A DNA stretch of 47,334 nucleotides from an uncultured Candidatus Melainabacteria bacterium (GTDB lineage: Bacteria > Cyanobacteriota > Vampirovibrionia > Gastranaerophilales > Gastranaerophilaceae), in NCBI GenBank assembly GCA_945910425.1, contig CAMDYM010000009.1:1-47334 (forward strand). The letters run 5' to 3'. A model generated the notes under the pieces. That model was not told the DNA's origin and searched no databases. It saw nothing but the letters and a program-made list of their open reading frames with translations. The first letter of the stretch is position 1, and each line of letters begins with the position of its first letter. The translations under genes and the position numbers were made by a program. Positions 1 through 47,334 of this stretch are shown here, piece by piece.

Positions 1-689
1 AAGAATTTTTCCATTAAAGTGTCATCTTCAGATGCAATAGCTTCAACCATAGCATCGTGATATTCTTTAGCTTTTTCAGCCATATCAGCAGGGATATCTT
101 CTTCTCTGATATCTGTACCTAAGTCGTTAGTATAGATTTCAGCTTTCATTGTCATTAAGTCAATTAAGCCTGTGAATTTATCTTCAGTACCGATAGGTAA
201 TTGGATAGGAACAGCGTTAGCGCCTAATCTGTTTTTGATTTGGTCAACTACACGATAGAAATCTGCACCTGTTCTATCCATTTTGTTAACGAAAACCATA
301 CGAGGAACTTCGTAACGGTTAGCTTGGCGCCAAACTGTTTCAGATTGAGATTGAACACCTCCAACTGCACAGAATACAGCAACAACACCGTCTAAAACAC
401 GAAGTGAACGTTCAACTTCAATAGTGAAGTCAACGTGCCCCGGGGTGTCGATGATGTTAATTTGGTGGTTTTTCCAAGAAGCTGTTACAGCTGCTGATTG
501 GATTGTAATACCACGTTCTTTTTCTTGTTCCATAAAGTCTGTTACAGCTGCGCCATCGTGAGTTTCACCAATTTTGTGAGTTTTACCTGTGTAAAACAAG
601 ATACGTTCTGTTGTTGTTGTTTTACCGGCGTCGATGTGGGCTGCAATACCAATGTTTCTGATTTTTTCCAATGGAGTTTTTCTAGCCAT
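1..689 (-). CDS. fusA: Elongation factor G, N-terminal part (truncated by window edge)
   Basis: Translation GTPase that drives ribosomal translocation and, with RRF, ribosome recycling. Reading leftward from the ATG at 689, the protein begins [20 protein letters not shown] and shows the P-loop [13 protein letters not shown], the switch region with [17 protein letters not shown] (G3) and [10 protein letters not shown] (G4). About 229 codons are visible; the rest lies beyond base 1. A purine-rich AAGGAAAAAG precedes the ATG. The gene starts alone: no rpsG or rpsL lies upstream on this strand, and the neighbour is a divergent peptidase gene. The family call is certain. Whether this is the only fusA in the genome cannot be seen. 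Confidence 0.97.
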
Positions 690-794
690 TTTTCTTTTTC
701 CTTTTTTATTTATATGTGTACATCGCTATTTTATATTTAGCCTCATATTAATTATTCCATAAACATGATATTTTTCAAATAATTTCGAATATAA

Positions 795-822
795 TTGATA
801 TAAATTAAAAATGTGCTATTAT
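795..822 (+). promoter_or_regulatory. Sigma70-type promoter for the M20 peptidase gene
   Basis: TTGATA at 795-800 and TATTAT at 817-822 are separated by 16 bases. The expected start of transcription near 829 lies downstream of the upstream in-frame start codon at 813, which supports translation from the ATG at 855 instead. Confidence 0.55.
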
Positions 823-854
823 GGATTTATCGGATAATTATTAGGAGAGCGTTT

Positions 855-2021
855 ATGGAATTGTTAGAATTAAGAAAAACAAACGAATTGGTAGATTTAT
901 TTTGCACTATGGCAGAAATTCCGTCACCGTCGTTAAAGGAAGAAAAAGTTATTGAATGGATTTGTAATTATTGCCGTGAAAACGGATTAAAATATGAAAC
1001 AGATGATTATAAAAATGTTTATATAAATGTTCCACCTACAGATGATAGTAAAGAACCTGTTTTATTATCTTCACATATGGATGTTATCGGTGATGATTCT
1101 CCGATTGTTACCCGACTTGAAGGCGATTTAATCAAGGCAAACGATAGAACTTTGGGAGCTGATGATAAGGCAGGAATTGCGAATGCACTTTATTTTGCAA
1201 AAGAATTAAATAAACGAACAGATTTAAAACATGGCGGATTGGAAATTCTTTTTACAAGAGATGAAGAAAATGGCATGACGGGGATTAAAAATGCTGATTT
1301 TTCAAGATTAAAATCTAAATATGTTTTGGTTTTAGACAGCGATGCTTTAGGTCAGTGTTTGATTGCAGGAGCAAGCTACGTAACGGTTGATTTGAGAGTA
1401 AAAGCCTTTAAAGGTGGTCATTCAGGAAATGATATCGGAGATTCAACAAGAGAAAACGCTGCAAAACTTATTGCAGACTTAGTTTCTGTAATACCTCAGG
1501 GTGTATTTTATTCAGAAAACGGACAGGTTGTTACATCTTGCAACTTAGGCGGAATCTCAGCAGGGGATGTTAATGTTACAAATATTATCAATACTGACGC
1601 GAGAGCAACTTACTCAATAAGAAGTTCAAATAAAGAAAAAGAAAATGAACTTATTGAAACAATGAAATGTGCAGTTGAAGCATTTAACAGTGAATATGAG
1701 CAAGATGTTGCCAGAGCTGAAATTACTTTTGTTGAAAAAATGCCTATGTTTGAAAAAAATGAAGATGAATATCTTCCGATTTTGTTTGAAACAGTGGCTA
1801 AAAAAGTCGGAGTTGAGCCTGAAATATCAACATTTCATGCAGGGGCTGAAACTCATATTTATGCAAATAGGGTTAATGCAGACGGTGAAAAATTCTCACC
1901 ATATCTTTTAGGTTTGGCAACCGTTTGTAATATGCACTCTGATAAAGAATATGTTGATTATAAGACAATGCTCAAAGGTCAGGAAATTCTGAAAGAGCTT
2001 TTTGAAGCTTATAATAAATAA
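855..2021 (+). CDS. M20 family metallopeptidase, peptidase T-like
   Basis: Zinc-dependent aminopeptidase of the M20 family, probably cytosolic, trimming short peptides. The frame can be extended to 813, but the ATG at 855 has an AGGAG box at 843-847 and begins MELLELRKTN, as usual for this family. Metal-site blocks are visible: SSHMDVIG (His/Asp), TLGADDKAG (bridging Asp), FTRDEENGMTG (catalytic Glu pair), LDSDA, and a late HAGAETHIYA block. Length is 388 residues, close to peptidase T-like enzymes (about 370-410). The dimerisation domain is in the middle (GGHSGNDIGDSTRENAA). It is monocistronic, with a terminator right after it. The exact substrate (tripeptides or other small peptides) is not decided by sequence alone. 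Confidence 0.88.
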   Translation: MELLELRKTNELVDLFCTMAEIPSPSLKEEKVIEWICNYCRENGLKYETDDYKNVYINVPPTDDSKEPVLLSSHMDVIGDDSPIVTRLEGDLIKANDRTLGADDKAGIANALYFAKELNKRTDLKHGGLEILFTRDEENGMTGIKNADFSRLKSKYVLVLDSDALGQCLIAGASYVTVDLRVKAFKGGHSGNDIGDSTRENAAKLIADLVSVIPQGVFYSENGQVVTSCNLGGISAGDVNVTNIINTDARATYSIRSSNKEKENELIETMKCAVEAFNSEYEQDVARAEITFVEKMPMFEKNEDEYLPILFETVAKKVGVEPEISTFHAGAETHIYANRVNADGEKFSPYLLGLATVCNMHSDKEYVDYKTMLKGQEILKELFEAYNK

Positions 2022-2036
2022 ATCAATCAATTAATG

Positions 2037-2066
2037 GCACTCTGTCGTGGTATGGAGTGCTTTTTT
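2037..2066 (+). terminator. Rho-independent terminator after the peptidase gene
   Basis: Arms GCACTC (2037-2042) and GAGTGC (2055-2060) enclose a 12-base loop and are followed by TTTTTT. It sits 16 bases past the peptidase stop codon and just before the convergent glucanotransferase gene. Confidence 0.75.
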
Positions 2067-2073
2067 GATATAT

Positions 2074-4029
2074 TTACCCCTCTTTTAAAATGTTTTCGTA
2101 TTTTGATAAGTTGTCAATAATTTCTTGAACGTGTTCAGGATTATCAGGAGAAATTTCATTGTCGCTTAATCCTGCATTGTGAGCTTTTTTGACATTTTCA
2201 AAATCTGATTTTGCCTGTACTGCCATTTTTAAAATTTCAGGCATGTTTAATGCTGTCGGGTTTTCACTTGCAAGGTTATTATAGTAGGAATCTTCATAAT
2301 CCTTATTTAAACGCAATTTCCAGTTTGTGTTATTTTCTTCGCCTGCGACATTGTATCTTTTATCTATTCCGAAAAAGTCGGCAAATGAGATTTGAACTTT
2401 TTTACAGGTCAAAAACAGCTCCGCAAATTTTGCTTTTACTCTTTCCATATCATTTTTGTCAATTTTTTCACAGAAAGCATTACGTTGTTCTGCTCTTTTC
2501 GGGTTAGAGTTTAGCAAACCTGCAAGATAAAAAATGTTCCAAGCATCATTATTTTTTACCCAAGCTTGTTTTAGCATATTATTGGCAGGCGCTGAATCGT
2601 GAGAACCTATAAGCCCCCAGTTTTCGCTATCTCTATACTTTTCTCCGCGCATATATTCAAGCTGAGTTATGCCGGGTAAATTGTGCTGATTATGGTAAAT
2701 CTCTTTAAAAGTTGGAGTTTCCGTAACCAAATCTTCCCAGACGGGTTGGTTTTGGTTTAGCCCGTGTTCTTCAAGTGTAGGTAAAATGATTTCATCCAAA
2801 ATTCGTTTATAATTGCCGTTAGGGTCAATGTTTGGAATATTTGAGATGTTATCTCCTTTGAATTGACTTAAATCAATACTTTCTCCGACAACTTTAACGG
2901 ATTTTTCATCATATATGTACGGATCAACTAAACCTAACGCGTGGTCGATACGTATGTTTTCGCAATCTTCTAACGCATCATCAAGCTTTTTCTTTAAATA
3001 GACTCCTGCATCTCCCAAGCTTCCGTCAGAATTAAATAATTTTTCAGGGTTTAATACAGGAATTTCCCATAATTGCGGTCCGTATTTCCCGCCATAAGGA
3101 CAGCCCATTTTATAATTTTCTAAAAATAAATCCTGATTTGCCCACTCATCAGATCTTGAAAATCCTACAAGTAAGTCATTTATATATTTGAAATTTAAAC
3201 TTTTTCGAAATTCTTTATTTTCTTTTATTTGTTTATCTACAAGAAACTGAGAAAATATGTAGTTTTCAAAATCTTCTTTGTGTCTGGTTGTTAATTTTTT
3301 GTATCTTGAGATGGCATTAACGTCTGCTGATTCTAAATTTTTGATTAAATTTTTATCAACATCGTCCCATTTTCTAAAATTAGGGGTAGCGTACATTTTG
3401 GATAAAATATCAAATAACGCGTCTTTATAAACCAAATTACCTTTTTTCTGTTTGAATTTTTCAAATTCTTTATTTAATTTAACAGCTGCAGGGTCATTTT
3501 GTTTAAGTTTTTCTTTAAAATTTTTGTTTGCTATGCGAATTAAGTACTTATGATTAGAAAATGCGTCTTGAAAAAGAGAGTTTGAATAATTGTTATCGCT
3601 TTTTTGTATTTCGTTTGCAACTTCTTTTATATCATTTTCCGTTAAAATATTTGCATATTTATCTTTTGTTAACTGTTCAAAGTCTAAGAATAAATTGTTT
3701 TTTGTAGAAATTGTTGACAGATAAGGCGAGCGGTGCTGGGTATCTCTGATAACACCTATAGGACCTAACTGGTTTGAGTTAAATCCGTGCAAAATTTCGA
3801 AAGGAATAAAGCTTTTGGCAACTGTTCCAAACGGAGAACCGACACCTGTGTCGTATTTTGATTCAGGGTAGCTTGTTCCATGAACAATCATTGCAACTTC
3901 TTCTGTGCCGAGATATTTAAGAGCCGGACGAATTGCATTGGTATTGTAATCTTTTTCTTCTGATTTTGTAAGTTTTCTGCCAAAATAAATGTTTCTTGGA
4001 TTTACCGAATTAATTCCGTAAATTTGCAT
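2074..4029 (-). CDS. Divergent 4-alpha-glucanotransferase-like protein (GH77)
   Basis: Likely amylomaltase-type enzyme that moves alpha-1,4-glucan segments between maltooligosaccharides. At 651 residues it is longer than many GH77 enzymes (about 500-700) and diverges strongly, but the family plan is readable. Residues 64-118 match the amylomaltase N-terminal region (GSPFGTVAKSF, LGPIGV, SPYLS, NNLFLDFEQL). RIDH at 360-363 supplies the presumed nucleophile D362, WEDL at 431-434 the acid/base E432, and GSHD at 475-478 D478. Near the C-terminus, a DFFGIDKRYNVAG block followed by NWKLRL matches the conserved end of the family. The first 30 residues and the last 70 are unfamiliar. No glycogen or maltose genes are nearby. 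The fold call is good; the substrate is inferred. Confidence 0.75.
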   Translation of the reverse strand: MQIYGINSVNPRNIYFGRKLTKSEEKDYNTNAIRPALKYLGTEEVAMIVHGTSYPESKYDTGVGSPFGTVAKSFIPFEILHGFNSNQLGPIGVIRDTQHRSPYLSTISTKNNLFLDFEQLTKDKYANILTENDIKEVANEIQKSDNNYSNSLFQDAFSNHKYLIRIANKNFKEKLKQNDPAAVKLNKEFEKFKQKKGNLVYKDALFDILSKMYATPNFRKWDDVDKNLIKNLESADVNAISRYKKLTTRHKEDFENYIFSQFLVDKQIKENKEFRKSLNFKYINDLLVGFSRSDEWANQDLFLENYKMGCPYGGKYGPQLWEIPVLNPEKLFNSDGSLGDAGVYLKKKLDDALEDCENIRIDHALGLVDPYIYDEKSVKVVGESIDLSQFKGDNISNIPNIDPNGNYKRILDEIILPTLEEHGLNQNQPVWEDLVTETPTFKEIYHNQHNLPGITQLEYMRGEKYRDSENWGLIGSHDSAPANNMLKQAWVKNNDAWNIFYLAGLLNSNPKRAEQRNAFCEKIDKNDMERVKAKFAELFLTCKKVQISFADFFGIDKRYNVAGEENNTNWKLRLNKDYEDSYYNNLASENPTALNMPEILKMAVQAKSDFENVKKAHNAGLSDNEISPDNPEHVQEIIDNLSKYENILKEG

Positions 4030-4185
4030 AAAATATCCCTTTAATTTTGCTTAACTCCTTTATCTATAGTATTACAAAGTTGAAAAATAAAAAATTTTGT
4101 TATACTTTTGTTACAAAATTACATATTTTTTAATTTTTTTAGTAAAATAGTGTATATTATTGGAGTTAGGTCTAGGGGTAAAAAT

Positions 4186-5868
4186 ATGAAATATGAAAAT
4201 GTGCTTTCCTTGTTGGAAGAAATTACCATTAATAATGGTGAAAAGGTTTCTTTGGGTATTAAGACAAAATGGGGTTGGAATGAGTTTACATATAAAGGTT
4301 TAGGGTTACTGTCAAGACGATTGGGTGCTTATCTTATTGATGATTTGAAAGTTCAACGCGGTGACAGACTTGCAATTTTATCAGAATCAAAACCTGAATA
4401 CGGAGCATGTGTATTTGGTTCTGTTCTTGCCGGTATGACGACTGTTCCTTTAGATAATAAATTAACAATATTTGAGATGTATTCGATTCTATCAGATTGT
4501 GAACCTGCTGTAATTTTATGTTCAAGTTCATATATTGAAAAAGCCAAAGAACTTAAAAACAAAATCCCGTCAATTAAGCATATAATACTTATGGATGCTT
4601 CTGTTTATGAGGATATTAATATTCCGAGTTTGTATTCACTCCCTGAAAATTATAATTCCAAATGGCGAAGACGACCTTTAAGTGCTACGGCGTTTATTAT
4701 TTATACCTCAGGAACAACGGGGGCGCCTAAAGGGGTTGAAATTACGTTTAAAAATATGCTTTCTCAGATGCATGACCTGCGTCTTGCTTTAAAACAAATT
4801 CTTGGTAACAGGCAGAATATGAGAATGCTTTCAATTCTTCCGATGAACCATTTGTTTGAGTTAACGGTTGGATTTTTTATATTCCTTCATCACGGATATT
4901 CCATTCATTACCCGCAAAGCTTGAAACCTAAAGATATTATGGAAGTTATGAGTGAGAAAAAAGTTCGGTTTATGATTACGGTTCCTGCGTTTATGAAACT
5001 GTTAAAATCATCTATTGAAACCGAAATTAATAAAAAATCTCCGCTGGTTAAAACCGTATTTAATATGAATTTGAAGTTAGCAAAATTATTACCGTTAACG
5101 ATGAGAAAACATTTATTTAAGCCTATCCATGCAAAATTTGGCGGAGAGTTTTTTGGTTGTATAACAGGCGGGGCGCCACTTGATTCTATTGTCGGTGATT
5201 TTTTTGAAAATATCGGTATAAGAGTTTATCAAGGTTACGGATTGTCTGAAACAAGCCCTGTTGTTGCAGTAAACAGAGGTAAATATTTTGATAATAAATC
5301 TGTCGGACCTGTTTTGGATTCATATGAAGCTAAAATTGATGAAACCACAGGTGAGCTTTTGCTAAAAGGTCCTTCTGTCATGAAGGGGTATTATAAGCGC
5401 GAAGACTTAACCTCAGAAGTCTTGGAACCTGACGGTTGGCTTCATACGGGTGATATTGCAAGAATTAATAAACACGGGCTTGTTTATATAACAGGCAGAA
5501 TTAAAAATATGATTGTCTTGTCAGGAGGTAAAAAAGTTTTTCCTGAAGAAGTTGAAACAGTGTTAGAACAAAGTAAGAATTTTGCAGAAGTCTGTGTTTC
5601 AGGCATGGCAAGAAGTTTTGGAGAAAAAGACGGTTGTGAAGAAATTGTTGCTATAATAGTTCCGACTGCCGATTATGCGCAAAACTTTAAAGATTTTTCA
5701 CAAATGGAAAAAGCGGTGAAAGATGAGGTTAAGAAATTATCTACGCAGTTAGCACCTTATAAACGTCCAATTAATATTGTGGTGCGAGAAGAAAGTTTAC
5801 CGAGAACGACTACAAGAAAATTAAAACGTACTGAAATTAAAAAAATTCTTTGTGAGTGTTCCAAATAA
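4186..5868 (+). CDS. AMP-binding enzyme, long-chain acyl-CoA/acyl-ACP synthetase-like
   Basis: Adenylate-forming ligase that activates a carboxylic acid, probably a fatty acid, with ATP. The frame is open from 4108, but the ATG at 4186 follows a TAGGGG-like ribosome site and starts MKYENVLSLL, as family members do. In 560 residues the motifs are: P-loop YTSGTTGAPKG at 173-183, YGLSETS at 351-357, the TGD hinge at 421-423, GRIKNMI at 437-443, and a catalytic-lysine position in TTTRKLKR (K545). No membrane span or carrier domain is seen. It stands alone before tRNA-Pro. The sequence does not say whether CoA or ACP is the acceptor; fatty acids are favoured because of the size and NHLFELTVG-type helices seen in FadD-like proteins. 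Confidence 0.85.
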   Translation: MKYENVLSLLEEITINNGEKVSLGIKTKWGWNEFTYKGLGLLSRRLGAYLIDDLKVQRGDRLAILSESKPEYGACVFGSVLAGMTTVPLDNKLTIFEMYSILSDCEPAVILCSSSYIEKAKELKNKIPSIKHIILMDASVYEDINIPSLYSLPENYNSKWRRRPLSATAFIIYTSGTTGAPKGVEITFKNMLSQMHDLRLALKQILGNRQNMRMLSILPMNHLFELTVGFFIFLHHGYSIHYPQSLKPKDIMEVMSEKKVRFMITVPAFMKLLKSSIETEINKKSPLVKTVFNMNLKLAKLLPLTMRKHLFKPIHAKFGGEFFGCITGGAPLDSIVGDFFENIGIRVYQGYGLSETSPVVAVNRGKYFDNKSVGPVLDSYEAKIDETTGELLLKGPSVMKGYYKREDLTSEVLEPDGWLHTGDIARINKHGLVYITGRIKNMIVLSGGKKVFPEEVETVLEQSKNFAEVCVSGMARSFGEKDGCEEIVAIIVPTADYAQNFKDFSQMEKAVKDEVKKLSTQLAPYKRPINIVVREESLPRTTTRKLKRTEIKKILCECSK

Positions 5869-5903
5869 TTTTTTTGATGTAGAATAAAGAAAGATAACGC
5901 CCC

Positions 5904-5980
5904 CGGGATGTAGCGCAGCTTGGTAGCGCACTTCGTTCGGGACGAAGGGGCCGCAGGTTCAAATCCTGTCATCCCGACCA
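5904..5980 (+). tRNA. tRNA-Pro (anticodon CGG)
   Basis: Complete 77-base cloverleaf with a 7-bp acceptor stem CGGGATG/CATCCCG, D arm GCGCAGCTTGGTAGCGC, anticodon stem CTTCG/CGAAG with loop TTCGGGA (anticodon CGG), T arm CAGG-TTCAAAT-CCTG, discriminator A, and an encoded CCA at 5978-5980. The anticodon arm is the one found in the CGG proline tRNA of other bacteria. A terminator follows 2 bases later. Confidence 0.96.
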
Positions 5981-5982
5981 TT

Positions 5983-6009
5983 AAAAAGACTCGTAAGGGT
6001 CTTTTTTTA
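5983..6009 (+). terminator. Terminator after tRNA-Pro
   Basis: Arms AAAAAGAC (5983-5990) and GTCTTTTT (5999-6006) flank an 8-base loop, and the right arm runs into a T stretch. It would end the tRNA transcript. Confidence 0.75.
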
Positions 6010-6061
6010 TTGGATGCCGTAAGGTAAATGTATTAACTTTGTGTTAAAATATTTATAAAAT

Positions 6062-7348
6062 ATGAAAAAGATTTTATTGTTTTTGAGTTTAATACTTATT
6101 CCAACGGCATCTTTTGGGATAGAAGATGTTAAAAAAGTTTATTTGCAAGAAGCTATTAATGTTGCGTTAGAAAATAATATCGATTTACAGGCTGCAAAGC
6201 TTGAAATAAGCATTGCCAAAAATAATATACAATCAGCTAACAGATTGCAAAATCCTGCCGTAGAAACTTTATTCTATGCGGGGGCGGCTCCGTGGAGTGA
6301 ACCCAGACAGATAGGGTTAAGTCAGACTGTCGAAATTGCTAAAAGAAGTGCCCGTAAAAAACTTGCTCAATCAAGTTTTGAACTGGTTGAGAAAAATGTT
6401 GATTATACAAAATTTGACCTAAAAATGGATGTTCGTGAAGCTTATATTAACTTAGTTGCAGAAAAATCCGTATTAGAAACTCTAAAACAACAGCAAGTGC
6501 TTCAAGAGGAGTTATTGAAAATTGCAAAACAGCGTGCAAAATCAGGTAATGTTCCGCAAATAGATGTTATCCAAGCTGAGATTGCTCTTAATCAATTGAT
6601 TACTCAGGTAAACAGTGCAAGAACCAATGTAAAAAGTGCTTTGGCAAATTTTAACAAAATTATAAATACTCCTCAAAATTTCATGTATGACAGTATGGAT
6701 AACATATTTGATGAAGAAAATAACTTTGCAGAAATGCTTACACCTTCTCCGTTAACAAATTTCCCGAATGTTTCTGAGATATTGCAAAGGGCTTTAAATA
6801 ACAGGTATGATATTTTAATTGCAAAACAGGAAATAGATGTTGCCGAGAAAAATTTGTCAGTGGTTGCAAGACAAAAAATTCCCGATATTGCGCTAAGCGG
6901 CGGTTATGCATATCAAAATGCAAGACATACGGAAGACGGAAGATTTAACAGCGGGGCTTATTTTAGTGCAAATGTAGTTAATATTCCTCTGTTTTATAAT
7001 TATTCTCCTGAAATTCAAAATGCGGCATTAAAACTTCAGCAGGCTGAATTAAAGTATAATTCTATAAAAAATAAGGCTGAAAATGATATAACTGCAGCTT
7101 ATGATAAATTTTTAACATCTGCTGAAAATTTGAATTACTACGAATCAAAGATTTTAACAAATTCTGAAGAATTAATTGATGTTTCAAAGCAAGCTTATGA
7201 ACAGGGAAAGTCTGATATTACATCTTTAATTGTTATGAAGCAGTCATATAAATCTATTGTTATTGGCTATACTTACGCTTTAGCCGAATACTATAACAGT
7301 TGGACTGCGTTTTTGCGTGAAGTAAATGATGAAAACTTTATGCTTTAG
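6062..7348 (+). CDS. TolC-family outer membrane efflux protein (CzcC/CusC-like)
   Basis: Outer membrane channel subunit of a tripartite efflux pump. 428 residues, with a signal peptide of about 19 residues (MKKILLFLSLILIPTASFG). Two internally similar halves follow, each with long amphipathic helices: LQEAINVALENNIDLQAAKLE begins the first and ILQRALNNRYDILIAKQEIDV the second, the usual TolC duplication. The IGLSQTVEIAKRSARKK block recalls the heavy-metal channel subfamily. No Shine-Dalgarno box is visible before the ATG. No inner membrane or adaptor partner is adjacent, so its pump lies elsewhere. The 3' end overlaps the convergent pnuC by 11 bases. Confidence 0.85.
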   Translation: MKKILLFLSLILIPTASFGIEDVKKVYLQEAINVALENNIDLQAAKLEISIAKNNIQSANRLQNPAVETLFYAGAAPWSEPRQIGLSQTVEIAKRSARKKLAQSSFELVEKNVDYTKFDLKMDVREAYINLVAEKSVLETLKQQQVLQEELLKIAKQRAKSGNVPQIDVIQAEIALNQLITQVNSARTNVKSALANFNKIINTPQNFMYDSMDNIFDEENNFAEMLTPSPLTNFPNVSEILQRALNNRYDILIAKQEIDVAEKNLSVVARQKIPDIALSGGYAYQNARHTEDGRFNSGAYFSANVVNIPLFYNYSPEIQNAALKLQQAELKYNSIKNKAENDITAAYDKFLTSAENLNYYESKILTNSEELIDVSKQAYEQGKSDITSLIVMKQSYKSIVIGYTYALAEYYNSWTAFLREVNDENFML

Positions 7349-8030
7349 TTTTTAATTCTTTTTTCCAGGTATACAAAAAATAAATTGATAAAATAAAATA
7401 AGTTCCCCACATCAAGATTGTCGCAAAACAATTTGAACCGTTTTGATAGGCTTCAATCCACATTATTGTTGATAATCCGTTTACGATAAACCAGATATAC
7501 CATTGTTCAATGCAGCGTTTTACCGTTAAAATAAGCCCGCCGACAGATAAAACTGATGTAACGGCATCAATAACAGGGTTTGCATCGTTTAAGTTTTTTA
7601 AGACAAAATAACAAATTATACAGGCAAATGTCAAAACTGCCGTATATAAAATTCTTTCTCTGTTTGAAAGTTTGGTTTTAATGATTTCTTGAGAATCTTT
7701 TTTTAAGTGTTTACTCCAGCGAAATATGCCAAAAATCTGCATCGGAAAGTAATATGCAAGATATAGTACCAGATTCCCGTATAATCCGTTTTCCCAAGCT
7801 AAATAACTGTAACAAAGTGTTCCGCAAATTCCTATAATATAACACGAAATCTTCCCTTTTCCTGCCAGTATTGTATAGCTGATTCCACAAATAGCAGAAA
7901 CCAAGGCGACTTTTGTATCATTCATGTAAAGTGAAATAACTGTAATTAACAATATTGTCAGAGGAAAAAGTATCCGTTCAACTTTTCCCCAGCCGCTTAA
8001 TTCTTTTTTTATAAACTCGATTATTTTCAT
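7338..8030 (-). CDS. pnuC: PnuC-family nicotinamide mononucleotide/riboside transporter
   Basis: Inner membrane facilitator for an NAD precursor (nicotinamide riboside or mononucleotide) or another vitamin of the PnuC family (riboflavin, thiamine). 230 residues with about seven hydrophobic spans. Family blocks include WENGLYGNLVLYLAYYFPMQIFG, cut here as WENGLYGN and YYFPMQIFG, and the ligand-site EQWYIWFIVN near residue 180. No recognisable NAD or other riboswitch is seen in the short upstream gap. An NrtR-like regulator at 28074 makes an NAD-linked role plausible but does not prove it. Confidence 0.85.
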   Translation of the reverse strand: MKIIEFIKKELSGWGKVERILFPLTILLITVISLYMNDTKVALVSAICGISYTILAGKGKISCYIIGICGTLCYSYLAWENGLYGNLVLYLAYYFPMQIFGIFRWSKHLKKDSQEIIKTKLSNRERILYTAVLTFACIICYFVLKNLNDANPVIDAVTSVLSVGGLILTVKRCIEQWYIWFIVNGLSTIMWIEAYQNGSNCFATILMWGTYFILSIYFLYTWKKELKTKA

Positions 8031-8118
8031 TAGTGTTATTATAACGTAAATTTTATGGTAATGGAATATTTACTTTTTACTTTGTGTGCGGTCTACTTAT
8101 AGTAGAGAATTAATAAAT

Positions 8119-9096
8119 ATGCCGATATCAAGTGTTACAAATAAAATATTTACCAATAAAGCAGTATTAAAGGGATTAGAAAAAATTTCCGACCATGGAA
8201 TAAGTTTTTCTGCGACAACGGCATTATTTATGTCAACGATTGTGCGACCTTATGCAATACACAAGACCCCTGATGTTGAAAAAGAGAATAAGCAGTATGC
8301 AATGTCAAATTCTATCGCATCAGGAATTATAAAATTTGGGATGGTTGAATCTGTAGCACTTCCTGTTGAGTATATTGTAAAGAAAATTGATGAAAATCCC
8401 GAAAAATACCTAAAAAAAACTACAATTAAGACCTTAAAAAATGGGGCGGATGAACTTGCTAAATCAAAAAGTTACAAGCTGATAACACAATTTATGAAGC
8501 TTGGTACGGGGTTTATTACGGCTGTTCCGAAAACGGTTTTAACTTTAGCACTTATTCCTGTTATTATGGATAAGCTTTTTCATAATAAATTCAAACAGCA
8601 AAATACTGAAAAAGTTCAAGCTAAAAACAAAAACATTAATTTTACGGGATTAACAAAAGGTATTGCGGGGATTATAGATAACCCTAAAGTTCAAAAATTT
8701 GCATTAAAATATCAGGATAAAGATAAAGATATTGCAAAACACATGACGGCTGCCACTGATTTATTATTAACAGGGTCGTTCGCAGTTTTAACCGACAGAA
8801 ATAAAAAGATTAAAGATGACCGTAAAAAAGCTTTGATTTATAATAATGTAATTTCAACGGGAATTACGTTGGCTCTTGGTTACGGGATTGATAATGTGAT
8901 TAAAAACGAGACCGAAAAATTTGTTAATAAGTTCAAACAAATGAATATTCATGACCCGAAAGTCCTAAAATATGTTGAAGGTATAAATATAATTCGTCCT
9001 GCTTTGATTTTTGCAGGAATTTATTACGGAATTTTGCCGATGTTTTCAACTTATATGGCAGAGCGCATTGATAAATATATTCAAAAGAAAAAGTAG
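8119..9096 (+). CDS. Unknown protein with hydrophobic segments
   Basis: I do not recognise a family. The frame is open from a GTG at 8086, but the ATG at 8119 (MPISSVTNKIFTNKAV) looks the better start. The 325-residue product has several glycine/alanine-rich hydrophobic stretches that could enter a membrane: around ISFSATTALFMSTIV, FITAVPKTVLTLALIPVI, LLLTGSFAVL, NNVISTGITLALGYG and IRPALIFAGIYYGILP. Between them are lysine-rich polar parts. A short NINFTG motif occurs near the middle. No signal peptide is evident. It ends 2 bases before the stop codon of the convergent ogt-like gene. Possibly a lineage-specific protein; function unknown. Confidence 0.6.
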   Translation: MPISSVTNKIFTNKAVLKGLEKISDHGISFSATTALFMSTIVRPYAIHKTPDVEKENKQYAMSNSIASGIIKFGMVESVALPVEYIVKKIDENPEKYLKKTTIKTLKNGADELAKSKSYKLITQFMKLGTGFITAVPKTVLTLALIPVIMDKLFHNKFKQQNTEKVQAKNKNINFTGLTKGIAGIIDNPKVQKFALKYQDKDKDIAKHMTAATDLLLTGSFAVLTDRNKKIKDDRKKALIYNNVISTGITLALGYGIDNVIKNETEKFVNKFKQMNIHDPKVLKYVEGINIIRPALIFAGIYYGILPMFSTYMAERIDKYIQKKK

Positions 9097-9098
9097 AT

Positions 9099-9599
9099 TT
9101 ATATAGCTTTTTCAAGTTTAAGCAGTTTGATTTTTTTGTCAATTCCTCCCGCATAACCTGTGAGGTTTCCGTTTGAACCGATTACTCTGTGGCATGGAAT
9201 TATTATTGAAATGGGGTTATGACCGACAGCACCACCGACGGCTTGAGCGGACATCTTCTTTAATCCTTTTTGTTTGGCAATCTCTTGGGCAATTTCTCCG
9301 TAGGTTGTTGTTTTGCCGTATGGAATTTTACAAAGAATTTCCCAGACATTTTTTTGAAATTCGCTGCCTTGAGGAGATAGCGGAATTTCTGTAATTTTTG
9401 GCTGTTTCCCTGAAAAATATTTATCCAACCAACTTTTGGTATTAATAAAAATCGGAAGATTATCGTTTGTAGTCATTTCTGATTTTATGGAGCTTAAAAA
9501 ATATTTTTGACCTTCAATCCATAATCCGATTAAGTTTTCACACTCACTTGCCATGGTTATTTTGCCTAACGGTGAGTTATAAGTTGATTTGTATAGCAT
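9099..9599 (-). CDS. ogt: Methylated-DNA--protein-cysteine S-methyltransferase
   Basis: Suicide DNA repair protein that moves an alkyl group from O6-alkylguanine to its own cysteine. 166 residues with an N-terminal YNSPLGKITMA strand and the C-terminal helix-turn-helix plus active site IPCHRVIGSNG, where C136 is the acceptor; TGYAGG follows. The first Met is needed to keep the N-terminal strand. No Shine-Dalgarno box is visible; a TATAAT lies 8 bases upstream, so the message might be leaderless or translated with the prepilin gene that ends 20 bases before it. ogt and adaT names are both used for this type. Confidence 0.93.
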   Translation of the reverse strand: MLYKSTYNSPLGKITMASECENLIGLWIEGQKYFLSSIKSEMTTNDNLPIFINTKSWLDKYFSGKQPKITEIPLSPQGSEFQKNVWEILCKIPYGKTTTYGEIAQEIAKQKGLKKMSAQAVGGAVGHNPISIIIPCHRVIGSNGNLTGYAGGIDKKIKLLKLEKAI

Positions 9600-9619
9600 A
9601 TTTTTATTATACTGAAAAA

Positions 9620-10357
9620 TTATTTAATCGGGTAGCCTGAGGGGATGTTCCAGCCGTTTTGGTAAATCCAAGCCGCGCAATACATTCCTGAACCTGTAGC
9701 GGAGCAATCGTTTTTGATTGCATTGTGACCTTTATTGGCGCCGTATGGTGTAATTGAATCGGCTTGCTCGTTTCTTACTAAGAAAAATACGTCATGTCCG
9801 AATTTGTTAGGCTTTTCTGAGCCGTTTATGTCAATAATAATAATTTTGTCGTTATCTGCTGCGACTCCGGATATTGGTGAAAATCCAAATACATATAAAA
9901 TACCGTCCATTGAAATAAATGGTGTTCTATCATTGTTAAATGGAGAATTGTAACTTCCGTTAGGGGTTCCGTTAAGGTAACTCCAAATATTGGGAGATTT
10001 CATATTGTAGCCGCATCTGTCTTCGTTGGTGCAAATTTTCATGACTTTCATATAAGGGCTGAAATATTTTTTGACAAATTCTTCTTTAGGTAATGTTTTG
10101 TCCCAGGTTTCAAGTTCTCCGTTCTCGCTTTCTGATAGTTTTATTGCCTGATTTATTGTCGATACTGCCTTTTTTAACTTGCTTTCGATAACTCTTTTTT
10201 TATGTGCCGTCATTAAGTTTGGGATAGTCATTGCTGCAACCACCCCGATAATTCCGAGAGTGATTAATACCTCAGCTAACGTAAATCCTGCTTTAGCGAT
10301 AGACTGTGGTAAATTTATGTGCGTAGCACTTTCTGCAAACGTAAAACCTTTTTTCAT
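9620..10357 (-). CDS. Type IV prepilin-like protein with doubled leader motif
   Basis: Prepilin or pseudopilin: residues 24-44 carry the cleavage site G24|FTLAE and the hydrophobic helix VLITLGIIGVVAAMTIP, with Glu at +5. Before it, residues 4-9 read GFTFAE, a second copy of the cleavage motif but without a hydrophobic helix after it. The 245-residue protein has a soluble domain with IDINGSEKPNKFGHDVFF, and a C-terminal Cys pair (C, 8 residues, C, then AAW). The same two signatures occur in the prepilins at 17896 and 35943. An AGGAG box precedes the ATG. It is divergent from a small HTH-like gene and preceded by a promoter and two palindromes. The exact pilus or secretion role is unknown. Confidence 0.85.
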   Translation of the reverse strand: MKKGFTFAESATHINLPQSIAKAGFTLAEVLITLGIIGVVAAMTIPNLMTAHKKRVIESKLKKAVSTINQAIKLSESENGELETWDKTLPKEEFVKKYFSPYMKVMKICTNEDRCGYNMKSPNIWSYLNGTPNGSYNSPFNNDRTPFISMDGILYVFGFSPISGVAADNDKIIIIDINGSEKPNKFGHDVFFLVRNEQADSITPYGANKGHNAIKNDCSATGSGMYCAAWIYQNGWNIPSGYPIK

Positions 10358-10381
10358 ATTTTCTCCTGTATTTAATAATAT

Positions 10382-10416
10382 ATTGAACTATTCATATAAA
10401 TATTGAATAATTCAAT
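10382..10416 (-). promoter_or_regulatory. Two palindromic operators downstream of the prepilin promoter
   Basis: ATTGAATAATTCAAT at 10402-10416 is a perfect 7-bp inverted repeat around one base. ATTGAACTATTCAT at 10382-10395 is an imperfect second copy. Both lie between the -10 box and the prepilin start, where a bound repressor would block transcription. The HTH-like protein at 10467 is the obvious candidate binder; this is inference. Confidence 0.55.
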
Positions 10417-10419
10417 AAA

Positions 10420-10448
10420 ATAATACAAGTTATTTATTTCATTGTCAA
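10420..10448 (-). promoter_or_regulatory. Sigma70-type promoter for the prepilin gene
   Basis: Reading leftward, TTGACA (10448-10443), a 17-base spacer, then TATTAT (10425-10420). This is a near-consensus promoter. The first operator starts 3 bases after the -10 box. Confidence 0.7.
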
Positions 10449-10466
10449 TAATATATACTTTAAATT

Positions 10467-10694
10467 ATGGATATAACTAATTGGAATAACGATGAAATAA
10501 TGCGTCTTGTAATGGCAAAAGGGCATGTTACGCAAAAGATGCTTTTAGAAAACTTAAAGAAACCGGACGGAGAGGCAATTCCTCAAAGTACATTTTCGTG
10601 TAAAATCCGCAGAAATGCATTGAAACTTGATGAGTTTCAGAAGATTTGCCAAATTTTGGGTTATTCCATTAAACTTGAACGTCTTGAAAAGTAA
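10467..10694 (+). CDS. Small putative HTH DNA-binding protein
   Basis: 75-residue protein with a layout like a Cro/XRE-type domain: VTQKMLLENL, then PQSTFSCKIRRN as a possible recognition helix, then LDEFQKICQILGYSIKLE. It may repress the divergent prepilin gene and itself through the palindromes at 10382-10416. No Shine-Dalgarno box is seen; a TATACT 7 bases before the ATG would give a leaderless or nearly leaderless message. Its stop codon directly abuts the stop codon of the convergent gene at 10695. The DNA-binding call rests on residue pattern only. Confidence 0.6.
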   Translation: MDITNWNNDEIMRLVMAKGHVTQKMLLENLKKPDGEAIPQSTFSCKIRRNALKLDEFQKICQILGYSIKLERLEK

Positions 10695-11219
10695 TTATTT
10701 GACTGCACCCCAGGCTTTAACATCTCCGCGCTCGTAGCGGATAAGATAATATGAGCCTGAAGGAATATATTCAACAGATGCTTCCTGATAAATATCCTGT
10801 TCTTCATTAACAGGCGGTAAGCCTGTTCTGGCTCGTTTTTGGTTGGTCTTTTCTATTTCGCGTTTTTCTTTTTTCTCTTTTTTTAAAGATTTTTTATCAC
10901 GCACAACTTCATATTGTGACATGTCTATTTCAACTTTGAAAACAGGAATAATTGCGATTGCTTTTTTTGATTGAATTAAAATTAAAAAATCCTTCTCATC
11001 AGACAGAGCTAATTCGTAATGCCCAGGCGGGATTATAACTCCGTTTTCGTTTGCAATTTCATCAACCAAAGTTAAGGTCGGATAAGAAGATTCTCTTAAT
11101 GAGTATTTGTAAAAAGATTGTGTTCCGTCGGTTAAACCTGCTGTGTATTGCGGTTCTACAGGATATGCTCTGGTTTCAGAGTGCATCATTATATTATCGA
11201 CAAAAGCACCTTCAAGCAT
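10695..11219 (-). CDS. Unknown protein translated just after rnpA
   Basis: I do not recognise this 174-residue protein. The frame can be extended upstream to 11279 inside rnpA, but the ATG at 11219 has a GGAAAG box and lies 1 base after the rnpA stop codon, implying coupled translation. It has no signal peptide or membrane span. The first 110 residues alternate strands and loops (YPTLTLVDEIANENGVIIPPGHYELAL is such a stretch, split here as YPTLTLVDEI and IIPPGHYELAL). Then comes a very basic/acidic helix (KKSLKKEKKEKREIEKTNQK), then a C-terminal IPSGSYYLIRYERGDVKAWG. In many bacteria yidD or yidC occupies this place; this is neither. Confidence 0.7.
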   Translation of the reverse strand: MLEGAFVDNIMMHSETRAYPVEPQYTAGLTDGTQSFYKYSLRESSYPTLTLVDEIANENGVIIPPGHYELALSDEKDFLILIQSKKAIAIIPVFKVEIDMSQYEVVRDKKSLKKEKKEKREIEKTNQKRARTGLPPVNEEQDIYQEASVEYIPSGSYYLIRYERGDVKAWGAVK

Positions 11220-11220
11220 T

Positions 11221-11574
11221 TTAAATTCTTTCCAGTATTTTTTTGATACTACATTTGATTTCGGTAAAATCCTTGTCAAGTGCTCTATCTGAGCCTACAA
11301 AAACTAAAGACATATATTTTTGTGAATCTCCAAGATTTTTTTCTTTTAAAAGCAGCCTGTAGCTTTCTCTCATAAGCCTTTTGAGTCTGTTACGTTTTAC
11401 TGCGCGTTTGTGAACTTTTTTACTGACTACAAATCCGACTTTTGTCGGTAAATCATTTTCTTTTTTTAAAATCCCCGCAAACAAAGTTACTCCACCCGAA
11501 TGGGAGGAGTTTTTAACTTTATATGTAGCTTTAAAAGCTGATTTCTTTTTTAAGCGATATTGCTTTGGAAGCAT
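11221..11574 (-). CDS. rnpA: Ribonuclease P protein component
   Basis: Basic protein that binds the RNase P RNA and helps it cut tRNA 5' leaders. 117 residues, starting MLPKQYRLKKKSAF, with the family signature VHKRAVKRNRLKRLMRESYR (RNR motif) and a following LVFVGSDRA strand. Length fits the family. It lies downstream of rpmH, the usual order, but the two are separated by 80 bases containing two palindromes. Confidence 0.96.
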   Translation of the reverse strand: MLPKQYRLKKKSAFKATYKVKNSSHSGGVTLFAGILKKENDLPTKVGFVVSKKVHKRAVKRNRLKRLMRESYRLLLKEKNLGDSQKYMSLVFVGSDRALDKDFTEIKCSIKKILERI

Positions 11575-11594
11575 TCTATCTCCTGCTTATTTTT

Positions 11595-11620
11595 GTCATT
11601 CTGAACTTGATTCAGAATCT
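11595..11620. repeat. Dispersed palindromic repeat fragment
   Basis: The stretch contains TTCTGAA and TTCAGAA (11599-11605 and 11611-11617) around a 5-base loop, within a GTCATTCTGAACTTGATTC-type sequence. I have seen very similar short repeats dispersed in many bacterial genomes. It lies in the rpmH-rnpA gap. Confidence 0.5.
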
Positions 11621-11624
11621 ATTT

Positions 11625-11656
11625 AACTTGATTTCGGCTATAGCCGAAATTAAGTT
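11625..11656. repeat. 32-bp near-perfect palindrome at the rpmH stop codon
   Basis: Two 16-base arms with one mismatch, meeting at CGGCTA|TAGCCG, overlap the end of rpmH. No T run follows on either side, so it is not a classic terminator. It could be an RNA processing or stabilising hairpin between rpmH and rnpA, or a small mobile palindrome. Confidence 0.6.
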
Positions 11657-11807
11657 AAGCTCTGTTTTTAGCAGTGATAGCAACTTTATGACGACCGCGA
11701 GCTCTGCGTCTGTTGATAACTTCACGTCCGCCCGGTGTTGCCATTCTTGCTCTGAAACCGCTTACATTTTGTCTTTTTCTTTTTGTTCCTTCTAGTGTAC
11801 GTCTCAT
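11655..11807 (-). CDS. rpmH: 50S ribosomal protein L34
   Basis: Fifty-residue ribosomal protein, too short for a 60-residue ORF cut-off. The ATG at 11807 starts [20 protein letters not shown], followed by [20 protein letters not shown] and [10 protein letters not shown]. The [19 protein letters not shown] core is the L34 signature. First gene of the rpmH-rnpA unit; its own promoter lies in the gap to proC. Confidence 0.97.
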
Positions 11808-11848
11808 TTTTTTATTTCCTTTTACTATTTATTTGTCGTATAATTCAA

Positions 11849-11877
11849 ATGTTATAGTAAACAAATTAATTAGTCAA
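11849..11877 (-). promoter_or_regulatory. Probable rpmH promoter
   Basis: Leftward TTGACT (11877-11872), 17-base spacer, TAACAT (11854-11849). It lies in the divergent gap between rpmH and proC. Confidence 0.5.
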
Positions 11878-11905
11878 CAAATAAGAAGGGAATTGGTTAA
11901 ATATT

Positions 11906-12712
11906 ATGAAGAAAAATATAGGTTTTATAGGATGCGGTAAAATGGCAAGTGCTATTATTAGCGGTGTAAAGAACTCTTCTATCGGAGAAAATTTTGATAT
12001 TATCGGGTCTGAAATCAGTGAAGAGGTTGCAAAATCTGCTTCTCAAAGACTCGGGATAAAGGTTTTGGCTGATAATAAAGAACTAGTGAAGGGAAAAGAT
12101 ATTGTATTTATTGCGACGAAACCGAATAGTGTAGTCGAAGTTCTGGAAGGTATAAAATCCGATTTAAATCCTGAAACATTGGTTGTATCAATAGCAGCAG
12201 GTGTTTTAACGGAAAAAATCTCAAAAGTTATTCCAAATAACAGGATAATAAGGATTATGCCAAACACTCCGGCACTTGTAAAACTTGGGATGTTTGGAGT
12301 TTGTAAAGGTGCAAACGCTACAGATGAAGATTTACGATTAATCGAGGGTTTATTATCTTCTATCGGCAAATGTGTTACGGTTGAAGAATCTCAGATTGAT
12401 ATAGTGACGGCAATTTCAGGTTCAGGACCTGCATTTTTCTATCAGGTAATAGAAGATATGGCTCGCGCGGGTGAAAAATTAGGTTTGGATTACGAAAAAT
12501 CCTTAACTCTTGCCGCCCAAACGGCGTTAGGTTCAGCTCAAATGGTGTTTAACAGAGGGGAAACAACTGTTCAAACGCTTATTGATAACGTGGCAACCAA
12601 AGGCGGCTGCACTTTTGTTGGAATTTGTGAGATGAAAGACGGTCATTCTGATGAGTTATTTTATAATGTAATAGATAAAACAACTCAAAAAGCTCACGCA
12701 CTGGGAAAGTAA
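11906..12712 (+). CDS. proC: Pyrroline-5-carboxylate reductase
   Basis: Last step of proline synthesis: NAD(P)H-dependent reduction of 1-pyrroline-5-carboxylate. 268 residues: Rossmann motif GFIGCGKMASAI at 6-17, ATKPNSVVEVL, MPNTPALV, the active-site SGSGPAFFY, and the dimer-domain block ending VATKGGCT, where most relatives have TSPGGTT. Length is normal. A purine-rich AGAAGGGAATTGG lies before the ATG. Monocistronic; a REP hairpin follows 11 bases after the stop. Confidence 0.95.
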   Translation: MKKNIGFIGCGKMASAIISGVKNSSIGENFDIIGSEISEEVAKSASQRLGIKVLADNKELVKGKDIVFIATKPNSVVEVLEGIKSDLNPETLVVSIAAGVLTEKISKVIPNNRIIRIMPNTPALVKLGMFGVCKGANATDEDLRLIEGLLSSIGKCVTVEESQIDIVTAISGSGPAFFYQVIEDMARAGEKLGLDYEKSLTLAAQTALGSAQMVFNRGETTVQTLIDNVATKGGCTFVGICEMKDGHSDELFYNVIDKTTQKAHALGK

Positions 12713-12723
12713 TGCTGGCTGTC

Positions 12724-12747
12724 GTTGGGGTAGAAACCCCAACCTAC
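12724..12747 (-). repeat. REP element (GTAG + hairpin)
   Basis: On the minus strand it reads GTAG, arm GTTGGGG, loop TTTCTA, arm CCCCAAC. It is identical to the copy at 33270-33293 and to the copy inside the transposase at 33574. It sits between the convergent proC and macB-like genes. Confidence 0.85.
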
Positions 12748-12767
12748 ATAACTTATTTCCCTTTCTC

Positions 12768-13997
12768 CTATTCATATCTTAGTGCGTCAATCGGGTTGAG
12801 CAGTGATGCTTTATATGCAGGGTAATACCCGAAGCCTATTCCGATTGCGGCTGAAAATCCTAAAGATAGTAGGATTGAGGATGTTGTTATCGCGATATTC
12901 ATCCCTCCGAATTTTTGCATCAGTAAGGCTCCGCCTATTCCTATCCCAACTCCTATCAGTCCGCCGACCATTGACAGTAAAAACGATTCAATCAGAAATT
13001 GTATACGAATATCTGAAGCTTTCGCGCCTATTGCCATACGGATGCCTATTTCTTTTGTGCGTTCCGTTACCGATACAAGCATTATGTTCATAATTCCTAT
13101 TCCGCCCACAATTAGTGAAACTCCTGCAATTGCACCTAACAAAAGCGACATTGTTTTGGTGGTTGATTTGATTGTTTCCTGCATTTCGGCTAAATTTCTT
13201 ATTTCAAAATCGTTATCTTGAGTTTTTCCTATATTATGGCGTTGTTTTAGAAGTTCTGTTATATCTTCTTGTGCGATATTTATAACTTCATCATTTTGGG
13301 CCTTGACGGCAATCATATTAACAGTTCCCGGGAAATCTGTTCCGAAAACTTTTCTTTGTGCGGTTGTAATCGGGATAAACACCATATCGTCCTGGTCTTG
13401 ACCCATTCCGCTTGAACCTTTTGTTTTAAGAAGTCCGACAACTTTAAAGGGAATATTTCCTATTCGGATTGTTTTTCCTATCGGGTCAACGTCGCCGAAT
13501 AGTTCGGTTGACACGGTTTGACCTATTATTGCAACTTTGGTGCTGTTTTTGTTGTCTTCGGGGAGAAATCCTCTTCCTGATTCAATTTCGTAATTTCTTA
13601 TCATAAAATAAGGCATTGTTGTTCCGCCAACGGTTGTTGACCAGTTTTGGTTTCCGTAAGTTAATTGTTTGCCTTCGGAAGAATAAGGGGCAAGCGCAAG
13701 TATTCCTCGGCATTTTGATTCGATTGCCGCAGCATCTTTTAATGTCAATGTCGGGCGGGTGCCTGAACCCATTCTGACTCCGCCTGATTTAGCTGATGCT
13801 GAGCGTATCATAAGTAGGTTACTGCCCATTGATTCCATATCTTTTGCAATCTTTTTGCTTGCGCCGGAACCGACCGCAAGCATTATGATTACTGCGCTTA
13901 CCCCGATTATTATGCCTAAACTTGTCAGGATTGAGCGCATTTTGTTTATTCTTAATGACACTGTTGCCATTTTTATTATTGATTTTAAATCTAGCAT
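12768..13997 (-). CDS. MacB-like ABC transporter permease
   Basis: Inner membrane permease of a mechanotransducing (MacB/FtsX-type) exporter. The frame opens at 14057 inside the ATPase gene, but the ATG at 13997 has a strong AGAAGGG box and gives MLDLKSIIKMATVSLRINKM, a typical MacB start. 409 residues with one N-terminal span (LTSLGIIIGVSAVIIMLAVG), a large periplasmic domain (about 50-280) and three C-terminal spans containing SVTERTKEIGIRMAIGAK. The nucleotide-binding domain is a separate gene here, unlike E. coli MacB. Last gene of a four-gene operon; the substrate (peptide, macrolide or envelope compound) is unknown. Confidence 0.9.
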   Translation of the reverse strand: MLDLKSIIKMATVSLRINKMRSILTSLGIIIGVSAVIIMLAVGSGASKKIAKDMESMGSNLLMIRSASAKSGGVRMGSGTRPTLTLKDAAAIESKCRGILALAPYSSEGKQLTYGNQNWSTTVGGTTMPYFMIRNYEIESGRGFLPEDNKNSTKVAIIGQTVSTELFGDVDPIGKTIRIGNIPFKVVGLLKTKGSSGMGQDQDDMVFIPITTAQRKVFGTDFPGTVNMIAVKAQNDEVINIAQEDITELLKQRHNIGKTQDNDFEIRNLAEMQETIKSTTKTMSLLLGAIAGVSLIVGGIGIMNIMLVSVTERTKEIGIRMAIGAKASDIRIQFLIESFLLSMVGGLIGVGIGIGGALLMQKFGGMNIAITTSSILLSLGFSAAIGIGFGYYPAYKASLLNPIDALRYE

Positions 13998-14026
13998 ATT
14001 TACCCTTCTTTCCAGTGTGGGGAATT

Positions 14027-14743
14027 TTATGTTTCTCTGTTGCGGTGAGAAAGCCATTTGTCTTTTGGTTCATCAAGAACGATATTTCCGTCTTTGAACT
14101 TTAATACCCGTTTTGTGTATTCTGCGATATCGGGTTCGTGGGTTACAAGAACGATTGTTTTACCCATTTCTTCGTTTAACCTGACAAAAAATTCCATAAC
14201 TTCAATACTTGTTCTTGTGTCAAGGTTTCCTGTCGGTTCATCGGCTAAAATCAGCGGAGCATCGTTAACAATTGCTCGGGCGATTGCAACACGCTGCTGT
14301 TGACCGCCTGACATTTGATTTGGCATATGGTCTTCTCTGTTTTTTAGTCCGACAATATTTAGAGCCCATTTAGCCCGTTCAATCCGTTCTTCTTCGGGAA
14401 TTCCTTTATAAATCATTGGAAGACAAACATTATCAAGCGCGGAGGTTCTTGATATAAGATTAAAACCTTGAAAAATAAACCCGATTTTTTCGCATCTGAC
14501 CATTGCAAGCCTGTTATTATCAAGGTTAAGCATATCAACACCATCAAGATAATAACTGCCTGAAGTCGGTTTATCAAGGGTTCCGAGCATATTCATACAG
14601 GTTGATTTGCCTGAACCTGATGTTCCCATTATCGCAACAAATTCACCTTGTTTTATGCTGAAAGATACATCGTTTAATGCGTTAAACGAGTCGTCGCCTG
14701 TTTGGTATGTTTTTATTGCATGTTTTACTTCAATTAAATCCAT
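14027..14743 (-). CDS. ABC transporter ATP-binding protein (MacB/LolD type)
   Basis: ATPase that powers the adjacent MacB-like permease. 238 residues: Walker A GTSGSGKST near 40, Q-loop FIFQGFNLI, signature MSGGQQQRVAIARAI, Walker B LILADEPTGNLD, and H-loop VTHEPD. These are all intact. The short C-terminal extension past GNIVLDEP is small. The stop codon is 29 bases before the permease start. The MacA-like adaptor gene ends 79 bases upstream. Confidence 0.94.
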   Translation of the reverse strand: MDLIEVKHAIKTYQTGDDSFNALNDVSFSIKQGEFVAIMGTSGSGKSTCMNMLGTLDKPTSGSYYLDGVDMLNLDNNRLAMVRCEKIGFIFQGFNLISRTSALDNVCLPMIYKGIPEEERIERAKWALNIVGLKNREDHMPNQMSGGQQQRVAIARAIVNDAPLILADEPTGNLDTRTSIEVMEFFVRLNEEMGKTIVLVTHEPDIAEYTKRVLKFKDGNIVLDEPKDKWLSHRNRET

Positions 14744-14822
14744 AGTTATAATTCTGTTTCTTTAGTAAGCTTAAAACGGTCAATTATTTGCTGATTTTAT
14801 TGGTTTTATTTGTCCAAAATGA

Positions 14823-16022
14823 TTATCTAAACATTCCGGGAGGTCCGCCTCGACGATTGTTTGAAGGCTTACTGTTATTTTTGTTTTTCCCGCCTGATGA
14901 ACCGATTATAACATCATCTCCGACTTTTAGGCTGTCTGATATTATTTCAACGTTTGAATCATCGCTTGAACCTTGTTTGATATCGATTCTTGACGGTTTT
15001 CCTTTTGCTAAAATCCAAACTCCCTGATTTTTATATTTCTGTCCGTTTGTTTCAGGTGAAAATTTTAGCGCAATACTTGGAGCACACAGAACATTTTCAC
15101 TGCGTTTTGTTATTATTGAAACATTGGCGGTCATCCCCGGTTTCAATTTTAAGTCTTCGTTGCTTACACTGACAATTACAGTGTAAGTTACTACATTTGA
15201 TGTTGTTGTGGAATCAAGTCTAACTTGTGTGACTTTCCCGTAAAACGTGCTGTCGGGATACCCATCAAGGGTGTATTCAACCTCTTGCCCTTCTTTAACT
15301 TGTCCGATATCGGCTTCTGATACGTTAACTTCAATTTGCATTTTTGTTAAATCCTGGGCTATTTTGAATAACTCAGGAGCTTGGAAGCTTGCTGCAACCG
15401 GCTGTCCGACGTCAATATCACGGGAAATTATTGTACCGTCAACGGGAGCAATGATTTTTGTATAGCCAAGGTTTGTCATTGCAGTTTTGTATGTTGCTCT
15501 GGCTTGCGCGATTGAGGCACGTTGAGCGCCTATTGCGGCTTTTTGGGCAAGGTAATCGCTTTCTGCCTGATCAAGTTCACTTCTTGCAATAAAGTTTTTT
15601 GCATAAAGGTTTTTGTAACGGTTGTAAGTTTTTTCTGCCATAACAAGCTGTGCGTTTAGTTTTGCAAGGTTTGCTTGTGCGTTGTTTATTTGTGCTTTAT
15701 TTTGGTCTACTGCTGCCTGAAAGTTTGCAGGGTCAATTTGAGCTAACAACTGACCTTTTTTGACTTCTGAATTGAAATCAACATAAATTTCTTTCATCAA
15801 ACCTGAAACCGTTGAACCTACACTTACAATGTTGACGGGATTGATTGTTCCCGATGCTTCTACAACATCTGTTATCGTACATTGGGTAAGCTTTTCTGTT
15901 TGGTAGGTAACTTTATTGGCATTTAAATTTGCACAAAATCCTGCACCTAAGACAAGTGCTATTGTAATAGGAATTATTATACGTTTTTTTAAGTATTTTT
16001 GTTTAATAGTTTGTATATCCAT
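14823..16022 (-). CDS. MacA-like periplasmic adaptor protein
   Basis: Membrane fusion protein linking the MacB-like permease to TolC. 399 residues: an N-terminal anchor (IIIPITIALVLGAGFC), split biotinyl-lipoyl halves (VSVGSTVSGLMKEIYVDFNS and APVDGTIISRDIDVGQPV), a coiled-coil hairpin of about 95 residues between them, a beta-barrel region, and a Gly/Arg/Pro-rich end RRGGPPGMFR that is common in MacA-type adaptors. It starts 1 base after the tolC-like stop, so the pair is almost certainly co-translated. Confidence 0.92.
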   Translation of the reverse strand: MDIQTIKQKYLKKRIIIPITIALVLGAGFCANLNANKVTYQTEKLTQCTITDVVEASGTINPVNIVSVGSTVSGLMKEIYVDFNSEVKKGQLLAQIDPANFQAAVDQNKAQINNAQANLAKLNAQLVMAEKTYNRYKNLYAKNFIARSELDQAESDYLAQKAAIGAQRASIAQARATYKTAMTNLGYTKIIAPVDGTIISRDIDVGQPVAASFQAPELFKIAQDLTKMQIEVNVSEADIGQVKEGQEVEYTLDGYPDSTFYGKVTQVRLDSTTTSNVVTYTVIVSVSNEDLKLKPGMTANVSIITKRSENVLCAPSIALKFSPETNGQKYKNQGVWILAKGKPSRIDIKQGSSDDSNVEIISDSLKVGDDVIIGSSGGKNKNNSKPSNNRRGGPPGMFR

Positions 16023-16023
16023 G

Positions 16024-17478
16024 TTATTTCCCTTCCAGAGTTACCGTTACTTCCTGCGGAAGTGAGATAACACTTTCTAAATTGGCTCTTGCAACATTGT
16101 ATTTATAAATAGTTTCAATATAAGAACATTGAGCGTTGTTATAATTTACTTTAGCATCCTGCAACTGGATGTAATCGCCTAAACCTACATAGTATCTTCC
16201 TTCTGCAAGTTCGTAGTTTTCAAGTGTCTGGCGAACTTTTACCGCTAAAAGCGGGATTTGTTTTTCAAGTTCAATCATATTTATGTATGCGTTTTGAACT
16301 TCAAAATAGATATCCTGGTTAAGTTGATTAAGTGCGTTTTCTGCTATATCAACCTGAAATTTTGCAGCATCAATCTGAGATTTTTGTGCCATAATGTTAA
16401 CAGATGATGATAGATTTAACCCTAAATTAAAAGAGTTTGTATTGTTTGTGTCTCGGAACCCGTAACCGGCGCTGGCTGATAGGGAGGGATAATAGTTCCT
16501 TTTTGTATATAAAAGATTTTCTTTAACCGCGTCAACTGTTGAATTGTATGCTTTTAAGTCTGCACGGTTTTTATATGCCATATTCATACATTCTTCAAAT
16601 GTGTATGGAAAATCCGTTAATTTGTAATCAGTTAAAACTTCAAGTTTTTCAACTGATGTAATTAATTTTGTATCGCTTACGGGAATGTAGTTTGCATCTT
16701 CTCCAGATGGTTTTGTAATATTTGCCAAGTCAACAGGAGCAACGTTATCTTCAATGTTAAAGTTTTCTGTTCCCGAGATAGAGTATGTCGGGGCTTTTGT
16801 TAAATACATTGCATTATTTAAGTTAACAAGCGAGTTTTTGTAAGCGTTTTCGGACTGGATAAGCTGAATTTTAGAGTCACTTAGGGTAACTTCCGCGTTA
16901 ACAAGGTCGATTTTTGATTTTATGCCTTCATCATAATAAGCTTTTGTTCTCAGGTAGTTTCGTTCGTTAATATCGACATAAGCTTTGTTAATAAGAACTG
17001 TAGCGCGGGCTGCAAGGACTTCGTAGTATCTTTGTTTAACGGCAAATGTTGTTTCTCTGACTGTGTTGTCAAAATAGTATTGATCAGCAATCAGGTAAAA
17101 TTTTTGCATCTTAATTCTTGCGTTTGTCCTGCCAAAGTTCCATAATAGCTGGTTTAAAGTCGTTTCAATTGAATAGGCGTTTGTTGAAGTATTTCTAATT
17201 TTTGTATGAGTGTCACTAAGGTTATATCCTGTACCGACTCCAAGCGTCGGGAAAAACTCAGAACGTGCTATATTTACGTTTGCTTTAGATATTCCCCAGT
17301 TATAGCGGGCATTTTTTATTGCGGGATTGTTGTTTAGGGCAATTGAAATGCAGTCATTTAGTGACAGTACGGAACCTTGCTCAACTTTTATATCATCAAT
17401 CGCGATTGCAGGAGTTGCGGTTAAGCATAATAGTACAAATAAATTTACTGCAGTGTGTTTTAAGTTTAAAATCCTCAT
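16024..17478 (-). CDS. TolC-family outer membrane channel of the MacAB-like exporter
   Basis: First gene of the operon TolC - adaptor - ATPase - permease. 484 residues with a signal peptide ending near TPAIAID, then two TolC halves (SLNDCISIALNNNPAIKNARYN and TFEECMNMAYKNRADLKAYNS, each the start of a repeat, split across positions about 38 and 290). Coiled-coil helices are rich in Asn/Gln/Ala. A short Ser/Asp-rich linker region near residues 245-265 separates the halves. Having its own TolC in the operon suggests a dedicated export path. The ATG is preceded by an AT-rich region with no clear promoter. Confidence 0.92.
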   Translation of the reverse strand: MRILNLKHTAVNLFVLLCLTATPAIAIDDIKVEQGSVLSLNDCISIALNNNPAIKNARYNWGISKANVNIARSEFFPTLGVGTGYNLSDTHTKIRNTSTNAYSIETTLNQLLWNFGRTNARIKMQKFYLIADQYYFDNTVRETTFAVKQRYYEVLAARATVLINKAYVDINERNYLRTKAYYDEGIKSKIDLVNAEVTLSDSKIQLIQSENAYKNSLVNLNNAMYLTKAPTYSISGTENFNIEDNVAPVDLANITKPSGEDANYIPVSDTKLITSVEKLEVLTDYKLTDFPYTFEECMNMAYKNRADLKAYNSTVDAVKENLLYTKRNYYPSLSASAGYGFRDTNNTNSFNLGLNLSSSVNIMAQKSQIDAAKFQVDIAENALNQLNQDIYFEVQNAYINMIELEKQIPLLAVKVRQTLENYELAEGRYYVGLGDYIQLQDAKVNYNNAQCSYIETIYKYNVARANLESVISLPQEVTVTLEGK

Positions 17479-17557
17479 AACCTAAAAACGATTAAACTAT
17501 TAATTTGTTCATTTGAAATCATTCATCAGGGGGGTAAACATATTGAAGCCCTGTTAT

Positions 17558-17803
17558 TTATAATAAATCTGCAAAATCATTTATTTCCCGGAAATTAAAA
17601 AAATCTTTCATTGTTATTCCTAATCCGTTGCAAATTCGTAAAATAGTATAAGCTCTCGGTTCTTTCATATTTCGTTCAATTTCGCTTAGACCACCCTTAG
17701 AAATCCCACTATAAAAAGCAAGTTGTTCTATAGTTAATTTGTGTTCTTTTCTCAAAGTCGCTATACGCTTACATATTATATTATTAAAATCCTGATTTAT
17801 CAT
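17558..17803 (-). CDS. XRE-family HTH transcriptional regulator
   Basis: 81-residue DNA-binding protein consisting of almost nothing but a Cro/C1 HTH: RIATLRKEHKLTIEQLAFYSG, then ISKGGLSEIERNMKEPRAYTI as turn and recognition helix, then LRICNGLGITMKDFF. It is divergent from the prepilin gene at 17896, and the gap holds two near-identical palindromes, so it is the likely repressor of that gene and of itself. No strong ribosome site is seen. Downstream it faces the tolC-like gene in the same direction, 80 bases away. Confidence 0.9.
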   Translation of the reverse strand: MINQDFNNIICKRIATLRKEHKLTIEQLAFYSGISKGGLSEIERNMKEPRAYTILRICNGLGITMKDFFNFREINDFADLL

Positions 17804-17814
17804 TGTAATAAAAC

Positions 17815-17828
17815 TTCATATATATGAA
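17815..17828. promoter_or_regulatory. Palindromic operator O1
   Basis: TTCATATATATGAA is a perfect 14-base palindrome, 12 bases upstream of the XRE gene start. It is placed to control the XRE gene itself. Confidence 0.6.
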
Positions 17829-17835
17829 CTTCATA

Positions 17836-17864
17836 TTGATAATAAATCAACTAATTTCTATAAT
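17836..17864 (+). promoter_or_regulatory. Sigma70-type promoter for prepilin gene
   Basis: TTGATA (17836-17841), exactly 17 bases, TATAAT (17859-17864). The operator O2 begins at the very next base. Confidence 0.75.
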
Positions 17865-17882
17865 AGTTCATATGTATGAACT
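17865..17882. promoter_or_regulatory. Palindromic operator O2
   Basis: AGTTCATATGTATGAACT has perfect 8-base arms around TG. It covers the expected transcription start of the prepilin gene and ends 13 bases before its ATG, so binding would block initiation. Confidence 0.7.
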
Positions 17883-17895
17883 CGGGAGAAGGAGC

Positions 17896-18684
17896 ATGAA
17901 TACACGAATTACATTTCAAACATTTTTACGGGAGCAGAATAACCGAATAATCCGAGGCAATCGGGCTTTTACTTTGGCGGAGGTATTAATAACCTTGGGA
18001 ATTATCGGAGTAGTTGCTGCTATGACTATTCCTATATTAAATAACCATTTAAGAGGTAAGAAATTACAATCTCAGTTTATGAAAACTTATTCTGAGCTTA
18101 ACCAAGCTGCACGTAATTTTTATGCTCAAACCGATATGCCGTTTAGAGATTATCAGGATAGCGTTTATAACGGAAGCTGGAACTCTACAGCTTCTTTAAA
18201 AATGTTTATGTCATACTTTAAAGGTGCTAATTATGATTCAACCTTATCTGCAAGGGGTTTTGACGCAAAAAATAATATTAAAAATCTTAATTTAAATAAT
18301 AAAGTAATAAATCAATATCCATGCGATCAGTCGGTTGTTATAACAGATATGGTCGGGCGAAATTATTCAATGGATGATATCGCAAAATTTTATAATGTGG
18401 ATTTCGGTCCAAAAATTTGTGTCGATATAAACGGTACGGATAGACCAAATAAATGGGGTGTAGACAGGTTTGTCTTTGTTTTTACCGAAGATAATGCCGT
18501 TATTCCGTATACAGGCTACAGTTGGAATTCTTTAACTGCACAATTGAGCAACGATACAAATATCGCACAACTTTGTAGTACTTCAAATACTAGCGTTGCT
18601 CACACATGCGCTTATTTTGCTCTGCAAAATAAAAATCCTGAGGGGAACGGTGATTACTGGTACGATTTTCTCAAAGGTAAATAG
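17896..18684 (+). CDS. Type IV prepilin-like protein, XRE-linked
   Basis: Prepilin-like protein of 262 residues. The frame is open from 17824, but GAGAAGGAG directly precedes the ATG at 17896, and the promoter lies at 17836-17864, so the shorter start is chosen. The leader is 24 residues (MNTRITFQTF at its start) and ends NRA, then FTLAEVLITLGIIGVVAAMT; residue -1 is Ala where Gly is normal. The globular part contains VDINGTDRPNKWGVDRFVFVF and a C-terminal Cys pair (C, 10 residues, C, AYF), shared with the other two prepilins here. The control region suggests tight repression by the divergent XRE protein. Confidence 0.87.
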   Translation: MNTRITFQTFLREQNNRIIRGNRAFTLAEVLITLGIIGVVAAMTIPILNNHLRGKKLQSQFMKTYSELNQAARNFYAQTDMPFRDYQDSVYNGSWNSTASLKMFMSYFKGANYDSTLSARGFDAKNNIKNLNLNNKVINQYPCDQSVVITDMVGRNYSMDDIAKFYNVDFGPKICVDINGTDRPNKWGVDRFVFVFTEDNAVIPYTGYSWNSLTAQLSNDTNIAQLCSTSNTSVAHTCAYFALQNKNPEGNGDYWYDFLKGK

Positions 18685-18769
18685 GACTAATTCCCTTTCC
18701 TGGTTGTGGTAGGGGTGGGGTGGTTTTATAAGTGAATAAGGAAATAGGGGAAGGAGGGTTCCTGTCGAT

Positions 18770-19855
18770 TTACCCCTCTGCGCCCATTGCAAGAAATTCT
18801 AACAGGCTGACGACTTTTGTTTTGCATGTGGCGATTAATCCTTGTTTTAAGCCTAAAACGCAAGACGGGCAGGTTGTTATGACATAATCTGCGTTTGTTT
18901 TTTTGATATTTTCAGCTTTTTTCTTTGAAAGTTTTAGTGAAAGTTCTCTGTTTTTAACTCCAAAACTTCCTGCAAATCCGCAGCAATCATCGTAATTGTC
19001 CATTTCTACGTAGTTTACGTTCTCACAGTTTTCTAAAATTTTTGTTAAAAAGTAATCATTTTTAAGGTGGCAGGGTTTGTGAAAAGTTACGGTTACAGGT
19101 TTTTTGAACCGAAATTTAATTCCTCTTAGTGCGATTAAATTCCCCCAGTTTACGGATTTTTCATCAGGAACCGTTTTAATTTCAGGGAAATATTTTGAGT
19201 ATTCTGAAATTGTGCTTTCACAGCTTGCGCAGTCTGTAACAAGGTAATCAAAATTCCTGTCAAGCAGCCCTAAATTGTATTTTGCCGTCTGTTCAAAGCG
19301 TTCTAAATTGCCTTCCGATAAAAACGGCAGTCCGCAGCATTCAAAATCGGGTTCTATTATTTCTATCGGGTGGTTTTTGAAAATTTTGTTTAAATAATTA
19401 TCAGTGTGCGGGCAAATTTGGTTTACACAACCCTTGAAATATACCACTTTTAATCCTTCTTTTGCTTTTTTTTGCGGTCGAAAAGGTTTTGAAATTATTT
19501 GACCAAATTTAATAAAGTTTCCAAAAACATATTTACTCATAAGGAAATTGATGACTTTGCCCAAAAAAGTTGTGCGCATATATTCATATTTTGCAACGCT
19601 TAAAATTTGTGTTACATCAATTCCGCTCGGGCAAAATTTGTTGCACTTACCGCATTTTAGGCACATATCAATGTATTTGTTTATGTTTTTTGAAAGTTTA
19701 AGTCTGCCTGTTGCGACCCCGTGAAGCATTATAAATTTACCCTTGCTTACGGCACATTCGTTTTGGGTAAGGTCAAATAACGGACAAGCTGACTGACACA
19801 GTCCGCATTTTGAACATTTATTTAAATCAGCTTCAAAATCTTTTAAACACTTCAT
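18770..19855 (-). CDS. GlcF/LutA-like iron-sulfur oxidoreductase subunit
   Basis: Electron-transfer subunit that usually pairs with a flavin dehydrogenase for glycolate or lactate. 361 residues: two 4Fe-4S motifs near the N-terminus (CSKCGLCQSACP at 14-25, CLKCGKCNKFCPSG around 66-79) and two CCG domains (KGCVNQICPH with FECCGLPF; HKPCHLKND with DDCCGFAGSFG). No GlcD or LutB partner is next to it. The start overlaps nothing and no clear Shine-Dalgarno box is visible. The family is sure, the electron donor is not. Confidence 0.85.
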   Translation of the reverse strand: MKCLKDFEADLNKCSKCGLCQSACPLFDLTQNECAVSKGKFIMLHGVATGRLKLSKNINKYIDMCLKCGKCNKFCPSGIDVTQILSVAKYEYMRTTFLGKVINFLMSKYVFGNFIKFGQIISKPFRPQKKAKEGLKVVYFKGCVNQICPHTDNYLNKIFKNHPIEIIEPDFECCGLPFLSEGNLERFEQTAKYNLGLLDRNFDYLVTDCASCESTISEYSKYFPEIKTVPDEKSVNWGNLIALRGIKFRFKKPVTVTFHKPCHLKNDYFLTKILENCENVNYVEMDNYDDCCGFAGSFGVKNRELSLKLSKKKAENIKKTNADYVITTCPSCVLGLKQGLIATCKTKVVSLLEFLAMGAEG

Positions 19856-19908
19856 AACAAGATATTAGCACAAATGTTGTATGGTGTATTTGTAACAAAA
19901 ATTAATAA

Positions 19909-19938
19909 TTGACACTAATTTGTTAAACTTTTTATTAA
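19909..19938 (+). promoter_or_regulatory. Promoter for the 94-residue gene
   Basis: TTGACA (19909-19914) and TATTAA (19933-19938) with an 18-base spacer, 43 bases before the start codon at 19982. Confidence 0.5.
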
Positions 19939-19981
19939 AAAATGCCGATAACTTGAATAACTGAAAATAAGAGGATTCAAC

Positions 19982-20266
19982 ATGGCAGATAATTTCAATT
20001 TTAACAGACCCTATAAACCTTTCGGAATGAATGTTAAAGTTCCTGAACGCACCTTGCAGCAGGCAGGGCAGACATTAGAAGAACTTGTAAAAGCTCCGAG
20101 TGCGCCATTGTTTGAGTTCTTGGAAGAAAACGAAGGTGTATTTAACGGGGATGTTGCGTTTGAGATAAACAAAACGGTTGCTCAGAATTTTACAATCGGT
20201 TCTGCGATGAGAATGGAAGATGAAAAAGTAAACGGACGTAACCCGAGCTTTGACATGCATTTTTAA
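19982..20266 (+). CDS. Unknown 94-residue protein
   Basis: Not recognised. An AGAGGATTC box lies before the ATG, and a promoter-like pair lies upstream, so it is probably expressed. The product (MADNFNFNRPYKPFGMNVKV at its start) is soluble-looking, with no signal peptide or span. It has a mixed-charge helix QQAGQTLEELVKAP, then FEFLEENEGVFNGDVAFEI, and ends NPSFDMHF. A C-rich repeat fragment follows at 20272. Confidence 0.65.
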   Translation: MADNFNFNRPYKPFGMNVKVPERTLQQAGQTLEELVKAPSAPLFEFLEENEGVFNGDVAFEINKTVAQNFTIGSAMRMEDEKVNGRNPSFDMHF

Positions 20267-20271
20267 TATTT

Positions 20272-20289
20272 ACCCCTCCCCCCATTGGC
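20272..20289. repeat. C-rich repeat fragment
   Basis: ACCCCTCCCCCCATTGGC, followed by a run containing AAAAATTTTT. A related string occurs at 36734-36747, again upstream of a rightward gene. Both resemble ends of C-rich palindromic repeats such as the one inside folC at 34251. Confidence 0.4.
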
Positions 20290-20351
20290 TATTGTAAAAA
20301 TTTTTAATTTATTTTTTATAATATGTTATAGTTAAATGTGGAGGAAATTTT

Positions 20352-20741
20352 ATGAACAGAAAATCAATAATTACTATTCTTTCTATATTTATTTTGCCTG
20401 TTTTGGCGTTTTGGGGCTTAACTTTTAACAAATCTGATTCAATTGTTGCTCAGGCAAGCGGAAAACCTCAAATTATTAAATTCTCATCAACTATGTGTAT
20501 GGAATGTCAGGAACTTGAAAAGGTTTTTAAAGAAGTCCTTCCAAAATACAGTAATAAGGTTGATTATACTTCAATCACTGTTGACAGCCGCGACGATATG
20601 AAAAATAATATGATTAAAAAATACAATGTCACTTTAGTTCCGACAGTTATTATGCTAAATTCTGACGGAACCCAGTATAAAAGAATTGAATCAGCTATCC
20701 CGAAAGAACAGTTAGAACAATGTATTCAGGGGCTTAAATAA
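20352..20741 (+). CDS. Membrane-anchored thioredoxin-like protein
   Basis: Periplasmic thiol-disulfide protein of 129 residues. An N-terminal anchor (IITILSIFILPVLAFWGLTF) is followed by a thioredoxin fold: IKFSSTMCMECQELEKVF with CMEC as the CxxC active site, and the cis-Pro loop VTLVPTVIML. GGAGG precedes the ATG. The stop codon overlaps the start of the ccdA-like gene (TAATG). Together they form a small thiol-reducing unit: CcdA-like protein moves electrons across the membrane and this protein passes them on. Confidence 0.87.
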   Translation: MNRKSIITILSIFILPVLAFWGLTFNKSDSIVAQASGKPQIIKFSSTMCMECQELEKVFKEVLPKYSNKVDYTSITVDSRDDMKNNMIKKYNVTLVPTVIMLNSDGTQYKRIESAIPKEQLEQCIQGLK

Positions 20742-21439
20742 TGGAAAATTTAACACAGTTATTCTCAAGTCAAACAAGTATTTTTCTTTTGTTTGGAGCT
20801 TCATTTTTAGGCGGTTTAATTTCGTCAATTTCTCCGTGCTCGTTATCAATGCTTCCGTTAATTATCGGCTATATCGGCGGGTTTAGTGAAGAAAAACCGT
20901 TAAAAACACTGGTTCAGATGATATTTTTTGTAATCGGTACGGGTATCGTATTTTCTATAATCGGTGCAATATGTGCGATTACCGGGAAAATGTTTGTCGG
21001 GAACCCTTATTTTGCTTTGATTGTGGCGTCAATCATTATGATTATGGCGTTAAAAATTCTAGGAGTTATTGAGTTTGAACTGCCCGTTATGATTAAGAAA
21101 ATTCCGCAAAACAAAGCAAATAACGAATTTTTATATCCTATATTATTAGGTGCTGTTTTTGCGCTTATCGGAACCCCTTGTTCTACACCGATTTTAGCAA
21201 GTATTATGGCTTTTGCGTCAATTTCTGCTAAAATCAGCCAGGCTATTTTAATGTTGTTCATGTTTTCGATAGGTCAGGGGTTAATTTTTATCGTTGCAGG
21301 TTTTATAACCTCTAAGGTTAAGACTAATCCTAAGTTTTACGAATTTTCCGAAAAGATTATGAAATTTAGCGGATTTTTGTTATTACTGGTGTCTTTATAT
21401 ATTTTTTATAAGATTTTCGGCGCAGTCCTTGTAAAATAA
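20741..21439 (+). CDS. ccdA: CcdA/DsbD-family transmembrane electron carrier
   Basis: Six-span membrane protein (232 residues) that carries reducing equivalents from cytoplasmic thioredoxin to the periplasm. The two family cysteines are present in SSISPCSLSMLPLI and GTPCSTPILASI, each followed by a proline-rich span start. It overlaps the thioredoxin-like gene by one base. No cytochrome c genes are nearby, so the electron sink could be cytochrome maturation or general periplasmic thiols. Confidence 0.88.
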   Translation: MENLTQLFSSQTSIFLLFGASFLGGLISSISPCSLSMLPLIIGYIGGFSEEKPLKTLVQMIFFVIGTGIVFSIIGAICAITGKMFVGNPYFALIVASIIMIMALKILGVIEFELPVMIKKIPQNKANNEFLYPILLGAVFALIGTPCSTPILASIMAFASISAKISQAILMLFMFSIGQGLIFIVAGFITSKVKTNPKFYEFSEKIMKFSGFLLLLVSLYIFYKIFGAVLVK

Positions 21440-21495
21440 CCTTGCATATTGTATTATCCTAATAGGGATTAGTACGGATATTAAGGAGTGAATAA

Positions 21496-21960
21496 ATGAA
21501 AACTTTTGAAGGACAATTAACAACAAATGCTGATGATAAATTTTGTATAATTATTTCAAGATTTAACGACTTTATCGGTTCAAAGTTATTATCAGGAGCA
21601 ATAGATGAGTTGAGAAGACACGGTGTGTCAGAAGATAATATTGATGTTGTTAAGGTTCCGGGGGCGTTTGAAATTCCCGTTATTGCCCAAAAGTTTGCTA
21701 AAACCGATAAATACAGCGCAATTATAACATTAGGTGCTGTTATTAAAGGTTCAACACCTCATTTTGATTATGTATCGGCAGAAGTTTCAAAAGGTGTTGC
21801 TCAAGTTAGCCTTCAAACAGGTGTTCCTGTAATATTCGGAGTTTTGACAACAGATAATATCGAACAGGCAATTGAGCGTGCCGGTACAAAAGCGGGTAAT
21901 AAAGGTTCGGATGCTGCAAAAACCGCAATTGAAATGGCAAACCTTGTTAAATTAGTTTAA
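21496..21960 (+). CDS. ribH: 6,7-dimethyl-8-ribityllumazine synthase
   Basis: Penultimate riboflavin step: condenses 5-amino-6-ribitylamino-uracil with 3,4-dihydroxy-2-butanone 4-phosphate. 154 residues with [32 protein letters not shown] (active-site His) and the ending [17 protein letters not shown]. An AAGGAG box lies before the ATG. No other rib genes are adjacent and no FMN riboswitch is visible in the 56-base gap. Confidence 0.97.
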
Positions 21961-22003
21961 TTATTTTAATCGTTTTTTAGCATAGTGGAAAAGGAGCAAG
22001 AGT

Positions 22004-22906
22004 ATGACAGAAGTAATTACCGAATACAGAAATGAGAATACTAAAGACATTGATTTGTTATCGACTATTGATATGGTTCGTAAGATGAACGAAGAGGATT
22101 TGATAGTTGCAAAAGTTGTCGGTGATGAAGCTGCCAATATTGCTGCTGCTGTGGATATGATTGCAAAAGCGTTTTTGAAAGGCGGAAGGTTGTTTTACTT
22201 TGGCGCAGGAACATCAGGAAGATTAGGTGTTTTAGACGCGTCTGAGTGTCCGCCGACATTCAGTGTTGATCCGTCAATGGTTCAGGGGGTTATCGCAGGC
22301 GGAAAAGATGCTTTACTAACTGCGGTTGAAGGTGCTGAGGATAATTTTTCTGACGGTAAGCGTGATGCTAAAGTTTTAACAGATAAAGATGTTTGTGTTG
22401 TAGTTTCAGCAAGTGGTAATCCTAAGTATTTATTAGGAGTTTTGGAGCAGGCGGATGAAGTCGGCGCTGTAACAATTGCTGTTACATGTAACTCTAAAGG
22501 TCAAATTGCGCAAGATGCAGGACATGTTATTTGTGCTGAGGTAGGACCTGAAGTTATTGCAGGTTCAAGCCGTCTAAAAGCAGGTACTGCGCAAAAAATG
22601 ATTCTTAATATGTTATCAACAGGTGCGATGATTAAAATCGGTAAAACCTATGAAAACTTTATGATAGATTTAAAAGCGGTTAACGAAAAATTAAAAGATC
22701 GCGCAATAAGAATAGTTTCTCAAATTGCACAGGTAACTCACAGCGAAGCTTTAGCGTCTTTGTTAAAATGCGATTGGGAAATTAAAACCGCAATTATAAT
22801 GATAACAAACAAAACGGATGCGGATAGTGCAAGGTTGGAATTAAAGAAATTCGGCGGAGTTTTAAGAAGACTTCTTAACAGTTCCGAAAAAACAGGAGGA
22901 GTATAA
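22004..22906 (+). CDS. murQ: N-acetylmuramic acid 6-phosphate etherase
   Basis: Cleaves the lactyl ether of MurNAc 6-phosphate to GlcNAc 6-phosphate and D-lactate in cell wall recycling. 300 residues with a SIS domain and the signature GAGTSGRLGVLDASECPPTF near 67-86, plus NPKYLLGVLEQA and GPEVIAGSSRLKAGTAQK. AAGGAG precedes the ATG. gpsA follows after 2 bases, so the two are probably co-transcribed. No MurP or AnmK is in the window. Confidence 0.96.
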   Translation: MTEVITEYRNENTKDIDLLSTIDMVRKMNEEDLIVAKVVGDEAANIAAAVDMIAKAFLKGGRLFYFGAGTSGRLGVLDASECPPTFSVDPSMVQGVIAGGKDALLTAVEGAEDNFSDGKRDAKVLTDKDVCVVVSASGNPKYLLGVLEQADEVGAVTIAVTCNSKGQIAQDAGHVICAEVGPEVIAGSSRLKAGTAQKMILNMLSTGAMIKIGKTYENFMIDLKAVNEKLKDRAIRIVSQIAQVTHSEALASLLKCDWEIKTAIIMITNKTDADSARLELKKFGGVLRRLLNSSEKTGGV

Positions 22907-22908
22907 GT

Positions 22909-23910
22909 ATGAAATTAACGGTTTTGGGAGCAGGATGCTGGGGGCTTACTTTAGCTTGGCTTTTAACAAATAATTTTGATGATATAACGGTTTGGGGAAG
23001 AGCGCAGGATTTATCGGAAGATTTAATAAAAAATAAACACTGTTCAAAACCTTTAGAAGTTCAGTTAGACAGTAAAATTAAGGTAACATCGGATTTAGCT
23101 GAAGCCATAAAAGATGCGGATATTATTTTATCTGTTGTAGCAACATCAGGTACCCGTGATGTTTGCGAAAATCTTAAAAAAGCAGGAATTAAATCTCAAC
23201 AGGTTCTTGTAAATGCGTCAAAAGGTATTGAATTGCCGTCACTGATGAGAATGTCAGAGGTTATAAAAGATGTTTTACCTGAACAAAAACTTGTTATACT
23301 TTCAGGTCCGACATTAGCTAAAGAAGTTCTTCAAGGTAAACCTACAGCGGCTTGTGTTGCATGTGAAGATATTGAAACCGCTGAATTTGTACAAAAAGCC
23401 TGCAATGTGCCAAATAAATTTAGGTTGTATACAAATACTGATGTTATAGGGGTTGAGCTTGGCGGAAGTTTGAAAAACGTTATTGCAATCGCCTCAGGTT
23501 TTGCGCATACAATGGGATTAGGTGATAACTGTTCGGGAACATTACTGACCCGCGGTATGGCAGAAGTTGTTCGGGTAAGTATTCAACTCGGTGCTAATCC
23601 TTCAACCTTGTACGGGCTTTCAGGCATGGGCGATTTGATTGCAACTTGTTCTTCTCCGATGTCAAGAAATTATACAGTCGGTTCAATGCTTGCAAAAGGT
23701 AAGAAAATCAATGATATTTTATCTGAGCTTGGGTCTGTCGCAGAAGGCGTTAAGACTTCTAAAGCGGTTTGTGAATTGGCTAAAAAGCTTGGGATAGAAG
23801 TTCCCGTATCATCTGCGATTTATGAAGCTGTTTACACAGATATTACGCCTGAGGAGCTTTTGTCAAAACTTATGAACAGAAAACTTAAAGAAGAAGAAAG
23901 ATACGTATAA
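22909..23910 (+). CDS. gpsA: NAD(P)-dependent glycerol-3-phosphate dehydrogenase
   Basis: Makes sn-glycerol 3-phosphate for phospholipids. 333 residues; Rossmann motif GAGCWGLTLAW at 7-17 (most relatives have GSWGTAL), SGPTLAKEV, the catalytic Lys/Asn block GGSLKNVIAIASG, and RGMAEVVRVSIQLGA with GLSGMGDLIATCSSP. Length is normal. Overlaps nothing; GGAGGAGTATAAGT precedes the ATG. Confidence 0.96.
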   Translation: MKLTVLGAGCWGLTLAWLLTNNFDDITVWGRAQDLSEDLIKNKHCSKPLEVQLDSKIKVTSDLAEAIKDADIILSVVATSGTRDVCENLKKAGIKSQQVLVNASKGIELPSLMRMSEVIKDVLPEQKLVILSGPTLAKEVLQGKPTAACVACEDIETAEFVQKACNVPNKFRLYTNTDVIGVELGGSLKNVIAIASGFAHTMGLGDNCSGTLLTRGMAEVVRVSIQLGANPSTLYGLSGMGDLIATCSSPMSRNYTVGSMLAKGKKINDILSELGSVAEGVKTSKAVCELAKKLGIEVPVSSAIYEAVYTDITPEELLSKLMNRKLKEEERYV

Positions 23911-23952
23911 TATTATCTCGCGAGGTGCGGGTGTGAAAGGTTTTTTATTAAA

Positions 23953-24879
23953 ATGAAATTTGCTGTAAGATATTTAAAAAATACATATTATCCTTTGAAA
24001 GTGTCTGAAAATGTCCAACTTGAAGACGGACAGATGGTTATTGTCAGAACAGAAAAAGGGGAAGAAGCTTTAAAAGTTTTTCTTGTAAATTCGCAGATAG
24101 AAAAATTATGGGAGAATGCAAAGCAAAAACCTGAACCGTTGCCTTTAGTAAGAGTTATGTCGCAAAGGGATATTCAAACTCTTGATGATATAAAAAAAGA
24201 AGAGGTTGAAGCGTTTTTTAAATGTCAGGCTCTTGTCAAACAGCATAATTTAACAATGAATCTTGTTCAATGCAGAATTACCTTTGACAGACGCAAGATA
24301 ACCTTTTATTATACGGCGCCTGAAAGGGTTGATTTTAGGGCATTGTTAAAGGATTTGACCCAAACTTTTACCCGAGTAAGAATTGACTTACGCCATATCG
24401 GGGTTCGGGATGAAACCTCAATATTGGAAGGTGTGGGAATTTGCGGTCAACCGTTCTGTTGTTCAAGTTTTTTGAGAAAATTTGCGACAATTAACGTAAA
24501 ATTAGCAAAAGATCAAGGTATGCCGATTGCGCCGGGGAAAATTTCAGGTACTTGCGGCAGGCTTTTGTGCTGCTTAACTTATGAATATTCAAATTATATA
24601 GAAGCAGCTAAAGGTATGCCTCCTGTAGGGTCATCTGTTATGACAACGGAAGGCTTAGGCAAGGTTTGCTATCTTCAATTTATGAGCGGAAAAGTTGCTG
24701 TCAAAATGGAAGACGGTAAGACAAAAGAGTTTGATAAAAATGATATTGAAATGGTTGACGCTGATGTTAATGTAGAAATCGATGTTCCTGCAATCAATAA
24801 TTACACTGATGAAGACAGTTCAAATATCGATATTAAACAGCTTGAAGATGACAGGAACAGCTCAACGGGTAATATATAA
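23953..24879 (+). CDS. ricT: RicT (PSP1 domain) iron-sulfur RNA-processing factor
   Basis: Homologue of YaaT/RicT, a subunit of the complex that in Bacillus binds 4Fe-4S clusters and aids RNase Y-dependent mRNA processing. 308 residues; the PSP1 core contains IGVRDETSILEGVGICGQPF followed by CCSSFL, and GTCGRLLCCLTYEY: six clustered Cys residues. The C-terminus is a variable acidic tail. ricA and ricF partners are not adjacent. It is followed by the nested palindromic element at 24890. Confidence 0.92.
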   Translation: MKFAVRYLKNTYYPLKVSENVQLEDGQMVIVRTEKGEEALKVFLVNSQIEKLWENAKQKPEPLPLVRVMSQRDIQTLDDIKKEEVEAFFKCQALVKQHNLTMNLVQCRITFDRRKITFYYTAPERVDFRALLKDLTQTFTRVRIDLRHIGVRDETSILEGVGICGQPFCCSSFLRKFATINVKLAKDQGMPIAPGKISGTCGRLLCCLTYEYSNYIEAAKGMPPVGSSVMTTEGLGKVCYLQFMSGKVAVKMEDGKTKEFDKNDIEMVDADVNVEIDVPAINNYTDEDSSNIDIKQLEDDRNSSTGNI

Positions 24880-24889
24880 CACTTACTTA

Positions 24890-24998
24890 CCCCTTAAAAA
24901 GACAGTAGGTTGGGCTTTCAGTCCAACAAAACATAAACCCCCAACCTACTATGTCATTACGAGGAGCATGCGACATGGCAATCTCACTTTTTAAGGGG
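24890..24998. repeat. Nested palindromic element with 12-bp terminal inverted repeats
   Basis: CCCCTTAAAAAG (24890-24901) and CTTTTTAAGGGG (24987-24998) are perfect inverted ends. Inside are a REP element (GTAG at 24905, arms GTTGGGC and GTCCAAC), a reverse REP half (CCAACCTAC, 24941-24949), and a GTCATTACGAGGAGCATGCG-type repeat (24953-24986). It looks like repeats inserted in a simple hairpin. It contains no gene. Confidence 0.65.
24905..24927 (+). repeat. REP element copy
   Basis: GTAG followed by arms GTTGGGC and GTCCAAC (one wobble) around TTTCA. Same family as the copies at 33172 and 33270. Confidence 0.8.
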
Positions 24999-25005
24999 GA
25001 AATAG

Positions 25006-25042
25006 AAAAAGGCGGCGGATTTTATAATCCGCCGCCTTTTTT
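25006..25042. terminator. Strong bidirectional terminator
   Basis: Fifteen-base arms (AAAAAGGCGGCGGAT and its complement) enclose a 6-base loop, with T runs on both strands. It separates ricT from the convergent min operon. Confidence 0.9.
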
Positions 25043-25054
25043 ATAATTGTTAAA

Positions 25055-25537
25055 TTATTTTTCTTCTATTGTTTCATTTTCTTGAAGATTTTCGTCTTCT
25101 TCTTCAATTACTTCTTCATTTACCTCTTCTTCTGAAGTTGTGTCTTCCTGTTCGCTTTCATCATCTTCTGAAGTTTCAGTTTCGGAGTCTTCGTCTTCCT
25201 CGTTATCTTCTTCCTCGGCTTTAAGAGCTTCTTCGATTTCTGCTTCATCTTTTGCTCTAATAACAGGAATTGACAACATCAACGCCATTTGGTCGCCTTC
25301 TTGGTCGAAGTTTAATTCAAGCGCGTCTTTATCCATTTCAACGTATTTTGAAAGAAGTTCGACAAGTTCACGCCTCATACGCTGCAAAAGTTCAGGTGTA
25401 AGGTTTGTCCTATCTTGCATTAAGACTACGCGTAATCTGTTACAAGCAACTTCTTTTGCGTTTTCTTCTTTTGATTCTGTTTGTTTAAACAGACTTAAAA
25501 CTCTATTACATAATTCTTTTAAAATATTTTCGCTCAT
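25055..25537 (-). CDS. minE: Cell division topological specificity factor MinE with acidic tail
   Basis: Topological regulator that releases MinD from the membrane and drives Min oscillation. 160 residues, about double the usual size near 85-90. Residues 1-19 form the membrane-targeting helix, 29-65 the MinD-binding/dimer part (ACNRLRVVLMQDRTNLTPEL ...), 66-95 the C-terminal strand (KYVEMDKDALELNF...). Residues 96-160 are an almost pure Glu/Asp tail. The tail is one open frame in step with the rest. The gene follows minD with one base between. Confidence 0.93.
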   Translation of the reverse strand: MSENILKELCNRVLSLFKQTESKEENAKEVACNRLRVVLMQDRTNLTPELLQRMRRELVELLSKYVEMDKDALELNFDQEGDQMALMLSIPVIRAKDEAEIEEALKAEEEDNEEDEDSETETSEDDESEQEDTTSEEEVNEEVIEEEDENLQENETIEEK

Positions 25538-25538
25538 C

Positions 25539-26354
25539 TTACTTCTCCTTACCTATCAGGTTAGAGAAGAATTTCTTAACTTTAGCAAGAACGCTTGTTT
25601 CTTCTTCAAGGTTTAAGAAAGGAACTTCTTCGCCCATAATTCTTTGTGCTACGTTACGGTATGCAAGACCTGCCAATGACTTTTCATCATTAACAATCGG
25701 TTCGCCTTTGTTTGTTGATGTGATAATGCCCGTATCTTCAGGGATTATACCGATTAAATCTGCCGATAATATTTCGACAACATCTTCAACACTCATCATA
25801 TCGTTTGATTTGATTAAGTTTGGTCTTACTCTGTTTAGTAAAAGCTTGTAAGACTTAATTTCTTCTTTAGCTTCTAACAGTCCGATAATTCTATCAGCGT
25901 CACGAACTGCTGACATCTCAGGTGTTGTTACAACGATTGCTTCTGTAGCCCCTGCAACAGCGTTTTGGAACCCTTGTTCAATACCTGCAGGACAGTCAAC
26001 TAAAATAAAGTCAAAATCTTTTTTAAGTTTTTCACAAATATCTTTTAATTGTTCTTCTGTTACGGCGGTTTTATCTCTTGTTTGAGCTGCTGCAAGAAGA
26101 CAAAGGTTAGGATTTTTCTTATCCTTAACAAGTGCTTGTTTTAATTTGCAGCGTTCTTCAACAACATCAACTATTGTGTATACAATTCTGTTTTCCAACC
26201 CTAATAAAAGGTCAAGGTTTCTTAATCCCAAATCCGTATCTATCATTACAACCTTATTGCCTGCTCTGGCTAGTGCTGTACCGATATTGGCGTTAGTTGT
26301 AGTTTTACCTACTCCGCCTTTTCCGGATGTTATTACTATTACTCTACCAGTCAT
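25539..26354 (-). CDS. minD: Septum site-determining ATPase MinD
   Basis: Deviant Walker A ATPase that recruits MinC to the membrane. 271 residues: GKGGVGKTT at 11-19, IDTDLGLRNLDL, VDCPAGIEQGF (Walker B), and a C-terminal amphipathic helix VLAKVKKFFSNLIGKEK for membrane binding. All normal. An AAGGAGATAAAT box precedes the ATG. Confidence 0.97.
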   Translation of the reverse strand: MTGRVIVITSGKGGVGKTTTNANIGTALARAGNKVVMIDTDLGLRNLDLLLGLENRIVYTIVDVVEERCKLKQALVKDKKNPNLCLLAAAQTRDKTAVTEEQLKDICEKLKKDFDFILVDCPAGIEQGFQNAVAGATEAIVVTTPEMSAVRDADRIIGLLEAKEEIKSYKLLLNRVRPNLIKSNDMMSVEDVVEILSADLIGIIPEDTGIITSTNKGEPIVNDEKSLAGLAYRNVAQRIMGEEVPFLNLEEETSVLAKVKKFFSNLIGKEK

Positions 26355-26368
26355 TTATATTTATCTCC

Positions 26369-27199
26369 TTAATTTTCGTCGTGAAATTTTTTAATAACGA
26401 TACTGCCTTTATAAGTGAAAGCTTCCTCAGGAATATATTCGGAAGATTTTTGAATATAAGGCAGGTTAACTGTATCGGGTCTTCTTGCAAAAACTTCTCC
26501 AATTCTTATTTGAACTGGGTTAAGTTTTAATGCTCTAATTCTTGCAAAATTGTTGCCGTCTGAACCTGCATGCGCAATTCCGCCCAGGATTCCCCAAACT
26601 GTTATATCACCTTTTGCAATAATTTCGGCCCCCGGATTAACATCGCCGATAACAATCAAGTTACCGTCAGATGATATGCTTTGTCCTGAACGTATTGTTT
26701 TTCTTAAGTATAGTGTCGGAAGACTTTCGGCTTCATTAGCTTTATCTTCATCACTTTTTTGCACAACTTGTTCTAACGGAACGTCATCGTGGTGTATAAC
26801 TTCTTTTATTTCTTCTTTTACGGGTTGTTCGCTTTCTTCTCCGAAAATATTATCAAGAGCAGTGGAAGTTTCTTCACTTACTTCTTTTTCCTCAAAACTC
26901 GGAGCTTCTACCTCGTTTGTAAATTCTGAAATTTTAATATCAAGTGCTTGTGCAGAATCAAGTGTTTCTGTTGAACTCGTGCTGATAAATGCAAGTTGAG
27001 ATTCCATAAGTTCAACGTGTGTTTTAATGCTTGTTAATTCTGCCTGTGAAAGGTTAACAGAACCCAGTTTTAAACAAATATGTTTACCTTTAGATTCAGG
27101 CATGTCTAAAACTCTTGAAAGCTCATAAATAATTTCAGAAGTCTTTTTAACATTGGCTAAATCAACGATAAAGCCATTTTCAATGTATCCCTTATCCAT
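26369..27199 (-). CDS. minC: Septum site-determining protein MinC
   Basis: FtsZ antagonist. 276 residues: an N-terminal domain (1-100, starting MDKGYIENGF), an acidic linker of about 65 residues (EEKEVSEETST...), and the C-terminal beta-helix (RSGQSISSDGNLIVIGDVNP, then GDITVWGILGGIAHAG and RIGEVFARRPD) that binds MinD. First gene of the min operon; GGGAAAAATGG forms its start region. The linker is unusually long and negatively charged, like the MinE tail. Confidence 0.94.
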   Translation of the reverse strand: MDKGYIENGFIVDLANVKKTSEIIYELSRVLDMPESKGKHICLKLGSVNLSQAELTSIKTHVELMESQLAFISTSSTETLDSAQALDIKISEFTNEVEAPSFEEKEVSEETSTALDNIFGEESEQPVKEEIKEVIHHDDVPLEQVVQKSDEDKANEAESLPTLYLRKTIRSGQSISSDGNLIVIGDVNPGAEIIAKGDITVWGILGGIAHAGSDGNNFARIRALKLNPVQIRIGEVFARRPDTVNLPYIQKSSEYIPEEAFTYKGSIVIKKFHDEN

Positions 27200-27291
27200 T
27201 TTTCCCTTTCTAAAATACGGCTACAATAGATAAAGTACATTAAACAATAAAAGACTTCAAGAAATTGTTTAAGTTTTGTAATTAAACATTA

Positions 27292-27321
27292 CAAAACAAG
27301 GGCGGAGCCTTCGGCTCCGCC
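27292..27321 (-). terminator. Terminator-like hairpin after the unknown gene
   Basis: Arms GGCGGAGCC (27301-27309) and GGCTCCGCC (27313-27321) with a 3-base loop. Reading leftward it is followed by CTTGTTTTGT, a weak T tract. It lies 24 bases past the stop of the gene at 27346. Confidence 0.65.
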
Positions 27322-27345
27322 GTCATATAATTTGTCTGAAATTTA

Positions 27346-27903
27346 TTAACTATTTTCTTCTTCGTTATTTTCGCTGTTGTCTTGATTTACTTTAATTTTT
27401 GATATTTTTTGGGAAATTTCGGTTATTTTTTTGGAAATTTCTTTTGATTTATCATAAATTTCTTGGTTTGTCAGACTTTCATCTTCTAAATCTTTCATCG
27501 CTTTTTCTTGTTCTTCCAGTTCTTTAAGAAGCTGTTTGATTGTTGTTTTATCATCATCTGAAACTCCTTCGGTTTCTGCTAAAGAATTAAGCCTTGTTTT
27601 TAATGTAGCGATAGTTTGGTTATTTGAGTTAACATTAGTGAGTGCTAAGTTTTCAATAACAGGAGTCCACGCAGCATCAGCTAAAGCGTTAGCATCAATA
27701 TTTAAGTTAAGCTGAGGTACTGTGCTGCCTCCGACTCCGCCGACATAGAATTGAGCTTGAGCCATCGGATTAAATGTTGTAAAAAACGGTTGTGCATATT
27801 CACTGACATTATATACCTGAATGTCTCCGCCGTAGTTTGATATCCCCATTGGCAGACATCCGTAGTACCACATATTTGCCATTCCGACCGGTGAAATTGC
27901 CAT
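27346..27903 (-). CDS. Unknown protein with C-terminal coiled coil
   Basis: Not recognised. 185 residues. The first 70 are rich in Gly, Tyr, Phe and Met without clear charge pattern (MAISPVGMANMWYYGCLPMG at the start). The last 90 are a predicted coiled coil with heptad-like Leu/Ile and Glu/Lys (TIKQLLKELEEQEKAMKDLE, then KISKKITEISQKISKIK-type). No signal peptide. An AAGGAG box precedes the ATG. It shares direction with minC but is separated by a terminator-like hairpin, so it is its own unit. Could be a structural or scaffold protein; unsupported. Confidence 0.65.
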   Translation of the reverse strand: MAISPVGMANMWYYGCLPMGISNYGGDIQVYNVSEYAQPFFTTFNPMAQAQFYVGGVGGSTVPQLNLNIDANALADAAWTPVIENLALTNVNSNNQTIATLKTRLNSLAETEGVSDDDKTTIKQLLKELEEQEKAMKDLEDESLTNQEIYDKSKEISKKITEISQKISKIKVNQDNSENNEEENS

Positions 27904-28073
27904 AATCTTTTCTCCTTAATATCCCCTTGTATATATATAAAGGTATTTTTTATATAAAAATTGCATATTTGTTATGTGGCATTTTACAAAACTTAATAAT
28001 CTTAACGGATTGATTAATAATAATCTCTATGTTTATTATATAAATATAAGTATAGAGTAGAAGGTTAGAAAGA

Positions 28074-28754
28074 ATGTTTAACGAAACAAAAACACACGAG
28101 ATTACAGTCGACGTTGTTATTCTTACGATTAAGAACAATAGTCTTCAGGTATTGCTTGTTAAGCGTACAAATGAACCGTTTAACGGTAAGTGGGCAATCC
28201 CGGGAGGTTATGTAAGGTTATCAGAAAACTTAGATGAAGCAGCATTAAGAGTTTTGAAAGAAAAAACTGCGGTTGATAGCATTTATTTGGAACAGCTTTA
28301 TACATTCGGTGATCCGCTTCGTCACCCAAATGCCCGTGTAATTACTTGTGCGTATTTTGCATTGGTTCGTTCAGAAGACATTAAAATCGTTTCAACTCCT
28401 GAAATCGGCTGGCATAAAGTTAGTGATTTACCGGCTTTGGCGTTTGACCACAAAGAAATTATTCAATACTCATTAAAAAGAACTCGTGAACGTTTGGAAA
28501 TTTGTCCGGTTGCTTATCAACTGCTTCCTGAAAAATTCACTTTGACTGAGATGCAGAAATCTTACGAACTTATTATGACTAAGAAGCTTGATAAGAGAAA
28601 CTTTAGGAAAAAAGCTCTTTCAACTGACGGTTTGATTGAACTTGAAGAGTATACAAAATCATCTTCAAAAAGACCTGCAAGACTTTATACTTTTGAAAAT
28701 ATTGAGCTTAATTCAAAACGTGCACATTTTATTAAAAAGGAGAAAGTTAAATAA
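28074..28754 (+). CDS. NrtR-like Nudix/winged-helix regulator
   Basis: Nudix domain with a C-terminal winged helix, the NrtR design: such proteins bind ADP-ribose and repress NAD synthesis or other genes. 226 residues. The Nudix box starts G45-x5-E51-x7-R59, then VLKEKTA where catalytic enzymes have RE-x-x-EE-x-G, so two Glu and the Gly are lost (V60, K64, A66); E63 remains. This argues for sensing rather than hydrolysis. The C-terminal part (TLTEMQKSYELIMTKKLDKR, then NFRKKALSTDGLI) looks like the winged helix. secG overlaps by one base. Confidence 0.82.
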   Translation: MFNETKTHEITVDVVILTIKNNSLQVLLVKRTNEPFNGKWAIPGGYVRLSENLDEAALRVLKEKTAVDSIYLEQLYTFGDPLRHPNARVITCAYFALVRSEDIKIVSTPEIGWHKVSDLPALAFDHKEIIQYSLKRTRERLEICPVAYQLLPEKFTLTEMQKSYELIMTKKLDKRNFRKKALSTDGLIELEEYTKSSSKRPARLYTFENIELNSKRAHFIKKEKVK

Positions 28755-28978
28755 TGGCTAATATATTATGGGCAGTAGAAACCGTATCAGCGATTTTATT
28801 GATTATTTTAATATTGCTTCATTCACCAAAAGGTGACGGAATTGGTGCAATCGGCGGAGCATCTCATGTTTTTGCTTCTCAAAAAAGTGCGGAAAAAGGC
28901 TTGAATAAATTAACAGGTATTATTTGTGCAATATTTATTCTTTGTACTTTTTTAATCGGTTTTGGAATTGTAAAATAG
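28754..28978 (+). CDS. secG: Preprotein translocase subunit SecG
   Basis: Small accessory subunit of the Sec translocon. 74 residues with two spans (ILWAVETVSAILLIILILLH and LTGIICAIFILCTFLIGFGI) and the GGASHVFASQKSAEKGL loop typical of SecG. It overlaps the NrtR-like stop by one base (TAATG) and is followed 10 bases later by tcdA. Confidence 0.95.
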   Translation: MANILWAVETVSAILLIILILLHSPKGDGIGAIGGASHVFASQKSAEKGLNKLTGIICAIFILCTFLIGFGIVK

Positions 28979-28987
28979 GTTTTGTAA

Positions 28988-29749
28988 ATGATTTGCGAAA
29001 CATTTAGTCGTAACAAATTATTCTGGGGAGAAGATAATCAAAAACTTCTGTCATCAAAAAATGTTGCGGTATTTGGTTTGGGCGGAGTCGGAGGATTTTG
29101 TGCCGAGGCTTTAGTCAGAGCAGGAGTCGGAAATCTTACAATAGTTGATTTTGACAGAGTTTCAGAATCTAATATTAATCGCCAGATTATTGCGCTTCAA
29201 TCTACTGTAGGACAAAAAAAGACCACTCTTTTTGAAGCACGCTTAAAAGATATTAATCCTAATGTGAATTTAAAAATTATTGATGATTTTTATAATCAGG
29301 AAGAGCTTGTTATTGATTTTTCTTGTGAGGAATATGATTACGTTGCGGATGCGATAGATACAATGCGTTCAAAAATTCATTTATTAGAATCGTGTTATAA
29401 AAACAATATTCCGATAATAAGTTCAATGGGCGCGGGAAACAGGCTTGATCCGACACAGCTTTATATATCGGATTTAAAAGATATTGAAAATAAAAATGCT
29501 CCGTTTGTGTCAAATGTTATTTATCAACTGAAAAAACTTGGAATAACGGAGGGGATAACCTTTGTTACAAGTCGTGAAAAGCCCTTTGTACAAGAAAAAA
29601 TAACCGAAAATGAAAAAATTATAACAAATAACGGGCTTGATATAGAATTTAATAAAATTACACCTGCTTCAACTCCGTTTGTAGCGTCAGTTGCGGGAAT
29701 TTTTATGGCATCATATATTGTAAAAAGTTTTTTAAAGGAATTTAAGTAA
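28988..29749 (+). CDS. tcdA: tRNA threonylcarbamoyladenosine dehydratase
   Basis: E1-like enzyme that cyclises t6A37 in tRNA. 253 residues with the ThiF fold: NKLFWGEDNQKLL, ATP-binding GLGGVGGFCAEALVRAG, VDFDRVSESNINRQIIAL, and the DAIDTMRSKIHLLE block. The late PASTPFVASVAGIFMASYI segment is the usual TcdA end. It starts without a clear Shine-Dalgarno box. The stop overlaps the SDR gene by one base. Confidence 0.92.
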   Translation: MICETFSRNKLFWGEDNQKLLSSKNVAVFGLGGVGGFCAEALVRAGVGNLTIVDFDRVSESNINRQIIALQSTVGQKKTTLFEARLKDINPNVNLKIIDDFYNQEELVIDFSCEEYDYVADAIDTMRSKIHLLESCYKNNIPIISSMGAGNRLDPTQLYISDLKDIENKNAPFVSNVIYQLKKLGITEGITFVTSREKPFVQEKITENEKIITNNGLDIEFNKITPASTPFVASVAGIFMASYIVKSFLKEFK

Positions 29750-30456
29750 TGAATATATTAGTAACAGGAGCTTCAAAAGGAATAGGCAATGTAATTGCGC
29801 ATGAGTTAAAATCCTGCGGGAAGGTTTTTGTTACCTCAAGAAATGAAGAAGCTCTAAAGGCTTTAGATTGCAGCGGATATTTTGTTTGTGACCTGGCAAA
29901 TAAGGTTGATTTGGTTCGCCTTGGAGATTTTATTGAAGAAAATAATATTGATGTTTTAATAAATAATGCAGGTGAATATATTTATTCTGCGGTTGATGAT
30001 AATAAAATTGAAGATTTAGAGCATATTTTGGCTGTTAATTTGAAAGCCCCGATATATTTAACAGGTCGTGCGGTTGGTTATATGAAAAATAAAAAATGGG
30101 GTCGGGTTGTTAATATCGGTTCAATATCAGGTGTTATGGGAGAGGCTTGTGCTTCAATGTATTCATCTTCAAAAGCAGGACTGGTCGGGTTTTCTAAGGC
30201 TGCGGGATTAGAGCTTGCGCAAGTTGGAATAACTGTTAATACGATAAACCCCGGGTGGGTAGATACGGAGCTTGGTAAATCTTCGATTGATGAAAGTGAA
30301 TTTACGCAGGAAGAAATTATTGAATGTATTCCCCAACGTAGATTTGTTGCTCCGCAGGAAGTTGCGGGACTTGTTAAATATTTAATAAGTGAAGAGGCAA
30401 AGGGTTTAACAGGACAATCAATAAATCTTTGCGCAGGATTAAGTGTGGGCATATAG
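29749..30456 (+). CDS. Short-chain dehydrogenase/reductase (FabG-like)
   Basis: NAD(P)-dependent SDR of 235 residues: cofactor motif TGASKGIG, NNAGEYIYS, catalytic Ser in VVNIGSISG, YSSSKAGL for Tyr and Lys, and INPGWVDTELGK. It resembles 3-oxoacyl-ACP reductase, but a specific substrate cannot be read. Overlaps tcdA by one base, so it is in the same operon. Confidence 0.88.
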   Translation: MNILVTGASKGIGNVIAHELKSCGKVFVTSRNEEALKALDCSGYFVCDLANKVDLVRLGDFIEENNIDVLINNAGEYIYSAVDDNKIEDLEHILAVNLKAPIYLTGRAVGYMKNKKWGRVVNIGSISGVMGEACASMYSSSKAGLVGFSKAAGLELAQVGITVNTINPGWVDTELGKSSIDESEFTQEEIIECIPQRRFVAPQEVAGLVKYLISEEAKGLTGQSINLCAGLSVGI

Positions 30457-30604
30457 ATTTATATAAGAGAATAAGATTAAATATTACACTATAGTTAAAT
30501 TTTGAGAAAGTTAATTCTTTAAGATTCTCACTCTGGTGGGACATCAAATTACCAAAAATATATTTATGCTATATAGTCAGTAGAAGTTGTAGGTAATACA
30601 TTTC

Positions 30605-30639
30605 AAATTCTTTTCCCTTTACATAATGTAAAAGAATTT
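30605..30639. repeat. Perfect 10-bp inverted repeat upstream of efp
   Basis: AAATTCTTTT (30605-30614) and AAAAGAATTT (30630-30639) flank a 15-base loop in the 252-base gap between the SDR and efp. There is no long T run, so it may be a weak terminator or a regulatory site. I see no gene in this gap. Confidence 0.4.
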
Positions 30640-30708
30640 TGAAAAAATCAATTTTTGTGTTATTATTGACCTACAAAAGAGAATTATACTTTTAATAAGG
30701 GGAAAAAT

Positions 30709-31266
30709 ATGATTTCAGTAAACGATTTTAAAACAGGTTTAACAGTTGAGTTAGATAACGGATTATGGTCAGTTGTCGAATTTTTGCACGTTAAGCCGGG
30801 TAAAGGTGCTGCATTTGTCAGATCTAAATTAAAAAACGTTATCACAGGTCAGGTTGTTGAAAAAACTTTCAGAGCAGGTGAAAAGGTTGCAAAAGCTACT
30901 TTAGACAGGCGTGAAATGCAATACTTATATAAAGAAGGTTCATCTTTTGTTATGATGGATAACGAAAGCTACGATCAAATGCACGTAGAAGAAGCTCAAA
31001 TCGGAAGCGGTGTTAAATACTTAAAAGAAAATATGAATGTAATGATTTTACTTCACGAAGGCAGAATTATTGGTGTTGATATCCCTGCTCACGTTGAGTT
31101 AGAAGTAGTTGATACTCCGCCTGCCGAAAAAGGTAACACTGCTCAAGGCGGTACAAAACCTGCAACATTAGAAACAGGTGCAGTTGTTCAGGTTCCGTTC
31201 TTTGTTGCAAACGGCGATGTGATAAGAGTTGATACCAGAACTAACGAATACTTAGACAGATGTTAA
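30709..31266 (+). CDS. efp: Elongation factor P
   Basis: Relieves ribosome stalling at proline runs. 185 residues of three beta domains; the tip loop [17 protein letters not shown] carries the Lys that is modified in many species. The C-terminus ([23 protein letters not shown]) is canonical. A polyA-flanked AAGGGGAAAAAT ribosome site precedes the ATG. accB follows after 16 bases. Confidence 0.97.
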
Positions 31267-31282
31267 TAAAAAGGATATAGAT

Positions 31283-31738
31283 ATGAAATTTGAAACAGAT
31301 TATATAGAAAAGTTAGCAAAAGTTTTATCAGAAACAGGCTTAACCGAAATATCATTGGAAGACGGTGAACAAGCAATTACATTGAGAAAAGATGTTATTG
31401 TAACTTCAGCTCCTCAAGCTGTTGTTGCAGCTCCTGCTCCTGTAGCTGCTCCTGTTCAATCAGCACCTGCGGCTCAAACAGAATCTGCTGCACCTGCTAA
31501 AAAAGGTACTCCGATTACCTCTCCAATGGTTGGAACTTTCTACAAATCACCATCTCCTGATGCTGAGCCGTTCGTATCAGTCGGTAAATCAGTAGCTAAA
31601 GGTGATGTTGTTTGTATCGTTGAAGCTATGAAGATGATGAACGAAATTGAATCAGAATTATCAGGTAAGATTGTTGAAATATGTGTTGAAGACGGACAAC
31701 CTGTAGAATTTGGGCAAGTTCTGATGTATATCGAGTAA
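31283..31738 (+). CDS. accB: Biotin carboxyl carrier protein of acetyl-CoA carboxylase
   Basis: Carries biotin for fatty acid synthesis. 151 residues: an N-terminal domain, an Ala/Pro/Gln-rich linker ([20 protein letters not shown]), then the biotinyl domain with [11 protein letters not shown], the central Lys being the biotin site. Length is typical. Followed by accC. Confidence 0.97.
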
Positions 31739-31807
31739 AAATTTATGGTTAAAGAAGTGAACGGGTCTTCTGTTCACTTCTTAATTTTTGATAAGGGATG
31801 TTTGAAA

Positions 31808-33163
31808 ATGTTTAGAAAAGTTTTAATCGCAAATAGAGGTGAAATCGCCGTTAGAATTATAAGAGCTTGTAGAGAGTTAGGGATTCCTACAGTTGCAATT
31901 TATTCTCAAGCCGATGCAAATTCATTGCATGTGAGATTAGCAACAGAAGCTTACTGTATCGGACCTGCAAAAAGTTCGGACAGTTATCTGAGTATTCCGG
32001 CTATTATGTCCGCGGCTATGGTTTCAGGGGCTGATGCTATTCACCCGGGATATGGATTTATGTCAGAACGTGCTGATTTTGCAGAAATTTGCGAGCAACA
32101 GGGTATCAAGTTTATCGGACCGTCGTCTGATGCGATGCGTAAAATGGGTGATAAAGCTACTGCCCGCAGGACAATGATTGAAAATGATGTTCCTGTTACT
32201 CCCGGAACAGGTATTGTTCATAGTGTGGAAGAAGTACAAGAATTTGGAAACCGCGTCGGGTATCCGATAATTTTAAAAGCAACAGCAGGCGGCGGCGGCA
32301 AAGGTATGAGAGTTTGCCGCAATGATGAAGATGTTCAGCTTAATATGGAACTTTGTCAGGCTGAAGCTAAGAATTTCTTTGGTAATCCTGATGTTTATGC
32401 CGAAAAATTCCTTGAAAATCCTCGTCATATTGAGGTTCAAATCTTAGGTGACAGTTTTGGTAATGTTGTTCACTTAGGTGAAAGGGATTGCTCAATTCAG
32501 CGTCGTCATCAAAAATTGTTAGAAGAAGCTCCTTCTCCTGCAATCAGTGAAGAAACAAGAGCTGAAATGGGTGCAGCGGCGGTTCGTGCGGCTAAAGCTA
32601 TTAACTATGAAGGTGCGGGAACTTGCGAATTTCTACTTGACCATGACGGTAAATGGTATTTTATGGAAATGAATACCCGTATTCAAGTTGAACATTGTGT
32701 AACAGAAATGATTTCTCAAGTAGATTTGGTTCGAGAACAAATACTTGTTGCGTCAGGTGAAAAGTTAAGCTACACTCAAGATGATATTAAGCTTTACGGT
32801 CATGCTATTGAATGCCGTATTAATGCTGAAAATCCTGCCAAAAACTTTATGCCAAATCCTGGTACAATTTCAGGTTATTTGGCTCCGGGCGGTTTTGGGG
32901 TTAGAGTTGATTCTCACGTTTACCAGGATTATGAAATTCCGCCATATTACGATTCAATGATAGGTAAATTGATTTGCTGGGGTAGAACAAGAAACGAAGC
33001 TCGTAGAAGAATGTACCGTGCGTTGAAAGAATATGTTGTAACCGGTGTTGAAACAACTATTCCGTTCCACCAGGCAATTATTGAAGATGAAGTCTTTATG
33101 AGCGGTAAGTTTAATACGGGATTTATAGACGAATTCTACAAGCGTAAAGGTTTGGAAGAATAA
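31808..33163 (+). CDS. accC: Biotin carboxylase subunit of acetyl-CoA carboxylase
   Basis: ATP-grasp enzyme that carboxylates biotin on AccB. The frame opens at 31745, but the ATG at 31808 gives MFRKVLIANRGEIAVRIIRA, the family start, with AAGGG upstream. 451 residues: KATAGGGGKGMR P-loop, ERDCSIQRRHQKLLEEAPSP, EMNTRIQVEH, all intact. Second gene of accB-accC, in the usual order. Confidence 0.97.
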   Translation: MFRKVLIANRGEIAVRIIRACRELGIPTVAIYSQADANSLHVRLATEAYCIGPAKSSDSYLSIPAIMSAAMVSGADAIHPGYGFMSERADFAEICEQQGIKFIGPSSDAMRKMGDKATARRTMIENDVPVTPGTGIVHSVEEVQEFGNRVGYPIILKATAGGGGKGMRVCRNDEDVQLNMELCQAEAKNFFGNPDVYAEKFLENPRHIEVQILGDSFGNVVHLGERDCSIQRRHQKLLEEAPSPAISEETRAEMGAAAVRAAKAINYEGAGTCEFLLDHDGKWYFMEMNTRIQVEHCVTEMISQVDLVREQILVASGEKLSYTQDDIKLYGHAIECRINAENPAKNFMPNPGTISGYLAPGGFGVRVDSHVYQDYEIPPYYDSMIGKLICWGRTRNEARRRMYRALKEYVVTGVETTIPFHQAIIEDEVFMSGKFNTGFIDEFYKRKGLEE

Positions 33164-33171
33164 TAAAAAAA

Positions 33172-33194
33172 GTAGGTTGGGCTTTCAGCCCAAC
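33172..33194 (+). repeat. REP element A
   Basis: GTAG at 33172-33175, then a perfect 7-bp hairpin: arms GTTGGGC and GCCCAAC around TTTCA. It begins 8 bases after the accC stop codon and upstream of the RAYT gene. Confidence 0.9.
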
Positions 33195-33269
33195 ATTCTG
33201 TTATATAATACTAATTCGACAATAATAATATATTATAATTTCTTTATGAATTACAAAAGTTAATAGAAT

Positions 33270-33293
33270 GTAGGTTGGGGTTTCTACCCCAAC
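33270..33293 (+). repeat. REP element B
   Basis: GTAG, arms GTTGGGG and CCCCAAC around TTTCTA, 22 bases before the RAYT start. Same direction as element A, 75 bases further on. Confidence 0.9.
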
Positions 33294-33315
33294 TTTTCTA
33301 TTATATACTATATGT

Positions 33316-33990
33316 ATGAATTATAAGCGTGTATTTATTCAAAATAGTTGTGTTCATTTGATAATTGTTGCATATAATCGAAAGCCGATATTTATAGATA
33401 ATATTGACTTACTCCAAAAAGCTATTGATAATGCAATGCAATATTTTCAATTTGAAATTGTTGCTTTTTGTATTTTGCCTGACCATATTCATATTATTAT
33501 AAAACCTACAGATATTTATGAATATCCAAAAATAATTACTTCTATAAAATATTACTTTTCAAAAAATTTTAATGTTGGGGTAGAAACCCCAACCTACAAA
33601 TATTTGAATAATGACGAAAAAGGCTGGGTAGAAACTCCAACCTACAAATATTTGAATAATGACGAAAAAGGCTGGGTAGAAACTCCAACTTGCAAATATT
33701 TGAATAATGACGAAAAAGGTGGGGTAGAAACTTTAACCTACGGATATTTAAATAAAGGTGAAAAGGGTGTTTTTCAAAGAAGATATTATGAACATACCAT
33801 AATCTCAGAAGAAGATTTAAATATCCATGTTGATTATATACACTATAATCCTATAAAACACGGTTATGTAAAATGCGCAAAAGATTGGGAATATTCATCC
33901 TTTAAGGAATATGTTAAGAATGGATTTTATGATGAAAATTGGTGCAATTTTGAAGATAAGAATAAGATTAAGGATTTAAACTATGAATAA
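33316..33990 (+). CDS. REP-associated tyrosine transposase (RAYT)
   Basis: Single-strand HUH nuclease of the Y1 family (TnpA_REP), which recognises GTAG plus hairpin elements. 224 residues: N-terminal YKRVFIQNSCVHLIIVAYNR, the HUH pair in LPDHIHIIIKP (H57, H59), and the late block GVFQRRYYEHTI and HVDYIHYNPIKHGYVK with Y174 the likely nucleophile, then WEYSSFKEYVKNGFYDENW. Between them residues 89-152 are four 16-residue repeats (VETPTYKYLNNDEKGW type) that ordinary RAYTs lack; they come from a captured REP. The frame is intact. It overlaps folC by 8 bases. Confidence 0.9.
   Translation: MNYKRVFIQNSCVHLIIVAYNRKPIFIDNIDLLQKAIDNAMQYFQFEIVAFCILPDHIHIIIKPTDIYEYPKIITSIKYYFSKNFNVGVETPTYKYLNNDEKGWVETPTYKYLNNDEKGWVETPTCKYLNNDEKGGVETLTYGYLNKGEKGVFQRRYYEHTIISEEDLNIHVDYIHYNPIKHGYVKCAKDWEYSSFKEYVKNGFYDENWCNFEDKNKIKDLNYE
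33574..33597 (-). repeat. REP element C inside the RAYT coding region
   Basis: On the minus strand, a GTAG plus GTTGGGG/CCCCAAC hairpin identical to elements B and 12724. It encodes part of residues 87-94 in frame. Confidence 0.9.
33580..33771 (+). repeat. Four tandem 48-bp in-frame repeats
   Basis: Units start at 33580, 33628, 33676 and 33724. Each joins a REP remnant to a gene-like segment ending GACGAAAAAGGC or similar. Unit 1 is the intact one; units 3 and 4 are progressively diverged. Because 48 is a multiple of 3, the frame is kept. Confidence 0.95.
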
Positions 33991-35197
33991 CAATCATTAT
34001 AACGATGCGGTTAAATTATTGACATCTGTCGGAAAATTTCATATATGCCTTGGTTTAGAGCGAATGGAGCAGGTTTTGGAGCTTTTAGGTAATCCGCAAG
34101 ATAAACTTAATTGTATCCATGTTGCAGGAACAAACGGCAAAGGTTCTGTTTGTTCAATATTGGCTTCAATTTTGGCAGAATCGGGTAAAAAAGTCGGGCT
34201 TTATACTTCTCCGCATATTTTTAAGTATACTGAGCGGATTAAAATACTTTTACCCCCTCTCCCCCTAAAGGTGGCGAGGGAACAGGCTTGTATCTCGGAT
34301 GAAGTCTTTGCGCGTTATGTGTTTGAGATTTCAAATCTTGCCGATAAAAACGGGATTGATTTAACAGAGTTTGAGATTCTTACTGCTGTTATGTTCAAGT
34401 ATTTTGCGGATAACAGTGTTGATGTTGTTGTGTTAGAAACGGGTCTTGGCGGAAGGTTTGATGCTACAAATGTTATTAAGCGCAATCTTTGTTCAATAAT
34501 TACTCATGTCGATTTTGATCATACTGAGCGTTTAGGGAATACGCTTGATAAAATTGCTTACGAAAAGGCGGGTATAATAAAACCGAATTGTCCTTGTATT
34601 GTGTTTGAAGGTCGTGAAGTTTATTATGATGTAGCAAATGATGTCGGGGCAGCGCTTATTGTTATATCTCCTGTTGCAGATGTTAAGTATCTTGCGTTAC
34701 ACGGAGTTTACCAGCAGGAAAACTTATCGCTTGCGCTTGCTGCAATAAAAACTGTTTTTTCTGATATTTCACAAGAAGTTATTGATGAAGGTTTGAGGAA
34801 GGTCAAACATCCTTGCAGATTTCAATATATTAGAGAAAAAAATCTTATAATAGACGGTGCGCATAATCCAAACGGAATAGAAGCGTTAAAAACAAGTTTA
34901 GATGAGTGTTTCCCAAATATTAAGCGCAGGTTTATTTTTGGGTGCTTGAAAAATAAAGATTATAAAAAAATGCTTGGATTATTGTTCAAGGAAGATGATG
35001 AGATTTATTTTTATCATTTTTCTCATGCTAATTCTTGCGATTTTGAAACTTTACAGGCGGCTTGTTCGGTTGAATCTAAGGAGCTTACTTCTGATACCAA
35101 AATCGATTTCAATGACGGTCATTTAAATATTATCTGCGGGTCGTTTTATATGATATCAGAGTTTGCACAAAAGTTTGATATTTTAAGAAATATTTAG
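33983..35197 (+). CDS. folC: Bifunctional folylpolyglutamate/dihydrofolate synthase
   Basis: Adds glutamate to folates. 404 residues: P-loop AGTNGKGSVCS at 48-58, TSPHIFKYTERIKI, ETGLGGRFDATN, HVDFDHTERLG, EKAGIIKP and DGAHNPNG. Residues 88-103 (LLPPLPLKVAREQAC) replace the short loop between ERIKI and ISDEVF in other FolC, and match a palindromic repeat in the DNA. The ATG lies within the RAYT end, with AAGGAT as ribosome site. rpmI and rplT follow. Confidence 0.93.
   Translation: MNNNHYNDAVKLLTSVGKFHICLGLERMEQVLELLGNPQDKLNCIHVAGTNGKGSVCSILASILAESGKKVGLYTSPHIFKYTERIKILLPPLPLKVAREQACISDEVFARYVFEISNLADKNGIDLTEFEILTAVMFKYFADNSVDVVVLETGLGGRFDATNVIKRNLCSIITHVDFDHTERLGNTLDKIAYEKAGIIKPNCPCIVFEGREVYYDVANDVGAALIVISPVADVKYLALHGVYQQENLSLALAAIKTVFSDISQEVIDEGLRKVKHPCRFQYIREKNLIIDGAHNPNGIEALKTSLDECFPNIKRRFIFGCLKNKDYKKMLGLLFKEDDEIYFYHFSHANSCDFETLQAACSVESKELTSDTKIDFNDGHLNIICGSFYMISEFAQKFDILRNI
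34251..34292. repeat. C-rich palindromic repeat inside folC
   Basis: Starts TACCCCCTCTCCCCCTAAAG; outer arms CCCTC (34255-34259) and GAGGG (34276-34280), with an inner CCNCC/GGNGG stem. It is read in frame as part of LLPPLPLKVAREQAC. Related C-rich strings lie at 20272 and 36734. Confidence 0.65.
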
Positions 35198-35310
35198 CAT
35201 AAAACTTGCAAATTAAAGTTTTTCATAATATTATAAAACCAGCCGAAAGTTATAGGCTTTGGTATGCCTGTAATTTTTTAGTTACTACTTTAAACAAAAA
35301 GGAGAAGAAA

Positions 35311-35520
35311 ATGCCAAAATTAAAAACTCACAGATCAGCTGCAAAACGTTACAAAGTAACAGCAACTGGTAAAATTATGAAAAGACAAGCAGGTATAGGC
35401 CACTTGCTCCAACACAAATCAGCATCAAGAAAACGCAGAATTTTCAAGATGGTTGAGGTTTCTGAGTCACATACAGCATTGGTATCTAAAGAGTTACCAT
35501 ACAAGAAGTATTCAAGATAG
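35311..35520 (+). CDS. rpmI: 50S ribosomal protein L35
   Basis: 69 residues from the ATG at 35311 (AAAGGAGAAGAAA upstream); an upstream in-frame start at 35206 is not used. MPKLKTHRSAAKRYKVTATG begins the protein, and HLLQHKSASRKRR is the L35 signature. rplT follows after 11 bases. The 113-base leader has a small stem (AGGC/GCCT) followed by TTTTTT, which might be an attenuator; infC is not upstream as in many genomes. Confidence 0.96.
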   Translation: MPKLKTHRSAAKRYKVTATGKIMKRQAGIGHLLQHKSASRKRRIFKMVEVSESHTALVSKELPYKKYSR

Positions 35521-35531
35521 GAGCATAAAAA

Positions 35532-35876
35532 ATGAGAATTAAACGTGGTAATGCAGGTGTTAAAAGACACAAGAAAATATTAAAACTTGCTAAAGGTTTT
35601 ATCGGTGCAAGAAGCAGAATTTTTAAAGTTGCAAATATTGCAGTAATGAAAGCGTTGAAATACGCATACAGAGACAGACGTACTACAAAACGTAATATGA
35701 GAAGATTATGGATTGTAAGAATCAACGCTGCTGTTAGAGAACGCGGTATGAGTTATTCAAGATTTGTTAATGCTTGTAAAAAAGCTAACATTGTTGTTAA
35801 CAGAAAAATGCTTGCTGACTTAGCAGTAAAAGATCCTGAAGCATTTAACGTAATTTTTGAAACTATTTCTAAATAG
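35532..35876 (+). CDS. rplT: 50S ribosomal protein L20
   Basis: 114 residues; [40 protein letters not shown] and [17 protein letters not shown] are canonical. Assembly factor of the 50S subunit and often the autoregulator of rpmI-rplT. GGAGCATAAAA precedes the ATG. Confidence 0.97.
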
Positions 35877-35890
35877 TTTTTGAAGTTTAA

Positions 35891-35929
35891 AAAAAGGGGT
35901 GACTTTCTTTGAAAGCCGCCCCCTTTTTT
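35891..35929. terminator. Terminator between rplT and the prepilin gene
   Basis: AAAAAGGGG and CCCCTTTTT arms with an inner CTTTC/GAAAG stem and T runs on both strands, so it can serve both convergent genes. Confidence 0.85.
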
Positions 35930-35942
35930 GTATAATTATTTT

Positions 35943-36641
35943 TTAATGTCCTCGGTATAGTCTTGAGAAATAATCATCACGAGTTGCTGCAAAAAATGCG
36001 CAAGTTGAGCCGTTTTCGTTGGTGTTGCCGTTATCTGAACAAAGACTTTGCGGGTTAGTGCTATATGCAGCAGTTGTACCGGGAGCGCCCAGTGGTAAAA
36101 TCCCGTCATTTGTCAATTCAAATGTGAATAAATCCCATCCCCAGCGGTTTGGCAGTTTGTTTTTACCGTTAATATCTATAGATACCCAAACATAACCGTT
36201 TGCCGGGTTTTCAATAGCAAACAGCATCCCGTTATTTATAACAAATGCCCCGTCATCAAATCTGTTCATATTTATAGCTCTGTTGTTAAAAGATTTGTAA
36301 TTATCGCCTTCTTGTTTTTTCCCCCCGTATGATATACAAACACTGTCGTTTTTTTCAGAGTTGAAATCACCGCAATCGGTTGCTACTCTTTGATATTGTT
36401 TAAGTACCGGATATAATGACTGACTGGCAGCATAGGAAGCCGGTTTTATTGAAATATTATCCGCGTCCATATCTGCAAAGGCTTTTGTTAACAGTGCATA
36501 AGCTGTATTAAATTGAGCTTTTGCTGTTGCAGCTTTGTTTCCTGCGATAAGGTTTGGTAGTACTAATGCTGATACAACTCCGATAACACTTAATGCAATC
36601 AGAATTTCACTTAGGGTAAACCCTTTTAATCTTTTTAACAT
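35943..36641 (-). CDS. Type IV prepilin-like protein
   Basis: Third prepilin-like protein, 232 residues, with a short leader MLKRLKG, then FTLSEILIALSVIGVVSALV and Glu at +5. The globular part contains IDINGKNKLPNRWGWDLF and a C-terminal Cys pair (C, 12 residues, C, AFF), like the other two. It has no adjacent HTH gene or palindromic operator. Pilus or pseudopilus role inferred. Confidence 0.87.
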   Translation of the reverse strand: MLKRLKGFTLSEILIALSVIGVVSALVLPNLIAGNKAATAKAQFNTAYALLTKAFADMDADNISIKPASYAASQSLYPVLKQYQRVATDCGDFNSEKNDSVCISYGGKKQEGDNYKSFNNRAINMNRFDDGAFVINNGMLFAIENPANGYVWVSIDINGKNKLPNRWGWDLFTFELTNDGILPLGAPGTTAAYSTNPQSLCSDNGNTNENGSTCAFFAATRDDYFSRLYRGH

Positions 36642-36733
36642 ATAAATCTATCCTCGTAATATTCCTTTTTTATTATAACATATTTTTACGTACTGCTCAA
36701 GTCGGTAAGATATGTTGAGTTTGAAAATATTCA

Positions 36734-36747
36734 CTCCCCCCCCTGGC
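36734..36747. repeat. C-rich repeat fragment
   Basis: CTCCCCCCCCTGGC followed by an A/T run, similar to 20272-20289. It lies 59 bases before the gene at 36806. Confidence 0.35.
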
Positions 36748-36805
36748 AAAAAATTTTTTTACGGGTTTTATATAGAGTGTATAAACTTTCAAGGAGTAAA
36801 AATAT

Positions 36806-37336
36806 ATGTCAATGGAAATCTCACCTTACGGACAATCTCAAGATAAAATAAAGGTTCTGGGCACAGGAACAGTCGGTGCTGTTGCAGGAATGAGTGCTTA
36901 TTATCTGCCGGTGAGAAAAGACAGGTTTGTACGAAATGCTTATGATATTATGAAAGAGCAATCTGAAGAAAAGATTTTAAAGTTTAACGAAGCCGCTTTA
37001 AACTTATCAGGCGGCGGAAGATTAAAGCCTGAGCAAAGATTGTTTTTATCGCAAGAAGGTGTTACCGAAACTTTTGATGCAGTTAATACCAAAGTTAATG
37101 ATTTGAAACGAATTATTATTGACAGCGATTACATTAAAACAGTAAAAGAAGATTTAGCTAATAATTTTGCTAATTTTAAAAAGTCGGAAGCCCTAAGAGA
37201 TTTTGTTGCGTCAAAAGCGTTCCAAAAGATACGCTGGACCAATTTTGCATGGGGCGCAGGAATAGGCTTTGTGTTAGCTTCAGTGTTGGGTGCTAAAGTT
37301 TTATCTGTTCCTCAAAAAACTGTTGAGCAAGCTTAA
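36806..37336 (+). CDS. Unknown protein with two hydrophobic segments
   Basis: Not recognised. 176 residues, AAGGAG upstream. Near the N-terminus lies a Gly/Ala-rich stretch (VLGTGTVGAVAGMSAYYLPV), and near the C-terminus another (NFAWGAGIGFVLASVLGAKV), with an alpha-helical charged middle (EQSEEKILKFNEAALNL, DLKRIIIDSDYIKTVKEDL). Its layout resembles the other unknown membrane-associated gene at 8119. Convergent with the lysozyme gene, separated by one base. Confidence 0.6.
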   Translation: MSMEISPYGQSQDKIKVLGTGTVGAVAGMSAYYLPVRKDRFVRNAYDIMKEQSEEKILKFNEAALNLSGGGRLKPEQRLFLSQEGVTETFDAVNTKVNDLKRIIIDSDYIKTVKEDLANNFANFKKSEALRDFVASKAFQKIRWTNFAWGAGIGFVLASVLGAKVLSVPQKTVEQA

Positions 37337-37337
37337 T

Positions 37338-38822
37338 TTATTGACTTGATTTCATTTTGTAACCTGTAACAATACCTTTTTTAGCGTTAGCCCAAGCTTT
37401 TTGTACAAGTTTTACATTGGCTCTTAAGCTTTTTTTCTTCTTCATGGCTTTTAGTGCTTTTTGATATCGCGGTTCAAAAGCTTTAATTGCGGCTTTTCGC
37501 TTACTTGGCGGTAAGTCTTTTAAGCCTGAAATGAATCTGTAAATGTTACGTTCCAATAAGCTTGCTACTCCGCTTTGTCGGTATGTATTACATAAGGCGG
37601 ATGCATAGTGACCGTCTTGTAAATTCTTTTTAATCTTTTTTGTATATTTATTCCAATGCGGGTTTTTAAATCCGTCCCAGATACCTTTATTATAAGTTAT
37701 ATCTAAGATTGCGCTTTTGACTGAATCAGGTGTTTTTTGCCAATTTTTCTTACCCATATAAGCTATGGTCATAGCTTCATGTTTTAGAATATCTTCTGCT
37801 AAGATTTCGTATGCTTTTTCTTTTGTAATAGTAATTTTTTTGCCCGGAGCATAAGAAAGAGGTTTTCCGTCAACTCTTCCCGTATGTCCAAAACCTATGG
37901 TTGGTGTTCCTTTGCCTTTACTAGGAATGCAATCGTCATAGGTCGTTAAATCAGGTACTCCTGGTTTTCTTGTTTCAACAATGGTTAATAAATCTTTTAG
38001 ATAGTTTTCAGACACTCCTGTAATTTTTGCTACATCTGCCAAATTTTTACAAGAACCTTTTTTTACTTTATATCTTGCAGGTATTGTAATTTTTGTTCCC
38101 GGTTTAAAATTACATTTAATATTTGCAAGGTCTGATTTTGAATAGGTTACTTTATAATCCCTGCCTTCTTTTAACTGAGGGTTCGCGGCAATGATTTGAT
38201 AGGTATCAACTTCATATTTTCTTGCCAGATCTACAATACTTTCTCCTGCTTTTGTTGTGTGTGTGAAAGCTTTTTCGGTTATAATATTCGGATTAGAAAA
38301 TAATCCGTTGCCGCTTTCTTTTCCTGATGAAGCAGAAGGCGCTGTTTCGTCGGTTTTGTCTTTTGGTGTTATGTTACTGAATTGAAAAGCTATAACACTG
38401 CTTGTTTTTGCGTTCCCGTTTGTAATATAAGCAGAAAATTTGTTTTCTGTTGAAAATAATTTTGTGTTTTTTACTTTGTATGTGTTTGATAAAAATTCAT
38501 GTAAGTCTTTTGCGAGTTTATTGTTTTTAAATTTATTCATCGCGCTTTTAATATCCGCGATACTCAGTGTCCATTTGTTGCCTAAGCCTTCATCAGTATT
38601 GTTTGCAACAGCTTTGAAAGTTGCAAATTGGTAATTTGTCATTGATATACGTTCTGAAGTTGTTGTTCTGTAAGTTGTTTTATTGAAAATGCTTATTTCC
38701 CCGTTGGCGTTGATGCTATAGCGTTTATTTCCTGCATCAAACGAACAGCCCTTTTCCATTTTTATGGTTCGAATTTTCCCCGAAATTTCAACTTTGACGT
38801 TTACAAAATCAGTATTACTCAT
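37338..38822 (-). CDS. LysM-GH24 lysozyme-like protein
   Basis: Peptidoglycan hydrolase of 494 residues. Residues 1-150 are unknown; 187-247 form a LysM domain (HTTKAGESIVDLARKYEVDT ... FKPGTKITIP); 275-460 a GH24 (T4-lysozyme-type) domain with E283, D297 and T308 in the order of the family triad: IVETR, TTYDDC, TPTIGFGHTG. No signal peptide, like phage endolysins, but the LysM and long N-terminus are not phage-like, and no phage genes surround it. It could be a cell-wall remodelling, lytic or injected effector enzyme. Muramidase activity is well supported; its way of export is unknown. Confidence 0.82.
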   Translation of the reverse strand: MSNTDFVNVKVEISGKIRTIKMEKGCSFDAGNKRYSINANGEISIFNKTTYRTTTSERISMTNYQFATFKAVANNTDEGLGNKWTLSIADIKSAMNKFKNNKLAKDLHEFLSNTYKVKNTKLFSTENKFSAYITNGNAKTSSVIAFQFSNITPKDKTDETAPSASSGKESGNGLFSNPNIITEKAFTHTTKAGESIVDLARKYEVDTYQIIAANPQLKEGRDYKVTYSKSDLANIKCNFKPGTKITIPARYKVKKGSCKNLADVAKITGVSENYLKDLLTIVETRKPGVPDLTTYDDCIPSKGKGTPTIGFGHTGRVDGKPLSYAPGKKITITKEKAYEILAEDILKHEAMTIAYMGKKNWQKTPDSVKSAILDITYNKGIWDGFKNPHWNKYTKKIKKNLQDGHYASALCNTYRQSGVASLLERNIYRFISGLKDLPPSKRKAAIKAFEPRYQKALKAMKKKKSLRANVKLVQKAWANAKKGIVTGYKMKSSQ

Positions 38823-38946
38823 TTTTATATTCCCCTATAATATCCCCTATATTTTTATAAAAAATTTTTGATTGTGTAATTATTGCTGTTTATATATTAT
38901 TTAATTAACATATTGTTACATTTCTTTATGCTATAATAATCCTGTT

Positions 38947-40272
38947 ATGTCAGAACAAGGGATAAAATATTACGTAAAAGAATTACTGACAATTGCTGCC
39001 CCGATTATTATGGGAAACTTAGGTTTCATTCTTATTGGTATCGGGGATGTAGTGATTGCGGGAAGACATTCAACTGATACATTTGCGGCAATCAGTATTG
39101 CTACGGCTATTATAAATTGTATAATGACCTTTGGAATTGGTTTGATTGGCGGAATTTCACCTTTATTGTCAAATTATCGCGGTGAAAAACGTGCTGTTAA
39201 AAAATATTTTTACCCGTCTATAAGGTTTTCAATGATTTTGGCTGTAATTATGTGTATTCTTTGTCTTGCGGTAATTCCTGTTATTCCGATGTTGGGTTTT
39301 GAACAAAAATTGGTTCCGCATATTCAGGATTATATATTTATAACCGCGTTTTCAACGTTCGGGGCATATTTACACATGTGCCTGAAAGAGTATTTGCAAG
39401 CCTTTGAAATCGTGATGTTTCCGAATCTGGTTACTATATTTTGTGTATTTTTGAATATTTTATTAAACTGGATTTTTGTATTCGGGGTAGGACTCATTCC
39501 GTCTATGGGTGTTATAGGGCTTGCTGTTGCAAGTTTTATTGTAAGATATTTTATGGCATTTGCTTTGCTTATTTATTGCTATATGAATATGAGATTTAAG
39601 AATTACCATGAAAAAGGTTATTATAAGGCTTTATTAAGTATCGGAATGCCGATTTCTTTAGCTGTGCTGGTTGAATTTGTGGCATTTAATTCTGTCGCAA
39701 TCTTTATGGGCAGAGTATCGGGCGTGTATGCTGCTGCGCAAAATTTGGTTTGCTCATTAACCACAATTCCGTTTATGGTAACTTTTGCAGTATCTAATGC
39801 GATTGCTGTTAAGGTCGGATTTGCAAACGGTGCGGGGCAGGTTGAAGATTTAAAAAAATATTCGCTTGTCGGAACGGTTATGGCTGTCGGGTTTATGATG
39901 TGCAGCGCACTTATATTTTGTTCATTCCCAAGAGTTATTGTAGGGGTTTTTACGGTTGACGAAGTTTTATTTAAAATTGCGGTTCCTGTTGTATATGTTC
40001 TTTCTGTGTTTCAGGTGTTTGACGGCTTGCAGGTCACGTTATCGGGAATTTGCAAGGGGGTAAAACAAACGGATATCGTTTTATTGGCTAATTTCCTTGC
40101 TTATTGGTGTGTGTCAATTCCTGTCGGGTATACTTTAGCATTTAAGTATAATTTGAAACTAATCGGTTTTTGGATTGGTTTGTGCTTGTCTGCTGTTGTT
40201 TTATGTTCAATTATGATATTCAAACTGAAAATATTCTATGACAGACAATACAAAAACAAGAACTTAGCTTAA
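38947..40272 (+). CDS. MATE-family efflux transporter
   Basis: Cation-coupled drug or metabolite exporter, 441 residues with twelve spans. The start ELLTIAAPIIMGNLGFILIG and IGLIGGISPLLSNYRGEKR fit the MATE family, and the second half repeats it (LLSIGMPISLAVLVEFVAFN). A TATAAT lies 9 bases before the ATG, with no Shine-Dalgarno box. Substrate unknown. Confidence 0.92.
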   Translation: MSEQGIKYYVKELLTIAAPIIMGNLGFILIGIGDVVIAGRHSTDTFAAISIATAIINCIMTFGIGLIGGISPLLSNYRGEKRAVKKYFYPSIRFSMILAVIMCILCLAVIPVIPMLGFEQKLVPHIQDYIFITAFSTFGAYLHMCLKEYLQAFEIVMFPNLVTIFCVFLNILLNWIFVFGVGLIPSMGVIGLAVASFIVRYFMAFALLIYCYMNMRFKNYHEKGYYKALLSIGMPISLAVLVEFVAFNSVAIFMGRVSGVYAAAQNLVCSLTTIPFMVTFAVSNAIAVKVGFANGAGQVEDLKKYSLVGTVMAVGFMMCSALIFCSFPRVIVGVFTVDEVLFKIAVPVVYVLSVFQVFDGLQVTLSGICKGVKQTDIVLLANFLAYWCVSIPVGYTLAFKYNLKLIGFWIGLCLSAVVLCSIMIFKLKIFYDRQYKNKNLA

Positions 40273-40279
40273 GTTCTTG
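40257..40279 (+). terminator. Hairpin at the end of the MATE gene
   Basis: Perfect 10-bp arms CAAGAACTTA and TAAGTTCTTG around 3 bases, spanning the stop codon. No long T run, so termination is likely but weak. Confidence 0.4.
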
Positions 40280-40322
40280 CTGTAATTTCGGGGATTTGTA
40301 TATAATAAGTTTTACATTTTAC

Positions 40323-40457
40323 TTATAAAACAAAGAATAAAAGTGTGAACATGAAACCTAAAGATGCAGCACTGAATAAAAACCAGGTATGCATAACAGG
40401 GTGTTGGTAAGACCAGATTTCTTTAATTGTGCTGGTTGCATTGTTTAGGGTTTGCAT
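40323..40457 (-). CDS. 44-residue membrane peptide
   Basis: A short gene in the 302-base gap. The ATG at 40457 is preceded by GGAGAATAAAAC, a fair ribosome site. The product starts MQTLNNATSTIKEIWSYQHP, followed by VMHTWFLFSAASLGFMFTLL and FFVL: a soluble 20-residue part, then one span. Function unknown. The rest of the gap holds the promoter at 40540. Confidence 0.5.
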   Translation of the reverse strand: MQTLNNATSTIKEIWSYQHPVMHTWFLFSAASLGFMFTLLFFVL

Positions 40458-40539
40458 GTTTTATTCTCCAAATAAACTCGTGTGTTTTTCTATATATTCT
40501 ATTTTCCACATTTAAATCAAAACAACATCACCTGTTTGG

Positions 40540-40568
40540 TTGATTATTAATTTAGTTTATTTTATTAT
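40540..40568 (+). promoter_or_regulatory. Promoter for the U32 gene, leaderless position
   Basis: TTGATT (40540-40545), 17-base spacer, TATTAT (40563-40568). The ATG at 40575 lies 7 bases downstream of the -10 box, where transcription itself should start. Confidence 0.65.
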
Positions 40569-40574
40569 TGACTT

Positions 40575-41831
40575 ATGCGAAATGTTGAATTATTGATGCC
40601 TGCGGGCAATTTGGAAAAGTTAAAATATGCCGTAAAATACGGTGCTGATGCAGTGTACCTTGGCGTTGTGGATTTTAGTTTAAGGGCGATGAGAAAAGGT
40701 GAAATTATTACTTTGGAAAACCTTAAACGAGCTGTTGATTTAGCGCATGAACTTGGTGCAAAGGCTTATATGACGCTAAATATTTTTGCGTTTAACAGTG
40801 ATATAAAGCATCTTGAAGGGTACATGGAAATAATAAAAGATGCTAATCCTGATGCAATATTAGTCAGTGATTTTGGAATTTTGCGCTTGTTGAGAAAATA
40901 TATGCCTGATACTGAAATCCATGTCAGTACACAAACAAATATTTTAAATTACGAATGCGTAAAATTTTGGCAGGATATGGGAGCTACTCGTGTTGTTTTG
41001 GCGCGCGAACTTTCAATTCCAGAAATTGCAGAGATTAAACGTCAGGTTCCCGATATGGAAGTTGAATGTTTTATACATGGTTCTCAGTGTGTGTCATTTT
41101 CAGGAAGATGTTTGTTAAGTGATTATTTTACAAACGGAGAAAGAAAGGCAAATTCCGGGAACTGTTCTCAACCTTGCCGCTGGAGTTACAAGCTTGTGGA
41201 AGAAACCCGTCCGGGGCAGTATTATGAAATAAATCAAGACGAAAGAGGTTCGCATATTTTGAGTCCGAAGGATTTATGCCTTGTAAAACATTTAAAAGAC
41301 ATGATTGATGCCGGGGTGGATTCATTCAAGGTTGAAGGACGTACAAAGAGTTTGTATTATGTTTCTGCTGTTGCAAAGACTTATAGAAACGCGATTGATG
41401 AGATTTTAAAAAATCCTGATGCTGATATGGAAAAATATTTCATTGAACTTAAAAAAGTCGGTAATCGCGGTTATACAACAGGTTTTGCACTTGGCGATAA
41501 TAACTGTGACAGCTACAGCTATGATATTTCAAAAGGGTTGGCGGGTGCTGATTTCCTTTTTGAGTTCCATGATAAAAAAGTTGATTTTGAAAGCGGAGAT
41601 AATTTATATTTTGTAAAAGTTAAAAACAAAGTTCTTTTAGGGGATGAGGTTGAAATTATCACTCCAAGCGAACAGTTTATAACAAAAATTACGGGAATTA
41701 TTGACGAAAAAGGCGAGGTTCAGGATTTGGCAAACACAAATGCCGATGTTTATTTAAAGTTTGAAAAAGAACCTGTAGAGTTTGATGTTGCAATTGCAAG
41801 AACTGTGGGAGTGAAAGAACATGTTTCTTAA
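40575..41831 (+). CDS. U32 family peptidase-like protein (TrhP-type)
   Basis: 418 residues of the U32 family; some members (TrhP/YegQ) hydroxylate uridine 34 of tRNA. MRNVELLMPAGNLEKLKYAV begins the fold; IHGSQCVSFSGRCLLSDYF, NSGNCSQPCRWSYK and SPKDLCLVKHL carry the conserved Cys residues (presumed iron-sulfur ligands). It starts without a Shine-Dalgarno box. The stop overlaps the YqeG gene by 11 bases, so translation is coupled. The enzyme reaction is inferred by family. Confidence 0.88.
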   Translation: MRNVELLMPAGNLEKLKYAVKYGADAVYLGVVDFSLRAMRKGEIITLENLKRAVDLAHELGAKAYMTLNIFAFNSDIKHLEGYMEIIKDANPDAILVSDFGILRLLRKYMPDTEIHVSTQTNILNYECVKFWQDMGATRVVLARELSIPEIAEIKRQVPDMEVECFIHGSQCVSFSGRCLLSDYFTNGERKANSGNCSQPCRWSYKLVEETRPGQYYEINQDERGSHILSPKDLCLVKHLKDMIDAGVDSFKVEGRTKSLYYVSAVAKTYRNAIDEILKNPDADMEKYFIELKKVGNRGYTTGFALGDNNCDSYSYDISKGLAGADFLFEFHDKKVDFESGDNLYFVKVKNKVLLGDEVEIITPSEQFITKITGIIDEKGEVQDLANTNADVYLKFEKEPVEFDVAIARTVGVKEHVS

Positions 41832-42300
41832 GCCTGATTATAACTTAAAAAGAATTTTTGATATTGATTTAGCCGAGTTGAAAAATAATGGTATAAAAGC
41901 TATGCTTTTTGATTTAGATAGTACACTTATGGCGTCAAAATCGGGCGTTTATTCACCGGAAATTGTTGAATGGCTAAATATTGTTCGTAAATATTTTTTC
42001 ATTGCGGTTGTGTCTAACAATAAAAACCCTGATTATATTAAAAAAGTTGAAGAAATTTCGGATTTTCCGCTGTTATTTAATGCTTGTAAGCCAAAGACGG
42101 CTTGTGTTCGCAAATTTTTAAATGAACATGGTTTAAATGAAAAAGAATGTGTCTTGGTTGGTGACAGACCTTTAACAGATGTCTTATGCGGTAAAAACCT
42201 TGGCTGTAAGACAATTCTTGTGGATTCAATAACTGCTGACACAGAAGCTTGGATTGTTCGATTTGTAAGAGCTTTGGAAAGATTAACAATTCGTCCTTAG
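41821..42300 (+). CDS. YqeG-family HAD phosphatase
   Basis: HAD subfamily IIIA phosphatase of 159 residues. LFDLDSTLMASKSG supplies the nucleophile Asp and general acid, VVSNNKN the second motif, KPKTACVRKFL the Lys, and LVGDRPLTDVLCGKN the metal Asp residues. Its substrate is not known; YqeG homologues are often near ribosome-assembly genes. It overlaps the U32 gene. Confidence 0.9.
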   Translation: MFLKPDYNLKRIFDIDLAELKNNGIKAMLFDLDSTLMASKSGVYSPEIVEWLNIVRKYFFIAVVSNNKNPDYIKKVEEISDFPLLFNACKPKTACVRKFLNEHGLNEKECVLVGDRPLTDVLCGKNLGCKTILVDSITADTEAWIVRFVRALERLTIRP

Positions 42301-42550
42301 ATTTACATCAATGGATTGAACTTTTTGCCTTGTGGTAAACTGTTACAAAATATTAAACAAATCAAATGCTTATTATATCTGTTGTTTAGGCTAATTTATG
42401 TTAATATTTACCCTCCGGTTTGCTTTTTTGCCTTAATTTGAAGATTATGTTATGATTATGTATGGATTATCAGTTATTAAAATTACATTAAATGACTGAT
42501 ACTTAAACATAAGAGCTTTAATATAATGTTAATATAACAAGACTTAACAG
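42301..42550. other. Gap upstream of the pilus genes
   Basis: No gene is seen. It holds a TATCAGT/ACTGATA inverted repeat (42468-42474 and 42495-42501) and AT-rich sequence expected to contain the promoter of the pilP-like/pilQ/pilB unit; no clear -35/-10 pair was found. Confidence 0.4.
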
Positions 42551-43333
42551 ATGGGAAAAGACATGGGTAGTGATTACTATAGTATGGAAAAATTAACGAA
42601 CAGAGAATCAAAGCTTGGGGGCTTAAAAGCGATTTTAGTCGTACTTTGTGCAGTTTTTGTCGTATGTGCTATAACTGCGGGATGCGCGAAAAAGGAAGAA
42701 GAAGTTGCTCAAGAGCCAACTCCGGCACCTGTTGAAACCACTCAAGCCGAGGTAAAGGTTCCTGAGGAAACATCAGTTGACTTAGATGTGGATTCAAATC
42801 AGGCAAGTAAAATGATTTCTTATGATGTAACTTCTATCGGAAGAGCCGATCCGTTTATGCCTTCAGGGGAAATAGAAGCTTTTGAATATGCTAAAAGATC
42901 TGCTTACGCGGAAGCTAATGCGTACAATTCTAAAATTGCCCAGATTGAGAAACTGAAAAATGTATCATACAGAGAAGCTGATGACATAAGTCCTTATAGC
43001 TTTAATCTTCCTGTGCCGCCAACATCTTTGGCGTCATCAGAAGCAGCAGCAGCCAAGATTACAAGAACAAAAGTTGTAGGTATTATGTATAATAAAACAA
43101 GTCCGTCTGCGATTATAAATGTTGATGATAAAGATTATCTTGTTAGACAAGGTGATAAAATTATCGGTCAGGAATATAAAGTTATGGAAATTAATCCTTC
43201 GTGGATTACGGTCAATATGGGATCAAATGTTTATTCTGCAAGTATTGGGGAATTATTCTCAAAAGCAGATTTGGATAAATCCCAAAATGACTTGTATAAT
43301 TTAAGAAACAGATTTGGTGGTAGAAAAGGTTAA
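42551..43333 (+). CDS. PilP-like pilus assembly protein
   Basis: Probable inner membrane-linked partner of the PilQ secretin. 260 residues from 42551; an ATG at 42563, preceded by GGGA, is an equally good start. An N-terminal anchor (AILVVLCAVFVVCAITAGC) ends in a possible lipobox Cys. Then a Pro/Glu-rich linker, SIGRADPFMP (the R-DPF motif of PilP), and a small domain VRQGDKIIGQEYKVMEINPS with WITV, like PilP and GspC. The next gene is pilQ after 30 bases. Confidence 0.75.
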   Translation: MGKDMGSDYYSMEKLTNRESKLGGLKAILVVLCAVFVVCAITAGCAKKEEEVAQEPTPAPVETTQAEVKVPEETSVDLDVDSNQASKMISYDVTSIGRADPFMPSGEIEAFEYAKRSAYAEANAYNSKIAQIEKLKNVSYREADDISPYSFNLPVPPTSLASSEAAAAKITRTKVVGIMYNKTSPSAIINVDDKDYLVRQGDKIIGQEYKVMEINPSWITVNMGSNVYSASIGELFSKADLDKSQNDLYNLRNRFGGRKG

Positions 43334-43363
43334 TAAAAAGAAGAACAATAAGCAGGAGCAGAT

Positions 43364-45295
43364 ATGAAAAATAAAATTAGAGAAAAGTTAATTGCAGGTG
43401 TTATGTTATCCGCATTCGTGATAACAAACTCTTTAACTGCAGCAATTGCGATGGAAGATTATTCTAACGGTTATGATGCACCGACGTTAAGAACGGGTGA
43501 ATCTGTATCTGTCGGGTTACATGTTGATGAAGATATTCCAAATGCAGATTCTGTTGTAAACTTAAGTTTAAGAGATGCTGATGTTAAGCAGGTCTTAAGA
43601 ATGTTTGCTGATCAGGCAGGTATGAATATTATCTTTACGCCTGAGGTTGAAGGTCAAATCACTATGGATTTGGTTGATATTCCTTTAAAAGAAGCCTTAG
43701 CTTTAGTTATTAAAACAAATAAATTGTATTACGATATCAAAGCTAATACGTTAGTTATTTCAACAGAAGAAAATGCTTTATCTTTAGTTGATCGTAATCA
43801 GAATATGACAGTTATTCCTGTTAAATATGTTAATGCTGTAGCGATTTCTTCATTCTTAAATAAGAGTATCTTTTCTCCAAAAGGTAAAGGTGCGGTAAGA
43901 CCGGGTATGTCAAAAGGTTTTATTGTTGCAACTAACCCTGCTACAAATGAGCTTATTGTTACAGGTACTGATAAAGATTTAGCGTTGGTTAGAAGAGTTG
44001 TTGAACAATTTGATAAAAAACCGACACTTACAACTTTTAAAGTAAATCACACCACTCCTGCAGAAATGTCAAACCTGATTTGTTCATCATTGTTCCCGTC
44101 AATGAGTGTGCTAGATCCTGATGATTCATCTTCAGGCGGTGCAGCAGGTGTTCCTACAGGTTTTGCATCTGATGACAGTTCAGGCGGTAGTGATGGCGGC
44201 GGAGCTTCAGCAGGTATTGCTGTTGGTGGCGGTAAATTAGCTTGTGCCCTATCTTGGCAGCAAAAAACAGAAGAAACTACAGGAGATGAAGAAACATTCT
44301 CTCTAAGCAGTTTACCTTTATTGAACCTTTCAGTATCATACTTCCCGACATTGGGAACAATCCAGGTTCTAGGAGGTTCTGATTCTCAAATTGAAATGAT
44401 TAGAGATTATATTGCAGCTAACGATAAGAAAGCTCCTCAAGCATTTTTAGAAATTCAAATTATTACATTATCTGAATCAGGTAGTAAAACATTTGATAAT
44501 ACTTGGACTTATATGAGTAAAAACTTCTCATTTAATGCAAGTAAAGGTACAGGTTTTTCTACTCAAAACCCTATATTCCTTTCTGGAAAAGGTTATTATT
44601 CTTATGATAAAGAAAGTTGGGATCCAGAGACAAATAGTTACGAAACAAATGGTTGGGTAGGTAAGAATACTGCCGGAAGTCCGGCTTATCAGTCTTCTCA
44701 CTTACATTATGCAGTAAATTACCTGGTTGAAAACAACAAAGGTCGTGTACTTGCAAACCCGAAAGTTCTTTTAACAAGCGGTCAGACTTCAGTTATCGAT
44801 TTAACATCTGATTATATTTCAAAGATAACTACTCAATATTTGGATAACTCATCAGCAGCCGGTTCATCTCAGGTTCAGCGTGATGTGGAAGTTTCTGATG
44901 ATAACGGTATTAAAGTTACGGTTACTCCGTTTATTAGTCCTGACGGTTATGTAACATTGGATATTGCTCCAAATTATAAAACTATTAAAGAAACCGTTTA
45001 TTCTCAAGGTGAAACTGACCAACAAGATTTGCTTGCAACATTGCTTCAAAGAAGTGACTTAAATCTTAAAGGTATTCGTATCAAAGATGGTGAAACAATG
45101 GTTATCGGCGGTATGATTCAGGAAACTGAAACTAAGTCTGTCAGCAAAATTCCTTTCTTAGGTGATTTACCTGTAATCGGTATGTTCTTCAGAAGTACAC
45201 AAACACAAAAAGGTAAAGAAGAAATGGTTGTTATGATTACGCCGCAAATTGTTGTTGATACCGAAGATGCGGTAGCAGACGATAATATGCTGTAA
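43364..45295 (+). CDS. pilQ: PilQ/GspD-family secretin
   Basis: Outer membrane gate of type IV pili or type II secretion. 643 residues: signal peptide ending AAIAME, STN/secretin-N domain with VNLSLRDADVKQVLRMFADQ, further N domains (IPVKYVNAVAISSFLN), a Gly/Ser-rich stretch about 250-290 (SSGGAAGVPTGF, GGSDGGGASAG), and the conserved C-terminal secretin core VLANPKVLLTSGQTS, VTPFISPDGYVTLDI, IKDGETMVIGGMIQ, KIPFLGDLPVIGMFFRS. No AMIN domain is seen. AGGAGCAG precedes the ATG. pilB follows. Confidence 0.93.
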   Translation: MKNKIREKLIAGVMLSAFVITNSLTAAIAMEDYSNGYDAPTLRTGESVSVGLHVDEDIPNADSVVNLSLRDADVKQVLRMFADQAGMNIIFTPEVEGQITMDLVDIPLKEALALVIKTNKLYYDIKANTLVISTEENALSLVDRNQNMTVIPVKYVNAVAISSFLNKSIFSPKGKGAVRPGMSKGFIVATNPATNELIVTGTDKDLALVRRVVEQFDKKPTLTTFKVNHTTPAEMSNLICSSLFPSMSVLDPDDSSSGGAAGVPTGFASDDSSGGSDGGGASAGIAVGGGKLACALSWQQKTEETTGDEETFSLSSLPLLNLSVSYFPTLGTIQVLGGSDSQIEMIRDYIAANDKKAPQAFLEIQIITLSESGSKTFDNTWTYMSKNFSFNASKGTGFSTQNPIFLSGKGYYSYDKESWDPETNSYETNGWVGKNTAGSPAYQSSHLHYAVNYLVENNKGRVLANPKVLLTSGQTSVIDLTSDYISKITTQYLDNSSAAGSSQVQRDVEVSDDNGIKVTVTPFISPDGYVTLDIAPNYKTIKETVYSQGETDQQDLLATLLQRSDLNLKGIRIKDGETMVIGGMIQETETKSVSKIPFLGDLPVIGMFFRSTQTQKGKEEMVVMITPQIVVDTEDAVADDNML

Positions 45296-45335
45296 TATCA
45301 GACTAAAATAAGAAGAGAAAAGTTTAAGATCATAA

Positions 45336-47334
45336 ATGAACGCACTAATATTAAGATTAAAAAATAGTATTGATAAAAAAATACTCGATAGTATTGATAA
45401 AAATCTAATGGGACAACATAGTTTTGTCCCAATTAGTGTCAAAGATAATTTTCTTTTCGTAGCTGTCGGTAAAAATTCAAATAAAGATGAAATTAATAAT
45501 ATTTTAAAGAAAACTTTTTCATATTCAATTAAGTTCATGCTTGTTGGAGATGATGATTTAAAAGAGTTGTTGGCATCTTTATTACCGCAATCAAGTCTTC
45601 CTAAAGAAACGGTATCAGCTGATACAAAGGCTCAAGACGCTCAATCAGGCGAAAAAGTCGTTGGGAAACTTGGTGAAATCCTTATCAAAAAAGGCTTGGT
45701 TTCAGAAGTTGATTTGATGAAAGCGTTAGCCGCCGCTAAACGAAGCGGAACTCCTATCGGTTCTCAACTTTTTGAAATGGGCTTGATTTCTTTAGACGAT
45801 TTAAAGTCTGTTCTTCATGATCAGTCAGGTTATGATTTGGTAACTGCAAATCAATTGGTTGATCAGAAGAAGTATGTAAATATTTTGCCTGAAGATTTTA
45901 TTCGTGCAAATTCTGTTATTCCGATTTCATCTGACGGTAAAACTCTTGTTTTGGGGGTTGTTAAACCTATAAAAATGGATGTTTTAAAAGAAATCATCTA
46001 TTTAACAGGTTTAAGTCCTAAGCAGTTATTGATGACTCACTATGAGTTTCAAAACTCTTTAAATACTTTCTTCTCAGCTCAGAGAAAGCAAACAGAAGAA
46101 ATTATTGAACAAATTAAAACCGAAACAATAGATTCAGAAGAAGAAGCTACTCTTTGGGAACAGGTTGACGCGGAGCTTCAGGATTCAACAGGTTCGGTTG
46201 CAAAATTTGTTAACCAAATCATTACAAACGGTATTGATAATAGGGTTTCCGATATTCACATTGAACCGCGATTATCAGGATATATCGTAAGATACAGAAA
46301 AGACGGTATGTTACAAAAAGTTCTTGATGTTCCTGCAAAAGTTGAAACATCAGTAATTGCACGTTTCAAGGTTATGGCAAGAATGAACATTGCAGAAAAC
46401 AGACGTCCTCAGGATGGTACCTTCTCAATTTCTTATAAAGATTGTTCATATGACTTCCGTATTAACACACTTCCTGTTTCAGGCAAGGAAAAGGTCTGTA
46501 TCCGTATCTTGGCGCCTGCTGTTTCTCTTGCATCTAACGATAAAGAAATTAAGATTGTCGGAGCTAACGAGCGTGATATTCAAAAACTTAAACAAATGGT
46601 ATCCTGCCCGAACGGTATTATCTTAACCTCAGGTCCTACAGGTTCAGGTAAAACAACTACTTTGTATTCAATCCTGAAAAGTTTGAACGATGAATCCGTA
46701 AATATTACAACAATTGAGGACCCGATAGAAATTAAATTAGAAGGTATTAACCAATCGCAAATTAACGCGAAAGCAGGTATTACGTTTGCTTCTTGTATGC
46801 GTGCTATCTTACGTCAGGACCCTGACATCATTCTGGTCGGTGAAATTCGTGACTACGAAACTTTGGAAATCGCAATTTCTGCTGCATTAACAGGTCACTT
46901 AGTATTAAGTACCGTCCATACTAACTCAGCAGCTGCAACTGTTACCCGTATGATTGAAATGGGTGCGAAAGACTATTTGGTATCTTCAACTTTATCAGGC
47001 GTAATTGCTCAACGTCTTGTAAGAAGACTTTGTGATGATTGTAAGGAAGAATATTATCCTACACGTGAAGAAGCTGCAATGATTACTACTGATCCTGAAG
47101 AAATTGAACAGCTTACAAAAACTCCGATTTATAGGGCTAAAGGTTGTAACAAATGCGGATTCCAAGGGTATAAAGGCCGTCTTGGTGTATACGAAATCAT
47201 GCAGATAACAAAAGAAATTAAAAAACTTATTGCACAAGGTGCTCACGATTTGGAAATTGAAGAAAGTGCCGTTGCAAACGGAATGACAACATTAAACAGA
47301 TCATGTTATGGTCATATCTTAAAAGGCTGGACTA
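45336..47334 (+). CDS. PilB/GspE-type pilus assembly ATPase (cut by window end)
   Basis: Extension or secretion ATPase. 666 codons visible, no stop before 47334. It begins MNALILRLKNSIDKKILDSI, carries an N-terminal GspE domain (KLGEILIKKGLV, SGTPIGSQLFEMGLISLDDL), and the ATPase core: ASDIHIEP-like VSDIHIEPR, Walker A SGPTGSGKTTT near residue 435, Walker B ILVGEIRD, STVHTN, and a Cys4 zinc motif CDDCKEEY with CNKCG. PilQ precedes it by 40 bases. PilB vs GspE cannot be decided alone. Confidence 0.9.
   Translation, partial: MNALILRLKNSIDKKILDSIDKNLMGQHSFVPISVKDNFLFVAVGKNSNKDEINNILKKTFSYSIKFMLVGDDDLKELLASLLPQSSLPKETVSADTKAQDAQSGEKVVGKLGEILIKKGLVSEVDLMKALAAAKRSGTPIGSQLFEMGLISLDDLKSVLHDQSGYDLVTANQLVDQKKYVNILPEDFIRANSVIPISSDGKTLVLGVVKPIKMDVLKEIIYLTGLSPKQLLMTHYEFQNSLNTFFSAQRKQTEEIIEQIKTETIDSEEEATLWEQVDAELQDSTGSVAKFVNQIITNGIDNRVSDIHIEPRLSGYIVRYRKDGMLQKVLDVPAKVETSVIARFKVMARMNIAENRRPQDGTFSISYKDCSYDFRINTLPVSGKEKVCIRILAPAVSLASNDKEIKIVGANERDIQKLKQMVSCPNGIILTSGPTGSGKTTTLYSILKSLNDESVNITTIEDPIEIKLEGINQSQINAKAGITFASCMRAILRQDPDIILVGEIRDYETLEIAISAALTGHLVLSTVHTNSAAATVTRMIEMGAKDYLVSSTLSGVIAQRLVRRLCDDCKEEYYPTREEAAMITTDPEEIEQLTKTPIYRAKGCNKCGFQGYKGRLGVYEIMQITKEIKKLIAQGAHDLEIEESAVANGMTTLNRSCYGHILKGWT

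Follow-up and report, generated by a model that had tools for sequence, protein, structure and literature searches.

An inverted REP element within the coding sequence of a Gastranaerophilaceae RAYT gene as a candidate right-hand end of its REPtron

Among the systems described to date, one of the closest to the locus analyzed here is the TnpA_REP REPtron of E. coli (Bertels group 2; Quentin subclass 2.2), in which, as here, REP elements consisting of a GTAG foot and a hairpin lie around the gene for a REP-associated tyrosine transposase (RAYT). Within the E. coli protein, K82 on helix alpha3 touches a bulge in the REP stem, and residues of beta1, of the region around beta4 and of the C-terminus, including Q95, D100 and R104, contact the GTAG (PMC8266576); insertions between alphaC and beta4 are described as sitting near a region involved in REP recognition (PMC6006769). 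RAYT genes that carry REPs internally and in frame have been published for subclass 2.4 and, in passing, for some members of subclass 2.8 (Quentin et al. 2018, PMC6006769). An earlier note on this DNA, made from the sequence alone, was unsure whether the pairing of a RAYT with REPs had been described in this lineage; the pair is not new, both GTAG REPs and RAYTs having been published from Cyanobacteria and other phyla (PMC3733652, PMC6006769). The locus bears on how REPs spread and on why RAYTs persist as single genes beside them.

The window, by which is meant the whole stretch of 47,334 nucleotides analyzed, is contig C9 of a 1.76-Mb genome assembled in 96 contigs from an uncultured Candidatus Melainabacteria bacterium of the Gastranaerophilaceae. 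Loci and genomes used for comparison are designated by L and G numbers, respectively. The feature that sets the window's RAYT locus apart is a REP inside the RAYT gene (Table 1), which itself lies between accC and folC.

Table 1. Coordinates of the RAYT gene, its motifs and the REP elements of the window
Feature	Position	Strand	Basis
Dispersed solo REP between convergent genes	12724-12747	-	intact strict match
Degenerate inverted REP pair (REPIN/BIME type), intergenic	24905-24949	.	imperfect-match search
Upstream REP, direct, GGGC type, GTAG foot and 7-bp hairpin, GTAGGTTGGGCTTTCAGCCCAAC	33172-33194	+	exact match
Upstream REP, direct, GGGG type, same sequence as internal REP, GTAGGTTGGGGTTTCTACCCCAAC	33270-33293	+	exact match
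RAYT gene (HUH Y1 nuclease)	33316-33990	+	224-aa ORF and profile matches
HUH motif DHIH (H57, H59)	33481-33492	+	translation and alignments
Internal REP, inverted, exact, within RAYT reading frame, encodes VGVETPTY	33574-33597	-	strict match
48-bp in-frame tandem array, 3.7 copies	33578-33755	+	repeat search
Degenerate internal REP, copy 2	33623-33645	-	imperfect-match search and sequence
Degenerate internal REP, copy 3	33671-33693	-	read from sequence
Degenerate internal REP, copy 4	33719-33741	-	read from sequence
YIHYNP block, catalytic Y174	33835-33852	+	translation and alignments

The identification of the gene as a RAYT by its H57/H59 pair and YIHYNP block, proposed in the earlier note, is confirmed by the NCBIfam RAYT/TnpA_REP model NF047646 (REP_Tyr_transpos; E 9.2e-37, 126 bits against a cut-off of 80), by Pfam Y1_Tnp (E 1.3e-11) and by residue conservation: H57, H59 and Y174 are invariant in an alignment of 25 sequences and, together with N178, are kept in all 107 aligned RAYTs of the family. 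The protein is about 47 aa longer than the NF047646 family model. Membership in the IS200/IS605 group was considered and rejected, because the protein has YIHYNP in place of the Y---Q motif, because the genome contains a single Y1_Tnp match where multiple near-identical copies would be expected, and because the NCBIfam IS200/IS605 model scores only 31.8 bits, below its cut-off of 55. The 3' end of the reading frame overlaps the start of folC (33983-33990), so that the RAYT forms part of an accC-RAYT-folC run in this genome; judging by this overlap, translation of the RAYT and of folC may be coupled.

Both direct GTAG-hairpin REPs that the earlier note had placed beside the gene (at 33172 and 33270) prove to be exact; what it overlooked, while describing gene and upstream REPs correctly, is the internal REP within the RAYT frame. 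Of its two further copies, the one at 12724 is intact, but that at 24905 is only half of a degenerate inverted pair. Its proposed check, a count of the motif against chance, bears it out: the window has four strict matches against 0.00 expected from shuffled sequence, and the window genome as a whole has 19 against none for the reversed pattern. Several of these 19 are paired, a GGGG-type REP facing an inverted GGGC-type REP across a 13-nt spacer in the REPIN/BIME build, and intact pairs built like the degenerate one at 24905-24949 occur elsewhere in the genome. Hence the locus has one hallmark of a REPtron, namely a gene beside cognate REPs of which further copies are scattered through the genome (the upstream REPs, with 19 copies), while the other, an inverted REP 3' of the gene, is missing: within 110 nt beyond the stop codon there is none, and the inverted REP is found inside the gene instead.

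Each 48-bp unit of the array (16 aa) joins a REP-derived part to the coding sequence that follows the REP. The loop encoded here measures 73 aa in the window; in the remaining 106 sequences of the alignment it spans 16-32 aa, with L068 (51 aa) as the one exception. In-frame amplification appears to have raised the internal REP unit of the window copy to four copies, a lengthening that the loop would tolerate.

How general this arrangement is was examined among 111 RAYT loci of the window's family (L001, L021-L130), taken from among the matches listed, of which four were dropped for an open frame shorter than 150 aa (L086, L089, L124 and L128); the remaining 107 are an incomplete sample of the family, and some are near-copies of each other. 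At least 44 of them have a foot-plus-hairpin REP in one and the same loop, between a KYYFSK stretch and an [FW]Q strand, in every case on the inverted strand and in one reading frame. Where both flanks are complete (98 RAYT genes), 36 genes have the inverted REP only internally, 45 only downstream, 4 at both places and 13 at neither, an alternation for which Fisher's test gives p 2.3e-11, a value inflated by kinship, which the test ignores. The hairpin finder behind these counts misses imperfect stems, and 8 of the 13 genes scored as 'neither' turn out by eye to be imperfect or decayed cases: L022, L052 and L059 have an internal REP, L087 and L120 a downstream one, and L039, L043 and L085 a decayed internal REP. 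On a tree built without the loop, the genes with only one of the two positions require four changes, three contrasts falling on starred branches; internal-only genes set against all other rows require 11 changes, at least three of them on starred branches. The independent events behind the alternation are few. Two genes inside the internal group speak for it: L055 combines a decayed internal REP with a downstream REP, and L126 lacks an internal REP and has a downstream one.

The flanked arrangement is probably ancestral, to judge from RAYTs of other families of the order, which have flanking REPs and none inside. Eight RAYT matches were found there in five genomes, and five were examined (G318 being left out): in two of these families L385, L387, L388 (with an altered foot) and L389 carry, by eye, upstream and downstream REPs and none internally, and in a third family L386, which is cut by the contig end before its 3' end, has no internal REP. 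Outside the lineage, a REP between the HUH motif and the tyrosine was found among the 75 scorable of the best 80 contig matches only in L161, itself a family member, though subclass 2.4 is probably under-represented among those 80.

Within the main clade, carrying a REP does not make the loop longer, and for this clade the notion that the internal REP is an added insert was accordingly rejected. A second RAYT clade, with GGTGGGC-type REPs, differs: the REP is downstream in L087 and L120, as well as in the broken genes L263 and L279, whereas L022, L052 and L059 carry it in the same loop as the main clade, in a different reading frame, and their loop is 8 aa longer (32 aa with the REP against 24 aa without), which implies that the REP was added there.

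Such an addition is what one would expect if the internal REP were a tolerated parasite, which landed in a flexible loop and has been carried along without function. This is the strongest alternative to the proposal made below, albeit an unlikely one. REPs inside open reading frames are common (PMC3733652), and REPs, like the Rickettsia palindromic elements (RPEs), enter many genes in frame. The folC N-terminus of two relatives (L068 in G074 and L156 in G307) likewise contains in-frame REP-derived repeats (VGVETPTYDNVETPTYD... in L068), so that the entry of REPs into coding sequences is not confined to RAYT genes, provided that folC translation does not begin at a later start codon. The expanded loops of the window RAYT and of L068 also fit a tolerated passenger, and a single old origin would account for most of the tree. 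A passenger would not be expected, however, to replace the downstream REP, as the internal REP of the main clade does in 36 of 40 genes, nor to settle in one loop in two clades and two frames. It would also have no reason to follow the upstream REP in foot and stem or to show few synonymous differences, as is seen next.

Both upstream and internal REPs are carried by 39 genes, and the 37 pairs that are 24 nt long were compared. All 16 stem positions are identical in 34 of the 37 (permuted mean 10.6) and the feet in 32 of the 37 (permuted mean 21.7). Exceptions include L114, with TCGGA upstream and TTGGGG internally, and L033 and L042, with a GTAG foot upstream and GTCG internally. On starred branches there is one contrast between upstream and internal types per test, and none in the opposite direction. 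The 18 distinct internal REPs, five of them partly decayed, have 95.8% of their stem cells paired, and their covariation score is 0.446, against 0.145 in shuffled alignments (0 of 500 reaching it) and at most 0.09 with the partner slid. Between genes that share a residue, the codon used within the REP is different in 6%, 5% and 20% of the comparisons, whereas elsewhere the figures are 37%, 39% and 46%. Because the type-match and codon tests took only genes with a good-scoring hairpin (thereby excluding L034, L039, L043, L055 and L085, whose internal REPs are decayed), these figures are biased in favor of pairing, type match and low synonymous difference.

The peptide encoded by the REP is less uniform than the hairpin: VGVETPTY occurs 15 times, VGQVCPTD and VGQVCPTY 8 times each, VGLVNPTY 5 times, VGLVKPTY 4 times and four others once each, VGLESPTY also being among the variants. 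Since upstream and internal types match, since pairing is kept despite changes in the peptide and since synonymous differences are few, the internal REP is, by these sequence comparisons, constrained as DNA inside a coding sequence. Either selection on the hairpin or repeated copying from REP to REP could be the cause, the latter of which would likewise yield matching upstream and internal types; both treat the segment as a REP rather than as protein. The converse, that the protein needs VGxxxPTY, that the palindrome is its by-product and that the dispersed REPs derive from the gene, is very improbable. Although the peptide is in one frame in all 44 main-clade genes and adjoins parts of the protein that read DNA, it varies (in five VGxxxPTY forms) while the pairing stays; moreover, the sister gene L126 has TCGG-type flanking REPs without the peptide, the second clade uses another frame, and a need for the peptide does not predict the paucity of synonymous differences.

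A hairpin conserved as DNA within a gene might instead serve regulation, throttling RAYT expression in mRNA or DNA through pausing, RNA cleavage or binding of the protein to its own gene. The hairpin would indeed be part of the transcript, and the literature discusses REPs both in the role of RNA elements and as elements that lower RAYT expression (PMC3733652); yet such a role predicts neither the GT[AC]G foot and its agreement with the upstream REP nor the alternation with the downstream REP, and must be counted improbable.

Two further observations concern REP types. In L398 (G307), which is outside the counts above, another type, TCGGCGTTGCTACGCCGA, occurs both upstream of and inside a RAYT gene, where it encodes VGVATPTY. 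In L026, L031, L032, L035 and L037, a GTCG foot replaces GTAG in upstream and internal REPs alike; under the guide model of REP cleavage, a changed foot should bring a changed cut dinucleotide.

If gene and elements belong together as nuclease and substrates, REP numbers should follow the RAYT. Of 288 family genomes, a RAYT match is present in 103 and strict TTGGG REPs in 164, with a median of 4 REPs in the 103 genomes with a RAYT and 0 in the 185 without (Mann-Whitney p 1.5e-18, a test that ignores kinship); within the window's genus, comparison of 9 genomes with and 11 without a RAYT gives p 0.011. The correlation between RAYT presence and motif count to which the earlier note looked is thus present, but incomplete: 76 of the 185 genomes lacking a RAYT match still carry REPs, so that RAYT presence alone is a loose predictor. 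An extreme case is G041, with 271 strict TTGGG REPs and no RAYT match in the genome, a state that recent RAYT loss, an assembly gap or amplification by another agent could each explain. REPs and RAYTs agree in type as well. The median number of TCGG-type REPs is 23 in the 9 genomes whose RAYT has a TCGG-type internal REP and 1 in the 33 with a TTGGG-type internal REP (p 1.3e-4); for TTGGG REPs the medians are 8 in those 33 genomes, 4 in the 9 and 4 in the 39 with other RAYTs (p 0.0015 for the 33 against the other 48). Counts of GTCG-foot REPs say little: they range from 1 to 9 in the 8 genomes whose internal REP has that foot, including the gene's own REPs, while GTAG-foot REPs lie beside them and GTCG-foot REPs occur in 58 of the 288 genomes overall. 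The pairing of the RAYT with cognate REPs suggested in the earlier note thus gains support from both number and type, and, by analogy with the E. coli enzyme, the window RAYT presumably acts as a nuclease with REPs as its substrates.

The only solved structure matching the window RAYT at E 0.01 is that of E. coli TnpA_REP (PDB 4ER8, E 2.5e-18). In the alignment, the REP-encoded peptide follows the KYYFSK stretch and precedes the FQ corresponding to E. coli Q95; that is, it falls in the alphaC-beta4 stretch, and the loop is thereby placed with the stem-binding helix on one side and the strand region responsible for reading the GTAG foot on the other, going by their positions in E. coli TnpA_REP. 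All 34 RAYTs with a TTGGG-type internal REP have F in the place of W94, and just 2 of the 34 retain R104 (the window has I163 there); GTAG may therefore be read differently in the window's clade than in E. coli. One may speculate, though this is quite unlikely, that the REP encodes the very part of the enzyme that reads it (the loop), and that the same REP makes the 5' half separable, which would let the enzyme disseminate or discard one half of its own gene; if so, replacing the internal REP would change both target and recognition loop in one step.

The explanation that seems probable, though far from assured, is that the window locus is a REPtron whose right-hand inverted REP lies in the coding sequence, so that the upstream and internal REPs are the ends of the unit and processing can split the gene. 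It builds on the arrangement of the REPs, the alternation with the downstream REP, the type match, the constraint on the DNA and the intact catalytic residues, all read directly from the sequences. Against it stand the small number of independent events and the loss of R104, which contacts GTAG in E. coli, from most RAYTs of the window's clade. The RAYT would fold and cut REPs on single-stranded DNA; the ends of its unit would be the upstream REP, cut on the coding strand, and the internal REP, cut on the template strand. Because the right end is inside the gene, a unit running from the REP through the 5' half to the inverted REP covers only the HUH half and not the whole gene, and processing of such a unit could split the gene at the internal REP; ordinary dispersed REP pairs would spread as in other REP/RAYT systems. 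Splitting could either be costly, thereby holding RAYT numbers down, or serve as a means of spread.

Split genes of the kind that this explanation calls for do occur. Of 24 accC-folC intervals, 13 are short (34-115 nt), one of which, L242, keeps half a REP; five (L131, which is the window's, L068, L070, L151 and L022) contain a full RAYT; three (L156, L157 and L241) contain only the 3' part of a RAYT, starting at the inverted REP; and in three (L132, L136 and L159) no RAYT was found. Two further 3' parts beginning at the inverted REP (L252 and L262) are located elsewhere. The reciprocal product is represented by L326 (in G005), which consists of a REP, a frameshifted 5' half and an inverted REP, followed by another REP and other DNA; it is the sole 5'-half unit for which a search over 1.5 kb revealed no 3' half. 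Its protein pieces match L032, which comes from another genus, at 92-100% identity, and its left flank is not shared by the relatives found for an empty-site comparison. L326 and the 3' halves L156, L157, L241, L252 and L262 are consistent with the proposed splitting. Palindromes also promote deletion without any transposase, and in L070 and L068 an extra inverted REP upstream of the gene is followed by 22-24 nt that match the coding sequence after the internal REP (of L070 itself and, for L068, of L046), direct repeats that would allow loss of the 5' half by recombination.

By eye, the break falls at the REP or no more than about 10 nt from it in 17 of 20 copies of internal-REP-type genes, a tally biased upward because half-gene loci were partly chosen for a match ending near the REP; at least three are broken by an insertion sequence (IS). 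Many split genes are explained by an IS or another insert at the REP. Thus L249, L253/L269 and L390 share, by eye, IS ends in the REP loop (like ...TTCAAG / TGAAATGTCC...), and these half genes were rejected as breaks made by the RAYT. The L253 insert encodes an HTH_Tnp_2 protein; in L249, 590 nt contain no ORF as long as 60 aa. It looks as if this IS targets the hairpins of REPs, which have already been published as targets of IS elements (PMC3733652). The half genes L272, L259 and L392 show a different short motif. L267 (G206) was likewise rejected as an isolated 5' half: the longer stretch L283 reveals a decayed 3' half about 1.06 kb downstream, so that roughly 1 kb of other DNA separates the two parts of this RAYT gene. 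In 9 of the 11 stretches L313-L323 (L313-L318 and L321-L323), a REP and an inverted REP delimit a non-coding cassette of about 190-225 bp, with like interiors and different terminal REP types. They were rejected as products of 5'-half deletion, weak RAYT matches occurring only in two of the 11, namely in L319, where no cassette was read out, and in L323, outside its cassette.

In these gut bacteria a nuclease gene overlaps its own presumed substrate, and natural variants have the REP within the gene or outside it, read in another frame, bearing GTCG as an altered foot, or multiplied. Such a series is suited to testing the role of the REPtron's right-hand REP and whether a RAYT processes its own gene. 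The locus also points to a DNA-level constraint, within a coding sequence, on what appears to be the end of a mobile element.

As regards novelty, searches among open-licence papers yielded no report of a right-end REP in the alphaC-beta4 loop replacing the downstream one, of covariation between internal and upstream REPs, or of two such cases in different frames. Internal RAYT REPs as such are already known; as far as could be found, it is the position of the right-end REP in the alphaC-beta4 loop that is new.

Compared with known systems, the window RAYT shares with E. coli TnpA_REP a DH[IL]H motif, YIHYNP and a C-terminal SS motif (from sequence and a table in PMC6006769). Subclass 2.2 is marked by DHLH, YIHYNP, the SS motif and a 10-aa alphaC-beta4 insertion; the window RAYT, whose motifs fit by eye, may belong to it. 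It departs from E. coli in that its REP stems are short and regular, without the bulge that E. coli requires, in that one REP is inside the gene, and in the W94 and R104 substitutions of its clade. With subclass 2.4, as described in PMC6006769, it has in common short repeats and an in-frame REP within the RAYT gene, generally between the HUH motif and the tyrosine. That subclass, however, has NH[IFV]H and YIxNNP, in contrast to the window's DHIH and YIHYNP, and a variable-length insertion domain between beta3 and alphaC, whereas alignment puts the window's REP at a fixed place between alphaC and beta4; its internal REPs are also described as additional to flanking ones, while in the window's family the internal REP usually stands instead of a downstream one. 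Rickettsia palindromic elements resemble the internal REP in being palindromic repeats in frame inside genes, but are described in PMC3733652 with a CGTC tag, in unrelated host genes and with no known dedicated transposase; conceivably, RAYTs may be linked to in-frame palindromes of other bacteria. Finally, like REPINs or BIMEs (Bertels and Rainey 2011), the REPs of the window genome form dispersed inverted pairs, here with the 13-nt spacer; in contrast to these, the REPtron of the window itself has the build of a REP and an inverted REP around half a gene.
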